A DNA stretch of 64,000 bases from Avibacterium volantium (GTDB lineage: Bacteria; Pseudomonadota; Gammaproteobacteria; Enterobacterales; Pasteurellaceae). Location of the stretch: the NCBI RefSeq assembly GCF_900635775.1, contig NZ_LR134167.1, positions 2,166,477 through 2,230,476 of the forward strand. Reading direction: 5' to 3'. Below, in pieces: positions 1-64,000 of this stretch. The notes beneath the pieces are model-generated. The model saw only the letters and a list, made by a program, of their open reading frames with translations, was not told the origin of the DNA and did not search any database. The position numbers and the translations under genes are program-made. Each line of letters opens with the position of its first letter. Within the stretch, counting starts at the first letter, position 1.

Positions 1-1505
1 TCCTGTTCTTGATCCGCTAAATCGCCTAAATCAAGATCGGACTTGGTGATTGGCTGCAATGGTTTGCCATCAAATTCGGTGAGATAACTTACCATCCATT
101 CATCAATACGATCAGAAAGCAACAACACTTCAATGCCTTTCTTATTAAACAACTCTAAGTGCGGGCTATTTTTCGCCGCAATATAGCTATCTGCCGTGAT
201 GTAATAAATGGCTTTTTGACCTTCTTTCATTCGCGAAACATAATCTTGCAAGGAAACAGTTTGCTCGCTGCTATCATTATGGGTTGAAGCAAAACGATAT
301 AAACGGGCAATTTGCTCGCGGTTAGCCACATCTTCCGCCACACCTTCTTTTAATACCAAGCCAAATTCTTTCCAGAATCGTAAATATTGCTCTGGATTGT
401 CTTTCGCTAATTTTTCTAACATTTGTAATGAACGCTTGGTAAGCGCTTTACGCAAGGCGGCGGTTACTTTGTTATCTTGCAGAATTTCGCGAGAAACGTT
501 GAGCGGTAAATCATTACTATCAATTAAACCACGAATAAAACGCAGATAATTCGGCATAAATTGTTCCGCATCGTCCATAATAAACACACGTTGCACATAG
601 AGCTTCAAGCCTTGTTTGTGATCACGGTTAAAGAGATCCCAAGGGGCTTTAGACGGCACATAAAGCAGGCTGGTATATTCTTGATTTCCTTCTACTTTAT
701 TGTGCACCCATAAAAGCGGATCCGCAAAATCGTGGCTTAAATGTTTGTAAAATTCTTTATATTCTTCATCAGAGATTTCGCCTTTTGAGCGTGTCCACAA
801 GGCTTGGGCTTTGTTGATCTTTTCCCATTTCACGCCAGTTTCTTTGCCTTCATCATCATATTCTGGCGTCAAAATTTCTACTGGCAAACCAATATGATCG
901 GAATATTTGCTGATGATTTCACGCAAACGCCACGCGTTGGCAAACTCTTTATCTTCCGCACGCAAGTGCAATGTGATCTCCGTTCCACGATCTTTTTTCT
1001 CAATGTTTTCAACGGTATATTCACCTTCACCAGTGGATTCCCACAACACACCTTGATCTGCTGGCACACCTGCGGCACGGGTTTTCACGGTTACTTTATC
1101 CGCCACAATAAAGGCAGAATAAAAACCAACACCAAATTGTCCGATAAGCTGGCTGTCTTTCGCTTGATCCGCGCCAAGTGCGCTCAAAAATTCTTTCGTT
1201 CCTGATTTCGCAATCGTCCCTAAATGATCGATCACTTGCTCACGCGTCATTCCAATTCCGTTATCGCTAATGGTGATCGTTCCTTTTTCTTCATCAAAGC
1301 TGATACGCACTTTTAAATCGCCATCACCTTCATATAATTCTGGTGCAGAAAGCGCTTTAAAACGCAACTTGTCCGCCGCATCAGACGCATTTGAGATTAG
1401 CTCACGCAGGAAGATTTCTTTATTCGAGTAAAGTGAGTGGATCATTAATTGAAGTAATTGTTTAACTTCAGATTGAAATCCACGAGTTTCTTGATTTTTG
1501 TTCAT
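1..1505 (-). CDS. htpG: Chaperone protein HtpG (Hsp90), C-terminus cut by window edge
   Basis: Bacterial Hsp90, an ATP-driven cytosolic homodimeric chaperone. The reading frame starts at the ATG complementary to 1503-1505 ([10 protein letters not shown]...) behind a good Shine-Dalgarno AGAGAGGA and stays open to base 1, giving 501 residues. The family is about 625 long, so roughly the last 125 residues (most of the C-terminal dimerisation domain) lie outside. The GHKL ATPase signatures are visible: the helix [14 protein letters not shown] near residue 30-43, DNGIGM near 83 and GQFGVGFYS further on. The gene stands alone, read leftward, with a sigma-32-like promoter just upstream. Identification is by clear family motifs. 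Confidence 0.96.
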
Positions 1506-1535
1506 ATTGTATCCTCTCTTTTGCAATGGGATCTT

Positions 1536-1563
1536 ATATAGGAATAAATAAAGGAATTTCAAC
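1536..1563 (-). promoter_or_regulatory. Candidate heat-shock (sigma-32) promoter of htpG
   Basis: On the minus strand GTTGAA (1558-1563) is followed after 14 bases by TCCTATAT (1536-1543). This matches the sigma-32 pattern CTTGAA-N13/14-CCCCATNT at 5/6 and 6/8 positions. The same region also reads as a sigma-70 pair, TTGAAA-16-TATATA. It ends about 30 bases before the htpG start codon. htpG is a classical heat-shock gene, so the sigma-32 reading is preferred. Confidence 0.55.
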
Positions 1564-1660
1564 GGGGGATTTTTTGTTCGGTGAAAGTTTAAGCATTTCT
1601 GCTGTAATAAAAATGCGGTGAAAAATGATCTGCCCCCAAAAAGTTAGACTATATTCTAAT

Positions 1661-2455
1661 TTAATTCAAGGACTGAGTTCTGTATTCCACAGGGCTTAGT
1701 CCTTTGAGCTTCACTTGAATACGCTCATTGTTGTAGTAATGAATGTACTCGTGAATCACTTTTTCAAGCTGTTCAAAGGTTTCAAACCGCTTGCCAAAGT
1801 AACATTCCGTCTTCAATCGCCCGAAAAAGCTTTCCATCGCACCATTATCAAGGCAATTACCTTTTCTCGACATACTTTGCTTAATACCGTGTTTTTTCAA
1901 TATCTCCCGATAACTCATCATTTGATACTGCCATCCTTGGTCGGAATGCAGTATCGGTTTTTCCCCCGCTAATCGGTTCACCGCTTGGGTCAACATTCTG
2001 GTTATCTGCTCAAAATTCGGACTTCTCGCCACATTATAAGCAATAATTTCGTTATTAAACAAGTCTTTAATCGGCGATAAATACACTTTGCCTTCCGCAC
2101 ATTTGAACTCGGTGATATCCGTTACCCACTTCTCATTCGGCATCGTTGCCGTAAAATCCCGTTGCAACAGATTATCGGCAATTTGTCCCACTTTGCCTTG
2201 GTAAGAACGATATTTTCTCTGCTTACTTTTTCCTTTTAACCCCAAACGTTGCATTATCGCTTGCACCCTTTTGTGGTTGATAATCAAGTATTTCCTTAAT
2301 TCCAAGGTAATTCGACGATAACCATAATTTTCGTCATTTTTGCGATAAATTTCCTCTATTTTCTGTGAAATCGCTACATTTTTATCCGACTTTGGCTTGA
2401 GATGATAAAAGAACGAACTGCGTGCCAATCCGATTAGCCTGAGTAACAATTCCAA
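1661..2455 (-). CDS. IS3-family transposase OrfB (DDE integrase domain)
   Basis: Catalytic subunit of the IS transposase. Counting from the first usable start (a TTG at 2453-2455), the RNase H-fold acidic triad is visible: D113 in [10 protein letters not shown]172 in [10 protein letters not shown] and E208 in [14 protein letters not shown]. The N-terminal HTH_21-like part includes [10 protein letters not shown]. The frame is open further upstream to about 2512, reading a family-typical segment ([18 protein letters not shown]). So the natural product is most likely an OrfAB fusion made by -1 frameshifting from orfA, not an independent start. No internal stops or lost catalytic residues. Confidence 0.92.
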
Positions 2456-2478
2456 CGGGAAATGCGAGCGTAAGGCAT

Positions 2479-2988
2479 TTACGATGACGGCTTTTTCTGC
2501 ATTTTTTGTTGGTTGAGTTCCTGCAACTTTTTTAGCATTGCATTCTCCGCTTCTAATTCCAAAATTCGGTAACGCAAGCGTTCTTCTTCTGTTTTGGGCG
2601 TTGGTGGCATTTTAGGTGAGTTGAGTTTCATACTTGGACGACCTTTAGGTTTGAGTAATAACCCATCTATACCTTGTTTTTCAAAGCGTTGCAACCATTG
2701 ACTAATTATCCCTGAACTGGGGATATCAAAGCGAAAGCAGGCGGCTTCAGCGGAGCACTGGCCTTTTTTGATAGCTTGAATAACCTTTAATTTAAACTCA
2801 ACAGAATAATATCGTTTTTTACCTAACACAGCTAATCCATTGATTCCATTATGATTAAATTTCGCAATCCAACGTGCTAACGTTCTTTGGGGAAGCTGAA
2901 AATACTGGCGAGTAAGCGAACGGTTTTTTCCATTTTGATGATAAAAGTCGAGCACTTGTTGTTTGAAACGTTGAGTATATTTAGTCAT
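2479..2988 (-). CDS. IS3-family OrfA, DNA-binding helix-turn-helix protein
   Basis: 169 residues beginning [20 protein letters not shown]. Two tandem helix-turn-helix units are recognisable (about 5-50 and 62-110, the second with [24 protein letters not shown]), followed by a leucine-rich C-terminal helix (about 135-160) ending in a lysine-rich tail. This matches OrfA of IS150-type elements (about 170 aa). Its role is to bind the terminal repeats and to provide the N-terminus of the OrfAB fusion. The run AAAAAG (complement of 2491-2496) shortly before the stop is the likely slippery site for -1 frameshifting into orfB. Confidence 0.9.
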
Positions 2989-3076
2989 AAAAAATCTGCA
3001 CCTTAATCAATTGGTTGTTTAGTCCAACTTTTGGGGTGCAGATCAAAATCACCGCACTTTGCTATTATGAAATGAG

Positions 3077-4417
3077 TTATCTAATCACAATCTGTGCAAT
3101 GGTATATCCAACCATACAAGCTACCACGACCCCAATTAGCCCCGGCACCATAAAGCTGTGGTTGAAGTAGTATTTCCCAATTTTGGTTGTACCTGTTACG
3201 TCAAAGTTCACCGTTGCGATGTCTGACGGATAATTTGGAATAAAGAAATAACCGTAAGTGGCTGGCATTAAGCCCACTAATAATGGCGCTGGTAAGCCTA
3301 GACCAATTCCCACTGGCAACATCATTACTGCGGTGGCGGCTTGGCTGTTGATCACCACGGATACGGCAAACAATGCAAAGGCGAATGTCCAAGGGTAAGT
3401 GCTTACCATTTCAGTAATGCCTGCTTTAAATTGTGGCATTGCGAATTTGAAGTAAGTATCACTCATCCACGCAATCCCGAAAATCGCAATAGCAGCCACC
3501 ATACCTGATTTAAACACCACGCCATTTGGCACGATTTGCGGATTGGTTTTAGTCACCAATAAAATAATCCCACCAAAACATAGCATCATCATTTGAATGA
3601 TGTAAGACATTGAAATCGGTTTGATTTTTTCACCCACGCCAACTGTACGAATTTCTGGGAACATTGCGATGAACACAATCACAACAAGGGCTAATAAGAA
3701 TAAATAAACCGATTGTTTCGCCGCTGGTGGCAAGGTTTCATTTAAAGTGGTGCTAGTGGTATTTAAAATACGCTCACGCCAAATTGGATCTTGCAAACGG
3801 CGTTGGTATTCTGGATCTTGCTCAAGTTCTTTACCACGGCGCATACTATAAAGCGATAAGGCAATAGTTCCCGCCAAGGTTGCTGGCACAGTTACGCAAA
3901 TAATATCCAACAAGCTGATATGATCGAAGCCCGGCAACTCCGTGATACGCCCTAAATAAAACACCACGGCCGCAGATAATGGGCTGGAAGTAATCGCTAA
4001 TTGCGATGCCACAGAAGCCGCTGCCATTGGGCGTTCTGGACGAATTTTATTTTTCAATGCTACATCACCAATGATCGGCATAATAGAATACACCGAATGG
4101 CCTGTTCCGAGCATAAAGGTCATTAAATAAGTTACCAATGGCCCAAGCAAGGTAACCCGTTTCGGATTATTACGCAGAATTTTTTCCGCCACTTGCAGCA
4201 TAAATTTCAGCCCGCCTGCTGCTTCTAATACGGAAGCACAGGTTACCACGGCTAATATGATCAGCATTACATCAATCGGGGCTTTTCCTAATGGCATACG
4301 CAACACGAAAACTTCAATTGCCAAGCCAATTCCCGATACCACACCCAAACCAATACCACCGTATCGGCTACCGATATAAAGCATTAATAATAGAAACAAA
4401 AATTCTAAATAAAGCAT
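3077..4417 (-). CDS. dcuB: Anaerobic C4-dicarboxylate antiporter DcuB
   Basis: Inner-membrane antiporter that takes up fumarate, malate or aspartate in exchange for succinate during fumarate respiration. 446 residues, the usual DcuB length, hydrophobic throughout with about ten membrane segments. The segment GTGHSVYSIMPIIGDVALKN followed by IRPERPMAA is closer to DcuB than to DcuA. The C-terminal FNHSFMVPGLIGV is also family-typical. It is a single gene read leftward; its former terminator has been split by the IS. No proper FNR box was found upstream. Assignment to the Dcu family is sure; DcuB over DcuA is likely. Confidence 0.88.
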   Translation of the reverse strand: MLYLEFLFLLLMLYIGSRYGGIGLGVVSGIGLAIEVFVLRMPLGKAPIDVMLIILAVVTCASVLEAAGGLKFMLQVAEKILRNNPKRVTLLGPLVTYLMTFMLGTGHSVYSIMPIIGDVALKNKIRPERPMAAASVASQLAITSSPLSAAVVFYLGRITELPGFDHISLLDIICVTVPATLAGTIALSLYSMRRGKELEQDPEYQRRLQDPIWRERILNTTSTTLNETLPPAAKQSVYLFLLALVVIVFIAMFPEIRTVGVGEKIKPISMSYIIQMMMLCFGGIILLVTKTNPQIVPNGVVFKSGMVAAIAIFGIAWMSDTYFKFAMPQFKAGITEMVSTYPWTFAFALFAVSVVINSQAATAVMMLPVGIGLGLPAPLLVGLMPATYGYFFIPNYPSDIATVNFDVTGTTKIGKYYFNHSFMVPGLIGVVVACMVGYTIAQIVIR

Positions 4418-4457
4418 AGTCTATCCCTAAAATGAGTTATAAAAATTTCCGTTAGCA

Positions 4458-4485
4458 ATCATACTTTATTTACAATTTTCTACAA
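4458..4485 (-). promoter_or_regulatory. Candidate dcuB promoter
   Basis: On the minus strand TTGTAG (4480-4485), a 16-base spacer and TATGAT (4458-4463) form a plausible sigma-70 promoter about 40 bases before the dcuB start codon. Based only on match and position. Confidence 0.4.
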
Positions 4486-4540
4486 TATTCTTGGTGGGAT
4501 TATTTGATGAAAAGGCTATCTAAATCAAATTTTTATGGAG

Positions 4541-4574
4541 GAAAAAAAATTAAGGCGGTTTTTACACCGCCTTA
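4541..4574 (-). terminator. acpP rho-independent terminator
   Basis: A perfect 9-bp stem TAAGGCGGT / ACCGCCTTA (4551-4559 with 4566-4574) with a six-base loop. On the minus strand a run of T (complement of 4542-4549) follows. It begins 6 bases after the acpP stop. Confidence 0.9.
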
Positions 4575-4580
4575 ATGTGA

Positions 4581-4811
4581 TTATTGGTTGTTTTGAACAT
4601 AATCAATTGCTGATTGAACAGTGGTGATTTTTTCAGCTTCTTCATCAGGAATTTCGATATCGAATTCTTCTTCTAAAGCCATCACTAATTCAACAGTGTC
4701 TAAAGAGTCTGCACCTAAATCTTCAACGAAAGAAGCTTCTGGTTTAACGTCTTCTTCTTTAACACCTAATTGTTCAACAATGATTTTTTTTACGCGTTCT
4801 TCAATGCTCAT
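4581..4811 (-). CDS. acpP: Acyl carrier protein
   Basis: 76-residue, strongly acidic carrier of growing acyl chains for fatty-acid, phospholipid and lipid A synthesis in the cytosol. The phosphopantetheine attachment site is the DSL motif with Ser36 (GADSLD), exactly as in the E. coli protein. It lies at the distal end of the fab cluster but is separated from fabG by 311 bases, so it very likely has its own strong promoter as well. It has its own terminator. Confidence 0.98.
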
Positions 4812-5122
4812 TTGCTTTTCCTATTATAGTTAGCCATAAAATAATGGTTTTATAGTGTATGTATTTTTAGCTAAGTTGCAACCTATTTTTGCAAGGTCAA
4901 ACCACAAATCAACTAACAAAAATACATTCGCTAAAAATAAGTTACGTTACTTTGCTAACGCAACAGCCAACGTAAACAATTTACATCGCTGGGGGCGATT
5001 TTAGCATTAAGCCCCCCGCTTGGCTATGCTTTCGTGCAAGAAATTGTTTTAAATCAAAGATTAAACAGAAAATCTTTTCCGTGATAGAATAAATTTTCCT
5101 TTTAAATCTTAGGGTTATGGCA
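4812..5122 (-). other. fabG-acpP intergenic region with a GC-rich hairpin
   Basis: 311 bases with no gene. On the minus strand a short A/T-rich imperfect hairpin (complement of about 5056-5077) comes first, a weak terminator candidate for fabG. It is followed by a conspicuous GC-rich stem, GGGGGC/GCCCCC (4991-4996 with 5011-5016), in otherwise AT-rich sequence. The acpP-proximal half is AT-rich and contains loose promoter-like strings (TTGCAA near 4877 and TATAAA near 4853) whose spacing is too wide for a confident call. Confidence 0.5.
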
Positions 5123-5851
5123 TTACGCCATATACATTCCACCATTAACGTGTAGGGTAGAACCAGTGATGTAACCTGCATCATCAGAGGCTAAAAATGC
5201 CACTGCTTTGGCAATATCTTTTGGTTCGCCTAAACGACCCGCAGGCACGTTAGCCAAGGTTGCCGCTTTTTGTTCTTCCGTTAATGCGTCTGTCATATCT
5301 GTGGCAATAAAGCCAGGAGCAACCACGTTTACGGTGATTCCGCGTGAAGCCACTTCTTTGGCAAGGGCTTTGCTGAAACCAATTAAACCTGCTTTTGCCG
5401 CGCAATAGTTCGCTTGTCCGGGGTTACCCATTGAGCCAACCACCGAGCCAATGGTGATAATGCGTCCAAAGCGTTTTTTCATCATTGAACGTAACATTGC
5501 TTTGGAAAGATGGAATACCGATGTGAGATTAGTTTGCAAAATATCAAACCATTCTTCATCTTTCATTCGCATTAATAGGTTATCACGGGTGATCCCTGCG
5601 TTATTAACAAGAATGTCAATATCGCCGAAATCAGCTTTGATTTGTGCAAGCACAGCATCAATAGATTGCGCGTCTGCAACATTCAATACAAGGCCTTTGC
5701 CTTTTTCACCTAAGTAAGCTGAAATGCTCTCAGCTCCTTTTTCAGAAGTGGCTGTGCCGATCACAAATGCGCCTTTTGCACTTAATTCTTCTGCAATCGC
5801 GCGTCCAATCCCACGGGTTGCCCCTGTTACTAACGCAATTTTACCTTGCAT
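5123..5851 (-). CDS. fabG: 3-oxoacyl-[acyl-carrier-protein] reductase
   Basis: NADPH-dependent reduction of beta-ketoacyl-ACP, the first reductive step of each elongation cycle. 242 residues, a short-chain dehydrogenase: nucleotide-binding TGATRGIG at 9-16, NNAG at 83-86, catalytic Ser136, Tyr149 and Lys153 (YCAAK). The C-terminal GSTLHVNGGMYM is family-typical. It follows fabD after 23 bases in the plsX-fabH-fabD-fabG operon. Confidence 0.97.
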   Translation of the reverse strand: MQGKIALVTGATRGIGRAIAEELSAKGAFVIGTATSEKGAESISAYLGEKGKGLVLNVADAQSIDAVLAQIKADFGDIDILVNNAGITRDNLLMRMKDEEWFDILQTNLTSVFHLSKAMLRSMMKKRFGRIITIGSVVGSMGNPGQANYCAAKAGLIGFSKALAKEVASRGITVNVVAPGFIATDMTDALTEEQKAATLANVPAGRLGEPKDIAKAVAFLASDDAGYITGSTLHVNGGMYMA

Positions 5852-5874
5852 AATTGTTCTCCTAATTGTCTTTT

Positions 5875-6819
5875 TTAGGCTTCGGTTAATACCGCGTGCG
5901 CTTTTTCTAGCGATGCTACATCATTGACGGCAACGGCGGTTAATTCTTTCACAATACGGCTTGTTAAACCGGTAAGCACTTTATTTGGGCCAATTTCTAC
6001 TAACACTTCAATGCCATTTTGAGCCATTTTTTCTACGGTTTCAGTCCAGCGTACAGGGCTGTATAGCTGACGAATAAGTGCGGTGCGAATTTCTTCACTT
6101 TTTTCTTCTGCTTTCACATCAACATTATTGATCACCGCAACTTCAGGGGCTTTAATGGCAATGCTTTCTAACGATACGGCAAGTTGATCTGCCGCTGGTT
6201 TCATTAAGGCACAGTGAGAAGGCACGCTCACCGCTAAAGGTAAGGCTCGTTTTGCGCCAGCTTCTTTACAGGCTGCTGCTGCACGTTCTACGGCTGCTTT
6301 TGCGCCTGCAATCACCACTTGCCCCGGTGAGTTAAAATTCACTGCTGAAACCACTTCGCCTTGCTCGGCGTCTTTACAAGCTTTGATGATTGATTCGTTA
6401 TCTAAACCAATAATAGCATACATTGCGCCTGTGCCTTCTGGCACGGCTTGTTGCATTAATTTTCCGCGTAATTCCACTAATTTAATGGCATCTTGGAAAT
6501 CAATGACACCTGCGCAAACTAAGGCAGAATATTCGCCAAGGCTATGGCCTGCCATTACACTTGGTTTTAAATCTGGATATTGTTGTTGCCAAACACGATA
6601 AATTGCCACGGAAGCGGCTAAAAGTGCGGGCTGAGTTTGCCAAGTTTTGTTTAATTCTTCCGCAGGGCCTTGTTGTACGAGTTGCCATAAATCATAACCA
6701 AGTACTTCAGAGGCTTGCTTAAAAGTTTGTTCTACAACGGGAAATTGATTAGCTAAATCCGCTAACATTCCCACTGCTTGAGATCCTTGTCCTGGGAAAA
6801 CCATTGCAAATTTTTTCAT
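5875..6819 (-). CDS. fabD: Malonyl-CoA:ACP transacylase
   Basis: Loads malonyl groups from CoA onto ACP, supplying the extender unit for fatty-acid synthesis. 314 residues; the N-terminal FPGQGSQ and the nucleophile elbow GHSLGEY with Ser93 are present, and the catalytic His lies in VPSHCALM near residue 202. It sits 47 bases after fabH and 23 before fabG. Confidence 0.97.
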   Translation of the reverse strand: MKKFAMVFPGQGSQAVGMLADLANQFPVVEQTFKQASEVLGYDLWQLVQQGPAEELNKTWQTQPALLAASVAIYRVWQQQYPDLKPSVMAGHSLGEYSALVCAGVIDFQDAIKLVELRGKLMQQAVPEGTGAMYAIIGLDNESIIKACKDAEQGEVVSAVNFNSPGQVVIAGAKAAVERAAAACKEAGAKRALPLAVSVPSHCALMKPAADQLAVSLESIAIKAPEVAVINNVDVKAEEKSEEIRTALIRQLYSPVRWTETVEKMAQNGIEVLVEIGPNKVLTGLTSRIVKELTAVAVNDVASLEKAHAVLTEA

Positions 6820-6866
6820 TCTTATATCCTATTTTCGATTTTGAGTTGCTATTCTAGCAGATAAAT

Positions 6867-7817
6867 TTAAAAACGAACTAAGGCTGCACCCCAAGTCCAA
6901 CCACCGCCAAAGGCTTCTAATAAGACTAATTGACCACGCTGAATACGTCCATCACGCACTGCTTCATCAAGGGCAGTTGGCACGGTGGCGGCACTGGTAT
7001 TGCCATAGCGATCAAGGGTGATCACCACTTGCGACATATCCATTTCTAGTTTTTTCGCGGTGGCACTGATAATGCGTAAATTCGCTTGATGTGGCACTAA
7101 CCAGTCAATATCTTTTTTATCTAAGTTATTGAAAGCAAGGGTTTCTTCCACCACGTTTGACAATTGGCTCACCGCCAATTTGAAAGTGGCATTGCCTTGC
7201 ATTGAGATATAACCAGAATGGGTATCCTTAGGTTCAGCCTGTGGTAATACGAGCATATTATCGGTATCAGGCGAAGCGTGTAAGTGGGTGGAAATAATGC
7301 CTGTATTTTCATCAGCTTCTAAAATTACCGCACCTGCACCATCACCAAATAACACCACAGTGCTGCGATCGGTTTCATCAAGATGACGTGAGTTTAAATC
7401 CGCACCGATCACCAAGGCTTTTTTCACTTGCCCGTTACGCACGAATTGATCCGCCACTGAAAGGGCATACACAAAACCTGTACAAGCCGCTGCAACATCA
7501 AAGGCAATGGCATCTTTAATGCCAAGAAGGCCTTGAATTTGGCAAGCTGCACTTGGGTAAGAATGAGAATTCGTGGTTGTGCCAACCACAATGAGATCGA
7601 TTTCTTGTGGATCGATATTGACCATTGCTAAGGCGTTTTGCGCTGCCGCTGCGCCCATTGTTGCAACGGTTTCATTCTCACCTGCAATACGGCGTTCTTT
7701 AATGCCTGAACGCGTGGTGATCCACTCATCTGAGGTATCCACCATTTTTTCTAAATCGGCATTTGTTCTCACTTGTTCTGGCGCATAGCTACCAGTGGCT
7801 AAAATTCTACTATACAT
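6867..7817 (-). CDS. fabH: 3-oxoacyl-[acyl-carrier-protein] synthase III
   Basis: Initiating condensing enzyme that joins acetyl-CoA and malonyl-ACP. 316 residues in the thiolase fold. Catalytic Cys112 sits in AAACTGF, the His in PHQAN (about 243) and the Asn in YGNTSAA (about 273), the expected Cys-His-Asn triad. It lies 30 bases after plsX in the same leftward operon. Confidence 0.97.
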
Positions 7818-7847
7818 AACAATTTCTAATGATTAATGAATTGAAAG

Positions 7848-8882
7848 CTAATATCTTTGCAAGCCAGCTAAAATCTTTTCAGGGATTTTTTGTCTTGCTT
7901 GCTGTGCCGCATCAGCAATGGCGTAAGCAAAGCCATCAATGTTAGCACTGCCGTGGCTTTTGACGACCACAGCGGTTAAACCAATTAATGACGCGCCGTT
8001 ATATTGGTCTGGATTAATTTGTTTTAAGCGTTGATAGCTCCCTTTCAACAAGAAAGTTCGCACAAACCAGCGAAAAATCGGTTTTAAAATATGATTTGTT
8101 TTATTCAATGTTGGACTGCCTTTGAATAAAGAAATCACATTCTTTGCTGCGCCCTCTAAGGTTTTTAATGCTACATTGCCCACAAAACCGTCATTGACAA
8201 TCACATCAGCTTTGCCATTGAGCAATAAATCTCCCTCAATAAAACCAATGTAATTTAAGGTGGGATTTTGCTTCAATAATTCTGCCGCATCACGAATAGA
8301 TTTATATCCTTTAATTTCTTCGATGCCAATATTTAGCAACGCAATACGCGGAAAAACCAGATCTAAACAATTCTCGGCAAAAATTGATCCCATTAATGCA
8401 AATTGATAGAGATTTTCTGCACTACATTCAATATTGGCGCCAAGATCAAGCATTACGGAACGATCACCATTCATTGTGGGAATCACAGAAATTAACGCAG
8501 GACGCTCAATTCCTTTCAGCGGTTGCAATAAAATTTTAGCTAAACCCATTAATGCTGCCGTATTACCTGCACTCACGCACGCTTGCGCCTCGCCTTTTTG
8601 CACCGCTTCAATGGCTAAACGCATTGATGTGCCTTTGCTATGGCGCAGGGCATAAGACAAACCTTGGGTATTTTCAATGATTCTGCTGCAATGGCAAACC
8701 TTGATGCGATCTTGCAACGCAGTGGGGATATTTTCTAATAAAGGGAGAATTTTTTGGCTATCGCCAAATAATAAAAGAGAAAGCATCGGATCTTGTTCCA
8801 ACGCTTTTATGGATGCTGGGATAGTAACACGGGGACCAATGTCCCCGCCCATCACATCTAACGCAAGGGTTAGACGGCTCAA
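7848..8882 (-). CDS. plsX: Phosphate acyltransferase PlsX
   Basis: Peripheral membrane enzyme converting acyl-ACP to acyl phosphate, linking fatty-acid synthesis to phosphatidic acid formation. 344 residues, near the usual 330-356. N-terminal LALDVMGGDIGPRVTIPAS, the central SAGNTAALMGLA and VIVNDGFVGNVALKT are hallmark segments. It lies 25 bases downstream of rpmF, the conserved rpmF-plsX-fabH order. Confidence 0.96.
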   Translation of the reverse strand: MSRLTLALDVMGGDIGPRVTIPASIKALEQDPMLSLLLFGDSQKILPLLENIPTALQDRIKVCHCSRIIENTQGLSYALRHSKGTSMRLAIEAVQKGEAQACVSAGNTAALMGLAKILLQPLKGIERPALISVIPTMNGDRSVMLDLGANIECSAENLYQFALMGSIFAENCLDLVFPRIALLNIGIEEIKGYKSIRDAAELLKQNPTLNYIGFIEGDLLLNGKADVIVNDGFVGNVALKTLEGAAKNVISLFKGSPTLNKTNHILKPIFRWFVRTFLLKGSYQRLKQINPDQYNGASLIGLTAVVVKSHGSANIDGFAYAIADAAQQARQKIPEKILAGLQRY

Positions 8883-8907
8883 GTGAATACCTTATATAAA
8901 AAAGGAA

Positions 8908-9078
8908 TTACTTGTTGATCACTTTACGACCGCGGTAATAACCGTCAGCAGTAACGTGGTGACGTAAATGGGTTTCGCCAGTTGCTTTATCTACTGATAC
9001 TGCTGCAGTAGTTAAGGCATCGTGTGAACGACGCATATCACGACGTGAACGAGATTTTTTATTTTGTTGAACAGCCAT
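8908..9078 (-). CDS. rpmF: 50S ribosomal protein L32
   Basis: A 56-residue basic protein read from the ATG complementary to 9076-9078: [20 protein letters not shown] at the N-terminus, RKVINK at the end. The N-terminus and the central [17 protein letters not shown] stretch match bacterial L32. There is no CxxC zinc pair, as in the enterobacterial L32 form. It sits between yceD (17 bases upstream) and plsX (25 bases downstream), the conserved arrangement. Confidence 0.96.
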
Positions 9079-9095
9079 TGGCTATACTCCTAAAT

Positions 9096-9620
9096 TTACT
9101 TTTGCTTTAAACTAGCTAATACAGCGAACGGGTTCGGTTTTTTTGCCAATTCTTCGGGCAATTCGCCAAAAACCTGTTCAGCCACGGACACTTCACAGTG
9201 TTCAGATGAATGCATTGGCACAATCGGCAGACATAACATCAATTCATCTTCAATTGTTGCCAGTAAATCTATTTCCCCAAACTCGTTAAGTTCAATAGGT
9301 TCATAAATCTCTGGTAACGCATCGGCTTGATCCAAATTAGAAACAGGGCTATATGCAAACTCGGCTTCCAAGATTTGGTTAAAAGGTTCACCGCAGCGCT
9401 GACAAGTGAGTTCCACTTCAACCTGAGCTTTGCCTTTCATTACCACTAATTTTTGTGAATCAATGAAAAATGATAATGTTACCTGTGCATCGCTGAGCAC
9501 TTTATTTACTGATTCAGCTAGGCGACCAAGTTGGTTGATTGCATAATAGCCATCATAATCCAATCTACGCTGTGCATCCTTTACCGGATCAGTTGTAAGG
9601 GGTAGTTTTACCTTTTGCAT
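9096..9620 (-). CDS. yceD: YceD / DUF177 family protein (23S rRNA accumulation protein)
   Basis: 174 residues starting [20 protein letters not shown], colinear with E. coli YceD. A CQRCGE pair lies near residue 74 and the C-terminal [20 protein letters not shown] is conserved. DUF177 proteins are reported to be needed for normal 23S rRNA accumulation, which suits their place just upstream of rpmF. No Shine-Dalgarno precedes the start codon, and a strong promoter's -10 element ends only ten bases upstream (see separate entry). Confidence 0.92.
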
Positions 9621-9629
9621 AGGGCGTGC

Positions 9630-9658
9630 ATATTACCTTTTGATGTTCAATTAGTCAA
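9630..9658 (-). promoter_or_regulatory. Strong sigma-70 promoter of the yceD-rpmF-plsX-fab operon
   Basis: On the minus strand TTGACT (9653-9658), a 17-base spacer and TAATAT (9630-9635) form a near-consensus promoter. Transcription should start about seven bases below the -10, near 9623, only about three bases before the yceD ATG at 9620. The message would then be leaderless or nearly so. Confidence 0.75.
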
Positions 9659-9703
9659 AGGAAATTATGATTTTTTATGCGAAAAGTGCGAATTTCCTTT
9701 TTC

Positions 9704-10351
9704 TTAAATTTGATCTTGTTTTTCTAAACGGAAAAATTCTGCTTGGGGAAAATGTTGGTGCAAATAATTTTCCAAATAACGCGCCGTTTCATCATTGATG
9801 GTTTCATCGCCTAAGGGATAGCGATTATAAATTAATCCTTTTAATTCAATATGATACTGTTTGCAGGCTAACAAACTAAGCAAGGTGTGATTAATACTGC
9901 CCAGTTTTCCTGAGGTTACTAAAATCACAGGATAGCCTTGCGCGGCCACATAATCTAAGGTGGTGTGCTGTTCATCATAAGGCACGCACAGGCCACCTGC
10001 GCCTTCCAATAGCACATAATCATAACGCGCTGCCAGCTCGTCTGTTGCTTGGCGGATAAGTGCGGTGCAAATTTCACGATTTTCTAGGCGCGCGGCGAGA
10101 TGCGGCGAACAAGGGTAAGAAAATAAATAAGGGCAGGTTAGCCCTTGCTGATCTTCGGGCAATAGCTCAATGCCTTGCAATTTGCGGTGTTGCACAATGT
10201 CTTCAGAAATTTCTTCACAGCCTGTTTGGATCATTTTTTGCGTAATGACCGAAAAACCTTGTTCCGCGAGTTTTTTCGCATACCAGCCTGTGGCGATGGT
10301 TTTTCCTACATCGGTGTCAATGCCCGAAATAAAGATCACTTGCCCTGTCAT
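9704..10351 (-). CDS. bioD: Dethiobiotin synthetase
   Basis: ATP-dependent closure of the ureido ring of 7,8-diaminopelargonic acid to dethiobiotin. 215 residues with the modified P-loop GIDTDVGKT at 10-18 and the LLEGAGGLCVP motif near residue 112. Last gene of the bioA-F-G-C-D operon, 14 bases after bioC. Family length (about 225) fits. Confidence 0.95.
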   Translation of the reverse strand: MTGQVIFISGIDTDVGKTIATGWYAKKLAEQGFSVITQKMIQTGCEEISEDIVQHRKLQGIELLPEDQQGLTCPYLFSYPCSPHLAARLENREICTALIRQATDELAARYDYVLLEGAGGLCVPYDEQHTTLDYVAAQGYPVILVTSGKLGSINHTLLSLLACKQYHIELKGLIYNRYPLGDETINDETARYLENYLHQHFPQAEFFRLEKQDQI

Positions 10352-10365
10352 TTTGTTTCCCCTTG

Positions 10366-11124
10366 CTATAATTTTTGTGCCAAAATAAAAAGTGGCTGAT
10401 AATTCAACCGCACTTGTCCTTGCGGATTTTCATATTGCGCTTTGTAATCTGCAATAAATTGTTGCAATCGTCCCTTTGTCCAACGTCCTTGCCCTGTGGC
10501 AGTTACGCCAGTGGCTTTGAGATGTTGCAACACCGCTAACGGATTAGAAAAATACAACGGCATCGCTTGTTCAAATAAGGCTTTGATCTCAAATCTTTCA
10601 CTCAGCCATTGTTGCCATTGCTCCAAATCAGGATAATCCAAGCCAATTCCCGTTAATGCACGAATTTCGGCTAAATTTTGTGGGGCAAAGGTGCTAATCA
10701 GCAAGATGCCATTTTCACGCAATAAATCGGCACATTTATTGATGAAACCGTGCGGATCAGCAAACCACTGCACCGCAGAAGCGGAAGCGATGAGATCATA
10801 ATGCGCAGGAAACGGATAGTTTTCCCCATCGCCTTGATAAAAAACAACATTCTCTTGTGGAAATAGGGCGTTAAGTTGGCTTTTCACATCGCATAAATCG
10901 TTAAATGCCCAAGATTTCACTTGTAAATGTTGCGCTAAAAGTTGGCTAAAATGCCCCGTGCCACAACCAATTTCCAGCACTTGTGAAAAAGCCGTTCTGC
11001 CCGTTTGCAATAACAGCTGTAACAGTTGCTGATTAATTTGCTGCTGCGCTTGTGCTTGGCTGTCGTAGCTCTGCAAGGCTTGGCTAAAGCATTGCGCAAC
11101 GCGAGATTTATTTACCGCCTTCAT
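10366..11124 (-). CDS. bioC: Malonyl-ACP O-methyltransferase
   Basis: Methylates malonyl-ACP with S-adenosylmethionine so that the disguised primer can be elongated by the fatty-acid machinery to pimeloyl-ACP methyl ester. 252 residues; SAM-binding motif I LEIGCGTGHFS at about 50-60. Its ATG follows the bioG stop codon with no gap, which suggests translational coupling. It depends functionally on the fab enzymes encoded just downstream in this window. Confidence 0.93.
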   Translation of the reverse strand: MKAVNKSRVAQCFSQALQSYDSQAQAQQQINQQLLQLLLQTGRTAFSQVLEIGCGTGHFSQLLAQHLQVKSWAFNDLCDVKSQLNALFPQENVVFYQGDGENYPFPAHYDLIASASAVQWFADPHGFINKCADLLRENGILLISTFAPQNLAEIRALTGIGLDYPDLEQWQQWLSERFEIKALFEQAMPLYFSNPLAVLQHLKATGVTATGQGRWTKGRLQQFIADYKAQYENPQGQVRLNYQPLFILAQKL

Positions 11125-11814
11125 TTAAAATAACTCAGCCCATGCGTGAAATTGCGCAAAAGGATAGTGCGGCAATGGCATTGTTTGTAAGACAAATTCT
11201 GTGCCATTTTGCACCGCACTTTGCTTTTGCTCAGCGGCATAAGTTTGCCAAAAGTTGAGCTGATTTTGGCTAGGGAAAATACGATCTTTCTCCCCAATAA
11301 TGGCTTTTGTCCAGTTCAGCGATTTTCCATTATCTTGCTGAATAGATTGATAAAGTTCGCCTAATTCTGACCGCACTTGCTGCCAATCACGTTGCCCTGC
11401 TAATTGGCTATATTGCTCGAACGTGGCGCTATCACCGCACATTCTGCGCTGAAATTTGGCTAAATTACGTTCATCTAGCTGTTCTAGAGTGCCGATAAAT
11501 ACCGCTTGCGGAATGCCCATAGCATCATCACAAGGCTTGCCTGTGCCGTTAATGGCAGTCGCGCTGACAAAGGGCGTTTGCCCAAGTACTTTATTTGCCA
11601 CCCACACGCCCATTGACCAAGCCACCACACGGATCTGCGAATAAGGGGAAAGATCCACATTAAATATCAGATCTTGATAGTCATAGCACAGCAGTAAATC
11701 GGTGTTTTCTGGTAACGCTAAGTGAGAAACCGCACTGGCTGGCGTTCCCCAGCCCGCAAAATAAATGATTAAATTTGGATTATTATCTGCGCGCTTGATT
11801 AATTCTATTTGCAT
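11125..11814 (-). CDS. bioG: Pimeloyl-ACP methyl ester carboxylesterase BioG
   Basis: Alpha/beta-hydrolase that removes the methyl group once the pimeloyl chain is complete, the role BioH plays in E. coli. 229 residues, DUF452-type. The start [21 protein letters not shown], the nucleophile elbow AWSMG with Ser67, and a late His in LPHYPFAQF (about 215) are visible. It overlaps the end of bioF by 10 bases and touches bioC. The BioG form in this position is typical of Haemophilus-type biotin operons. Confidence 0.92.
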
Positions 11815-12989
11815 TGTTGTTGCTCAAATTCCATTAAGGTTGTGAGAAAAGCGTCCACTTCTTGCTCTGTCATATCCGCTGTTAAAGAAACGCGAATGCG
11901 TGATGTACCTTTTGGTACCGTAGGCGGACGGATCGGCAAACAATAATAGCCTTGTTGTTGCAAGGCAAGCGCCGTTGCCACGGTTTTTTGATTATCACCG
12001 ATAATATAAGGAATAATACCGCTTTCGCTCAGAATCGATTGGGCTAAATTCTCGCGAAAAAAGCACCGCACTTTTTTGCTTAGCTGATGTAAATGTTGGC
12101 GGCGCGTAGCAAAGTGCGGGAGTTTTTCAAACAGAAATGTGCTCCACGCCACACACAATGGCGGCAGTGCGGTAGAAAAAATCAGCGGTCGCATTTTATT
12201 AATTAAATAATCTTTAATGAGCTGATCGCACACCACATAAGCGCCCATTGATGCCAAGGCTTTGCCAAAGGTGCCAACTAAAAAATCGATCTCTTGCACG
12301 CAACCTTGCTGTTCCGCAATGCCTAATCCTGTGTTGCCATAAGCCCCGATGGCGTGGGCTTCGTCCACATAAAGCATCACATTGCCAAAGCGATGTTTCA
12401 ACGCTACAAGCTGGCGTAAATCTACCACATCACCGTCCATACTAAAAATGCTTTCGGTAACGATGATCATTCGTTGGTAATGGGCTTGATGTTTTGCTAA
12501 TAAGGTTTCTAAGTGATTGAAATCATTATGCCGATAGCGCACGAAATCTGCCTCGCTCAAACGAATGCCATCAATGATACTGGCGTGAACCAGTTTATCC
12601 GCCACGATCAGGGTTTTCTTATTTGCCACGGCGGGTAAAATGCCGATGTTGGCGTGATAGCCACTATTAAACAACAAGCACGCCTCACGTCCAAATCGGC
12701 TTGCCATCAGGCTTTCGAGCTGTTCGTAAATGGCGAAAGATCCCGTTAATAACCTTGAGGAAGAGGAAGTAAAGTGTGGTAGGTTTTCGCCATAGTTTTT
12801 TAAAAATTCGCTTTTTAACGCGTCATCATTGGCAAGACCTAAATAATCATTAGAAGACATATTGAGCATTGTGCGTCCGTCTTTGACGATCATTTTGCCT
12901 TGATGATCTAACTGTGGAAGCTGACGAAACTGCCCTTGAGCTTTAAGTTCAGCCAGTGTTTGTGCAAAATCAGCCAAATGATTATTCAT
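11805..12989 (-). CDS. bioF: 8-amino-7-oxononanoate synthase
   Basis: PLP enzyme condensing pimeloyl-ACP with alanine. 394 residues from the ATG at 12989 ([15 protein letters not shown]), preceded by AAGAGG. A longer frame to 13088 exists but lies wholly inside bioA and carries no family sequence. PLP lysine is K243 in [15 protein letters not shown] (207-212) and the N-terminal [13 protein letters not shown] fit the family. It overlaps bioA by 8 bases and bioG by 10. Confidence 0.95.
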
Positions 12990-14271
12990 TGTAAACCTCT
13001 TTGAGTACCGCCAATAAGCCTTGCGTGAGCTGGCTGAGCTGGGCGGACGAAATAATAAAAGGAGGCATAATATACACCAAATGCCCAAAAGGACGTAGCC
13101 AAATGCCTTTTTCTACAAATTTTGGTTGCAATACAGCTAAATCCACTGGGGCTTTCATTTCTAACACGCCAATAGCGCCTAATACGCGTACTTCTTTCAC
13201 CGATTGGAAATTTTTTGCTGCCGCCAGTTCGGTTTTTAATTGCTGTTCAATGGCGTTTACCTTGCCTTGCCAATCGCTTTCCAATAATAAATCAATGGAT
13301 GCACTGGCAATGGCGCAAGCGAGCGGATTGCCCATAAAGGTTGGCCCGTGCATAAAACATTTTGCTTCGCCGTTGCAAATGGTTTCGGCAATATGTGCGG
13401 TGGTGACGGTGGCGGAAAGGGTTAAATAGCCGCCTGTTAAGGCTTTGCCTAAGCAGATAATATCAGGCTTGATGTTGGTATATTCTGTGGCAAACAGTTT
13501 GCCTGTACGCCCAAAGCCTGTGGCGATTTCATCAAAAATCAGCAAGACGCCATATTCATCACACAAGGCGCGCGCTTTTTCTAAATAGGTCGGCGAATAA
13601 AAATACATTCCCCCCGCACCTTGCACAATCGGCTCTAAAATTAAGGCGGCAATTTCACCGCTCTTTTCTGCCAGTAAATCTTTGAGCGGCTGAATATCAG
13701 CCTCTTGCCATTGTCCGTCAAAGGTGGTTTTCGGTTGCGGTAAAAAATATTGCACGGGCAGGCCTTTGGCAAACAGACTATGCATTCCGGTAATCGGATC
13801 GCACACGGACATTGCGTGCCAAGTGTCGCCGTGGTAGCCCGAACGAATGGTGGCGAATTTGTAACGCTGGCTTTCACCTTTGGCTTGCTGATATTGCACC
13901 GCCATTTTCATCGCCACTTCCACCGCCACCGAGCCACTATCGGCAAAGAAAATTTTATCCAAGCCCGCAGGCAATAATCGCACTAAACGCTGCGCCAATT
14001 CGCCAGCGGGATCGTGGGTAAATCCACCGAACATAATATGGCTCATTTTCTCTAACTGATCTTTCGCCGCTTGGTTCAATTTCGGGTGATTATAACCGTG
14101 TAACGCCGCCCACCAAGAAGACATTCCATCAATAAGCCGCTTGCCATTTTTCAACGTGATTTCCACCCCGTCCGCACGTTCCACCGCAAACATCGGCGCA
14201 TCGCTGTTAATGCGTGAATAAGGGTGCCAGATGTGGTTTTTATCGATATTAAGGAGGGATTGTTCTTGCAT
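12982..14271 (-). CDS. bioA: Adenosylmethionine-8-amino-7-oxononanoate aminotransferase
   Basis: PLP transaminase using S-adenosylmethionine as amino donor to make 7,8-diaminopelargonate. 429 residues; [12 protein letters not shown] holds the PLP-binding Asp (about 247) and [10 protein letters not shown] the Schiff-base lysine K276; IWHPYS near the start is BioA-specific. First gene of the bio operon. The ATG lies immediately at the edge of the repeat array, so its leader and weak ribosome site (AGG in AACAGGTTAAAAATG) are repeat-derived. bioB is not in this window. Confidence 0.95.
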
Positions 14272-14940
14272 TTTTAACCTGTTATTTCAGCAAACTTTAG
14301 GGAGAACGATGTATTCGCCCGCATCTCATATCATTTGGGGTAGGGACGGACCTGTGTCCGTCCGTATATCATCATTAATTTTCGGGCGAACACATAGGTG
14401 CCCCCCTACATCAATATAAACGAACACTGCTCTTTTTCACCTATCATTTCAGTAAATTCTAGGGAGAACGATGTATTCGCCCGCCTCTCATATCATTTTT
14501 TGTAGGGACGGACCTGCGTGTCCGTCCGTAATAAGCATTAATTTTCGGGCGCACACATAGGTGCGCCCCTACACCAATATAATAGAGAACGAGCAATGCT
14601 ATTTTTAACCTATAATTTCAGTAAATTCTAGGGAGAACCGATGTAGTCGTCAGTATCTCATATCATTTTTTGTAGGGACGGACCTGTGTCCGTCCGTATA
14701 TCATCATTAATTTTCGGGCACACACATAGGTGCGCCCCTACACCAATATAATAGAGAACGAACACTGCTCTTTTTCACCTATCATTTAAGTAAATTCTAG
14801 GGATAGCGATGTACTCACCCGAATCTCATATTATTTTTGGTAGGGACGGACCTGTGTGTCCGTCCGTAATAATCATTAATTTTCGGGCGCACACACAGGT
14901 GCGTTCCTACATCAATACAATCGAAAACGAACACTACCCC
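14272..14940. repeat. Four tandem ~165-bp repeats, each with two inverted copies of one hairpin
   Basis: Four head-to-tail units begin with ATTTCAG/ATTTAAG-type sequence near 14284, 14446, 14615 and 14784, with periods of 162-169 bases. Each holds a hairpin GGACGGAC-ctgt-GTCCGTCC (starting near 14344, 14506, 14676 and 14844), then a second hairpin GGGCGCAC-acata-GTGCGCCC in opposite orientation. Between them lies TTAATTTTCGGG. The hairpins are versions of one motif (GTAGGGRCGSACCT) with paired changes in both arms. Copy 1 and copy 4 have partly decayed second hairpins. No protein signal is real here: short frames starting MYSP are translations of the repeat. Similar palindromic motifs are scattered in other bacterial genomes; function unknown. 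Confidence 0.9.
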
Positions 14941-14977
14941 CATTCCTGTGATAAATCAAGGCAAAATCCGCATATCG

Positions 14978-15005
14978 TTGCACAAGTAGGATAAGTTGAT
15001 ATAAT
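14978..15005 (+). promoter_or_regulatory. psd promoter
   Basis: TTGCAC (14978-14983), a 16-base spacer and TATAAT (15000-15005) lie just outside the repeat array and 30 bases before the psd start codon. The -10 is a perfect consensus. Confidence 0.7.
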
Positions 15006-15035
15006 CGCCCTTCCATTTTAACAAAGGAAAACCTT

Positions 15036-15926
15036 ATGACATTAAAAACGCAAATACCTTTAACGTATTGGCAACGTGTAAAAGTGGCTTTTCAATATGT
15101 AATGCCGCAACTTTATTTAACCCAGCTTGCTGGTTGGTTTGCAAAGCAACGTTGGGGAGCGCTAACCCATTTAGTGATTAAATTATTCGCGAAAAAATAC
15201 CAAGTCAATATGCAAGAAGCGCTGAAACCAAATTTTAATGATTATGCGACCTTTAATGAATTTTTTATCCGTCCTTTAGCGGAAGGGGCGAGAAAAATTG
15301 ATGAAAATCCTACCGCACTTTGTTTACCCGCAGACGGCTGCGTGAGCCAGCTCGGGCATATTGATGAAGATCGTTTATTACAAGCCAAAGGACACGATTT
15401 TAGCCTTGCCGATCTGCTTGCCAATGATAAAGAATTGGTCGAGGCCTTTAAAAATGGTGAATTCGCCACAATATACCTTTCACCGAGAGATTATCATCGT
15501 GTACATATGCCTTGTGATGGCACATTACGCAAAATGATTTATGTACCGGGTGAACTGTTTTCAGTTAATCCATTTTTGGCAGAACACGTTCCGAATTTAT
15601 TTGCTCGTAACGAACGCGTGATCTGCGTGTTTGATACGGAATTTGGGCAAATGGTACAAATTTTAGTGGGGGCAACCATCACAGCAAGCATCAGCACCCA
15701 ATGGGCTGGCGTGATTAACCCACCGCGCAGCAAAGAGGTGAAAGTCTGGACATATAGCGGTGAAAATGCCGTGAAATTACGCAAAGGTCAAGAAATGGGC
15801 GCGTTCCAGCTTGGTTCTACGGTAATCAATCTATTCCAGCCAAACCAAGTGAAATTGGCAGAACAGTTGGCGGTTGATGTGCCAGTGCATATGGGCGAAG
15901 TGTTAGCTTATAAAAACACGATGTAA
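15036..15926 (+). CDS. psd: Phosphatidylserine decarboxylase proenzyme
   Basis: Membrane-associated pyruvoyl enzyme that makes phosphatidylethanolamine. 296 residues. The self-cleavage motif LGST is at 259-262, where Ser261 becomes the pyruvoyl group of the alpha chain. Asp100 (PADG) and the His of RDYHRVH near 155 provide the rest of the processing triad. Start ATG follows AAAGGAAAA. A single gene with its own promoter; 47 bases separate it from fklB. Confidence 0.96.
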
Positions 15927-15973
15927 TAAATCGCTTAATCAAACACATTTATTTTTAATAGAAGGAAAAAACA

Positions 15974-16606
15974 ATGTCAGAACAATTTTTTAACCAAGTC
16001 GCTTTAGATGATGTTTCTGCCAAAGGCAGTTACGGTATCGGTTTACAAATCGGTCAGCAATTAGTTGATAGCAAATTAGCAGTCAAAGCAGATGCCGTGG
16101 CGAAAGGGATCTTTGATGCGTTAAATCAAAATGCGCTAGCGATTGATTTAAACGAAGTGAGCCAAGCCTTACAACAACTGCAACAACAAGCCGCAGAAGC
16201 AGCGCAAGCCCAATTCAAAAAAATTGAAGAAGAAGGCAAAGCCTATCTTGCAGAAAATGCGAAAAAAGACGGCGTGAAAGTAACAGATTCAGGCTTACAA
16301 TATGAAGTGTTAGTGGAAGGTAACGGAAAAATCCCAAGCAAACAAGATCAAGTACGCGTTCATTACACAGGAACATTGCCAGATGGCACCGTATTCGACA
16401 GCTCCGTACAACGTGGCCAACCTGCTGAATTTCCTGTAAGCGGTGTAATCCCGGGTTGGGTTGAAGCCCTTTCAATGATGCCAGTTGGCTCAAAATGGAA
16501 ACTCACCATTCCACACAACCTTGCCTACGGCGAGCGCGGCGCAGGTGCAGCAATCCCACCATTTAGCACCTTAGTGTTTGAAGTGGAATTGTTGGATATT
16601 CTTTAA
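15974..16606 (+). CDS. fklB: FKBP-type peptidyl-prolyl cis-trans isomerase, FklB-like
   Basis: 210 residues: an N-terminal helical dimerisation domain (about 1-105; [12 protein letters not shown], then a Gln/Ala-rich helix), then a C-terminal FKBP domain (about 110-210) with [33 protein letters not shown] and [14 protein letters not shown]. No signal peptide, so cytosolic like E. coli FklB and unlike FkpA. Ribosome site GAAGGAAAA. Transcription ends at the hairpin 17 bases downstream. Confidence 0.93.
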
Positions 16607-16622
16607 TTTATCTTCCGCATAA

Positions 16623-16655
16623 AAAAGACCTAGCTATTTCGCTAGGTCTTTTCTT
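16623..16655 (+). terminator. Bidirectional terminator after fklB (copy A)
   Basis: Perfect 12-bp stem AAAAGACCTAGC / GCTAGGTCTTTT with loop TATTTC, followed by TTCTTTTC on plus and by T6 on minus. It serves fklB on the plus strand and the leftward lipoprotein gene on the minus strand. Confidence 0.9.
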
Positions 16656-16695
16656 TTCAGATTAGAAAAATTCTTGAAAAAACAACCGCACTTTG
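16623..16695 (+). repeat. Direct repeat copy A flanking the lipoprotein/XRE cassette
   Basis: Terminator hairpin followed by TTAGAAAAATTCTTGAAAAA and an uptake-signal core (ACCGCACTT). Nearly the same ~70 bases recur at 17602-17671. The copies differ only in the hairpin loop, two bases after it, and one base of the uptake core. Confidence 0.9.
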
Positions 16696-16753
16696 TTTTT
16701 TATCCTGTCGGTAGCGTTATACTAGAATAATTCTTATTGCTTAGGTAGAATGC

Positions 16754-17092
16754 TTACTTGTTAGCACAACCAGGTAAACTGCGATCCAAAACTTGTGTTC
16801 CTTCTGCAATATATTTTGTTCTAAATCCACTTTCTACAGAAATAACAACATCAGAAAGTGCGACTGCACATCGATCTGTTTCAATAGCTCTATCTACAGC
16901 ATTTTTCATATATACGATACCAAATGTGGTTTTATCTTCACCTTTAACTCTTTCACCAAGAACTAATTTTCCTGAATTAAGATTCACATTTTTCGTACTA
17001 GCCAATGTAAAATCAGCTACTCTGTGAGTGACACAAGCACTCAACATTAATGTAGTGGCTGCAACAAAAATAGACTTCGAAATAAGTTTCAT
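16754..17092 (-). CDS. Small predicted lipoprotein of unknown function
   Basis: 112 residues. A signal peptide with Lys at 2 and 6 and a hydrophobic core IFVAATTLML ends in the lipobox LSAC, so Cys20 is the predicted lipidated residue; residue 21 is Val, which does not suggest inner-membrane retention. The mature part is short and soluble, with two further cysteines (in TDRCAVAL and LPGCANK) that could form a disulfide. I do not recognise the family. It is divergent from the XRE regulator and shares a 127-base intergenic region with it; both lie between duplicated terminator blocks and look acquired. Confidence 0.75.
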   Translation of the reverse strand: MKLISKSIFVAATTLMLSACVTHRVADFTLASTKNVNLNSGKLVLGERVKGEDKTTFGIVYMKNAVDRAIETDRCAVALSDVVISVESGFRTKYIAEGTQVLDRSLPGCANK

Positions 17093-17136
17093 CGTTATAC
17101 CTCATAAAATATATGTTAGAATCTTTGATATTATTT

Positions 17137-17160
17137 ACTAGAGGAATATGTTTATCTAGT
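17137..17160. promoter_or_regulatory. Inverted repeat between lipoprotein and XRE genes, possible operator
   Basis: ACTAGA (17137-17142) and TCTAGT (17155-17160) are perfect 6-bp inverted arms 12 bases apart, centred in the divergent intergenic region. The position would suit autoregulation by the XRE protein. Based only on symmetry and position. Confidence 0.35.
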
Positions 17161-17219
17161 TATAAGTAGGTATAAAATACAATCAATAAAGGTGTTGACA
17201 AGTCAATAAGTGGTGAGCT

Positions 17220-17612
17220 ATGAAAGTTAAAGACCAAATAAAAATGAGAAGAGAAGCTAATAAATGGACGCAAGAGGAAATGGCAAATAGGTTACATATG
17301 TCAACCAATAATTACGCAAAACTAGAACGTGGAGAAACGAAACTCAACCTTCATCGTTTAGAGCAAATTGCTAATGTATTTAATATTGATGTCATTGAGC
17401 TGATGAATTCTGGGGAGAAAAATGTCACTTTTCTTATGAATGATCACAATACAAATTATTATGGTAGCTCAGAAAAACAGATACAAGAAAATGAAAAACT
17501 ACAATTAATCATCAACCACCAAAAAGAATTACTCTTGCAAAAAGACAACGAAATTAATGCACTAAAAACTCTCGTTGAGTTATTGCAGAAGAATACTATG
17601 CAAAAGACCTAG
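17220..17612 (+). CDS. XRE-family helix-turn-helix regulator with C-terminal coiled coil
   Basis: 130 residues. Residues about 3-62 are a Cro/C1-type HTH (IKMRREANKWTQEEMANRLH, then NNYAKLERGETKLNLHRLEQIANVF). After a linker, residues about 85-126 form a charged, leucine-spaced helix (NEKLQLIINHQKELLLQKDN), probably a coiled-coil dimerisation tail. Ribosome site GGTGAG. The stop codon TAG lies inside the left arm of the following terminator hairpin, so the 3' end of the gene and the flanking repeat are fused. AT-rich compared with its neighbours. Target genes unknown; the divergent lipoprotein gene is the obvious candidate. Confidence 0.85.
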   Translation: MKVKDQIKMRREANKWTQEEMANRLHMSTNNYAKLERGETKLNLHRLEQIANVFNIDVIELMNSGEKNVTFLMNDHNTNYYGSSEKQIQENEKLQLIINHQKELLLQKDNEINALKTLVELLQKNTMQKT

Positions 17613-17671
17613 CTTGGCTAGGTCTTTTCTTTTCCAATTAGAAAAATTCTTGAAAAAACAACCGCTCTTTT
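17602..17671 (+). repeat. Direct repeat copy B, with bidirectional terminator
   Basis: Second copy of the block at 16623. The hairpin arms GACCTAGC (17606-17613) and GCTAGGTC (17617-17624) have only a 3-base loop (TTG), followed by TTTTC. Then comes the shared TTAGAAAAATTCTTGAAAAA. Here the uptake-like core reads ACCGCTCTT instead of ACCGCACTT. It terminates the XRE gene on plus and mrcA on minus. Confidence 0.88.
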
Positions 17672-17686
17672 ATTTTCTTCATCTAG

Positions 17687-20260
17687 CTAAAATAACTCCT
17701 GTGGTTCAGAAGATTTTACACCACCGTTCAAACGCTCTAATAATTCAGGTGGTACATAATAACCTTTTTCCTCAACATAAGAGCGAGTAGGTTCTGTACC
17801 TTTGATGAAATACTCTTTACGCCCCTTTCCTGTGGAAAGTAGACCAGAAATGGTATCAATACTTTTTTCTATAATATTTTTCGGTATCGGGATCTCCCGT
17901 ACAGGAATATTTTTCAAGCTCGCTTTCATATAAGCAACCCACGCAGGCATTGCGGTTTGTGCGCCGGCTTCGCCTTTGCCTAAATTGCGTTTGTTGTCAT
18001 CAAAGCCAACATAAACCGCCGTGGTAATATTTGCCCCGAAACCGGCATACCAAGCCACTTTTGAATTATTGGTTGTCCCTGTTTTTCCACCAATATCAGA
18101 ACGCTTAATTTGATTTGCCATTCGCCAGCTTGTACCTTTCCAACCTAGACCTTGTTCGCCGTAAATTGCGGTATTCAATGCACTACGAATTAAGAAAGCT
18201 AATTCACCACTAATTACGCGAGGTGCATACTGCACTTGATCGTTGGCTTTTTTATCTTGCGCCATAAAATCAATTGCGTTTTCATCTAATTTTTTATTTT
18301 GGCGATCAAGTTCTGGAATATCATTAGGTTGCTCATCTTGATCTAGTTCTTCACCATTGGTGCTGCTATCCGTAGAAACTAAATTATCAGGCTTCTCTAA
18401 ATCAAGGTTTTTAAACCCATCTAATTTTTCAGTTTCCCCATAAATCACAGGAATGTTATCACAGGTAACACAAGCAATTTGTGGATTCGCAACAAACAGC
18501 TCTTTGCCGCTATTATCAAGGATTTTTTCAATAAGGTAAGGATTTACCAAGAAACCACCGTTATCAAACACCGCATAAGCACGAGCCATTTCAAGTGGGG
18601 TGAATGAAGCTGCCCCTAAAGCAAGGGCTTCGCTAGCGAAATATTGATCACGCTGGAAGCCAAAGCGTTGCAAGAAATCGGCGGTAAAATCAATACCTGC
18701 CATTTGGATTGCACGGATCGCAATCATATTTTTGGATTGCCCTAAGCCCACACGCAAGCGCATTGGGCCGTCATAACGATTTGGTGAGTTTTTCGGTGTC
18801 CACACCTTTTGCCCCGGTTTTTTGATCACGATAGGGGAATCTTGTAGCACGCTTGATAAGGTTAGCCCTTTTTCTAATGCGGCAGCATAAATGAAAGGCT
18901 TGATTGATGACCCCACTTGCACTAAAGATTGAGTAGCGCGGTTAAATTTGCTTTGCTCAAAGCTAAAGCCGCCCACTAAGGCTTCGATCGCACCATTATC
19001 ACTATTTAATGAAACTAAGGCAGAATTTACTTCTGGCACTTGAGAAAGTTGCCATTCACCATTACCACGCTGACGCAACCAAATTTGTTCGCCTGCTTTT
19101 GGTTGTCTTTTGCCTGCCCAGCGCATTGCTGCCGGGGAAAGCGTGATGCTGTTGCCATCATCTAATAATACTTTTGCGCCCGCTTTGCTAGTTTCCAATA
19201 CGGCAGCTGGCACTAAAGGCGCTGAATTAGGCAATTTTTTTAGCGCATCAATAATTTTATCTTCGTCCCAAGCGGTTTCGCCCTTTTTCCATAACACAGC
19301 CGCACCGCGGTAGCCGTGGCGCATATCATAAGCGAGCAAATTATCACGCACGGCTTTTTGCGCTTCGGCCTGATCGGCAGAAAGCACGGTAGTATAAACT
19401 TTATAACCACTAGTATAGGCGTTTTCTTCGCCAAAACGTTTCACCATTTCTTGGCGTACCATTTCGGTAACATAATCCGCTTTAAAATCTAACTGTGCAC
19501 CGTGATAGCTCGCTACGATAGGCTCGTTAATGGCTTCATCATATTCCGCTTTGCTGATGTATTGCATTTCTAACATTCGCCCTAGCACCACATTACGGCG
19601 TGCCGTTGCACGTTTAAGAGAATAGAGCGGATTCATTGTGGAAGGCGCTTTTGGCAAGCCTGCGATCACCGCCATTTCTGATAAGGTGAGCTGATCGAGC
19701 GATTTCCCGAAATAGGTTTTCGCAGCCGCCGCCACACCATAAGCGCGATAGCCAAGGTAAATCTTGTTCAAATATAGTTCTAAAATTTCATCTTTGCTTA
19801 GGGTGTTTTCAATTTCAATCGCTAAAATGGCTTCTTTCGCTTTACGCACGATATTTTTTTCTGGCGTTAAGAAGAAGTTACGCGCGAGCTGTTGAGTAAT
19901 GGTACTCGCCCCTTGTGAAGCACCGCCTTTAGTAATCGCAACACTCACCGCACGAGCAATGCCCACAGGATCTAAACCGTGATGTTCATAAAAACGGCTA
20001 TCTTCTGTGGCAAGCACCGCCTCAATTAATTTTTTTGGCACGTCATTCAGTTTCACGGGAATACGGCGCTGTTCGCCCACTTCACCAATGAGTTTGCCGT
20101 CAGCGGTATAAATCTGCATCGGTTGCTGTAATTCCACGGTTTTTAGGGAATCTACACTTGGCAAGCCTGATTTTAGTTGAACATAAATAATTCCTGCGAC
20201 AACACAGCCTAAAATGATCATTGTCAGCAAGCTACTTAAAATTAATTTTGCGATCCGCAT
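17687..20260 (-). CDS. mrcA: Penicillin-binding protein 1A
   Basis: Bifunctional class A peptidoglycan synthase. 857 residues: an N-terminal membrane anchor (about 7-28), a glycosyltransferase domain with EDSRFYEHHGLDP and QGASTITQQLARN, then an OB-like linker. The transpeptidase domain has SSIKPF (SxxK, about 430) and KTGTTNN (about 725). Divergent from comA, an arrangement known from Haemophilus (ponA-comA). A competence CRP-S site overlaps its start codon. Confidence 0.96.
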   Translation of the reverse strand: MRIAKLILSSLLTMIILGCVVAGIIYVQLKSGLPSVDSLKTVELQQPMQIYTADGKLIGEVGEQRRIPVKLNDVPKKLIEAVLATEDSRFYEHHGLDPVGIARAVSVAITKGGASQGASTITQQLARNFFLTPEKNIVRKAKEAILAIEIENTLSKDEILELYLNKIYLGYRAYGVAAAAKTYFGKSLDQLTLSEMAVIAGLPKAPSTMNPLYSLKRATARRNVVLGRMLEMQYISKAEYDEAINEPIVASYHGAQLDFKADYVTEMVRQEMVKRFGEENAYTSGYKVYTTVLSADQAEAQKAVRDNLLAYDMRHGYRGAAVLWKKGETAWDEDKIIDALKKLPNSAPLVPAAVLETSKAGAKVLLDDGNSITLSPAAMRWAGKRQPKAGEQIWLRQRGNGEWQLSQVPEVNSALVSLNSDNGAIEALVGGFSFEQSKFNRATQSLVQVGSSIKPFIYAAALEKGLTLSSVLQDSPIVIKKPGQKVWTPKNSPNRYDGPMRLRVGLGQSKNMIAIRAIQMAGIDFTADFLQRFGFQRDQYFASEALALGAASFTPLEMARAYAVFDNGGFLVNPYLIEKILDNSGKELFVANPQIACVTCDNIPVIYGETEKLDGFKNLDLEKPDNLVSTDSSTNGEELDQDEQPNDIPELDRQNKKLDENAIDFMAQDKKANDQVQYAPRVISGELAFLIRSALNTAIYGEQGLGWKGTSWRMANQIKRSDIGGKTGTTNNSKVAWYAGFGANITTAVYVGFDDNKRNLGKGEAGAQTAMPAWVAYMKASLKNIPVREIPIPKNIIEKSIDTISGLLSTGKGRKEYFIKGTEPTRSYVEEKGYYVPPELLERLNGGVKSSEPQELF

Positions 20261-20267
20261 CGTAAAA
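20246..20267 (+). promoter_or_regulatory. CRP-S (Sxy-dependent competence) site for comABCDE
   Basis: A 22-bp near-palindrome: left half TTTTGCGATCC, right half GCATCGTAAAA. It carries the TGCGA-N6-TCG(T)A core that distinguishes competence CRP-S sites from ordinary TGTGA sites. It lies about 150 bases before comA and covers the first codon of mrcA (CAT at 20258-20260). In Haemophilus such sites need CRP plus Sxy and control the com operon. Confidence 0.82.
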
Positions 20268-20418
20268 TTCTCTCTTCATTCGTGCAAAATTGAAAAAAAT
20301 CAGAAAAACTAAAACCCGAAATTTTAGCTTAACTACTTCCTTAAAACGTAAGTATAAAGTTTAGTCAAGGAAATCCAAAGCTAAAAGTGCATTTAAAATG
20401 AATATTTAAGTAGGAAGA

Positions 20419-21219
20419 ATGAAGAAAACGAACAATTTCACCACACAAAAACAAGTTGGTGTGTGGAAACAAGGTGAAAATTATGAATGTGTTTGGTTTG
20501 ATGAAAAAAATCAACCACAAGCCTGTACCCTATCTTCACCAATTTCCTTGCCACAACTTGCCGCACAGCTTATACCACAATCAAGCAATAATGCCTTGAA
20601 AACAATAAAATTTATCACCGCAATTTCACCACAATACACTTGGATCAAAAATCTGTTATTGCCACAAATTTTAACTGCCGCAGAATGTGAGCAACAATGT
20701 CGATTTTTATTATCGCAAGAATTGCCCCTTCCCCTTGAAGAAATCTGGTTTGATTATCAATCAGAACCGCTCAAGCAAGGCTTCAAACTAAGTATTTTTG
20801 CCATAAAAAAACAAACTGCCTTGGATTATCTCAACGCTTACGCCCCTTTTCCTATTCAAGTATTGGATTGCTGTATCCACGCGATAATCCGCGCCTTTCA
20901 ATATCTCACAGGGGCTAGCACGGAAAAACAGGTGCTTTTTCTTTACCGAGATAAGCAACACACCTTTGCCGTTCAGCCCAACGCCTCAGCGGTTCAATTT
21001 ATACAACAAACTGACAAAAATCTCACCGCACTTGCTGAAATGTTCTGCCAGCGTTATTCCTTGCAGCCTGAGCAAATTTATTACTATTGCGATGATTTAC
21101 CAAACGCCTTGCCTGATCACTGGCAGAAAGTCGAAACGGATTTGCCCTTTATCGCCTTAGGCAATGCCTTATGGCAACAATCTTTCTGGCAACAGAAAGG
21201 AGAAACAAATGGCGATTAA
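20419..21219 (+). CDS. comA: Competence protein ComA (PilM-like)
   Basis: 266 residues, first gene of the competence pilus assembly operon; equivalent to PilM, the actin-like cytoplasmic component that links the inner-membrane PilN/PilO pair. Recognition rests mainly on position (divergent from mrcA, followed by PilN-, PilO-, PilP- and PilQ-type genes), length and soluble character. Starts after TAGGAAG. Overlaps comB by 11 bases. Confidence 0.88.
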   Translation: MKKTNNFTTQKQVGVWKQGENYECVWFDEKNQPQACTLSSPISLPQLAAQLIPQSSNNALKTIKFITAISPQYTWIKNLLLPQILTAAECEQQCRFLLSQELPLPLEEIWFDYQSEPLKQGFKLSIFAIKKQTALDYLNAYAPFPIQVLDCCIHAIIRAFQYLTGASTEKQVLFLYRDKQHTFAVQPNASAVQFIQQTDKNLTALAEMFCQRYSLQPEQIYYYCDDLPNALPDHWQKVETDLPFIALGNALWQQSFWQQKGETNGD

Positions 21220-21733
21220 TTTGCTACCGTGGCGACTGGCAGCACATCATAAAAATATGAAAAAATTATTACTGCGAGCGGGAATTTGCTTCGCCATAAG
21301 CCTGGCTTGCCACCTTGCGATGCTCAACGTTTTACAAGCAGAACAAGCCATCGCGCCACAAAAGAATGCGCAATATGAAACACTTTCTCAAAATTTAAAC
21401 CAAACTATTGAGCAGATTAGTGCCTTAAGACAACACTATGTTTATCAGCAAGAACAACAAAGTTTGCCATCGCAAGAGGTTATTCAATTTTTAGACTGGC
21501 TTGCTGCGCTTCCTTTGCAACAAGGAGAATTAAATGACGTGGCGCTTACGCAAGAAAAATTATTGCTCAATGGTTTTACAGAAGATCAACAAGAATTTGA
21601 GCAATTACAGCAACGCATCACGCAATTAGCGCTATTTAGCCATTCACAACTCACACAATTTCAGCCCACAGGTTCACAGCTGACTTTTGAATTTCAATTA
21701 AAAAATGAACAAGATGATGAAGCAAATTTTTAA
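21209..21733 (+). CDS. comB: Competence protein ComB (PilN-like)
   Basis: 174 residues from ATG 21209, chosen because AAAGGAG sits just upstream and the protein then begins MAINLLPWR, the PilN signature; a frame 15 codons longer has no family sequence. One membrane segment (about 20-42), then a periplasmic coiled-coil region rich in Gln. Inner-membrane partner of ComC in the DNA-uptake pilus machine. Confidence 0.88.
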   Translation: MAINLLPWRLAAHHKNMKKLLLRAGICFAISLACHLAMLNVLQAEQAIAPQKNAQYETLSQNLNQTIEQISALRQHYVYQQEQQSLPSQEVIQFLDWLAALPLQQGELNDVALTQEKLLLNGFTEDQQEFEQLQQRITQLALFSHSQLTQFQPTGSQLTFEFQLKNEQDDEANF

Positions 21734-22253
21734 TAATCCGTATAATTTACTCGGCAAGCTCGCCCAGCTTTCAGCTACCAAGCAATACGCTCTATTACTG
21801 ATTTTTACCTTTTTGCCTCTGTCTTTTTGGATTATGGAATATCAGCAAATTCAACAACAAAATAGCCAAACAGATCGCCAAATTCTGCAATTAGAACAAG
21901 ATTTGGTACATCAAAAACAAATTTTAAGCTCACTACAACAAAATACACAAAATACGTTTACGCCTGAACTCACAAGCGATATTGCCCAAATAAATCAAGT
22001 TTTGCGTCCACAGGATTTTCAACTACAAGTAAAAAATAGCCAATGGGATTTTTACCAATCTCCTTATTTAACAATGCAATTAATCGGCAATTTCAATAAG
22101 TTACGTCAATTTTTGACCGCACTTTTAGAACGCACGCCGCAACTCAATGTATTACAACTGCATATTTACAAAACACGCGAAAACCCGCTTTCACAACTCT
22201 CGCTAATCACAGAAGTTCGTTTTAAACTTTCTTTACCCAAGGATAAACAATGA
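21705..22253 (+). CDS. comC: Competence protein ComC (PilO-like)
   Basis: 182 residues: a membrane segment at about 26-44 (YALLLIFTFLPLSFWIM), a Gln-rich coiled coil (about 46-80) and a small alpha/beta periplasmic domain. The start is uncertain: ATGs at 21705, 21714 and 21717 are in frame and none has a strong ribosome site, consistent with coupling to comB, which it overlaps. PilO-type role inferred from order and topology. Confidence 0.85.
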   Translation: MNKMMKQIFNNPYNLLGKLAQLSATKQYALLLIFTFLPLSFWIMEYQQIQQQNSQTDRQILQLEQDLVHQKQILSSLQQNTQNTFTPELTSDIAQINQVLRPQDFQLQVKNSQWDFYQSPYLTMQLIGNFNKLRQFLTALLERTPQLNVLQLHIYKTRENPLSQLSLITEVRFKLSLPKDKQ

Positions 22254-22609
22254 AAAAAGCGTTTCTTTTTCTCATACTGCTCAGCCCCTTTGTTTCTGCA
22301 CAAGATCCTTTTGATAAAACACAGCGCACAGCACAGGCGGCAATCATCGCTCAGCCAAGTTCTACAAATTGCCCTACACATAAAAAAATCTTGGCGGAAG
22401 AGGCTTCTTTTCAACAGCTCAAGTTAGTTGGAATCATTCAGTTTCCAGAAAACAGCAAAGCAATTTTTACTGATAAAAATCAACAAGTTATGCTTATTCA
22501 AAAGGAAGAGGTGGTTGCACAAGAAAGATTGCAGATTAAGGATATTTCACCACAGCAAATTACACTTTTTGACTGTATGCAATCACAATTTGTTTATTTA
22601 ACCTTTTAG
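22250..22609 (+). CDS. comD: Competence protein ComD (PilP-like)
   Basis: 119 residues with a signal peptide (MKKAFLFLILLSPFVSA) and mature start QDPFDKTQ, the PilP-like DPF motif. Unlike many PilP proteins it lacks a lipobox cysteine. It should connect the ComB/ComC inner-membrane complex to the secretin. ATGA overlap with comC; 9 bases before comE. Confidence 0.86.
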   Translation: MKKAFLFLILLSPFVSAQDPFDKTQRTAQAAIIAQPSSTNCPTHKKILAEEASFQQLKLVGIIQFPENSKAIFTDKNQQVMLIQKEEVVAQERLQIKDISPQQITLFDCMQSQFVYLTF

Positions 22610-22618
22610 GAGAAAAAA

Positions 22619-24022
22619 ATGCGATTATTAAAGTGCGGTGCGTTTTTTCTGAGTTTTTCATTATTTGCCAGCGCAAGCGAAAAACCAAGCGAAACCTTTT
22701 CAATTCGCTTACAGCAAGCCCCTTTGGTACAGACCGTGCAACAGCTCGCAGCACAACAGAAGGTTAATTTAGTGATCGATGACGAATTGCAAGGTTCAAT
22801 TTCGTTACAACTGCAACAAACAACCCTCGCGCAATTTTTGCAAGTGGTTGCCAAAATAAAGCAGCTCCAATTCTGGCAGGAAAACGGTATTTATTATCTC
22901 AGTAAAGCCCCACAAAATTCTTCGCCAGAAGTAGCCAATAATCTTCCTACTGAATTTGTAGATACATTGCCTGAGCCAGCACTTCCCAGATTATCAACAA
23001 TGACAATAAAATTGCACTATGCCAAAGCGTCTGAAGTGATGAAAACGCTCACTTCGGGCAGTGGCTCGTTGCTTTCAGCAAATGGCAGTATGAGTTTTGA
23101 TGATCGCAGTAACCTATTGATTATTAAAGATGAAAAAGCCATATTAAACCAAATGAAACGCTTGGTTACGGAAATGGATAAGCCCATTGAACAAATTGCT
23201 ATTGAAGCGCGCATTGTTACTATTAGTGATGAAAGTTTGAAAGAACTTGGCGTGCGTTGGGGGATTTTTACGCCAACAGATGCCAGCCATAAAGTAATGG
23301 GTAGCCTGAATGCGAATGGTTTTGCCAATATTACTGATAATCTCAACGTCAATTTCGCTACCACCAACACCCCAGCAGGCTCGGTGGCGTTGCAGATTGC
23401 CAAAATTAATGGAAGATTGCTTGATTTAGAATTAACCGCCTTGGAGCGAGAAAATAGCGTAGAAATTATCGCTAGCCCAAGTTTGCTTACCACTAATAAG
23501 AAAAGTGCGAGTATTAAGCAAGGGACGGAAATTCCTTATGTGGTGAATAATAATAAAAATGACAGCCAGAGCATTGAGTTTCGCGAAGCGGTGCTGGGGC
23601 TAGAAGTAACGCCACATTTATCCAAAAATAACGGCATTTTGTTGGATTTGGTGGTGAGCCAAAATGCCCCTGGTGGGCGTGTGGCTTATGGCGAAAACGA
23701 AGTCATTGCTATTGATAAGCAAGAAATTAACACGCAAGTTTTTGCACAAGATGGGGAAACCATTGTGCTAGGTGGTATCTTTCACGATACCATTACCAAA
23801 GCCTTAGATAAAGTGCCTGTGCTGGGTGATATTCCTGTGATTAAACGCTTGTTTAGTAAAGAAGTAGAGCGTCATCAAAAACGGGAATTGGTGATTTTCG
23901 TCACACCGCATTTGATCAAAAAAGGGCAACAGGCCGAAAAACAAAGTGCGGTGAAAAATCCGCCAAAAAATCACCGCACTTCGTCATCTTCTAGCAAGAT
24001 TTCGCACAAATCTGGTAAATAA
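22619..24022 (+). CDS. comE: Competence secretin ComE (PilQ-like)
   Basis: 467 residues; signal peptide (about 1-20), secretin N-domains (STN-like at about 30-90, NolW-like at about 125-190) and the C-terminal secretin barrel with VPVLGDIPVIKRLFSKE and RELVIFVTPHLI. It forms the outer-membrane pore for the uptake pilus and incoming DNA. The tail after residue 440 is Lys/Ser-rich. Two uptake-signal cores lie inside the 3' end of the gene. Confidence 0.95.
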   Translation: MRLLKCGAFFLSFSLFASASEKPSETFSIRLQQAPLVQTVQQLAAQQKVNLVIDDELQGSISLQLQQTTLAQFLQVVAKIKQLQFWQENGIYYLSKAPQNSSPEVANNLPTEFVDTLPEPALPRLSTMTIKLHYAKASEVMKTLTSGSGSLLSANGSMSFDDRSNLLIIKDEKAILNQMKRLVTEMDKPIEQIAIEARIVTISDESLKELGVRWGIFTPTDASHKVMGSLNANGFANITDNLNVNFATTNTPAGSVALQIAKINGRLLDLELTALERENSVEIIASPSLLTTNKKSASIKQGTEIPYVVNNNKNDSQSIEFREAVLGLEVTPHLSKNNGILLDLVVSQNAPGGRVAYGENEVIAIDKQEINTQVFAQDGETIVLGGIFHDTITKALDKVPVLGDIPVIKRLFSKEVERHQKRELVIFVTPHLIKKGQQAEKQSAVKNPPKNHRTSSSSSKISHKSGK

Positions 24023-24093
24023 ATCTGCTTTGACGGTTGAAAAAGGTGGGCATTTATTGAGATAATCCCCATTATTTTTTGGGTGATCTTTTA

Positions 24094-24128
24094 GCAACCA
24101 TATTCGATTTTGTGGTTGTCTTTTTATT
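24094..24128 (+). terminator. Candidate comE terminator
   Basis: CAACCA (24095-24100) and TGGTTG (24113-24118) form a 6-bp stem followed by TCTTTTTATTT. Weak stem with a 12-base loop. Confidence 0.4.
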
Positions 24129-24178
24129 TGTCGGAAAGATCAATTATTTTAAATTTTATTAAAGAAGAACAACGAAAA

Positions 24179-24706
24179 ATGGCAGAGAAACGTAATATTT
24201 TCTTAGTAGGCCCAATGGGAGCAGGGAAAAGCACTATTGGTCGTCAATTAGCGCAAATGTTAGGAATGGATTTTATTGATACAGATGCGGAAATTGAACA
24301 ACGTGCTGGCGCTGACATTAGCTGGATTTTTGATGTTGAAGGTGAAGAAGGCTTCCGCAAACGCGAAGAACGTATTATTAATGAATTAACACAAAAACAA
24401 GGCATTGTGCTTTCCACAGGCGGCGGTGCGGTGATGTCAAAAGAAAACCGTAATCACCTTTCTGCCCGTGGCATCGTGATCTATTTAGAAACCACGGTGG
24501 AAAAACAATTCCAACGTACTCAACGTGATAAAAAACGTCCATTATTGCAAGATGTGGAAGATCCGCGTCAAGTGTTAGAAGATCTATCAAAAATTCGTAA
24601 TCCGCTCTATCAAGAAGTGGCGGATATTACCTTACCTACTGATGATCAAAGTGCCAAAGTAATGGCAAATCAAATTGTTGATTTAATTGAAAATATCAAC
24701 GGCTAA
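24179..24706 (+). CDS. aroK: Shikimate kinase I
   Basis: Phosphorylates shikimate in the aromatic amino-acid pathway. 175 residues from ATG 24179 ([11 protein letters not shown]); a 23-codon upstream extension has no family sequence. P-loop GPMGAGKST at about 9-17, DTDAEIEQ (shikimate-binding Asp near 34), GGGAV near 81 and the lid arginines in [12 protein letters not shown]. Followed after 17 bases by aroB, the standard aroK-aroB-dam order. Confidence 0.96.
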
Positions 24707-24723
24707 TTAAGCAAAAGGAAAAA

Positions 24724-25815
24724 ATGATGTTGTGCGTAAATGTTGAATTAAAAGAACGCCGTTATCCTATTTATATCGGCGCAGGCCTGCTTTCTGATCC
24801 GAGTGTTTATCCCCTAAAATCGGGTGATAAAGTGATGATCGTGAGCAATCCAACTATTGCACAACATTATCTTGCGCAGGTAACGAAAACCTTGGCGGAA
24901 TTGGGCTGTCAGGTTGATCACCTGTTATTGCCTGATGGGGAACAATACAAAAATCTTGAGTCGCTTAATCTGATTTTTACCGCCTTATTAGAAAAAAATC
25001 ACGGCCGCGATACCACCTTAATTGCTCTAGGTGGCGGTGTGATTGGTGATGTAGTGGGCTATGCCGCAGCTAGTTATCAACGTGGTGTGCGTTTTATCCA
25101 AATTCCAACTACCTTACTTGCGCAAGTGGATTCTTCTGTGGGGGGGAAAACCGCAGTTAATCACCCTTTAGGTAAAAATATGATTGGGGCGTTTTATCAG
25201 CCTTGCACCGTGATTGTCGATACGCTCACCTTGAATACCTTGCCAAAACGCGAAGTCAATGCTGGTTTAGCGGAAGTGATTAAATATGGCGCGATTTTAG
25301 ATTATCCTTTCTTTGAATGGCTAGAACAGCACATTGATGAATTGGTTGCTCTTGAACAAGCGCCGTTGCAGCAATGTATCGCACGTTGTTGTCAAATTAA
25401 AGCGGACGTGGTGGCAAGAGATGAAACAGAAAAAGGCGATCGCGCATTGCTCAACTTAGGCCATACTTTTGGCCACGCCATTGAAACCCATTTAGGCTAT
25501 GGGCAATGGCTACATGGTGAAGCCGTAGCCGCGGGTTCAATGATGGCGGCTGCGCTTTCTGAAATGTTAGGGGATTTATCAGTGCAAGATGTCGGGCGTT
25601 TAGAAAAGCTCTTTGCACGCGCTAATTTGCCAACCCTTTCGCCAGATACAATGCAACCCGAAGATTATTTACCGCATATGATGCGCGATAAAAAAGTGCT
25701 AGCAGGCAAGTTACGCCTTGTATTGTTAAAATCGCTCGGGCAAGCTTATGTGGCGAGCGATAGCGACAAAGATCTTGTTCTCGCCGCCATTGCACGTTGC
25801 ACACAAACTGACTGA
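24724..25815 (+). CDS. aroB: 3-dehydroquinate synthase
   Basis: NAD- and metal-dependent cyclisation of DAHP to 3-dehydroquinate. 363 residues; [15 protein letters not shown], the cofactor-binding [17 protein letters not shown] and metal ligands in [12 protein letters not shown] and LHGEAVAAG are present. Start ATG 24724 or 24727, after AAAGGA. Five bases before dam. Confidence 0.97.
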
Positions 25816-25820
25816 TCTCA

Positions 25821-26687
25821 ATGTATCCTGATGCGACAATTTTCCCACAACAAAAATACCGCCCTTTTCTAAAATGGGCGGGGGGAAAGTTTCGTCTTAC
25901 GGATCAAATCAATAAATTATTTCCTAAGAAAAAACAATGTCTTATTGAACCTTTCGTGGGGGCAGGGGCTGTTTTTTTGAATAGCCAATTTGAACGCTAT
26001 ATTTTGGTGGATATTAATGCGGATTTGATCAATCTATTTAACACCGTTAAACAAGATGTCAATTTGTATATTGAAGCGGTGAAAACCGTCTTTTTTCACC
26101 CTGATGCGAATACGCCAGACTATTATTACGCACGGCGCGCTCAGTTTAATCAATCCACCAATAACTTTGAGCGTTCTGTGTTGTTTTTGTATCTCAATCG
26201 CTTTGGATTCAATGGCTTATGTCGTTACAACAGCAAAAACGAGTTTAACGTGCCATTTGGACGCTATAAAACTCATTATTTCCCCGAAATTGAGCTACGC
26301 TATTTTGCCCATAAAGCACAAAGTGCGGTGTTTATTTGCGCAGATTTTCACGAAGCCTTTAAATTTGCTGATGAAAATTCCGTGATCTATTGCGATCCGC
26401 CTTATGCACCGCTCAAACAAGAAAGCAATTTCACCAGTTATGCTGGCAATGAATTTTCGTTAGACCACCAGAAAGCCTTGGCTGAATTGGCACACCGCAC
26501 AGCAAGGGAACGACAAATTCCGGTGCTAATTTCTAATCACGATACCAAATTTACCCGTCAAATCTACCACGGGGCGAAAATTAAACGCTTAAAAGTGCAA
26601 CGCTCTATCAGCCAAGCTTCGCACAAACGAATTAAGGTAAACGAGCTGATCGCCAGCTTTCACGGGCAAAAGACTCAACGTGGCTGA
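25821..26687 (+). CDS. dam: DNA adenine methyltransferase Dam
   Basis: Methylates adenine in GATC for mismatch-repair strand choice and replication control. 288 residues; SAM-binding FLKWAGGKFRL near residue 16 and catalytic DPPY in IYCDPPYAPL near 193, plus GAGAVFLN. Not linked to a restriction gene, as expected for the housekeeping enzyme. Its last 13 bases overlap the convergent DUF721 gene. Confidence 0.96.
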   Translation: MYPDATIFPQQKYRPFLKWAGGKFRLTDQINKLFPKKKQCLIEPFVGAGAVFLNSQFERYILVDINADLINLFNTVKQDVNLYIEAVKTVFFHPDANTPDYYYARRAQFNQSTNNFERSVLFLYLNRFGFNGLCRYNSKNEFNVPFGRYKTHYFPEIELRYFAHKAQSAVFICADFHEAFKFADENSVIYCDPPYAPLKQESNFTSYAGNEFSLDHQKALAELAHRTARERQIPVLISNHDTKFTRQIYHGAKIKRLKVQRSISQASHKRIKVNELIASFHGQKTQRG

Positions 26688-26989
26688 GTGATTAAGGCGG
26701 GATTGACTTTAAATTGAAGTTGCTGAATCTGCGGATTTAGGCCCTGCACTTTTGCCAAGAGATCTTTTTCTTTGAATAACAAACTTTGGCGTACCATCGC
26801 ATTTGCCACTTCAATCACCAACGTGGTTTCGGAAAAATTGGCAACACGATAAAAGCCTTTAAATTGATTGGGAAATAGGCGTTCTACTTGCTCGTTCAGT
26901 TGTTGTAACAAAATGCCTTTTTGCATAATTTTGCCTAGGCTGGAATTTTCTAGCACATCTTGTACGTTGGTTGGTTTACTGTATCGCAT
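26675..26989 (-). CDS. dciA: DUF721 / DciA-like protein
   Basis: 104 residues, a single DUF721 domain: N-terminal helix (VQDVLENSSLGKIMQKGILLQQL), then LVIEVANAMVRQSLLFKEKDLLAKV. DUF721 proteins include DciA, the replicative helicase operator of bacteria without DnaC, and commonly lie near secA, as here. This protein is short and lacks a long C-terminal tail. It is divergent from secM and convergent with dam. Family assignment good; DciA function inferred. Confidence 0.7.
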   Translation of the reverse strand: MRYSKPTNVQDVLENSSLGKIMQKGILLQQLNEQVERLFPNQFKGFYRVANFSETTLVIEVANAMVRQSLLFKEKDLLAKVQGLNPQIQQLQFKVNPALITQPR

Positions 26990-27037
26990 CGCTTGTTTTC
27001 GGCTTTTTTGCCCTAATATTACACATCAGAATAAGAC

Positions 27038-27061
27038 ATTGTAGTGATTTTCCGCTACAAT
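27038..27061. promoter_or_regulatory. Perfect dyad over the probable secM promoter
   Basis: ATTGTAG (27038-27044) and CTACAAT (27055-27061) are exact 7-bp inverted arms 10 bases apart, between dciA and secM. The right arm contains TACAAT (27056-27061), a good -10 with AAGACA (27033-27038) 17 bases upstream, so the dyad covers the likely secM-secA promoter. Binding protein unknown. Confidence 0.45.
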
Positions 27062-27095
27062 AACAGCGAATTTTTAATTAAAAATAAGTTACCGA

Positions 27096-27407
27096 ATGAT
27101 TTCATCTAAAAGCACACAGCATTTTTGGTCGCAATTACTACTCAGTATGATTGCGATCTTTGCCTTGCCTAATGCGCAAGGCGTGGAAAATGCTGGGCTT
27201 GCCTGTGAAAACTATTCGCGCGAACAGCGCCAAATGCAACAGCTTGCTTGTCATCAGCGAGTTGCTCACAAACAAATTATTCAACAGCAACAAAAACCAA
27301 GCAAAAAAAGTTTTGTTGCGCCGAAAATTCTCACTAAAAAAGCACCGCACTTTGTTTTTCCTGTACTCAGTGCCGCCACGCCGATCCGTGCAGGCCCTAC
27401 GGCTTAA
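27096..27407 (+). CDS. secM: SecM-type secretion monitor with C-terminal arrest peptide
   Basis: 103 residues: an export signal (hydrophobic core WSQLLLSMIAIFALP, about 11-25, ending NAQG), a Gln/Lys-rich middle, and the C-terminal segment FVFPVLSAATPIRAGPTA. It ends in IRAGP, the core of the E. coli SecM ribosome-arrest peptide. It lies directly upstream of secA, as secM does. E. coli SecM is longer (170 aa) and has 12 residues between its F-x-x-P-V and IRAGP elements arranged slightly differently. Expected role: translation stalls when Sec export is slow, which raises SecA synthesis. Confidence 0.88.
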   Translation: MISSKSTQHFWSQLLLSMIAIFALPNAQGVENAGLACENYSREQRQMQQLACHQRVAHKQIIQQQQKPSKKSFVAPKILTKKAPHFVFPVLSAATPIRAGPTA

Positions 27408-27437
27408 CCTTTCTTTCTAGTAAATACCTTTTAACTG

Positions 27438-27457
27438 ATTTCAGCAACCGCTGAAAT
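27438..27457 (+). promoter_or_regulatory. Hairpin in the secM-secA intergenic region
   Basis: Perfect 8-bp stem ATTTCAGC (27438-27445) / GCTGAAAT (27450-27457) with an AACC loop, 35 bases before the secA start. It lacks a T tract, so it is not a terminator. In E. coli an intergenic helix hides the secA ribosome site until SecM stalls; this may be the counterpart. Confidence 0.5.
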
Positions 27458-27492
27458 TGAATTTAACCTATTGATATAAAAGAAATAAAATT

Positions 27493-30210
27493 ATGTTTAG
27501 AACTATTTTTACAAAAATTTTTGGTAGCCGTAATGATCGCATTCTGCGCCGTTTGAATAAACAAGTGATCAAAATTAACAAAATGGAGCCGGAGTTTGAA
27601 GCCTTAAGCGATGAACAGTTGCAAGGCAAAACAGCAGAATTTCGTGAGCGCTTAAAAAATGGTGAAAGCCTACAAAGCTTATTGCCAGAAGCCTTTGCCA
27701 CCGTGCGTGAAGCGAGTAAACGTGTACTAGGTATGCGCCATTTTGATGTGCAGCTCATTGGCGGTATGGTGCTGAATAATCGTTGCATCGCAGAAATGCG
27801 CACAGGGGAAGGGAAAACCCTTACCGCAACCTTGCCTTGCTATCTTAATGCTTTAACAGGAAAAGGCGTTCACGTTGTTACGGTGAATGATTACCTTGCG
27901 CGCCGCGATGCGGAAACTAACCGCCCATTATTTGAATTTTTAGGGATGACCGTTGGGGTAAACGTGCCGGGCTTGCCAGCAGAAGAAAAACGTGCTGCCT
28001 ATGCTGCGGATATTACCTATGCCACTAACAGTGAATTAGGTTTTGATTATTTGCGTGATAATTTAGCTCATTCAGCACAAGATCGCTTCCAAAAAGAGCT
28101 TTATTACGCTTTGGTTGATGAAGTGGATTCTATTTTGATTGACGAAGCGCGTACACCGTTGATCATTTCAGGGCCTGCGGAAGACAGTTCAGAACTTTAT
28201 ATTGCCATTGATAAATTGATTCCTCATTTAATCAAACAAGATAAAGAAGACACCGAAGAATACCAAGGTGATGGTGATTACACCTTGGATCTGAAAAGCA
28301 AACAGGCGTATCTCACAGAACGTGGGCAAGAAAAAATCGAGCAATGGCTGATTGATCAAGGCCTGATGCAAGAAACCGAATCTCTGTATTCCCCTGCTAA
28401 AGTCACGTTGTTACACCACGTTTATGCCGCATTGCGCGCCCATACATTGTTTGAACGTGATGTGGATTACATTGTAAAAGATGGCGAAATTATCATTGTT
28501 GATGAGCATACAGGACGCACAATGGCAGGTCGCCGTTGGTCAGAAGGTTTACACCAAGCTATTGAAGCAAAAGAAGGTGTGCCAATTCAAAATGAAAACC
28601 AAACGGTCGCTTCTATCACTTACCAAAACTATTTCCGTCTTTATGAAAAATTAGCCGGAATGACAGGGACAGCGGACACCGAAGCCTTTGAATTCCAACA
28701 AATTTATGGCTTGGAAACCATTGTGATCCCAACTAATCGCCCAATGATTCGCGATGATCGCACGGATTTAATGTTTGAAAATGAACAATACAAATTTGCT
28801 GCGATTATTGAAGAAATTAAGGATTGCATTGCGCGTAACCAACCCGTGCTGGTGGGAACGGCGTCTATCGAAAAATCAGAATTGCTATCTGATGCTTTAA
28901 CCAAAGCAGGCATTAAGCATAGCGTATTAAACGCAAAATTCCACGCCCAAGAAGCGGAAATTATTGCCAATGCAGGTTATCCTGGGGCAGTAACCATTGC
29001 CACCAATATGGCAGGACGTGGTACAGATATTGTGCTTGGTGGTAACTGGAAAGCTGAAGTGGCGAAATTGGATAACCCAACAGAAGCGCAAATTGAAGAA
29101 ATCAAAGCCAAATGGCAAGAACGCCACGATATTGTAAAACAAGCGGGTGGCTTGCATATTATCGGTACGGAACGCCACGAATCACGCCGTATTGATAACC
29201 AGCTGCGTGGACGTTCAGGCCGCCAAGGCGACCCAGGTTCATCACGTTTTTACTTATCCTTAGACGATGCGTTAATGCGTATTTACTTAAACGAAGGTAA
29301 GCTCAATATGATGCGCAAAGCCTTCAGCACACCAGGTGAAGCAATGGAATCGAAATTGCTCACGAAAGTGATCGCTTCTGCGCAAGCAAAAGTTGAAGCG
29401 CATAACTTTGACGGTCGTAAAAATCTATTAGAATTTGATGACGTTGCCAACGATCAACGCCACGCGATTTATCAACAACGTAATGAGCTGTTGGATAACG
29501 AAAACATCGCTGACACCATTGAAGTGATCCGCCAAGATGTCTTCAACAGCGTGATTGATCAATATATTCCACCAAATTCCTTAGAAGAAATGTGGGATAT
29601 TCCGGGGCTAGAACAGCGTTTAAGACAAGATTTCGCTTTAGACTTACCAATCAGCCAATGGTTGGAAGAAAATAATGCCTTGCACGAAGAAACCTTGCGC
29701 GAGCGTATTATTGACGCGGCAGTTGCGGAATATAAACGTAAAGAAGAACTGGTTGGTTCAGAGTCAATGCGTCATTTTGAAAAAGGTGTAATGCTGCAAA
29801 CCCTTGATGAACTTTGGAAAGAACATTTATCTGCAATGGATCACCTACGCCGTGGTATTCACTTGCGTGGCTATGCACAAAAAGATCCAAAACAAGAGTA
29901 TAAAAAAGAATCTTTCCAAATGTTCACGGATATGCTTGATTCCTTGAAATTGAGTGTGATTACCACCTTAAGCCGAGTTCAAATTCGTACTCAAGAAGAA
30001 ATTGAGCAAGCAGAAAGATTGCAGCAAGAAATGGCAGCGCGTGAGCAAGCAAAAATGCAATATAACACCGCTGATGATCAGCAAGCTCAAGGAGAGCAAA
30101 CGCCATTGCCACCATCAGATCGTAAGATTGGGCGTAATGAACCTTGCCCTTGCGGTTCTGGTAAGAAATACAAACATTGCCACGGCAATCGCGCGGCGAA
30201 ATATAGTTAA
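27493..30210 (+). CDS. secA: Preprotein translocase ATPase SecA
   Basis: Motor of the Sec export pathway. 905 residues (E. coli 901). Walker A in [11 protein letters not shown] near residue 100, [14 protein letters not shown] near 209, the second helicase half with [13 protein letters not shown] and [12 protein letters not shown]. The C-terminal zinc finger [14 protein letters not shown] binds SecB and lipids. No strong ribosome site precedes the ATG, consistent with control by upstream secM translation. Confidence 0.98.
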
Positions 30211-30222
30211 TCCATAAAATAT

Positions 30223-30263
30223 AAAGTGCGGTGAAAAATTTTTGATTTTTTTACCGCACTTTT
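30223..30263 (+). terminator. secA-mutT intergenic stem-loop (inverted uptake signals)
   Basis: AAAGTGCGGT (30223-30232) pairs with ACCGCACTTT (30253-30262), and the A/T-rich insides also pair. Only 16 bases before mutT, so it may attenuate rather than end transcription. Confidence 0.7.
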
Positions 30264-30278
30264 GATTAAGGAGAAAAA

Positions 30279-30680
30279 ATGGCGAAACCCATTATCCAAG
30301 TAGCAGCAGGTATTATTCGTAATGAATTTGGGCAGATTTATCTCACTCAACGCCTTGAGGGACAAGATTTTGCTCAAGCCCTAGAATTCCCCGGTGGAAA
30401 AGTTGATAAAGGTGAAACACCCGAACAAGCTCTTGCTAGAGAGCTAGAAGAAGAAATTGGTATTCATATTCTCAACGCCAGCTTATTTGAGCGTTTTACC
30501 TTTGAATATCCGTCCAAGATCATTCAATTTTCTTTTTACCTTGTAGAACAATGGGTGGGTGAACCCTTTGGACGAGAAGGGCAAGAGGGAATGTGGATTG
30601 CGCAATCTGAACTTGATGCCAGCCAATTTCCCCCAGCGAACAGCAAACTTATTCAACGCTTATTGGCTGAAAATGCATAA
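30279..30680 (+). CDS. mutT: 8-oxo-dGTP diphosphatase MutT
   Basis: Sanitises oxidised GTP precursors. 133 residues, with the Nudix box GGKVDKGETPEQALARELEE plus EIGI at about 37-60. Position right after secA matches the secM-secA-mutT order of E. coli. Ribosome site AAGGAG. Confidence 0.95.
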   Translation: MAKPIIQVAAGIIRNEFGQIYLTQRLEGQDFAQALEFPGGKVDKGETPEQALARELEEEIGIHILNASLFERFTFEYPSKIIQFSFYLVEQWVGEPFGREGQEGMWIAQSELDASQFPPANSKLIQRLLAENA

Positions 30681-30692
30681 TTTATCGATAAC

Positions 30693-30727
30693 AAAAAAAG
30701 CATTATGTGGACAACATAATGCTTTTT
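30693..30727 (+). terminator. Bidirectional terminator between mutT and the small basic gene
   Basis: Stem GCATTATGT (30700-30708) / ACATAATGC (30714-30722), extended by the flanking A run and T run. A-tract before and T-tract after make it work in both directions. Confidence 0.9.
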
Positions 30728-30738
30728 CATTTCACTCC

Positions 30739-30897
30739 TTAACAACAAATATCCTGAACCACAAATTGCAATGAATGGCGTTCGTGTAAGCGGAATTTTC
30801 GCTGTTTCAAACGTTTTAATCTTAAAGCTCGCACTTGCGATAAACGGAAGAGTTTAGTGTTGTTTTTCTTCAAAAATGTTTTTCTTTTTACTGCCAT
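30739..30897 (-). CDS. 52-residue highly basic small protein, unknown function
   Basis: A leftward frame from the ATG at 30895-30897 to TAA at 30739-30741, below the usual length cut-off. It begins MAVKRKTFLKKNNTKLFRLS and ends VVQDICC. About 18 of 52 residues are Lys or Arg, with almost no acidic residues. A strong ribosome site (AGAGGA, 5 bases before ATG) and a terminator 12 bases after the stop support a real gene. The composition suggests nucleic-acid or ribosome binding. I do not recognise the family; the N-terminus is only loosely L32/L35-like. Confidence 0.6.
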   Translation of the reverse strand: MAVKRKTFLKKNNTKLFRLSQVRALRLKRLKQRKFRLHERHSLQFVVQDICC

Positions 30898-30948
30898 AAT
30901 ATCCTCTATTTTCTATCAAAATTCACAGCCTAAGGGAAACGCCCTAAA

Positions 30949-32361
30949 TTATTTGCTGCGTTGTGGTAAAGGTTTGTTTTGTTCTTCTTGGTTTTGCTGT
31001 ACGCGGTGATAATTCACAATGCTGTTCATATATCGGCGAATATTTTCCACATATTGGAACGCTTCATAACCTCGTGCATAACCATATTTTAAATTTGTGT
31101 AGTAACGTTTTTCTGCCAGTAAAGGAAGATTTTTCTTCACATCAAGCCAGTTATCAGGATCACCGCCAAGGCTTTTCGTTAAACGGCGCACATCAAGTAA
31201 ATGCCCTAGCCCCATATTATAAGCACATAAGGCAAACCAAATGCGATCTTCTTGGCGAATGGTATTTGGCATTTGCGCAAGTAATAAATGCAAATATTCC
31301 GCCCCCGCTTTAATGCTTTGCTCCGCATCTAAGCGATTGTTGATTTTCATTCGCTCCGCTGTCGCCTTAGTAAGCATCATCATTCCGCGCACCCCTGTTG
31401 GCGAAGTGGCTTCTGGGTTCCAATGTGATTCTTGATAAGCAATAGCAGCTAACAAGCGCCAATCTAAATCTCCTTTGTACTTATCAAAAAGAGCGGCATA
31501 TTTCGGTAAAATTGTTTCTATCGCGTTTAAATAAGAACGAGTGTCCACATAATCAAACTGTGCAAGATGATTAAAATATTTTTCTTCAATGCGTGCAATA
31601 AGCCCTGTTTCAATGGCATTATTCATAAAATCAAGCAAGGCGGCTTGCAGCTCGTTATAAGTGTTATTCGCCAGATACCAATGAATGGTTGCTTCATCAG
31701 TAACATCAAAGGCAACTGCAAGCTGTGGCTTAATTTGTTGGGTAATGGAAATATCTATTGAGTTAGCAATGGTGTAATCAATTTTACTTTCCGCAACTTG
31801 CAGCAATAATTCTTCTTGGCTTTGATCCACTGTCGTCCATTGCAAATCAGGATATTGCTCTTTAAAACGATTAAGCAATACATTAAGCTCCGAACCTTTC
31901 GCCACCACTAAGCGACCATTTAATCTTGCTAGCGAATTCGGGCGATTTTCTCCTTTACGGTAAACCAGTTGCCACGAGGCAGAAGAATACGCCGGCCCAA
32001 GCTGAAACTGTTCTAATTTTTCAGGCTGATAAAGCAAATTCGCTGCGGCTAAATCAATTTGATGAGTGGATAACGCAGAAAACAGTGCTTGAACGCTATC
32101 CATTGGGCGAATATCCAATTCTACATTCAAATAATCGGCAAAGGCTTTCGTCAGTTCATATTCAAACCCCGTTGCGCCCTCCGAACCAATGAAATAAGAA
32201 ATAGGATTATTCAGTGTGCCAACAATCAGTTTGCCTTTGGTTTGCACCATTGCATAAGGGTTATCTTCCGATTGCATTATGCGCTGCCACGGGAACACCA
32301 TATCAATGGCCCATAATAATAAGGCAACGGCACTCACTATGCGTAAAAATAAACCTTTCAA
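30949..32361 (-). CDS. mltF: Membrane-bound lytic murein transglycosylase F
   Basis: 470 residues: N-terminal hydrophobic export/anchor segment (about 5-22), then an SBP_bac_3-like domain (about 40-265; [14 protein letters not shown]), then an SLT transglycosylase domain (about 280-450). The catalytic Glu is in [16 protein letters not shown], with GVRGMMMLT and CAYNMG motifs. It cleaves peptidoglycan glycan strands with anhydro-muropeptide formation. Family length 480-518; no lipobox. Confidence 0.92.
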
Positions 32362-32410
32362 TCTCGCTCTACTCTATCATCACAACACATTTTATGTGTT
32401 TGGTTAAATT

Positions 32411-32451
32411 TAAAAGTGCGGTAAAAAATCATTAAATTTTGTACCGCACTT
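32411..32451 (-). terminator. gmhA terminator (inverted uptake signals)
   Basis: AAGTGCGGTA (32414-32423) pairs with TACCGCACTT (32442-32451), and the inner AAAAAT/ATTTT also pairs. It lies 21 bases beyond the gmhA stop on the minus strand. Confidence 0.65.
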
Positions 32452-32472
32452 ATCAAATTAAATGAAAATAAA

Positions 32473-33099
<627 letters not shown>

Positions 33100-33143
33100 T
33101 TAATCTATCACGATTTTGCCATTAATTCATTATATTTCCGTGC

Positions 33144-36100
33144 CTAGGGTTGTAACGCTTGAAGCAATTCTGTAACAAAATCCAACCGCACTTTGTTATC
33201 GGTTAAATCACGCTGAAATCTAAATTTCGTTGGGCCGTCAAAGCGATACACCGCAGGGGATTGCTGAATAAGCTGCAAGAATTTTGTTGGATCAAGGCTC
33301 GCTTGAGGGGAAAACTCAATAAAGCCACCTTGTGCTGTCGCTTCAATACGAATGATCTGCAATGGCTTGGCTTGCAAACGCAGTTGGGCAATTTGTAATA
33401 AATTTTTGGCTGGCTGTGGCAATAGCCCGAAGCGGTCGATAAGCTCCACTTTTAATTCATCAAGCTCTTGTGTATTTTCTGCCCCTGCAATGCGTTTATA
33501 AAAACCAAGACGCATATTCACATCGCCTAGGTAGTCATCTGGCAATAAGGCTGGAATACGCAAATCAATTTCAACTTGGCGTTGGGTGAGTTCATCAAGA
33601 GAAGGTTCACGCCCATCTTTCAGCGCATTCACCGCACTTTCTAGCAGATCCATATATAACGAAAAACCAATACTTTCAATTTGTCCGCTTTGTTCATCAC
33701 CCAACAATTCACCCGCTCCGCGAATTTCTAAATCTTGCGTTGCCAACATAAAGCCTGCCCCAAGATTATCCAAACTTTCCAAGGCTTCAAGGCGTTTTAA
33801 CGCATCTTTTGTCATTGCTTTTGGCGGTGGCGTGAGCAAATAGGCATAGGCTTGATGATGCGAACGCCCCACTCGCCCACGCAGTTGGTGTAATTGCGCT
33901 AAACCAAAGCGATCCGCGCGTTCAATGATGATGGTGTTCGCCGTTGGAACATCAATCCCTGTTTCAATAATAGTGGAACAAACTAGCACGTTATAGCGCT
34001 GATGATAAAAATCAGACATCACACGTTCTAGCTCACGCTCTCGCATTTGCCCGTGTCCAATCACAATGCGCGCTTCTGGTACAAGTGCGGCAAGATTTTC
34101 GGCACAATTTTCAATGCTCGCCACATCATTATGCAAATAATAAACTTGCCCACCACGCAGAATTTCACGCAAAATTGCTTCACGAATAATTAAATCATCA
34201 GCCTGTCGCACAAAGGTTTTAATCGTTAAACGGCGTGCAGGTGGTGTAGAGATAATAGAAAGATCACGAATACCATTCATCGCCATATTTAAGGTGCGTG
34301 GAATTGGCGTTGCCGTAAGGGTGAGAATATCCACATTGGCACGCAGTTGCTTGATTTTTTCTTTTTGACGCACGCCGAAACGGTGTTCTTCATCAATAAT
34401 CAGCAAGCCGAGATCCTTAAATTTCACTTCTGGCTGAATCAGTTTGTGCGTGCCGATTAGAATATCAATCTTGCCTTCCGCTAAATCAGCAAGCAGAGCT
34501 TTTTGCTCTTTCGCCGTTTTAAAGCGTGAAAGCACTTCCACATTCACTGGCAAGTTGGCAAAGCGATCTTTAAAATTTTCATAATGTTGCTGAGCAAGAA
34601 GCGTGGTCGGCACAAGCACCGCCACTTGTTTATGGTTCATCACTGCCAAAAATGCGGCACGCATTGCCACTTCTGTTTTACCAAATCCCACATCACCACA
34701 AACTAAACGATCCATCGCTTTCGGCTGCGTCATATCAGAAATTACCGCATTAATCGCCGTCATTTGATCCAAGGTTTCTTCAAAAGGGAAAGTGGCTGAA
34801 AACTGCATAAACTCATCGCGATCATAATGAAAGGCAAAGCCTTTTTGCGCTTCGCGGCGCGCGTACACATCAAGCAATTCAGCTGCCACATCACGAATTT
34901 TCTCCGCTGCTTTCTGGCGACTTTTCGCCCAAGCATCACTGCCTAATTTATGCAATGGCGCGGTTTCTTCCGAGCCGCCTACATAACGGCTAATCAAATG
35001 CAGTGAGGTTACCGGCACATAAAGTTTGGAATCATTAGCATATTGCAGTAGCAAAAATTCCGATTTTATTCCCGCATTTTCTAGCGTAACCAAGCCTGCA
35101 TAACGCCCTACCCCGTGATCTAAATGCACCACAGGCTGACCAATTTTAAGCTCCGCTAAATGACGAATTAAGGTATCAGGGTTAACCGATTTTTGTCGAT
35201 CTCGGCTGCGCTGTTGCACACGCTCGCCGAGCAATTCCGTTTCCGTAATCAACGCAAGAGAAGCCTTGCCTTTATCCACAATAAAACCACGATCTTGGCT
35301 ACAAATCAGCAAACTTTGCTTTTCTTGCAAGTCTGAAAGATGCGCAATTTGTTTTGGTCTTAATTTCAGCGGACTGAGCAAATCAAGCAAGGTTTCGCGC
35401 CGCCCTTCTGTTTCCACACAAAAGACAATATCACCATTAAACTGCGTCATAAATTGTTGCAAAGGTAAGAGCGGTTCTTTTTGTTGCAATTTTAGGCTTA
35501 AATCAGGCAAGGCTTGCACAGGCAAGTTTTGCTGACGCACAGAAGCACGCGCCACTTTCTCCGTTTTCAGGGTGATTTTTGGAAAATGTTTGAGCTGATG
35601 ATTAATTTGGTCAATGGGCAACCAAAGCTGATCTGGCGGTAATAAAGGGCGCATTGGGTCAACACGGCGGCTTTCATAACGCTGTTCACAATCTTGATAA
35701 AAACGCTCACCTTGTTGCTGGTTACTCTCAAAATCTACAAATAGCGTTTGTTCAGGCAAATAATCAAATAAGGTGGCCATTTTCTCAAAAAACAATGGCT
35801 GCCAATACTCAATCCCTGCTGCCAGAGTGCCTTTGCTAACCTGTTGATAAATATGCTCAGGATCACGGCGAATCTCACCAAAGGTATCACGAAATTTCGC
35901 GCGGAAAAATTCAATGCCTTTGCTATCGGTAGGGAACTCTTGCGCAGGCAATAAACGAATTGAAGGAATTTCTTCTAATGTGCGCTGCGTATCCACATCA
36001 AACGTGCGAATGCTATCAATCTCATCATCAAAAAAATCTAAACGAAAAGGCACCGCACTTCCCATTGGAAACAGATCGAGCAACGCCCCACGCAACGCAT

Positions 36101-36581
36101 ATTCGCCGTGTTCCAGCACCTGTTCCACCGCACGATAACCCGCATTTTCTAACTTCAAACGGAAATCATTAATCACAATGCGATCGCCTTTTTTAATCAA
36201 CAACACATTGTGCTGCAAATACTCAGGCGGACAAATTTTTTGCATTAAGGTGCTGATCGGCAAAATGAAAATGCCGTTTTTGGCATTTTGCAAATGGAAT
36301 AACGCACTAAGCCGTGAAGAAATAATGTCTTGATGCGGCGAAAAGCTGTCATAAGGCAAGGTTTCCCAATCAGGAAAAAAGGTAACAGGCTGCGAAACGA
36401 ATTCCGCCAAAACTTTCGATAAACGCACCGCACTTCGCGTATCTGGCGTTACAACTACGGTAAGCCCTTGGTGGCTTTGGGCAATTTCTGCAAGGGCTAA
36501 GGTATCGCTACCTGCAATAACATTGGCTAAAATTTTGTGATCATTGGCTTGCGTTGGGATATTCAAATCAAAATACATCAT
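33144..36581 (-). CDS. mfd: Transcription-repair coupling factor
   Basis: Removes RNA polymerase stalled at DNA lesions and recruits UvrA. 1145 residues (E. coli 1148). N-terminal UvrB-like module; RNA-polymerase-interacting CarD-like region near 480-540 (GQPVVHLDHGVGRY). The RecG-like translocase has Walker A GDVGFGKTE and IIDEEHRFG, then the TRCF C-terminal domain. Start is one of two adjacent ATGs. Confidence 0.97.
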   Translation of the reverse strand: MMYFDLNIPTQANDHKILANVIAGSDTLALAEIAQSHQGLTVVVTPDTRSAVRLSKVLAEFVSQPVTFFPDWETLPYDSFSPHQDIISSRLSALFHLQNAKNGIFILPISTLMQKICPPEYLQHNVLLIKKGDRIVINDFRLKLENAGYRAVEQVLEHGEYALRGALLDLFPMGSAVPFRLDFFDDEIDSIRTFDVDTQRTLEEIPSIRLLPAQEFPTDSKGIEFFRAKFRDTFGEIRRDPEHIYQQVSKGTLAAGIEYWQPLFFEKMATLFDYLPEQTLFVDFESNQQQGERFYQDCEQRYESRRVDPMRPLLPPDQLWLPIDQINHQLKHFPKITLKTEKVARASVRQQNLPVQALPDLSLKLQQKEPLLPLQQFMTQFNGDIVFCVETEGRRETLLDLLSPLKLRPKQIAHLSDLQEKQSLLICSQDRGFIVDKGKASLALITETELLGERVQQRSRDRQKSVNPDTLIRHLAELKIGQPVVHLDHGVGRYAGLVTLENAGIKSEFLLLQYANDSKLYVPVTSLHLISRYVGGSEETAPLHKLGSDAWAKSRQKAAEKIRDVAAELLDVYARREAQKGFAFHYDRDEFMQFSATFPFEETLDQMTAINAVISDMTQPKAMDRLVCGDVGFGKTEVAMRAAFLAVMNHKQVAVLVPTTLLAQQHYENFKDRFANLPVNVEVLSRFKTAKEQKALLADLAEGKIDILIGTHKLIQPEVKFKDLGLLIIDEEHRFGVRQKEKIKQLRANVDILTLTATPIPRTLNMAMNGIRDLSIISTPPARRLTIKTFVRQADDLIIREAILREILRGGQVYYLHNDVASIENCAENLAALVPEARIVIGHGQMRERELERVMSDFYHQRYNVLVCSTIIETGIDVPTANTIIIERADRFGLAQLHQLRGRVGRSHHQAYAYLLTPPPKAMTKDALKRLEALESLDNLGAGFMLATQDLEIRGAGELLGDEQSGQIESIGFSLYMDLLESAVNALKDGREPSLDELTQRQVEIDLRIPALLPDDYLGDVNMRLGFYKRIAGAENTQELDELKVELIDRFGLLPQPAKNLLQIAQLRLQAKPLQIIRIEATAQGGFIEFSPQASLDPTKFLQLIQQSPAVYRFDGPTKFRFQRDLTDNKVRLDFVTELLQALQP

Positions 36582-36765
36582 AAGGCTAAGTGCGGTGCTT
36601 TTTTCATCTATTTTTACGGATTAAAATTGTGCCTAGTTTAGCGGAAATCCCCAAACTTGCAAAGGAAAACACTGTTTTTTTACACAGTATCAAAACTCAA
36701 ATAATCCACCGCTCACTTTGACTGCCCCTATTTTAACCAGTTAAGCACCGAAGGCGGAAAAACGC

Positions 36766-36794
36766 TTGACGAAAGCCGATGAAATCTTTATATT
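36766..36794 (+). promoter_or_regulatory. tRNA-Ser promoter
   Basis: TTGACG (36766-36771), exactly 17 bases, TATATT (36789-36794). It ends 18 bases before the tRNA. Strong sigma-70 match, as usual for stable RNA genes. Confidence 0.8.
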
Positions 36795-36812
36795 CAGCCA
36801 CTACTTCCCGAT

Positions 36813-36902
36813 GGTGAGATGTCCGAGTGGTTGAAGGAGCACGCCTGGAAAGCGTGTATGTGCGAAAGTGCATCGGGGGTTCGAATCCCCCTCTCACCGC
36901 CA
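36813..36902 (+). tRNA. tRNA-Ser (anticodon GGA)
   Basis: 90 bases including an encoded CCA. Acceptor arms GGTGAGA and TCTCACC pair; the anticodon loop CTGGAAA gives GGA (reads UCC/UCU). A long variable arm (TGTGCGAAAGTGCA region) marks a class II tRNA, and GGTTCGAATCC is the T loop. Nearly the same sequence as E. coli tRNA-Ser(GGA). Confidence 0.97.
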
Positions 36903-36955
36903 TTCTATACTTTAAAATTCCCTTTTCTTTTCAATAAGTAAACGTATTTTTATCG

Positions 36956-36986
36956 TAAAAAAGGATTTATTCCTTAAAATAAATCC
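36956..36986 (-). terminator. cysK terminator
   Basis: GGATTTAT (36963-36970) pairs with ATAAATCC (36979-36986); on the minus strand T6 (complement of 36957-36962) follows. 26 bases beyond the cysK stop. Confidence 0.75.
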
Positions 36987-37012
36987 CTTAAACCATTTGT
37001 AGTCAATAATGA

Positions 37013-37963
37013 TTAACCTTCAATTCCCTCAAACAATGCGGTGCTTAAATAGCGCTCTGCAGCGGAAGGGAGAATGGCGACAATCAGTTTATCGGCAAAT
37101 TCGGGTAATTTGGCAAGGCGGTCAGCCGCTGCTACTGCGGCACCTGATGAAATGCCGGCTAGAATCCCTTCTTCCGCCATTAGACGGCGCGCGGTAGCAA
37201 TGGCGGTTTCGCTATCCACACGTTCTACGCGATCGATTAAGGAAAGATCGAGATTTTTTGGGATAAATCCTGCGCCGATACCTTGAATTTTATGCGGGCC
37301 GGGTTTCACTTCTTCGCCATTTAAGGTTTGTGTGATCACTGGGCTTTCTTCAGGCTCAACGGCAACGGAAAGAATTTGTTTGCCTTGATCAAGTTTGATG
37401 GCTCGTGAAATTCCTGTGATTGTGCCGCCTGTACCCACGCCAGCGACCAACACATCAATTTTGCCGTCCGTATCATTCCAAATTTCCACGCCCGTGGTTT
37501 GGCGGTGAATCTCTGGGTTGGCAGGATTTTCAAATTGTTTCAGCATTACATAACGGTTTGGATCGCTTGCCACAATTTCTTCCGCTTTTGCAATGGCGCC
37601 TTTCATTCCTTTCGCCCCTTCGGTTAGCACAAGATTAACGCCCAAGCCTCTTAATAAGCGTTTGCGCTCAGAACTCATTGTTTCTGGCATTGTGAGCGTT
37701 AATTTATAACCGCGAGCGGCCGCCACATAGGCTAAGGCGATCCCTGTGTTACCGCTAGTGGCATCAACAATTTCTTTCTCTTTGGTGAGAATACCGTCTT
37801 TTTCCGCTTGCCAGATCATATTCGCACCAATGCGACATTTCACGCTAAAACTTGGGTTACGCCCTTCAATTTTCACTACAAGATTGCCATTATTGCCAAA
37901 ATGTTTTAGGCGGACTAAAGGTGTGCGTCCGATGGAATAAGAATTATCGCTATAAATTGTCAT
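37013..37963 (-). CDS. cysK: Cysteine synthase A
   Basis: PLP enzyme making cysteine from O-acetylserine and sulfide. 316 residues from ATG at 37963 ([19 protein letters not shown]), chosen because CAGGTG precedes it; the 16-codon extension upstream has no family sequence. PLP lysine in [14 protein letters not shown] (about 42), [10 protein letters not shown] and GTGGTITG are present. Confidence 0.96.
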
Positions 37964-38021
37964 TGTGTTCACCTGTTTAATTTGAATTAAAAGTGCGGTC
38001 ATTTTTAGCATAGTTTTTCAG

Positions 38022-38067
38022 CAATAAAAAATAGCCGTTTGCTATATTTTATAACCAACGGCTATTT
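38022..38067 (-). terminator. cysZ terminator
   Basis: AAATAGCCGTT (38029-38039) and AACGGCTATTT (38057-38067) form an 11-bp stem. On the minus strand a TTTTTATT run follows. 16 bases beyond the cysZ stop; placed before cysK, so the two genes are separate units. Confidence 0.85.
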
Positions 38068-38082
38068 AGGCTTTAATTTCAA

Positions 38083-38931
38083 TTAGTTAATAAAGCGGTC
38101 TGACTGATTTTTTAACGCTTCTCGCTGATTATTGACAATTTTCGCGCGACTATTTTGTGTTGATTTGTGATGCGGTTTAAATTCAAATAAGGCGTTATCG
38201 CGATACTTTTCCACCCACATTGCCGTTGCTCCGCATACTGCCACAGGAATAATCACCAAATTGATGATTGGCACAAAGGTACAAAAGGTAATTAAGCTGC
38301 CAAAGGTTAAACTTAGCGTGCGTGTTTCGCCCAATTCATTACGCATAATATGGAAAGGAATTTTGTGGTTATCAAAAGGGTAATCGCAATATTGGATCGC
38401 CATCATCCACGCAGTAAATAAAAAGGTCAGCACAGGCACGATAGACTGCCCTAATACAGGAATAAAACTTAGTAAAAACAAGGCGATAAGTTTTGGTAAG
38501 CTATACCATAATTTTTGCCATTCACGCCCTAACATTCGTGGAATATCTTTGATGAAATCCATTGTACTCATTTCAATGAGATTTTCGCCCGTGAGCATTT
38601 GCTCCACTTTTTCTGCGAGCAAGCCGTTGAAAGGGGCGGCAATAAAGCCTGAAAGGGTGGTAAAGGCAAAATAAAATAGGGTTAAAAGCATAAAAATAGA
38701 TAACACGAGTAAAATGCCACTTAACCACGCCAACCAATCGGGAACATAGCTAATCAAGCTATCAATTAGCCCACCAATATTACTCATAAATAGCCAAAAC
38801 AGCCCCGAAAGTAATAAAATATTGAGCAAAATTGGCATAATCACAAAACGTCTTAAGCCTTTTTGTGTAATCAAATGCCAGCCCATCACAAAATAGTGAA
38901 AACCTTGTTTAAGTTCCTTTGCTTGCAACAT
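38083..38931 (-). CDS. cysZ: Sulfate transporter CysZ
   Basis: 282 residues, inner-membrane protein (EI24/CysZ family) with hydrophobic stretches near 30-52, 65-100, 145-170 and 215-235. [20 protein letters not shown] at the start is typical. Provides sulfate for cysteine synthesis; lies next to cysK and divergent from zipA, as in E. coli. A Lys/Asn-rich tail makes it about 30 residues longer than the E. coli form. Confidence 0.92.
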
Positions 38932-39092
38932 TACTTTTCCTAAAAAATCTATCTAATCAAATAAAAATGCGGTTTAGCATACAAAGTGCGGTGAAAAAAA
39001 TCAATTTTTGCATATCACCGAATTTGCAAAATATGGTAAGCTATCAACCAATTTGTGCCGCCCTTTGGTTTAAAGTTGGGAGAAGACAAGTA

Positions 39093-40094
39093 ATGGATTT
39101 GAATACTATTTTGATTATTTTAGGCGTCATCGCCTTGATCGCTTTAGTGGTTCACGGAATATGGTCGAACCGCCGTGAAAAATCGCAAATTTTTGAAAAT
39201 GGCAAAACATTTAGCAAAGATTATCGCGTTCGCCAACCACAAGAAAATCTTGATCAGCAGGTTCAAAATGGAAATGCCGCACAAGCTGTGCCAGAAAGCC
39301 TTCAGCCAGCTCAGCAGCATTTAGATTTTGGTGCGGAACAACATACATTTTCTACATCTTCTACGCCTCAAAGAGAAGAACCCCAAAATGTGGAGCAGGC
39401 GGTTAATCAAATTAAAATTAGTTTGCCAAATGAGCCAGAACCTATTCAAGCCAATGTTGAACCCGTTGTGAGTTATCAAACCCCGCAAAATTTGGCAACG
39501 GCAACTATCTCTGAAATTGAAGCGACAATTAACGCAGATGAAGGAATTCACGCAGAACACAAATTATCTGAAGTGTTAGCCAGTGCGCCAGAAACGCAGA
39601 TTCAAATTGAACGTGAACGCCCAACCGTAGAATTTGAAGAAGTGGCAGAAAGCACACCAGCTCAACAGGCAGAAGAACAGCAAACGAGCCAAGCCCAAGA
39701 CTTCTTGATGCTTTATGTGGTATCACCAGAAAATCGTGATTTTAACGGCGCTGATTTAGCCAGAGTGCTTGATGATCTTGGTTTTATTTTTGGTCATCAA
39801 CAAATTTACCACCGCCACTTGGATCTCAGCGTGGCAAGCCCTGTGTTGTTCAGTGCGGCGAATATTCAACAGCCTGGCACCTTTGATCCAAACAATATGG
39901 CAGATTTCTACACCGTAGGCATCGCATTATTTATGCAACTGCCGTCCCACGGTAACGATCTTGTTAATTTACGAATGATGATCCGTGCTGCCAAAACCCT
40001 TGCCGAAGAACTGGGTGGCTTTGTGCTAACGGATCAGCAAGAAATTTTTGATGAAAATGCGGAAAAAGCCTATTTGGCTAAAGTGAGTGCTTAA
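39093..40094 (+). CDS. zipA: Cell division protein ZipA
   Basis: Essential FtsZ membrane tether. 333 residues from ATG 39093 (MDLNTILIILGVIALIALVVHGIW, a reverse signal anchor). Then come a basic stretch, a long Gln/Pro/Glu-rich linker (about 50-200) and the C-terminal FtsZ-binding domain (about 205-330; DFLMLYVVSPENRDFNGADL). An upstream extension to 38919 lacks family sequence. Next to ligA, as in E. coli. Confidence 0.94.
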   Translation: MDLNTILIILGVIALIALVVHGIWSNRREKSQIFENGKTFSKDYRVRQPQENLDQQVQNGNAAQAVPESLQPAQQHLDFGAEQHTFSTSSTPQREEPQNVEQAVNQIKISLPNEPEPIQANVEPVVSYQTPQNLATATISEIEATINADEGIHAEHKLSEVLASAPETQIQIERERPTVEFEEVAESTPAQQAEEQQTSQAQDFLMLYVVSPENRDFNGADLARVLDDLGFIFGHQQIYHRHLDLSVASPVLFSAANIQQPGTFDPNNMADFYTVGIALFMQLPSHGNDLVNLRMMIRAAKTLAEELGGFVLTDQQEIFDENAEKAYLAKVSA

Positions 40095-40211
40095 AAAGAC
40101 AGAAAAAAGCACCGCACTTTCTTTTATCGCAACTGGCGGGCCACTGTGTCCGCCTTAATTATTTGCTCAATATCTAATATTCAGTAAAACAAAAGTGCGG
40201 TGATTTTTTAG

Positions 40212-42245
<2,034 letters not shown>

Positions 42246-42256
42246 TTATGCTGCAA

Positions 42257-42303
42257 ATAAAAGAGCGGTGAAAAATCTTGAAATTTTCCACCGCTCTTTT
42301 TAT
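42257..42303. terminator. Convergent ligA/hslU terminator with altered uptake-signal arms
   Basis: AAAAGAGCGGTG (42259-42270) and CACCGCTCTTTT (42289-42300) form a perfect 12-bp stem, with AAAAT/ATTTT pairing inside. Both arms carry the same AAGAGCGGT variant of the AAGTGCGGT uptake core. T run on plus and on minus. Confidence 0.9.
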
Positions 42304-42319
42304 TTATAACATCAATGTA

Positions 42320-43651
42320 TTACAGAATAAAACGACTTAAATCTTCGTTTTCTACCACTTCACCTAGGGCATCTGCAACGTAAGCGCCGTCAATGGTAAC
42401 TTGTTCACCGTTCATATCACTGGCATTGAAGGAAATTTTATCCATTAAACGCTCCATTACCGTATGCAAACGGCGCGCGCCAATGTTTTCAGTTTTCTCA
42501 TTGACACGGAAAGCGGCTTCGGCGATTTTCTTAATCGCATCTTGAGTAAAGGTAATATTCACGCCCTCCGTTGCCATTAAGGCTTTGTATTGTTCCGTTA
42601 AAGAGGCATTCGGCTCTGTGAGAATACGCTCAAAATCCCCAGCAGTTAATGCGGAAAGCTCCACACGAATTGGCAAACGCCCTTGTAATTCAGGGATTAA
42701 ATCAGACGGGCGAGCCACTTGGAATGCACCTGAGGCAATAAATAAAATATGATCGGTTTTCACCATTCCGTGTTTAGTGCTCACCGTTGAACCTTCCACT
42801 AATGGCAATAAATCACGCTGTACGCCCTCGCGTGAAACATCAGCACCACTGTATTCGCCTTTTTTACAGATTTTGTCAATCTCATCAATAAAGACAATGC
42901 CGTTTTGTTCTACTGCATCAATGGCTTTTTGTTTAAGTTCTTCAGGATTAATTAATTTCGCTGCTTCATCATCAACTAAGGCTTTGAACGCATCTTTAAT
43001 TTTCATTTTGCGGGTTTTGGTTTTGCCGCTCGAAAGATTTTGGAACATTGACTGCAACTGGCTCGTCATTTCTTCCATTCCCGGCGGTGCCATAATTTCC
43101 ACGCCCATTGATGGTGCAGCAACATCAATATCAATTTCGCGATCATCAAGCTGTCCTTCACGCAATTTTTTGCGGAACACTTGACGAGTGCTGCTATTGG
43201 TATCGTGATTTTCCACTTCACCCCATTGATTTTTCGCTGGTGGCAATAAGGCATCTAAAATGCGATCTTCCGCGGCTTCTTCTGCACGGAAACGATTTTT
43301 TTCGATTTCTGTTTGACGCACGAGTTTCATCGCACTGTCGGTGAGATCACGGATAATGGAATCCACTTCTTTCCCTACATAGCCCACTTCGGTAAATTTG
43401 GTGGCTTCCACTTTGATGAAAGGCGCATTGGCTAATTTCGCTAAACGGCGTGCAATTTCTGTTTTACCCACCCCTGTCGGCCCGATCATTAAGATATTTT
43501 TAGGGGTAACTTCGTGGCGTAATGGCTCTTGTAATTGCATTCTACGCCAGCGATTACGCAACGCAATCGCCACCGCTCTTTTGGCATCGGCTTGTCCGAT
43601 AATATGTTGATCTAATTCAGAAACAATTTCACGAGGTGTCATTTCAGACAT
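42320..43651 (-). CDS. hslU: ATP-dependent protease ATPase subunit HslU
   Basis: AAA+ unfoldase of the HslUV protease. 443 residues: Walker [10 protein letters not shown] near 60, an inserted intermediate domain (about 110-240), Walker [11 protein letters not shown] near 250, sensor region [21 protein letters not shown]-terminal EDLSRFIL tail that activates HslV. 47 bases after hslV. Confidence 0.97.
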
Positions 43652-43698
43652 AATGTAATCCTTTTGTGTAATCTATTTAACGCATTAAAGATAGAGAG

Positions 43699-44223
43699 TT
43701 AAGGCAATTCTTCAATGGTGAAATTTGTGTTGGTATAAACGCAAATATCCCCTGCAATTTTGAGCGATTTTTCTACAATTTCACGGGCTGAAAGATCGGT
43801 ATTTTGTACTAACGCACGTGCCGCAGACATTGCATAGTTGCCACCCGAACCAATGGCCAAAATTTGATCTTCTTCAGGCTGTACCACATCACCAATTCCG
43901 GTAATGATCAGACTTTCTTTCTCATCTGCCACAATCAACATCGCTTCAAGTTTACGCAATGCGCGGTCGGTACGCCAATCTTTAGCTAATTCCACCGCAC
44001 TTTTAAGCAAATGCCCTTGGTGCATTTCCAGCTTACGTTCAAATAATTCAAACAGAGTGAACGCATCTGCGGTGCCACCAGCAAAACCTGCCAACACTTT
44101 GTTGTTATATAAGCGGCGCACCTTGCGCGCGTTACCTTTCATTACTGTGTTGCCAAGGGAAACCTGACCGTCTCCGCCCACAACTACCTTGCCATTACGG
44201 CGTACACTTACGATCGTTGTCAT
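43699..44223 (-). CDS. hslV: ATP-dependent protease peptidase subunit HslV
   Basis: Proteasome-like threonine peptidase. 174 residues; [12 protein letters not shown] implies removal of Met1 to expose catalytic Thr2. [21 protein letters not shown] and [14 protein letters not shown] fit the family. First gene of the hslVU heat-shock operon. Confidence 0.97.
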
Positions 44224-44260
44224 AGAAGTTCCTTTTATTTTGGATAAAAATTTATCAGAG

Positions 44261-44288
44261 ATATGGGGATAAAAAAGACAATTTCAAG
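44261..44288 (-). promoter_or_regulatory. Consensus sigma-32 promoter of hslVU
   Basis: On the minus strand CTTGAA (44283-44288), 14 bases, CCCCATAT (44261-44268): a perfect match to the sigma-32 consensus with optimal spacing. It ends 38 bases before the hslV ATG. Confidence 0.9.
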
Positions 44289-44387
44289 TAGAAATAAACA
44301 GATTATTTTTTGATAACCAAATTGCGCTAATCATTTAGAGTAGAAGCAGCGGAAAAATTGCCTTTTATGGCTTAATTTTACTCCAAA

Positions 44388-45254
44388 TTAGGCAAAAAAG
44401 ATGCCAGCAAGAAAAGCGATAAACACGCCCATTCCCACATAATTATTATTTAAAAAGGCTTTGAAGCAGTCTTCACGGCGGCGATGGCGAGTGAGTTTAC
44501 ATTGATAAACGAAAAGCAATGCCGTAAGCGCAAGTAAAATAAAATAACTATAATGCAAATGGGATTGGTAGCCGATGAGAACGAGCAATCCTAAGGCAAT
44601 AAATTGCAATAAGGCGATGATTTTATTGTCATATTGCGCAAACAAAATGGCGGTGGATTTCACCCCGATGCGCAAATCATCATCACGATCCACCATCGCA
44701 TATTGCGTATCATAAGCCACCGTCCAGGCTAAATTCGCCACAAACAGCAGCCAACATTCTAAGGGCAGTTGTTCAACTAACGCCCCATAAGCCATTGGGA
44801 TAGACCAACCAAAGGCTGCGCCTAAGAAAAATTGCGGAAGGTGGGTATAGCGTTTCATAAAGGGATAAATAAAGGCCAACAGCACCGCAATAAAAGACAA
44901 GCCAATGGCGTAATAATTCAGAAATAGCACCAAAATAAAGGCGCAGAATATCAGCCCTGCAAAAAGTAATTTAGCTTCCTTTTCGCTGACTTTTCCCGTT
45001 GCTAAAGGACGCTGTGAAGTGCGTTTCACTTTGCCGTCAATATGACGATCCGCATAATCATTAATCACGCAACCTGCTGCACGCATAATGATTACGCCGA
45101 GTACAAATACTATTAGCACCGAAATAGGCGGAAAATTTTTCTCTGCCAAAAACAATGCCCAAAGCGTTGGCCACAATAACAATAATGTGCCAATGGGTTT
45201 GTCAAAACGCATTAATTGCGCGTAAGCAGTGAGTTTTTCCGAAAGTTGAGGCAT
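44388..45254 (-). CDS. ubiA: 4-hydroxybenzoate octaprenyltransferase
   Basis: Membrane prenyltransferase that attaches the polyprenyl tail in ubiquinone synthesis. 288 residues, about nine membrane segments. The two Asp-rich motifs [10 protein letters not shown] (about 66-75) and [13 protein letters not shown] (about 183-195) bind the Mg-prenyl diphosphate. Divergent from glpE. Confidence 0.95.
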
Positions 45255-45381
45255 AGTCCTAAATCAGCTAAATCAAAAGTGCGGTTATTTTACTTGAAAA
45301 AATCGCAAAGGTCTTGAACAAATTGATCTATGTCAATAAGATAGCGCATTATTTCACGCATAAATAAAAATAAGGAAAAAA

Positions 45382-45717
45382 ATGACCGCACTTAGAGAAA
45401 TCACGCCACAGCAGGCTTGGCAAATGATGAACGAAGAAAATGCCACACTGGTGGACATTCGCGATTTCCCCCGCTTTACTCATAGCCACCCAAAGGGCGC
45501 GTTTCACTTGACCAACCAAAGCTATGGCGAATTTCAGCAAAAAGTGGATTATGATGATCCCATTATCGTCAGTTGCTACCACGGCATCAGCAGCCGCAAT
45601 GTTGGCGCATTTCTTATCGAGCAAGGCTACGATAATGTGTATAGTATGCAAGGCGGTTTTATGGGCTGGGAACAAGCAGACTTACCGCTCGAAGGCGAAG
45701 CGGTGAAAGAGAGCTAG
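45382..45717 (+). CDS. glpE: Thiosulfate sulfurtransferase GlpE
   Basis: Single-domain rhodanese, 111 residues. [20 protein letters not shown] and the active-site loop CYHGISSRN (Cys near 65) are present. Ribosome site AAGGAA. An uptake-signal core (ACCGCACTT) overlaps codons 2-5, so the N-terminus M-T-A-L is partly shaped by it. Confidence 0.92.
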
Positions 45718-45722
45718 ACAAA

Positions 45723-45752
45723 AAGTGCGGGTGAAAATTCACCCGCTTTTTT
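45723..45752 (+). terminator. glpE terminator
   Basis: GCGGGTGAA (45727-45735) / TTCACCCGC (45738-45746) with a 2-base inner loop, followed by T6. The left arm overlaps an altered uptake signal (AAGTGCGGG). Confidence 0.85.
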
Positions 45753-45792
45753 ATGGCTAAAAATACGGAAAAAAGCACCGCACTTTAAAATA

Positions 45793-45825
45793 AAAAAGGA
45801 TTGAACATCATGCTCAATCCTTTTC
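45793..45825 (-). terminator. brnQ terminator
   Basis: AAAAGGATTGA (45794-45804) / TCAATCCTTTT (45814-45824); T run (complement of the A6 at 45792-45797) on minus. 12 bases beyond the brnQ stop. Confidence 0.88.
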
Positions 45826-45836
45826 TTTGGAATAAA

Positions 45837-47168
45837 TTATTTTACTTTGCTTTCTTGAATAATCGATAAAATCCCTTGTCGTTTACGCCAGTGCAGTAAA
45901 TAGCCTGCCACCAAGCCCATCAAGGCGAAAGGCAACCATTCGATAGAATAAGGCTTAAGCGGAAGCTGTTCGAGAAAATCCATTTTGCCTGAACCCAACA
46001 CGGATAAAATCGACACCAAGGTTACCAAACCAATGGCTAAACGGTGAGCCAAGATCGGCATTGGCAAAAATAAATTAATTAACAGCAACAAAATGACCGT
46101 AATGGTAATGGGATATAAAATCATCAACACTGGCAAAGAAAGCCCGATCACTTCTTTTAGCCCTAAATTGGCGATCACAAAGCTGATCAAACAAAATAGG
46201 ATCGCATAAGTGCGGTAAGAAAATCGCGGAAATTGCTGATGAAAATAACTGCTAATCGAAGCACACAGCCCCACCGCCGTAGTTAAACAAGCCAGCGACA
46301 CAATGATATTCAGCACCAATCGCCCTAGCTCGCCAAAGGCCATTGCGGTAACGTGGTTTAAAATATAAGTGCCAAGATCCTGTTTATTTTGATGTAACTG
46401 CGCCAGCACATCAGGGGAAATGATCAAATGATTGCCCACCCACCCAAGGGAAATATAAATAAATGCCAAGGCAACCCCTGCGATCATTGCGGCAAAAATG
46501 GTTTGTTTTTGTAACGAAACCGCTTTTACTGCGCTGGATTTAATCGCCCCTAGCACCATTGTAGAAAAGGCGATGGAAGCCAATGCGTCCATCGTTAAAT
46601 AGCCATTAATCGCCCCATTGAAGAAATAAGTTTGGCTTGCCGCTGGCATTGGCAAAGGCGTTTTTCCCACCAACATTAGCCCTGCTTTGACCACCAACGC
46701 AATAATCGCCAGCAATAGCACAGGGGTGAGAATAGAGCCTATACGCTCTACCATTTTGGAGGGATTTAGGCTCAGCCATAAAGTAAGTGCGAAATAACCC
46801 AACGTGAACAACAGTTGGGAAAGGCTATCTGCTTCTTTAAGAAAAGGGATCATCACCATTTCATAAGACATCGCGCCTGTTCTTGGGCCAGCAAAAAAAG
46901 GCCCGACCGCAAGGGAAATCGACACCAAAAATAGTACAGAAAACCACGGGTGAATTTGGCGTAACGCGGCCATATAACCACCGCGGTAAAACGCGCCAAC
47001 AATAATGCCAAGCAGCGGCAAGCCCACGCCAGTTAGCACAAAGCCTGAGATAGACGGCAAAAATTCCGTGCCTGTTTCAAAGCCTAATTTAGGCGGAAAA
47101 ATCAAATTTCCCGCCCCAAAAAAAATGGCAAACAGCATAAAGCCAATAATAAAGGTATTTTTTGTCAT
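45837..47168 (-). CDS. brnQ: Branched-chain amino acid transport system II carrier protein
   Basis: Sodium- or proton-coupled leucine/isoleucine/valine importer. 443 residues, about twelve membrane segments. FIIGFMLFAIFFGAGNLIFP near the start and LAVGPFFAGPRTGAMSYE near residue 85 are family hallmarks. It starts 12 bases after the tex stop, so probably read through from tex. Confidence 0.93.
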   Translation of the reverse strand: MTKNTFIIGFMLFAIFFGAGNLIFPPKLGFETGTEFLPSISGFVLTGVGLPLLGIIVGAFYRGGYMAALRQIHPWFSVLFLVSISLAVGPFFAGPRTGAMSYEMVMIPFLKEADSLSQLLFTLGYFALTLWLSLNPSKMVERIGSILTPVLLLAIIALVVKAGLMLVGKTPLPMPAASQTYFFNGAINGYLTMDALASIAFSTMVLGAIKSSAVKAVSLQKQTIFAAMIAGVALAFIYISLGWVGNHLIISPDVLAQLHQNKQDLGTYILNHVTAMAFGELGRLVLNIIVSLACLTTAVGLCASISSYFHQQFPRFSYRTYAILFCLISFVIANLGLKEVIGLSLPVLMILYPITITVILLLLINLFLPMPILAHRLAIGLVTLVSILSVLGSGKMDFLEQLPLKPYSIEWLPFALMGLVAGYLLHWRKRQGILSIIQESKVK

Positions 47169-47180
47169 TCAACTTTTCCT

Positions 47181-49499
47181 TTATTTTTTCCAATTTTTCA
47201 ACGCATCGGCAAAGGCATTGCCCATTACGCTGTTATTTTGTGGCTTACGCGCTGCTTGTTCGTTACGCTGATTTTTCGCCGTCAAAGTGCGGTGATTTTT
47301 TTCGCCATTTTGTGATTTATCCACAGGCTGTTCGTCTAAACGCATTGTCAGCGCGATACGCTTACGCGCCACGTCCACTTCCAACACTTTGACTTTCACA
47401 ATATCCCCTGTTTTCACCACATCGTGCGGATCTTCCACAAATTTATTGGAAAGGGAAGAAATATGCACCAACCCATCCTGATGAACGCCAATATCCACAA
47501 ACGCGCCAAAGTTGGTTACGTTGGTTACCGTTCCCTCAAGGATCATTCCTGCTTTCAAATCACTGATTTCTTCCACGCCATCCATAAAGGTGGCAGTTTT
47601 AAATTCACCACGCGGATCGCGCCCCGGTTTTTCTAGCTCTTTGAAAATATCTTGCACCGTTGGCAAACCAAATTGCTCATCAATAAATTGTTTTGGATCG
47701 AGCTGACGAATGGCGCTGGCGTTACCCATTAAATCTTGGATAGATTGCTGCGTGGCTTGCAAGATTTTTTCCACCACTGGATAGGTTTCAGGGTGAACGC
47801 CTGACGCATCAAGGGGATTTTGCCCCGCAGAAATGCGCATAAAGCCCGCACATTGTTCAAAGGCTTTTGGCCCTAAACGGGACACTTTTTTCAGCTCTTC
47901 ACGGTTTTCAAAACGGCCATTTTCATCGCGAAATTGCACGATATTTTGCGCGAGCGTTTTGGTCATTCCTGCCACACGAGCCAATAATGGCACGGAGGCG
48001 GTGTTTAAATCCACGCCCACGGCGTTTACACAATCTTCCACCACCGCATCTAATTTGCGCGCTAATTGAGTTTGGTTCACATCGTGCTGATACTGCCCCA
48101 CACCAATGGCTTTTGGCTCAATTTTCACTAATTCCGCGAGCGGATCTTGCAAACGGCGCGCAATGGACACCGCACCACGCAAAGATACATCAAGCTGTGG
48201 AAATTCTTGTGCGGCTAATTCGGAAGCAGAATAAACAGACGCGCCCGCTTCGCTCACCACCACGGTTTGTGGTTTTTGCCCTGAGATTTGCTTTAATACG
48301 TCTTTGGCAAAGCGTTCCGTTTCTCTTGATGCCGTGCCATTTCCAATAGCGATCAGTTCCACATTATGGCGTTCGATTAATTGATAAAGGCTCGCCATTG
48401 CTGCAGCTGCTTGTCCTGTATGTGGATAAATCGTATCCGTAGCCAATAATTTTCCTGTATTATCCACAACGGCAACTTTCACACCTGTACGCAACCCCGG
48501 ATCTAACCCCATTGTGGTTTTAGCGCCTGCTGGGGCTGCCATTAAAAGTGCGGTAAGATTTCGCGCAAAAACATTGATGGCTTCTTCTTCCGCTTTTTCA
48601 CGCAGCTGGCTCATTAATTCCGTTTCCAAATGAAGCGAAATCTTAATTCGCCACGTCCAGCTAATCACCTGCTCACGCCATTTATCCGCGGGCTGTTGAT
48701 TGAAATGCACGCCCAAATGTTGGCGAATAATTTCTTCACAATAACTCTGACGCGCCCCTTCTTCCTGTTCTGGATTGGCATTTAAGCTCAACTGCAAAAT
48801 GCCCTCATTACGTCCACGGAACATTGCTAAAGCACGGTGCGAAGGCACATTATGCCAAAGCTCTTGGTGATCAAAATAATCTTGGAATTTTTCCCCTTCC
48901 TGCTCTTTACCGTCTAAAACTTTAGAAATTAACACCGCACTTTGTTGTAAGTACTGACGCACTTTCGCCAATAATTGCGCATCTTCCGCGAAGCGTTCCA
49001 TTAAAATATAACGCGCGCCGTCTAACACCGCTTTGCTATCGGCAAAGCCTTTTTCTGCATCAATATAAGCGTTTGCTGCACTTTCAGGATCTTGGTTTGG
49101 ATCATTCCAAAGGCTTTCCGCCAACGGCTCAAGCCCTGCTTCAATGGCGATTTGCCCTTTAGTACGGCGTTTCGGTTTGTACGGCAAATACAAATCTTCC
49201 AGCTCAGTTTTGCTTTGGGTTTGTTGGATTTGGTCGCGTAATTTCTCCGTCAATTTGCCTTGTTCTTCGATGGATTTCAAAATGGTTTGACGGCGATCTT
49301 CTAACTCGCGCAAATAAATCAAGCGGGTTTCAAAATGGCGTAATTGGGTGTCATCTAAGCCGCCCGTTACTTCTTTACGATAACGCGCAATAAAAGGAAT
49401 GGTGTTGCCTTCGTCCAATAATTGAATGGCAGCTAAAATCTGCTGCGGACGCACCGCAAGCTCTGCGGCAATAATTTGGGAAATTTGTTGATTTAGCAT
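47181..49499 (-). CDS. tex: Tex family transcription accessory / RNA-binding protein
   Basis: 772 residues: N-terminal helical Tex domain ([28 protein letters not shown]), YqgF-like RNase H-fold (about 325-430; [14 protein letters not shown]), helix-hairpin-helix segments (about 495-560; [13 protein letters not shown]) and a C-terminal S1 RNA-binding domain (about 650-720; [20 protein letters not shown]). Typical length 770-790. Confidence 0.95.
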
Positions 49500-49609
49500 T
49501 GGCTCTTATTTTGATTAGTAAAACAATTAGTAAAAATTGCCATAGGATACTGGTTTTGCGGGCTTTGCTCAAATGTTTCTTTGCCACAAATTTAACCTAC
49601 AATTTTTTC

Positions 49610-49642
49610 TTGTTATTTTTTTTCTTTTGCACTACATTGTAG
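49610..49642 (+). promoter_or_regulatory. Promoter and operator of the toxin-antitoxin operon
   Basis: TTGTTA (49610-49615), 17 bases, TACATT (49633-49638). The -10 is embedded in the palindrome CTACA-T-TGTAG (49632-49642), and a further CTACAA lies at 49652-49657. This layout fits autorepression by the antitoxin-toxin complex. Confidence 0.6.
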
Positions 49643-49666
49643 AAACATCACTACAAGGAGTTCAAA

Positions 49667-49927
49667 ATGACGATTATGACCAGCCGAGAATTTAATCAAC
49701 ACCTCAATCAGGCACAAAAAGCGGCACAAATCGCACCTGTTATTGTAACTAATCGAGGTGAACCAACTTATGTGTTAATGAGCTATACCGATTATCAGAA
49801 AACGTTACGATCTCTTTCACCTCGTAATGCGTTAGAGGCATTAATGCCACAAGATGAAGCTGATATTGAATTAGAAATTCCCCCTCGTTCAACAAAGCAA
49901 CGTGCTCCCATTGAACTTGATGATTAG
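49667..49927 (+). CDS. Phd/YefM-family antitoxin
   Basis: 86 residues. The N-terminal DNA-binding Phd/YefM fold starts MTIMTSREFNQHLNQAQKAA, followed by PVIVTNRGEPTYVLMSYTDYQK, a strong family signature. The C-terminal 25 residues (EIPPRSTKQRAPIELDD) are the likely toxin-binding tail. Ribosome site AAGGAG. It lies 8 bases before the toxin gene. Confidence 0.9.
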   Translation: MTIMTSREFNQHLNQAQKAAQIAPVIVTNRGEPTYVLMSYTDYQKTLRSLSPRNALEALMPQDEADIELEIPPRSTKQRAPIELDD

Positions 49928-49935
49928 AGGACAAA

Positions 49936-50355
49936 ATGTATTTTATTGATACTAATGTATTAAGTGAAATTCGTAAAATTAAAAGCGGGAAAGCAAACCA
50001 AGGAGTCATTCGTTGGTTATCTGAAATTAATGAACAGCAAATTTATACGAATATTGTCGTAATGATGGAATTAGAACGTGGCATTTTAGCTAAAGAACGT
50101 AAAGATCCTTGGCAAGGAAAAATACTCCGTCAATGGTTTGAAAACACCATAAAAATAGGCTTTGCAAATCGTATTCTTCATCTTGATGCTAAAACAGCAC
50201 AGATCTGTGCAACATTACATATTCCCGATCACTGCCCCGAAAATGATGCTTGGATTGCTGCTAGTGCTATTCAATATGGTCTTACTCTTGTTACAAGAAA
50301 CACCGCTGATTTCTCACGTATAGGGATAAAATTATTCAATCCGTTTGATGAATAG
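49936..50355 (+). CDS. PIN-domain (VapC/FitB-like) toxin
   Basis: 139-residue predicted endoribonuclease that blocks translation by cutting RNA, probably tRNA. PIN acidic residues: D5 in FIDTNVLSE, Glu in MMELERGI (about 46), Asp in DAWIAASAIQYGL (about 104) and Asp in TRNTADFSRIGI (about 124). The FxDTNVLSEI start and the LVTRNTADF end are those of the FitB branch. Follows its antitoxin. Confidence 0.92.
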   Translation: MYFIDTNVLSEIRKIKSGKANQGVIRWLSEINEQQIYTNIVVMMELERGILAKERKDPWQGKILRQWFENTIKIGFANRILHLDAKTAQICATLHIPDHCPENDAWIAASAIQYGLTLVTRNTADFSRIGIKLFNPFDE

Positions 50356-50388
50356 TTTTTATAAATTCAAAAGTAAAGGTATAGCACA

Positions 50389-50865
50389 ATGTCAAAATCA
50401 AATTACATTACGCGTAGTGGCTGGAATACGCTGGATCAAGAATTGAAATTTTTATGGAAGGAAGAGCGACCTAAGGTTACGCAAGCGGTATCTGATGCGG
50501 CGGCATTAGGGGATCGCAGTGAAAATGCGGAATATATTTATGGTAAACGCCGTTTGCGTGAAATTGATCGCCGTGTCCGCTTTTTGACAAAACGTTTAGA
50601 AGTGTTGCAGATTGTGGATTATCACCCTAGACAGGAAGGGAAAATCTTTTTTGGTGCTTGGGTAAGCCTTGAAAATGAAAATGGCGAGGAAAATCAATAC
50701 CGTATCGTGGGCTGTGATGAGTTTGATCCCGCTAAAAATTGGATCTCCATTGACAGCCCTGTGGCGCGCGCCTTAATTGGGAAAGAAGTAGATGATGAAG
50801 TGAAAGTCCATACACCATCTGGCTTAGTGACGTTATTTGTGAATAAAATTTGGTACGAGAAATAG
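50389..50865 (+). CDS. greB: Transcription elongation factor GreB
   Basis: 158 residues: N-terminal coiled coil (about 8-75) with the tip motif GDRSENAEYIYGKRRLREID, whose acidic residues activate RNA polymerase transcript cleavage, and a C-terminal FKBP-like domain (RIVGCDEFD...SPVARALIGKEVDDEV). The YGKRR sequence marks GreB rather than GreA. Two bases from the convergent agaF stop. Confidence 0.95.
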   Translation: MSKSNYITRSGWNTLDQELKFLWKEERPKVTQAVSDAAALGDRSENAEYIYGKRRLREIDRRVRFLTKRLEVLQIVDYHPRQEGKIFFGAWVSLENENGEENQYRIVGCDEFDPAKNWISIDSPVARALIGKEVDDEVKVHTPSGLVTLFVNKIWYEK

Positions 50866-50867
50866 TC

Positions 50868-51302
50868 TCAAATACCATCATCTTCTGCGCGCGCCGTTCT
50901 TTTTGCTTTTTGTTGTGCAGAAAGTGTGGTGATTCCTTGATTAGCGCTGGTTAGAGCTTGTGTGACTAACTCGACAAACTCAAGCTCATCTTTCGCCATT
51001 ATGGTTTCAATCAGCATTTGTAAATTCGTGCCAACAATCACCTCTGCGCACTCAAACTGTTGTGCAATCATCGCACATTGGCGAAATGGCGTGCCACCTA
51101 AAATATCACAACAAAAAAGCACCGCACTTTCCTGTTCCGCATTGAGATATTGTTCGATATTTTGGCGTAATTGTTCTGGCGTGATTTTCTTATCATCAAA
51201 ATCAAAAAAGGCCACCTTTGGATATTGTCCAATAATTTGCTCCAACGCACTTTGTAGCCCTGTGGCAAAATGTCCGTGTCCGCTCACGATCAAGGTTGTC
51301 AT
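50868..51302 (-). CDS. agaF: PTS mannose/GalNAc-family EIIA component
   Basis: 144 residues from ATG at 51302 (MTTLIVSGHGHFATG), with AAGGAG upstream; the 15-codon extension is not conserved. Cytosolic phosphocarrier: phosphorylated His predicted at residue 9 (SGHGH), which passes phosphate from HPr to EIIB. FCCDILGGTPFRQCA near 75-90 is family-typical. Separated from agaE by 71 bases and a terminator-like hairpin. AgaF name inferred from its EIIB/EIIC partners. Confidence 0.85.
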   Translation of the reverse strand: MTTLIVSGHGHFATGLQSALEQIIGQYPKVAFFDFDDKKITPEQLRQNIEQYLNAEQESAVLFCCDILGGTPFRQCAMIAQQFECAEVIVGTNLQMLIETIMAKDELEFVELVTQALTSANQGITTLSAQQKAKRTARAEDDGI

Positions 51303-51330
51303 CTTTTTCTCCTTATTGATCCAAAATAGA

Positions 51331-51360
51331 TAAAAAATGCCGAGCAAACACTCGGCATTT
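51331..51360 (-). terminator. Terminator-like hairpin inside the PTS operon
   Basis: AAATGCCGAG (51335-51344) and CTCGGCATTT (51351-51360) form a perfect 10-bp stem with CAAACA loop. On minus a TTTTTTA run follows. It lies between the EIID and EIIA genes, so EIIA would receive only read-through transcripts or use its own promoter. Confidence 0.85.
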
Positions 51361-51373
51361 ATTACAATAATAT

Positions 51374-52216
51374 TTATAGGATACCCGCAAAACGTCCGCC
51401 GATACCAATCACTACGGTGAGAATGATTAAGCGTAACGGCGACCAGTTGCGTTTCACTAAATAGTACATCAATAAGGTGTACACCAGTGGTAAAAAGGCT
51501 GGCATTAGCTTGTCTAACACATCAGCTTGCACTTTCACTACGGCATCACCTGCGGTGATTTCTGCGGTGGTTTGGAAACGAATGTAAGTGGCAACTAATG
51601 CGCCAATCACGGTCATACCGATCATTGATGCGGCGTGTGACACTTTTTTCGTGTTAGCCTTAATGGTTGGAATAGCCGCTACCCCCATTTTGTAAGCATA
51701 ATGGGCTAGACCAAAACGTAAACCAAAATGCACGATATTGAATACTACAAAGAAGAAAATCGCCCCAAGGATCGAACCTTGTAATGCCAAACTTGCGCCA
51801 ATACCGCCACAAATTGGCAATAAGGTGAACCAGAATAAGGCATCACCAATGCCGCCTAATGGCGCACCCACGGCGATTTTTGTACTTTGAATGGCGTTCA
51901 CTTCCTGTTTAGAACGTTCCATTGCCAGCACAATGCCCATTACGAATGTAACAAGGAATGGGTGGGTATTGAAGAAGCCCAAATGCCCTTTCATTGCCTT
52001 GCTTAAATCCGCTTTGTTGGTGTGAATTTTTCTCAATGCGGGGCTAATTCCATATAACCAACCTGCCGCTTGCATACGCTCATAGTTAAAAGAAGCTTGT
52101 AGTAATAAAGAACGCCACGCCATCGTATTAATATCAGATTTAGTGAGTTCTGTACCCATTGTTTGATCTTCGTACACATTGTCATTTTGTACGCTTTGAC
52201 GTGCTTTAGATTCCAT
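51374..52216 (-). CDS. agaE: PTS mannose/GalNAc-family EIID component
   Basis: 280 residues from ATG 52216 (MESKARQSVQ), behind GAGGAG; the upstream 20-codon extension is not conserved. Membrane partner of EIIC: LLQASFNYERMQAAGWLYGI, FFNTHPFLVTFVMG, GAPLGGIGDALFWFTLLPI and a C-terminal membrane region are EIID hallmarks. The first 35 residues are an extra hydrophilic tail. Overlaps agaW by 11 bases. Confidence 0.87.
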   Translation of the reverse strand: MESKARQSVQNDNVYEDQTMGTELTKSDINTMAWRSLLLQASFNYERMQAAGWLYGISPALRKIHTNKADLSKAMKGHLGFFNTHPFLVTFVMGIVLAMERSKQEVNAIQSTKIAVGAPLGGIGDALFWFTLLPICGGIGASLALQGSILGAIFFFVVFNIVHFGLRFGLAHYAYKMGVAAIPTIKANTKKVSHAASMIGMTVIGALVATYIRFQTTAEITAGDAVVKVQADVLDKLMPAFLPLVYTLLMYYLVKRNWSPLRLIILTVVIGIGGRFAGIL

Positions 52217-52982
52217 CTTGAAACTCCTCTTTTTGCGTTGCTTTTGTTTCAGTATTGCCTTTACGCATATAATCAATCAATGCCATTGCAACTGCCGCTG
52301 CAGCAATTGCTAACACTGGCAGATTAAGCCAAGCAGCACCCACAAAACCTAGGATAAAATAAGGGATATAGGCATTTTTCATCATAATTTTCATTAATAC
52401 CGCAAACCCGATAGCTGGCATAATGCCCCCTGCCACGCCTAAACCATCAATCACTTCTTTTGGCAACATTGCAATGATTTTACCGGCATATTCCGCACCA
52501 AAGTAAGTTGGCAAGAACGCACAGAAGAAATAGAACGTACCCAGCACTAACAAACCAAGATAGTTCACATAATCAATGCCTTTGAGATTGGCTTCTTCTG
52601 CCATTTGATCACAACGGGACATTACCGCTGACATTACGGAGAATAAGAAGGTGATCCCCATTTGCACTGCAATGGCAAACGGCACAGCAACCCCAACGGC
52701 CACTTTTGGATCGGTTTTGGTGGTGATGGCAAATGCCGTTCCCACGATCGTACCGATAATCACATTTGGTGGTTGCGCGCCTGCTAATGGTGCAAGCCCC
52801 ATCCAGACTAATTCAAGGGTACCGCCAACTAAAATCCCTGTTTGTAAATCCCCTAAAATCGCTCCCACAATAGGCCCTAATACAACTGGTCTATGAAAAT
52901 GCGTTAAACCATTATAGAGGTCAAGACCTGCAAAGAATGCAAGTACACCCAATAAGAGTGCCTGTAAAAGTCCAATTTCCAT
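52206..52982 (-). CDS. agaW: PTS N-acetylgalactosamine-type EIIC permease
   Basis: 258 residues, polytopic sugar channel. GLTHFHRPVVLGPIVGAILGD, GTLELVWMGLAPLAGAQPPN and VGTAFAITT are strongly like AgaW of the E. coli GalNAc PTS, as is the KEEFQDGI end. 18 bases after agaV. Substrate GalNAc is inferred from this likeness. Confidence 0.88.
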   Translation of the reverse strand: MEIGLLQALLLGVLAFFAGLDLYNGLTHFHRPVVLGPIVGAILGDLQTGILVGGTLELVWMGLAPLAGAQPPNVIIGTIVGTAFAITTKTDPKVAVGVAVPFAIAVQMGITFLFSVMSAVMSRCDQMAEEANLKGIDYVNYLGLLVLGTFYFFCAFLPTYFGAEYAGKIIAMLPKEVIDGLGVAGGIMPAIGFAVLMKIMMKNAYIPYFILGFVGAAWLNLPVLAIAAAAVAMALIDYMRKGNTETKATQKEEFQDGI

Positions 52983-53000
52983 AGTTTCCTCGCTTCTTTC

Positions 53001-53474
53001 TTACAATAATTTAAACAAATCTATTGCATCTTCGGTTGGCACACCTTGAATAAAGCACTGCACACCAAGCTGGCGTAGCTGTTCAAATGCCGCTCTGTCT
53101 TTATCATTTACGGATACGGTTTTATGGATCTGTGTTTTGCCCTCCTCATAATGCATATTGCCTACGTTAATTTTGTCAATTGGCACGCCACCTTGCACTA
53201 AGGTTAAAAAATCACTCGGCGTTTTGCACACAAGTAAAATTTTTTGTCGATCCGCGGCGCGGTGTATATTGTCTATCACCTTTTGCAACGGCCAAAAGCG
53301 CACATCAATGCCTTCTGCTAACACCATTTCCATTAGGTTTTGTTGCATTGGATCTTCAGCCACCTCATCATTGGCAACCAGCACTAAATTCGCCCCAGCA
53401 AAGCCAACCCATTGCACGCCCACTTGACCGTGGATCAAACGTTCATCAATTCGATTTAACACAATATTTGGCAT
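53001..53474 (-). CDS. agaV: PTS N-acetylgalactosamine-type EIIB component
   Basis: 157 residues, cytosolic phosphocarrier; phosphorylated His15 in RIDERLIHGQVGVQW. Long stretches (GFAGANLVLVANDEVAEDP, IDNIHRAADRQKILLVCKTP, VPTEDAIDLFKLL) are very close to E. coli AgaV, the basis for the GalNAc assignment. First gene of the PTS operon, with a CRP-like site upstream. No aga catabolic genes (agaS, agaA, agaY) lie in the window. Confidence 0.9.
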   Translation of the reverse strand: MPNIVLNRIDERLIHGQVGVQWVGFAGANLVLVANDEVAEDPMQQNLMEMVLAEGIDVRFWPLQKVIDNIHRAADRQKILLVCKTPSDFLTLVQGGVPIDKINVGNMHYEEGKTQIHKTVSVNDKDRAAFEQLRQLGVQCFIQGVPTEDAIDLFKLL

Positions 53475-53555
53475 AACACTCTCCTTGCTAACCTGTTTTA
53501 TGTATTTTCTTTTTACGCCTAAAAAATCAGGAAAGCAAAGAGTAAAATAAAGAAG

Positions 53556-53571
53556 TGTGACAGAGATCTAA
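53556..53571 (-). promoter_or_regulatory. CRP-like half-palindrome upstream of the PTS operon
   Basis: TGTGA (53556-53560), 6 bases, TCTAA (53567-53571): one perfect and one weak CRP half-site, 82 bases before agaV. The TGTGA (not TGCGA) core would make it an ordinary CRP-N site. Position suits catabolite control of a sugar PTS. Confidence 0.4.
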
Positions 53572-53643
53572 AAATATTTTTTGGAGTGTAATTTACAAAT
53601 TACGGAGAAAAGTCATATAGCACAATTTGCTAGAAAATTAGGC

Positions 53644-53673
53644 GATAAAAAAGCCACTTAAAGAAAGTGGCTT
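53644..53673 (-). terminator. ispH terminator
   Basis: AAGCCACTT (53651-53659) / AAGTGGCTT (53665-53673), 5-base loop, then TTTTATC on minus. 11 bases beyond the ispH stop; ends the ileS-lspA-ispH unit. Confidence 0.88.
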
Positions 53674-53683
53674 GATGAGGTAA

Positions 53684-54628
53684 TTACTGAACCGCTTTAA
53701 TCCGTAACTCTTTCGGTACTTCAAACACGGTGTTTTCTTCGCAGCCTTGTAGCTCTTCCACTTGGGTTACGCCTAATTCTCTTAAGCGATTAACCACCGA
53801 TTGCACTAATACTTCAGGGGCGGAAGCGCCTGCGGTAATACCGATGGTGGAAACGTCTTTGAGCCACGCGATGTCAATATCATTGGCATCATCAATCAGC
53901 TTAGCGGTTACGCCCATTCTGGTGGCTAGTTCTGCTAAGCGGTTGGAATTGGAAGAGTTTTTTGAACCAACAACAATCACCAAATCAGCAATCTTGGCTA
54001 ATTCTCTCACTGCTTGTTGGCGGTTGGTGGTGGCATAGCAAATATCGTTTTTGCGTGGGCCTTGAATAGCGGGATATTTTTCTTTTAACGCAGCAATCAC
54101 TTCACTGGTATCATCAATGGAAAGGGTGGTTTGCGTCATAAAGGTAATATCATCTTCTTTCGTCAGCGCAAGTTTGGCGATGTCTTCCACATCTTCCACT
54201 AAATAAATACCGCCTTGTGCATTATCATATTGCCCCATTGTGCCTTCTACTTCAGGGTGGCCTTCGTGTCCAATCAGCACCGCTTTTGTGCCTTTGCGGC
54301 TAGCGCGTGCGACTTGCATATGCACTTTGGTTACTAACGGACAAGTGGCATCAAACACTTTCAGCTCGCGTCTTTTGGCTTCTTGGCGAACGGCTTGAGA
54401 AACACCGTGGGCGGAAAAAATCACGATCGCGCCGTCTGGCACTTCATCTAATTCTTCCACAAACACCGCACCACGTTCACGCAATCCATTCACCACAAAA
54501 CGGTTATGCACCACTTCGTGGCGGACATAAATCGGCGCGCCGTGAATTTCTAAGGCTAATTCGACAATGCTAATGGCACGATCTACCCCTGCACAAAAGC
54601 CACGCGGGTTGGCTAAGATAATTTTCAC
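53684..54628 (-). CDS. ispH: 4-hydroxy-3-methylbut-2-enyl diphosphate reductase
   Basis: Last step of the MEP isoprenoid pathway, making IPP and DMAPP. 314 residues; the three iron-sulfur cysteines are C12 ([11 protein letters not shown]), about C96 ([11 protein letters not shown]) and about C197 ([10 protein letters not shown]). TQTTLS and SNSNRL match the family. Start overlaps the lspA stop by 4 bases. Confidence 0.97.
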
Positions 54629-55122
54629 TGGGCTTTCTCCGTTTTTTTCTCGTTATTTTTAATGGCATCAATGGCAAGTAACGCGGCACCAATACAAATA
54701 GCAATGTCCGCCACGTTAAAGACAGGATAATGCCATTGTTGCCAGTAGAAATCGAAAAAATCCACCACAAAACCGTGATAGGCGCGATCAGCCATATTCG
54801 CCAGCGCTCCACCAATAATTAGAGCATAGGCGGTGTTTTGTAACCGCTGGCTCGCTTTATTTTTGGCTAAGAAAATCACGAGCATTACGGAAATTCCAAT
54901 GGCAAGTAGAATAAAAAAGCTTTTCTGCCAGCCTGAATGATCCGCAAGAAAACTAAATGCTGCGCCATAATTTCGCACATAGGTGAGATTAAAAATAGGC
55001 AAAATTTGGATACTTTCGTACAGCTCAAAATGGTTTACCACTAAATATTTGGTAAACAAATCTAAGCAAAATGCCACCGCACTTAGCCAGAGAAATGATA
55101 AACCTGATTTAGATTTTGACAT
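54625..55122 (-). CDS. lspA: Lipoprotein signal peptidase II
   Basis: Inner-membrane aspartyl protease that removes signal peptides from prolipoproteins. 165 residues, four membrane segments; catalytic Asps in [14 protein letters not shown] (about 118) and [21 protein letters not shown] (about 127 and 145). [14 protein letters not shown] type segment present. Coupled to ispH. Confidence 0.95.
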
Positions 55123-55210
55123 CTATTTGTTCCAAAATGTAGGTTGTTTCCAAATGTAAGGACACACAGGCAGCCCTACAAATTCAATTACGCCAAACAA
55201 AAAATTCGTG

Positions 55211-55255
55211 AAAAAAGCACCGCACTTTGTGATTTCGTTAAATCAAAGTGCGGTG
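55211..55255 (-). terminator. ileS-lspA intergenic stem-loop (inverted uptake signals)
   Basis: CACCGCACTTTG (55218-55229) / CAAAGTGCGGTG (55244-55255), with GATTT/AAATC pairing inside; T6 follows on minus. A strong terminator structure between ileS and lspA, so lspA-ispH likely has its own promoter or depends on read-through. Confidence 0.85.
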
Positions 55256-55270
55256 GAATTTTTTCACATT

Positions 55271-58090
55271 TTATGCAAAGCGTCTTACTTCACCTTTGCC
55301 GTCCACGTTTTCAACACAGCGTGAACATAGGGTTGGGTGTGCTGGATTTGTGCCGATGGTGTCAGAATAATGCCAGCAACGCGGACATTTTTCATTGGCG
55401 GAACGAATCACTTTCACTTTAAAGCCTTCTACTTCGCCTGCTTCCACATCTGCTTCAGCTAATGGTTTCACTTGCGCTTTTGAGGTGATCAGCACAAAGC
55501 GTAATTCATTTTCCAGCTGCGATAAAATCTTCGCGTATTCATCGTTCGCATAAAGGGTCACCTCTGCTTCCAATGCGGCGCCAATGGTTTTATCTGCACG
55601 AGCTTGCTCTAACACACGGTTTACTTCATCACGCAGTTTCAACACTTGTTGCCAGTAAGCATCATTCATTGTTTCTTCTGCGCTTAATGGAAATAAGCCG
55701 TCATAAAACTCTTCGGTAAACACAAATTCTGCGCGTTCACCAGGGATATATTGCCAAATTTCATCAGCGGTGAAAGATAAAATCGGCGCAATCCAACGCA
55801 CCAAGGCTTCGGCAATATGCCATAAGGCTGTTTGGCAGCTACGGCGCGCAAGGCTGTCTGCTTTGGTGGTGTATTGGCGGTCTTTGATAATATCTAAATA
55901 GAACGATCCCATTTCGATTGAACAGAATTTCATTAAACGCTGAACAACGGCGTGGAATTGATAATTATCGTAAGCTTCTTGGATCTCTTTTTGTGCATTC
56001 AAAGCACAGTCCACCGCCCAGCGATCGAGTACGATCATTTCTTCTGGTTTAACTAAATCGCGTTTTGGTTCAAAACCATTTAGGTTCGCCAAAAGGAAAC
56101 GCGCCGTGTTACGAATGCGGCGATAGCTATCGGCTGCACGTTTTAAGATTTCATCTGAAACAGACATCTCGCCGGTGTAATCCGTTGAAGCTACCCATAA
56201 ACGTAAAATATCGCCACCGAATTTATCCATCACTTCTTGTGGGGTCACAATATTTCCGATGGATTTTGACATTTTGCGCCCTTTGCCATCTACGGTAAAG
56301 CCGTGAGTTAGCACTTGCTTATAAGGCGCTTGGTTATCCGTTGCTGTGGAAAGCATTAGCGATGACATAAACCAACCACGGTGCTGATCCGAACCTTCAA
56401 GATACATATCCGCACTTAAGCCGTTAAACTCTGGACGCGCTTTCACCACAGAGAAATAAGTCGATCCTGAATCGAACCACACATCAAGGGTATCTGGCAC
56501 TTTTCGATAATTTTCTGCATCATCACCAAGCAGATCTTTTGGATCAAGATCCCACCAGGCTTGAATACCAGATTGTTCCACCAATTGAGCCACTTGCTCG
56601 ATAAGCTCAAGGGTGCGTGGGTGTAATTCTTCAGTGGTTTTGTGGATAAATAACGCCATTGGCACGCCCCAAGTACGCTGACGAGAGATACACCAATCTG
56701 GACGATTTTCCACCATTGCTTCAATGCGCGCTTGACCCCAATCTGGAATCCAACGCACTTTTTTGATTTCGCTTAAGGCTTGCGGACGTAAGCCATTTGT
56801 TTCCATTCCAATAAACCATTGTGGTGTGGCACGGAAAATAATTGGCGTTTTGTGTCGCCAGCAATGAGGGTAACTATGGCGAATTTTTTCTAATTTCAAT
56901 AAGTTACCTGTTTCTTTCAGTTTTTCGATCACTAAATCATTGCTTTCAAACACGCCTTTGCCAGCAAAGAATGGCGTTTCTGCTTTGAATACACCTGCAT
57001 CATTAATTAATGCCGCCATTTCTAAGCCATATTTTAAGCCTACCAAATAGTCGTCTTGACCGTGATCTGGCGCGGTGTGAACTAAACCCGTACCGCCATC
57101 AGTGGTAACGTGATCACCTAAAATTACTGGTACGCTGTAATCATAGAATGGGTGGTTAAAGCGAAGAAGTTCTAAATCAGCCCCTTTTGCTTCCCCTAGC
57201 ACTTTCACGTTCTCTTCGCCTAAGGCTTTTTGTACGCTTTCCACCAAATCTTTTGCTAAGATCAAACGCTTATCACCAAATTGTAATAATTGGTAAACAA
57301 GATCCGCATTCACTGCGATCGCGCGGTTTGATGGCAATGTCCAAGGGGTGGTTGTCCAGATCACCGCTGCCACTTCACCGCTGCCTGCTTCGCTTAAATT
57401 AAATTTATTTAGCACCGCACTTTCATCGGTGGCTGGGAATTTCACATAGATAGACGGTGAAGTTTTATCTTCGTATTCCACCTCGGCTTCTGCTAAAGAA
57501 GATGCACAATCTAAACACCAATGCACCGGTTTATAGCCTTTGTAAAGATGGCCGTTTTCGACCACTTTAGCCAAAGTGCGAATAATGTTCGCCTCGGTGT
57601 CGTAATTCATTGTTAAATAAGGATTATCCCAATCCCCTAACACTCCTAGGCGGATAAAATCTTTCTTTTGCCCTTCCACTTGCTCGCGTGCATAGTGACG
57701 ACATTCTTCGCGGAATTGTGCCGCAGAAATTTTGTCCCCTGGTTTTCCCACCAAGCCTTCTACTTTCAATTCAATCGGCAAACCGTGGCAATCCCACCCT
57801 GGGATATAAGGGCTGTCAAAACCTGCCGCGGTTTTGGATTTCACAATAATGTCTTTCAGAATTTTATTTACAGCGTGTCCGATATGAATTGAACCGTTGG
57901 CATAAGGAGGGCCATCGTGCAAAATAAAGGATTTTTTCCCTTGTGCAGATTGTCTGATTTTTTCGTAAAGTTTTTTCTCATACCAATTTTTAAGCATTAC
58001 TGGCTCGCGTTTCGCCAGATCGCCACGCATTGGAAACCCTGTCGCAGGCAGGTTAAGCGTGTTTTTGTAATCTACATTTTCATTCGACAT
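55271..58090 (-). CDS. ileS: Isoleucyl-tRNA synthetase
   Basis: 939 residues (E. coli 938), class I. HIGH motif in [13 protein letters not shown] (about 58-70), KMSKS in [10 protein letters not shown] (about 602), connective editing domain between ([20 protein letters not shown]). C-terminal zinc finger CPRCWHYS ... CSRC (about 903-925). Bacterial-type enzyme. Confidence 0.98.
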
Positions 58091-58226
58091 TTGTTTTTTC
58101 CACGTTGTATAAAAATAAAATCTTGCATTGAATGCACAATGATTCCCGCATTATACGCATAAATAACCTAATGTTAAAGAATGGGGGCTGGGAATTGTTA
58201 TTCAATCCTGAATTATCAACTGTCCC

Positions 58227-58268
58227 TAAAGTGCGGTGATTTTTTCGCAAATTTTTTACCGCACTTTA
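58227..58268 (-). terminator. ribF-ileS intergenic stem-loop (inverted uptake signals)
   Basis: TAAAGTGCGGT (58227-58237) / ACCGCACTTTA (58258-58268), 20-base AT-rich interior. No T tract follows on minus, so termination is likely incomplete and ribF-ileS may be cotranscribed. Confidence 0.6.
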
Positions 58269-58274
58269 AGCCAT

Positions 58275-59222
58275 TTATCTGGTTCTTTTTGCGTGGCTAA
58301 AATAATTCTTCGCCACGTCCACATCTTTTGCAATTTGTGCTTTAAGATCGTCAAAAGACGGAAATTTGACTTCATCACGAATTTTATGACACAGCACCAC
58401 CTGAAGAGCCTGCCCGTAAATATCGCCTTTAAAATCAAAGAGATGAACTTCTAATAGTTGTTTTACACCATTGATAGTCGGGCGGCGACCAATATTTGCT
58501 ACGCCCTCATATTCCGTGCCATCAGCCAATTTGGCTCGCACGGCATACACACCTTTCACAGGGTTCACTTGGCGTTGCAGACGAATATTTGCCGTTGGAA
58601 AACCGATGGTTCGCCCTAATTTATTGCCTTGCACCACGCGCCCATAAATGCAATAAGGCTTACCTAAAAGCTGTTCGGCAAGGGCTAAATTATCATCAGC
58701 TAAGGCTTGACGGATCGCTGTGCTGCTAATGCGTTGTTCATTTAAACGAAAACTACAATTATCTTCCACCGCAAAACCGTATTTCTGCCCCGCTTGTTGT
58801 AACAGCGCAAAATCCCCGGTACGCCCTGCACCAAAGCGGAAATCATCGCCAATGCTTAAAAATTTCACGTTGAGTTTCTGCACCAAGCATTGTTCAATAA
58901 ATTGTTGCGCGGAAAGCTGAGCAAAAGTGCGGTCAAATTTGATGCGAATAACATAATCCACACCCAAATCCGCCAACGCACTTAATTTATCGCGCAGCCT
59001 CATTAAGCGCGGCGGTGCGTTGTCGCCCATAAAATATTCGCTCGGCTGGGGTTCAAAAAGCATCACAACCATCGGCAAAGAAAGCGCACTTGCTTTTTCA
59101 CGCAAATGACGCAACACCGCTTGATGACCTAAATGCACGCCATCAAAATTCCCAATGGTTAAGGCACAGCCTTGTTGCTGAAAAATAGCGGGCAGTTGTT
59201 TTAACCCTTGAATTAATTGCAT
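58275..59222 (-). CDS. ribF: Bifunctional riboflavin kinase / FAD synthetase
   Basis: 315 residues: N-terminal FMN adenylyltransferase domain (ALTIGNFDGVHLGHQAVLRHL near 19-39; LSIGDDFRFGAGRTGDF; ISSTAIRQAL) and C-terminal riboflavin kinase domain (about 185-305; GNKLGRTIGFPTANI; EVHLFDFKGDIYG). Makes FMN and FAD. Upstream of ileS, the conserved ribF-ileS-lspA-ispH order. A leader with two palindromes precedes it. Confidence 0.96.
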   Translation of the reverse strand: MQLIQGLKQLPAIFQQQGCALTIGNFDGVHLGHQAVLRHLREKASALSLPMVVMLFEPQPSEYFMGDNAPPRLMRLRDKLSALADLGVDYVIRIKFDRTFAQLSAQQFIEQCLVQKLNVKFLSIGDDFRFGAGRTGDFALLQQAGQKYGFAVEDNCSFRLNEQRISSTAIRQALADDNLALAEQLLGKPYCIYGRVVQGNKLGRTIGFPTANIRLQRQVNPVKGVYAVRAKLADGTEYEGVANIGRRPTINGVKQLLEVHLFDFKGDIYGQALQVVLCHKIRDEVKFPSFDDLKAQIAKDVDVAKNYFSHAKRTR

Positions 59223-59406
59223 TAATCTATTCCGTTACGACCTTTTTTAATCATCACACCATACGCACCGTATGGCGTTTGTTTATCTCAGCCACGCGGT
59301 GGCTAGTAAGAATAAATGCGAGCTTGTCGCGTTAATGTTTATTTTGTAATGACAATCTCACATAAAAAATCAATAAAATGACACCGCACTTTTATTTTCT
59401 ACTGAT
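59223..59406 (-). other. ribF upstream region with two perfect palindromes
   Basis: No gene. CCATACG-CAC-CGTATGG (59259-59275) and AGCCAC-GCG-GTGGCT (59290-59304) are both exact inverted repeats, 14 bases apart, 37-82 bases before the ribF ATG. No clear promoter or T tract was seen. A single uptake-signal core (ACCGCACTT) lies near 59383-59392, beside the mnmE end. Confidence 0.45.
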
Positions 59407-60765
59407 TTATTTCCCAATGCAAAACGAGCTGAAAATATTTCCAAGTAAATCATCAGAGGTAAATTGTCCAGTAATTTCGCTCAGGTGATTTTGCACCATT
59501 CGCAATTCTTCGGCGAGCAGTTCACCTGCGTAAAATTCGGTGAGCTGAATGAGTCCTGCTTGTAAGTGGATATCCGCTTGTTCTAAAGCTTCCAAATGGC
59601 GGCGGCGGGCTAAAAATCCCCCTTCGGCACTGGTGTTATAACCCATTGCTTGCTTCAAATGTTCACGCAGTAAGTCCACGCCCACTTGGGTTTTCGCTGA
59701 AAGGCTGATGGTGGTTTGCCCATTTTGTTCGCGGAGAGTTTCTGCCTCGCCACTCAAATCCGCTTTATTACGCACAATGGTTAAAGGGATATTATTCGGC
59801 AATTTTGCCAAAAATTCTGACCGCACTTGCGCGAGATTTTCTTCGCTATCGGTGCTGTCTAACATCAGAATAATGCGATCTGCTTGCTCAATTTCGTCCC
59901 ACGCACGGCGAATCCCAATACGCTCTACTTCATCGATAGCATCACGCAAACCTGCCGTATCAATAATATGCAACGGCATTCCGTCAATGTGGATATGCTC
60001 ACGCAACACATCTCGAGTTGTGCCTGCAATGTCAGTAACAATCGCCGCTTCGCGTCCTGCGAGAGCATTGAGTAGGCTAGATTTTCCTGCATTTGGTCGC
60101 CCTGCGATCACCACTTTCATTCCTTCACGCAAAATCGCCCCTTGCTTGGCTTCCGCTCGCACGGCAGCAAGTTGAGCAATAATCTCACGCAATTTGGCTT
60201 CAATTTTTCCGTCCGCCAAGAAATCAATTTCTTCATCAGGGAAATCAATCGCCGCTTCCACATAGGTGCGTAGATAAATCACATCATCAACAAGCTGATT
60301 GATTTTATTAGAAAATTCCCCTTGTAAGGATTTCAATGCTGAACGCGCCGCTTGTTCAGAGGTCGCATCAATAAGATCGGCAATGGCTTCCGCTTGAGCG
60401 AGATCCAATTTATCATTCAAAAACGCCTGTTCAGAAAATTCTCCTGGGCGAGCCAAACGCACGCCTTTGACTTGCAAAATGCGTTTGAGTAAGAGATCTA
60501 AAATAATCTGTCCGCCGTGGCCTTGTAGCTCTAATACATCTTCACCAGTGAAAGAATTTGGGGCTTTGAAAAATAGCGCGATCCCTTGGTCTAACACTGT
60601 GCCATCGCTATCTTTAAACGGTAAATAATTCGCTACACGCGGCTTCAGACTTTTGCCTAGCACCGCTTCTGCTACTTGTTGGGCAAGCGGCCCTGATACC
60701 CGTAAAATACCGACACCGCCACGTCCAATCGGGGTGGCTTGGGCGACTATGGTTTCTTTTGACAT
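59407..60765 (-). CDS. mnmE: tRNA-modification GTPase MnmE
   Basis: 452 residues from ATG 60765 ([20 protein letters not shown]), with AGGA upstream; the 14-codon extension is not conserved. N-terminal folate-binding domain, inserted G domain (about 215-375) with [24 protein letters not shown] and NKAD, and C-terminal FCIGK whose Cys is conserved. With MnmG modifies U34 of certain tRNAs. Confidence 0.97.
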
Positions 60766-60853
60766 AATTTTTCCTAGAAAAAAGACCGCACTTTTAGAAA
60801 CGCTCAAATATTATCTCGAGCAATAAACGGTGCGGTGGATGACCTTTATTTCA

Positions 60854-61198
60854 TTAAATTTCTTCAACAACTGATGAACCAGTTTCCTGCTCACCGTCCA
60901 GCCATTGCCATTGTTCATTCAAGCGTAATTTGCCTGAAGGCAAGGTTTCAATTCTGCTCAAACATTTACCTAGGCGATTTTCACCTTGCTGATTAAGATG
61001 TTGATAAGTAAAGCTAATTTCATCATCAGAAATAAATTTTCCAATCAGAAAACCTTTTTTAATTTCACCGCCTGCGTACTCAGCCCAAATCATCGTGCCT
61101 TGTTGAAAATAATGAAAACGCGTTTGGTTACTCACTTCCCCGCTTTCGCTATTTACAACGGCGGCGAAGATTTTTTGGTTAAGGTTGTATGTCATCAT
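60854..61198 (-). CDS. Small conserved-looking hypothetical protein
   Basis: 114 residues, no signal peptide or membrane segment. Alternating hydrophobic strands with many aromatic residues (FHYFQQGTMIWAEYAGGEIK, ISFTYQHLNQQGENRLGKCL, LNEQWQWLDGEQETGSSVVEEI) suggest a small antiparallel beta protein. Similar small proteins occur in unrelated bacteria under doubtful enzyme names; I assign no function. It sits between yidC and mnmE, which are usually closer neighbours, and is read in their direction. Start at either of two adjacent ATGs. Confidence 0.75.
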   Translation of the reverse strand: MMTYNLNQKIFAAVVNSESGEVSNQTRFHYFQQGTMIWAEYAGGEIKKGFLIGKFISDDEISFTYQHLNQQGENRLGKCLSRIETLPSGKLRLNEQWQWLDGEQETGSSVVEEI

Positions 61199-61259
61199 CG
61201 CTCCTTGAGGGTAGGTTATGGCGAGTTTGCTCCGCGGTAGGTATAGCCAAAAAGCATAA

Positions 61260-61289
61260 AATAAAAGGTATCCTGAGATACCTTTTATT
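61260..61289 (-). terminator. yidC terminator
   Basis: AATAAAAGGTATC (61260-61272) / GATACCTTTTATT (61277-61289), perfect 13-bp stem with a CTGA loop, 12 bases beyond the yidC stop. A/T-rich ends give function in both directions. Confidence 0.85.
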
Positions 61290-61300
61290 CTTTTATCTCG

Positions 61301-62914
61301 TTATTTTTTACGAGAGTGTAACCCTTTTTTCTCTAACCCACGATAAATCCATTGTTGTTGAGCAATGGTGATAAGGTTGGAAACTAGCCAGTAAAGCACC
61401 AAACCTGCTGGGAAGAATAGGAAGAATACCATAAAGATCAACGGCATAAATGTCATAATTTTTTGTTGCATTGGATCAGCAACAGGTGTTGGCGACATTT
61501 TTTGTAATAAGAACATTGATCCGCCCATTAAAATTGGCAAGATGAAATACGGATCTTGTGCCGATAAATCTTGAATCCAACCGAAGAATGGCGCGTGGCG
61601 TAGTTCAACGGCTTCCATAAATGTCCAGTATAAGGCGATGAAAATTGGCATTTGTAAAAGAATTGGTAAACAGCCACCCAGTGGGTTCACTTTTTCTTCT
61701 TTATACAATTTCATCATTTCTTGGCTCATACGCTGACGATCTTCACCATAACGCTCACGCATTTCTTGGATTTTCGGTTGCAGCATACGCATTTTCGCCA
61801 TTGAGGTGTATTGTGCTTTCGTTAATGGGTAAAGCAAGCCTTTCACCACAAGGGTTACACCAATAATCGCAAGACCCCAGTTTTTCACTAAATCGTGAAT
61901 GTGGGTAAGTAGCCAGAATAGCGGTTTCGCAATAAACCACGCCCAGCCGTAATCCACGGTGAGATCTAGGTGGTTCGCTACTTCTGCCATTTGATTTTGT
62001 AATTTCGGCCCTGTCCATAATTTGCTGGTGATGGTTTCTGTTGCGCCTGCTGGAATATCCACCACTGGCCCACGATAACCAATTGCCCCTAAATTACGTG
62101 CTTTGTCTGTAGAAGTATATAAAAGATGTGTACTGTCTTGATTTGGAATCCACGCAGACACGAAATAATGCTGCAATACTGCTACCCAACCTGCTTTTGT
62201 TTGGATAGAAAGATCTTTTTCTTCCATATCTTGGAAGCTGTATTTTTTATAATTCGTTTCAGAAGAAGAATACGCGCCACCAGTATAAGTTGGCATTGCC
62301 ATACTGCCTGAGCTTTCTACCAAAGTATGGGTTAATTTTGCATAAGGCTCAACTTCAATGGCTTGACCACTTTGGTTTGCAATTTCAAAGTTCACTGCAA
62401 CATCATATTCACCGCGTTTTAAAACGAAAATTTTGCGGTATGTTACGCCATCTTTTTCAAATACTAATGGTACAACAAGCTCATTCTGTCCATCAGCCAG
62501 TTTGAAAGTATCCCCTTCTACTTGGTAATTTGCACGGCCTGCTTTGGTGTCAATCCCGTTTTTGCCAACTAAACCACTTTGCGCAATATAAATATGCTCT
62601 GGTGTATCGTTCAATAAAACAAATGGTGTATGGGAATCTAATTCTGCATCATATTTTAATAATTCAGAACGCACTACGTCCCCACCTAATGTATTCACTT
62701 TTAAACGGAATACATCATTTTCTAAGGTAATCACTTTACCTTGAGCAAGGTTAGCAAGGTCTGAATTTGCGGTTAATTCGCCTTGAGAATTAGAAGTTTG
62801 TGCTTGTTCAGTGGCAACAGGCTTTGGTGAATGGTAATCCACTTGCCATTGCTGATAAACAAGAAAAGAAATAAAGAGTAGTGCTAGCACTAACAGGCTA
62901 CGTCTTGAATCCAT
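61301..62914 (-). CDS. yidC: Membrane protein insertase YidC
   Basis: 537 residues (E. coli 548). N-terminal membrane anchor ([18 protein letters not shown]), large periplasmic beta domain (about 60-310), then the conserved five-segment insertase core from about 340 ([20 protein letters not shown] with the hydrophilic-groove Arg region, [18 protein letters not shown]). Start overlaps the yidD stop by one base (TAATG). Confidence 0.97.
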
Positions 62915-63174
62915 TATTTGTTCTCTTTGTTGTTATTGATCTTCGGCGGAACAGGATCGTATCCACCAGCGTGTAAAGGATGACATTTTAATATACGTTT
63001 TAACGTAAGCCAACCACCTTTTAACGCACCGTGCGTTTTTAATGCTTCAATGCCGTAGCAAGAACAAGTTGGCGTGAATCGGCAACGTGGGCCAATTAAA
63101 GGACTAATAACAAGCTGATAAAAGCGAATAAGTGCAATTAAGACTTTCGAGCCAAGCGAATGTGGCGCTGCCAT
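62914..63174 (-). CDS. yidD: Membrane protein insertion efficiency factor YidD
   Basis: 86 residues. [37 protein letters not shown] and [15 protein letters not shown] are the family's fixed motifs. Small amphipathic inner-membrane-associated protein assisting YidC. Overlaps rnpA by 37 bases and yidC by one, as is common in this operon. Confidence 0.96.
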
Positions 63175-63497
63175 AATTTATCCAATGAATTGAATATTTG
63201 CTGATTGTCTAAACGCCCAATCCCTTGTTTTACCACAATAACAAAATCATAATGCGGCAATTGATGTTGCAACAAACGGAAACGTTCACGGCACAAACGC
63301 TTAATGCGATTACGATCGTGGGCGCGTTTTAAATGCTTTTTTGCTACCGCTAAACCTAAACGTGGAACAGATTCCTGATTAGGACGGGCTAGAATGGTAA
63401 TTTCGGGGGAACTCGCGCGTTGCGGATCTTGGAAAACGTATTTGAATTGAGCGGGAGTTAGCAGACGTAACTCCCTAGAAAAGCTTAGCTTAATCAC
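63138..63497 (-). CDS. rnpA: Ribonuclease P protein component
   Basis: 119 residues, basic. The RNR signature [17 protein letters not shown] lies near 53-69, after [14 protein letters not shown]. Protein subunit that helps the RNase P RNA process tRNA 5' ends. 14 bases after rpmH. Confidence 0.96.
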
Positions 63498-63511
63498 AGC
63501 GAAAGGCTGGA

Positions 63512-63646
63512 TTATGCAGATAAACTTTTACGACCTTTAGCACGACGACGAGCTAAAACTTGACGGCCGTTTTTAGTTGCCATACGAGCACGGAAACCGT
63601 GAGTACGGCTACGTTTTAATACAGATGGTTGAAATGTACGTTTCAT
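63512..63646 (-). CDS. rpmH: 50S ribosomal protein L34
   Basis: 44 residues from ATG 63644-63646: [20 protein letters not shown] at the start, ending KGRKSLSA. Full-length and near-identical to gammaproteobacterial L34. First gene of the rpmH-rnpA-yidD-yidC run. Confidence 0.97.
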
Positions 63647-64000
63647 AACTATAATCTACCTAAATCAACATTGTTTAACCATTGCCTTTGACATTTAGAT
63701 AGCCAAAAACGAATTGAAACAAGGGTTACTAAAATAAGGAACGGAATTGTAATCACAAATGAGCCGTTCGTCAAATAAGAATAAGAAAAATCGCAACATA
63801 ATCTGCATTTTTCTTATTTGAAAGCATAAAAGCGGGGTGAATTATACTTTTTTTGGCAGAAATCTCAAGCAGCCTTTTTCGATTTTTTTGATCCTTTTAT
63901 AAAGATCTTTTCTCAACTTTATTGTAAAATTAGCCGAATTCTCACCGCACTTTTTTGCGGACGATTCAAACGTTTAACTAATAAACTAGACATAATAACA
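63647..64000. other. rpmH upstream region to window end
   Basis: 354 bases with no gene start on either strand. It holds the rpmH promoter, then an imperfect hairpin just above its -35 (ATAAGAAAAAT at 63781-63791 against ATTTTTCTTAT at 63807-63817). Next comes a near-palindrome GATCC-TTTTATAAA-GATC (63890-63907) with two Dam sites, and one uptake-signal core (ACCGCACTT, 63944-63952). In many relatives dnaA is read away from rpmH here, but its start is not in view. Confidence 0.6.
63746..63774 (-). promoter_or_regulatory. rpmH promoter
   Basis: On minus TTGACG (63769-63774), exactly 17 bases, TACAAT (63746-63751). Near-consensus sigma-70 promoter about 100 bases before the rpmH ATG. Confidence 0.8.

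Follow-up and report, generated by a model that had tools for sequence, protein, structure and literature searches.

Organization of the locus

The window, by which we mean the whole 64,000-nucleotide stretch of Avibacterium volantium DNA that was analysed, contains a lipoprotein gene and a divergent XRE regulator gene between fklB and mrcA, with a terminator and an uptake signal sequence (USS) on either side of the pair. The names fklB, mrcA, psd, dusC, uvrC, ssb, nusG and rplK were assigned from sequence and denote what we take these genes to be. The features of the site are as follows.

15974..16606, plus strand: fklB, conserved left neighbour (91–99% amino acid identity, six same-genus genomes)
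16623..16652, no strand: left, putatively native, terminator hairpin (repeat alignment, stem-pattern search, folding)
16662..16693, minus strand: left extended USS, AT tracts plus core AAGTGCGGT at 16685–16693
16722..16744, minus strand: probable remnant of a former mrcA 3' end, now degenerate (alignment to the empty-site mrcA tail)
16754..17092, minus strand: 112-aa lipoprotein gene of the phrog_7441 family (lipobox LSAC, PHROG profile)
17093..17219, no strand: divergent intergenic region, presumed shared operator and promoters (location between divergent genes)
17220..17612, plus strand: 130-aa XRE regulator (HTH_3, E 3.3e-13)
17602..17628, no strand: right, putatively imported, terminator hairpin with the XRE stop codon inside
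17638..17669, minus strand: right extended USS, core altered to AAGAGCGGT
17687..17960, minus strand: putatively imported 3' end of mrcA (right edge approximate; last 270 nt 74–77% identical to relatives G001, G004 and G005)
17687..20260, minus strand: mrcA, conserved right neighbour

The blocks on the two sides form a direct repeat, consisting of an identical piece of 13 nt (16623–16635 and 17602–17614) and an ungapped pair of 76 nt at 84% identity (16638–16713 and 17614–17689). Folding of either strand gives a strong hairpin for both blocks (energies of −16.3 to −20.9 kcal/mol, with z from −4.5 to −7.5). A consensus terminator scan found 0 terminators and called neither block, the probable cause being its handling of T-tails. 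Alignment of the repeats and folding of the hairpins bear out the first-pass annotation, which had placed terminator/USS blocks on both sides of the pair and the XRE stop codon within the repeat; that codon, at 17610–17612, falls inside the second stem. The 20-base block TTAGAAAAATTCTTGAAAAA, which had been listed as a separate element, turned out to be the A/T-tract part of the extended USS, with short matches at many places in these genomes. A USS is made up of a core plus AT tracts, as described in PMC7811141. The altered core on the right keeps its inner GCGG intact; cores are common, with 49 in the window.

The stem pattern, AGACCTAGC-N2-8-GCTAGGTCT, was searched for in 7 genomes of the genus, with the backwards pattern as a control. 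In the genome of the window (G000) it occurs at two places only, both at the fklB–mrcA site; elsewhere in the genus it occurs at two places in G001, one in G004 and one in G005, while none was found in G002, G003 or G006, and the control gave 0 in all 7 genomes. Because the stem is confined to this site and the control gave none, the repeat pair is neither a chance match nor a common terminator. Promoter-like matches in 16600–17700 were at chance level (4 found versus 4.4 expected). Upstream of psd, at 14271–14935 of the window, there are four copies of a 169-bp tandem repeat, about 79–88% identical where aligned to G001.

Filled and empty sites in related genomes

The fklB–mrcA site was searched for at the DNA level in 61 genomes; the genus sample comprised 7 genomes and the family sample 140 Pasteurellaceae genomes. 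An empty site, in which a single block joins fklB to mrcA, had been named as the thing to look for, and it was found in two relatives, G004 and G005. G001 has the lipoprotein/XRE pair at the same place as G000, and in G002, G003 and G006 fklB and mrcA are far apart.

The left side of the site in G000 closely matches the empty ones: positions 16601–16700 are 98–100% identical to both, and against G005 identity is 96–98% in 16501–16700, with 98% in 16601–16700, and then 87% across the final 39 bases of the alignment, which ends at 16739. The cassette is missing from G005 between the aligned left and right parts. To the right of it, identity to G005 is 89% in 17601–17700, which holds the terminator and USS, then 78, 69 and 87% in the successive stretches of 17701–18000, and 97% again from 18001. 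The last 270 nt of mrcA in G000 are 77, 74 and 75% identical to G001, G004 and G005, respectively, while the corresponding values for the gene body are 91, 97 and 96%. Among themselves these three genomes are 89–97% identical in both parts of mrcA, and it is therefore G000 that holds the odd mrcA end. A donor-type mrcA end was absent from the 140 family genomes, where the best match reached 75–76%.

Past its USS, the left block in G000 has 14 bases identical to the empty-site mrcA end, followed by scattered matches to about 16744, so that roughly 23 bp of the old gene end are represented. Since the left block continues into an mrcA end of the empty-site type, the ancestral site was presumably empty. 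The left junction of G001 differs, with a terminator lacking a USS and about 160 bp to which nothing substantial was matched among the loci compared. As the stem is doubled in G001 too, an earlier insertion in the fklB–mrcA gap would already have had two terminators.

Probable import of the pair by recombination

These comparisons give good support to the view that some 1.2 kb of foreign DNA entered an empty site, with donor and recipient each contributing a terminator, a USS and an mrcA tail. In the ancestor, fklB would have been followed by one terminator with a USS and then by mrcA, tail to tail; the donor would have been an unsampled relative in which the lipoprotein/XRE pair already adjoined mrcA. 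The DNA may have entered by natural transformation, with the right crossover inside mrcA near 17960 and the left joint at about 16745, a point shortly after the stop codon of the lipoprotein gene and within the final codons of the former mrcA. Judging from the sequence comparison, the second terminator, the second USS and the divergent mrcA end would have arrived with the donor DNA. The most plausible reading of the repeat is that it represents a native and an imported allele of a single terminator/USS/mrcA-end segment, with the cassette between them. Homology-facilitated illegitimate recombination, described for three competent species in PMC3240628, would produce this picture; as the donor is unseen, the left joint can be classed neither as illegitimate nor as homologous. 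The mosaic identity and the odd mrcA end agree with one of the two routes suggested by the first-pass annotation, recombination of taken-up DNA at the terminator, which here left two terminator copies. Two marks of import by recombination were found, namely relatives in which the site is empty and a mosaic tract whose edges can be placed; a third, an identified donor, was not found among the 140 family genomes. If this reading is right, doubled terminators can be footprints of import instead of target duplications.

Direct repeats at the flanks are also what a transposon or site-specific element inserted with target duplication would leave, and at 5 of the 90 XRE loci elsewhere there is an integrase-like ORF close by. 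Here such an insertion is highly improbable, since the repeats differ (84%), one of them continues into the putatively imported mrcA DNA, and the left junction of G001 is different. The ORF list between the repeats holds the two genes and short overlapping ORFs, with no transposase or integrase.

A further genome, G087, belongs to another genus and has the XRE gene (85%) and the lipoprotein gene (70%) adjoining fklB in the same orientation. Its flanking genes psd and fklB are 75 and 76% identical to those of G000 at the amino acid level, so the association could be an old one, and because fklB is the neighbour in G087 too, it would be older than the import event in G000. Next to the XRE gene, the G087 locus has two additional ORFs, a small one that looks secreted and one that is transposase-like. 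The latter abuts the XRE gene (L045, 5882–7090), and most of the 18 matches scored in the G087 genome cover the transposase end.

It could be argued that the cassette is ancestral beside fklB and that G004 and G005 lost it by recombination between the terminator repeats, which as direct repeats would permit deletion. The pair lies at the same place in G087 and G001, and in G087 its divergence is near that of the flanks, as for an old resident cassette with losses. Still, we regard this history as unlikely, because the left copy in G000 continues into an mrcA tail like that of the empty sites, G000 alone has the divergent mrcA end, and the pair is present in just 1 of the 6 genomes from the genus of G087 and in 2 of the 7 from the genus of G000. 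The first-pass annotation had stated that the duplication would be old and unrelated to acquisition if all relatives carried both genes here with diverged flanks. The adjacency to fklB is indeed common to G087, but carriage by all relatives did not hold, the lipoprotein being found by protein search in only 2 of the 7 genus genomes and 10 of the 140 family genomes.

Import of the pair with its terminator can be set beside insertions in H. influenzae. Martin et al. are said to have described, in 1998, a tryptophanase cluster between nlpD and mutS with USS-bearing repeats. The reported likeness is a gene insert in a competent relative with flanking repeats that carry uptake signals; the repeat here is mainly terminator, and one copy would have come with the imported neighbour gene. 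Transformants of H. influenzae take in donor-specific insertions of 1.2 and 2.7 kb with their flanks, according to PMC3145789. That was a laboratory event between strains, whereas the import here is deduced from sequence and has a non-allelic left joint and a doubled terminator. Hif KR494 has an insert with two 41-bp direct repeats (PMC3928620), which resembles the present one in that direct repeats bound it and its edges hold broken gene copies; it is larger, and its repeats are located in and near rnf genes instead of at a terminator.

The XRE family and its partner genes

Repressors of the RstR/CI type are short HTH proteins encoded divergently from a gene that they probably control. The XRE protein of the window is likewise short and divergent from a gene that it probably controls, but the partners in its family are many unrelated, mostly exported proteins. 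It matches HTH_3 with 49.9 bits against a Pfam gathering threshold of 23 (E 3.3e-13), and its C-terminal part looks coiled-coil-like by eye. Against the RstR family (NF041951) it scored 43.2 bits, below the curated cut-off of 80, and among solved structures it had no match at E 0.001. The regulator presumably represses its own gene and the partner gene. A search for a shared operator in front of the XRE genes revealed no common palindrome among 90 upstream regions.

Among the matches listed, the XRE family was matched at E 0.001 in 92 of the 140 Pasteurellaceae genomes, often several times in each. The best E was below 1e-10 in 78 of these 92, again among the matches listed, while the 14 genomes with weak best matches alone (E above 1e-10) may hold other XRE proteins. 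We examined 90 XRE loci among the matches listed, including all listed loci of the own genus. A divergent ORF lies beside the XRE gene in 82 of the 90. By a custom heuristic, which gives false positives such as the 149-aa partner of locus L098 and whose error the control shares, the divergent ORF carries an export signal at 67 of 90 loci versus 4 of 87 downstream neighbours; control gene starts gave 25 of 194, 5 of these being the XRE module itself. When loci were collapsed by shared neighbourhood, 31 of 44 groups had mostly exported partners. The 79 partners, some of them probably spurious ORFs (clusters 12 and 17), fall into 37 sequence clusters, 31 of which have an export signal in some member. 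Twenty partners were scanned with Pfam: matches above the cut-off include an outer-membrane barrel, a TbpB-like lipoprotein and an Excalibur protein, weaker ones are LPP20- and BamE-like, and many had no match. Some XRE partners are not exported.

Two vehicles for the spread of the XRE genes were tried and rejected: phages, because a single-protein scan of viral contigs gave 2 relatives only, and integrases, because only 5 of 90 flanks hold an integrase-like ORF. At one locus (L073) the XRE gene is tandemly duplicated (89% over 425 bp).

The first-pass annotation had suggested looking for the same gene pair at other terminators, and pairs of this kind do occur elsewhere: beside fklB in G087, and also in G157 (at dusC) and G088 (at ssb), which both have two tandem lipoproteins of the family beside more distant XREs (47 and 50%). 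The lipoprotein is found without this XRE alongside in G108 (Haemophilus seminalis), G067 (Actinobacillus ureae), G142, G033 and G133. In A. ureae (L047, 6399–8334), the stretch that separates ribosomal-protein genes from rpoB holds the lipoprotein gene, a gene pair read from its sequence as VapBC-like and a further HTH gene.

Exchange of partners at proposed regulator-anchored loci

On a tree of the XRE proteins with 86 rows, 11 of which lack a partner label, the partner labels require 42 changes, compared with 59.7 after shuffling; thus the pairs travel together yet do change. In one comparison of partners between loci, the change scored between clusters 2 and 4 arises falsely from the two genes standing in tandem, and partnerless rows did not count as swaps. 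XREs paired with a phrog_7441 lipoprotein occupy at least three places in a 36-row tree, with an AU p of 7e-79 against one clade in a test that assumes the group to have been named before the tree was seen.

Exchange is also seen between individual loci. G117 and G036 show 91% identity over a stretch that starts at −20 and ends 900 bp past the XRE gene, their partners differ, and 115 bp of the left flank are homologous again. Partners likewise differ between G003 and G002, which are constant to −125 at the same gene (uvrC), and between G035 and G140, constant to −132. At the dusC locus, G157, G108 and G144 have dusC, the XRE gene and upstream control DNA in common, the control DNA being shared to −136 by G157 and G108, including the partner start region, and to −91 by G157 and G144. 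The partners there are two phrog_7441 lipoproteins in G157, one 189-aa lipoprotein in G108 and two other lipoproteins in G144. G088 and G031 share only −110 to +377 (91%) and one 39-bp piece, and differ in flanks and partners.

Several arrangements of these loci were noted in passing. At L154 (G144) the XRE-adjacent partner lies between two copies of the control region, and an older-looking partner lies beyond. In G001 and G150 (L105, L133) a 247–264-aa gene is situated between the XRE gene and a lipoprotein gene, and this lipoprotein resembles the one directly beside the XRE gene in G108 (L115), where no gene lies between. At the uvrC-side locus of the own genus (L100, L107, L111), G003 and G005 have a partner of 328–347 aa plus a second gene, and G002 has a 180-aa partner that is HAD-like by sequence reading; these uvrC-side partners gave no Pfam match above the cut-off.

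Taken as sequence comparisons, these cases support the view that the loci are regulator-anchored and that genes for exported proteins are exchanged at them. With about an even chance of being right, we propose a docking arrangement: the XRE gene with its control DNA, constant out to a point that varies between −20 and about −136, would anchor many chromosomal sites across the Pasteurellaceae, where recombination with taken-up DNA would add and remove unrelated genes, mostly for exported proteins, beside the control region, and the pair in the window would be a loaded dock that moved into an empty site. The whole is probably best explained by import from an unsampled relative of a pair that is one of a family-wide, regulator-anchored set. 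Among the literature matches listed, an XRE family with exchanged partners is not dealt with. If true, these bacteria, many of them naturally competent, would have a shared, regulator-anchored way to change surface proteins gene by gene, without transposases. It would also yield a testable rule for which genes a site gains and for how an arriving surface gene comes under control.

The lipoprotein and its possible function

The lipoprotein matches phrog_7441 over nearly its full length (residues 6–111 to 3–116 of 118, E 1.7e-29), and its lipid-attachment cysteine, C20, is invariant in 14 aligned family sequences. From its signal, the protein is predicted to be exported and membrane-anchored. 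It matched no Pfam family and 0 PADLOC families, and its profile matched solved structures just in the first 31 positions, the signal region (E 0.012–0.013).

The first-pass annotation had suggested looking for the family in prophages, and it is indeed carried by phages: there are 13 phage records, and 189 stretches of viral contigs were matched. In three annotated enterobacterial phages the gene lies upstream of a tape-measure or long tail gene, with 0–2 listed genes between; in an Aeromonas phage the genes listed within 4 kb include none of this kind. Among the best 80 of the 189 viral loci, 40 of the 69 with enough DNA are followed on the same strand, at most 2.5 kb downstream, by the start of an ORF of 650 aa or more, and the XRE of the window had no match at E 1e-5 beside the lipoprotein in these 80.

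Because the family often lies slightly upstream of the tape-measure gene in enterobacterial phages, our best guess, a tentative one by analogy, is that the lipoprotein blocks superinfecting phages. The tested mEpimmI exclusion lipoproteins (Lpp) lie within the structural gene cluster, as stated in PMC11893012. They and Ltp (PMC3952083) resemble the lipoprotein of the window in being small phage lipoproteins, but no homology was found between Lpp and the window's protein, as checked for mEp021. A direct tie to tested exclusion lipoproteins was dropped, since mEp021, the one checked phage, which has a tested type-A protein and is in the phage collection searched, has no homologue.

A role in host or surface interaction, not phage exclusion, is quite conceivable, if somewhat short of an even chance. 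The partners at other loci, among them the outer-membrane barrel, TbpB-like and Excalibur proteins, favour it, whereas the occurrence of phrog_7441 in many phages, often near the tape-measure gene, does not. XRE regulators are common in toxin-antitoxin and defence systems, and the XRE of the window did match PADLOC, through HTH models only. That the pair is a toxin-antitoxin or intracellular defence system is nevertheless very unlikely: the lipoprotein partner has no match in PADLOC or Pfam, most of the examined partners of this XRE family carry export signals, and no listed system needing both genes was matched.

Uptake signals at other module ends

The first-pass annotation had generalized from this locus that terminators with uptake signals are entry points for small cassettes. 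The comparisons do not support this idea, as the USS excess at module ends is weak and a second site shows no doubling. At 20 of 86 loci a USS core is present no more than 130 bp from the stop codon of the XRE gene, compared with 29 of 198 other stop codons in the same DNA; only 2 were found by partner stop codons and 0 at both module ends. USS at module ends are thus only mildly more common. The second variable site lies between nusG and rplK, where visual inspection of the alignment showed no duplicate of the terminator. It is filled in G000 and G004 (99% alike), holds another version in G006, and is empty in G005 and G001. The filling in G000, outside the window, is a second XRE module of the same family (G000:C1:449399-452099; L098, L251).
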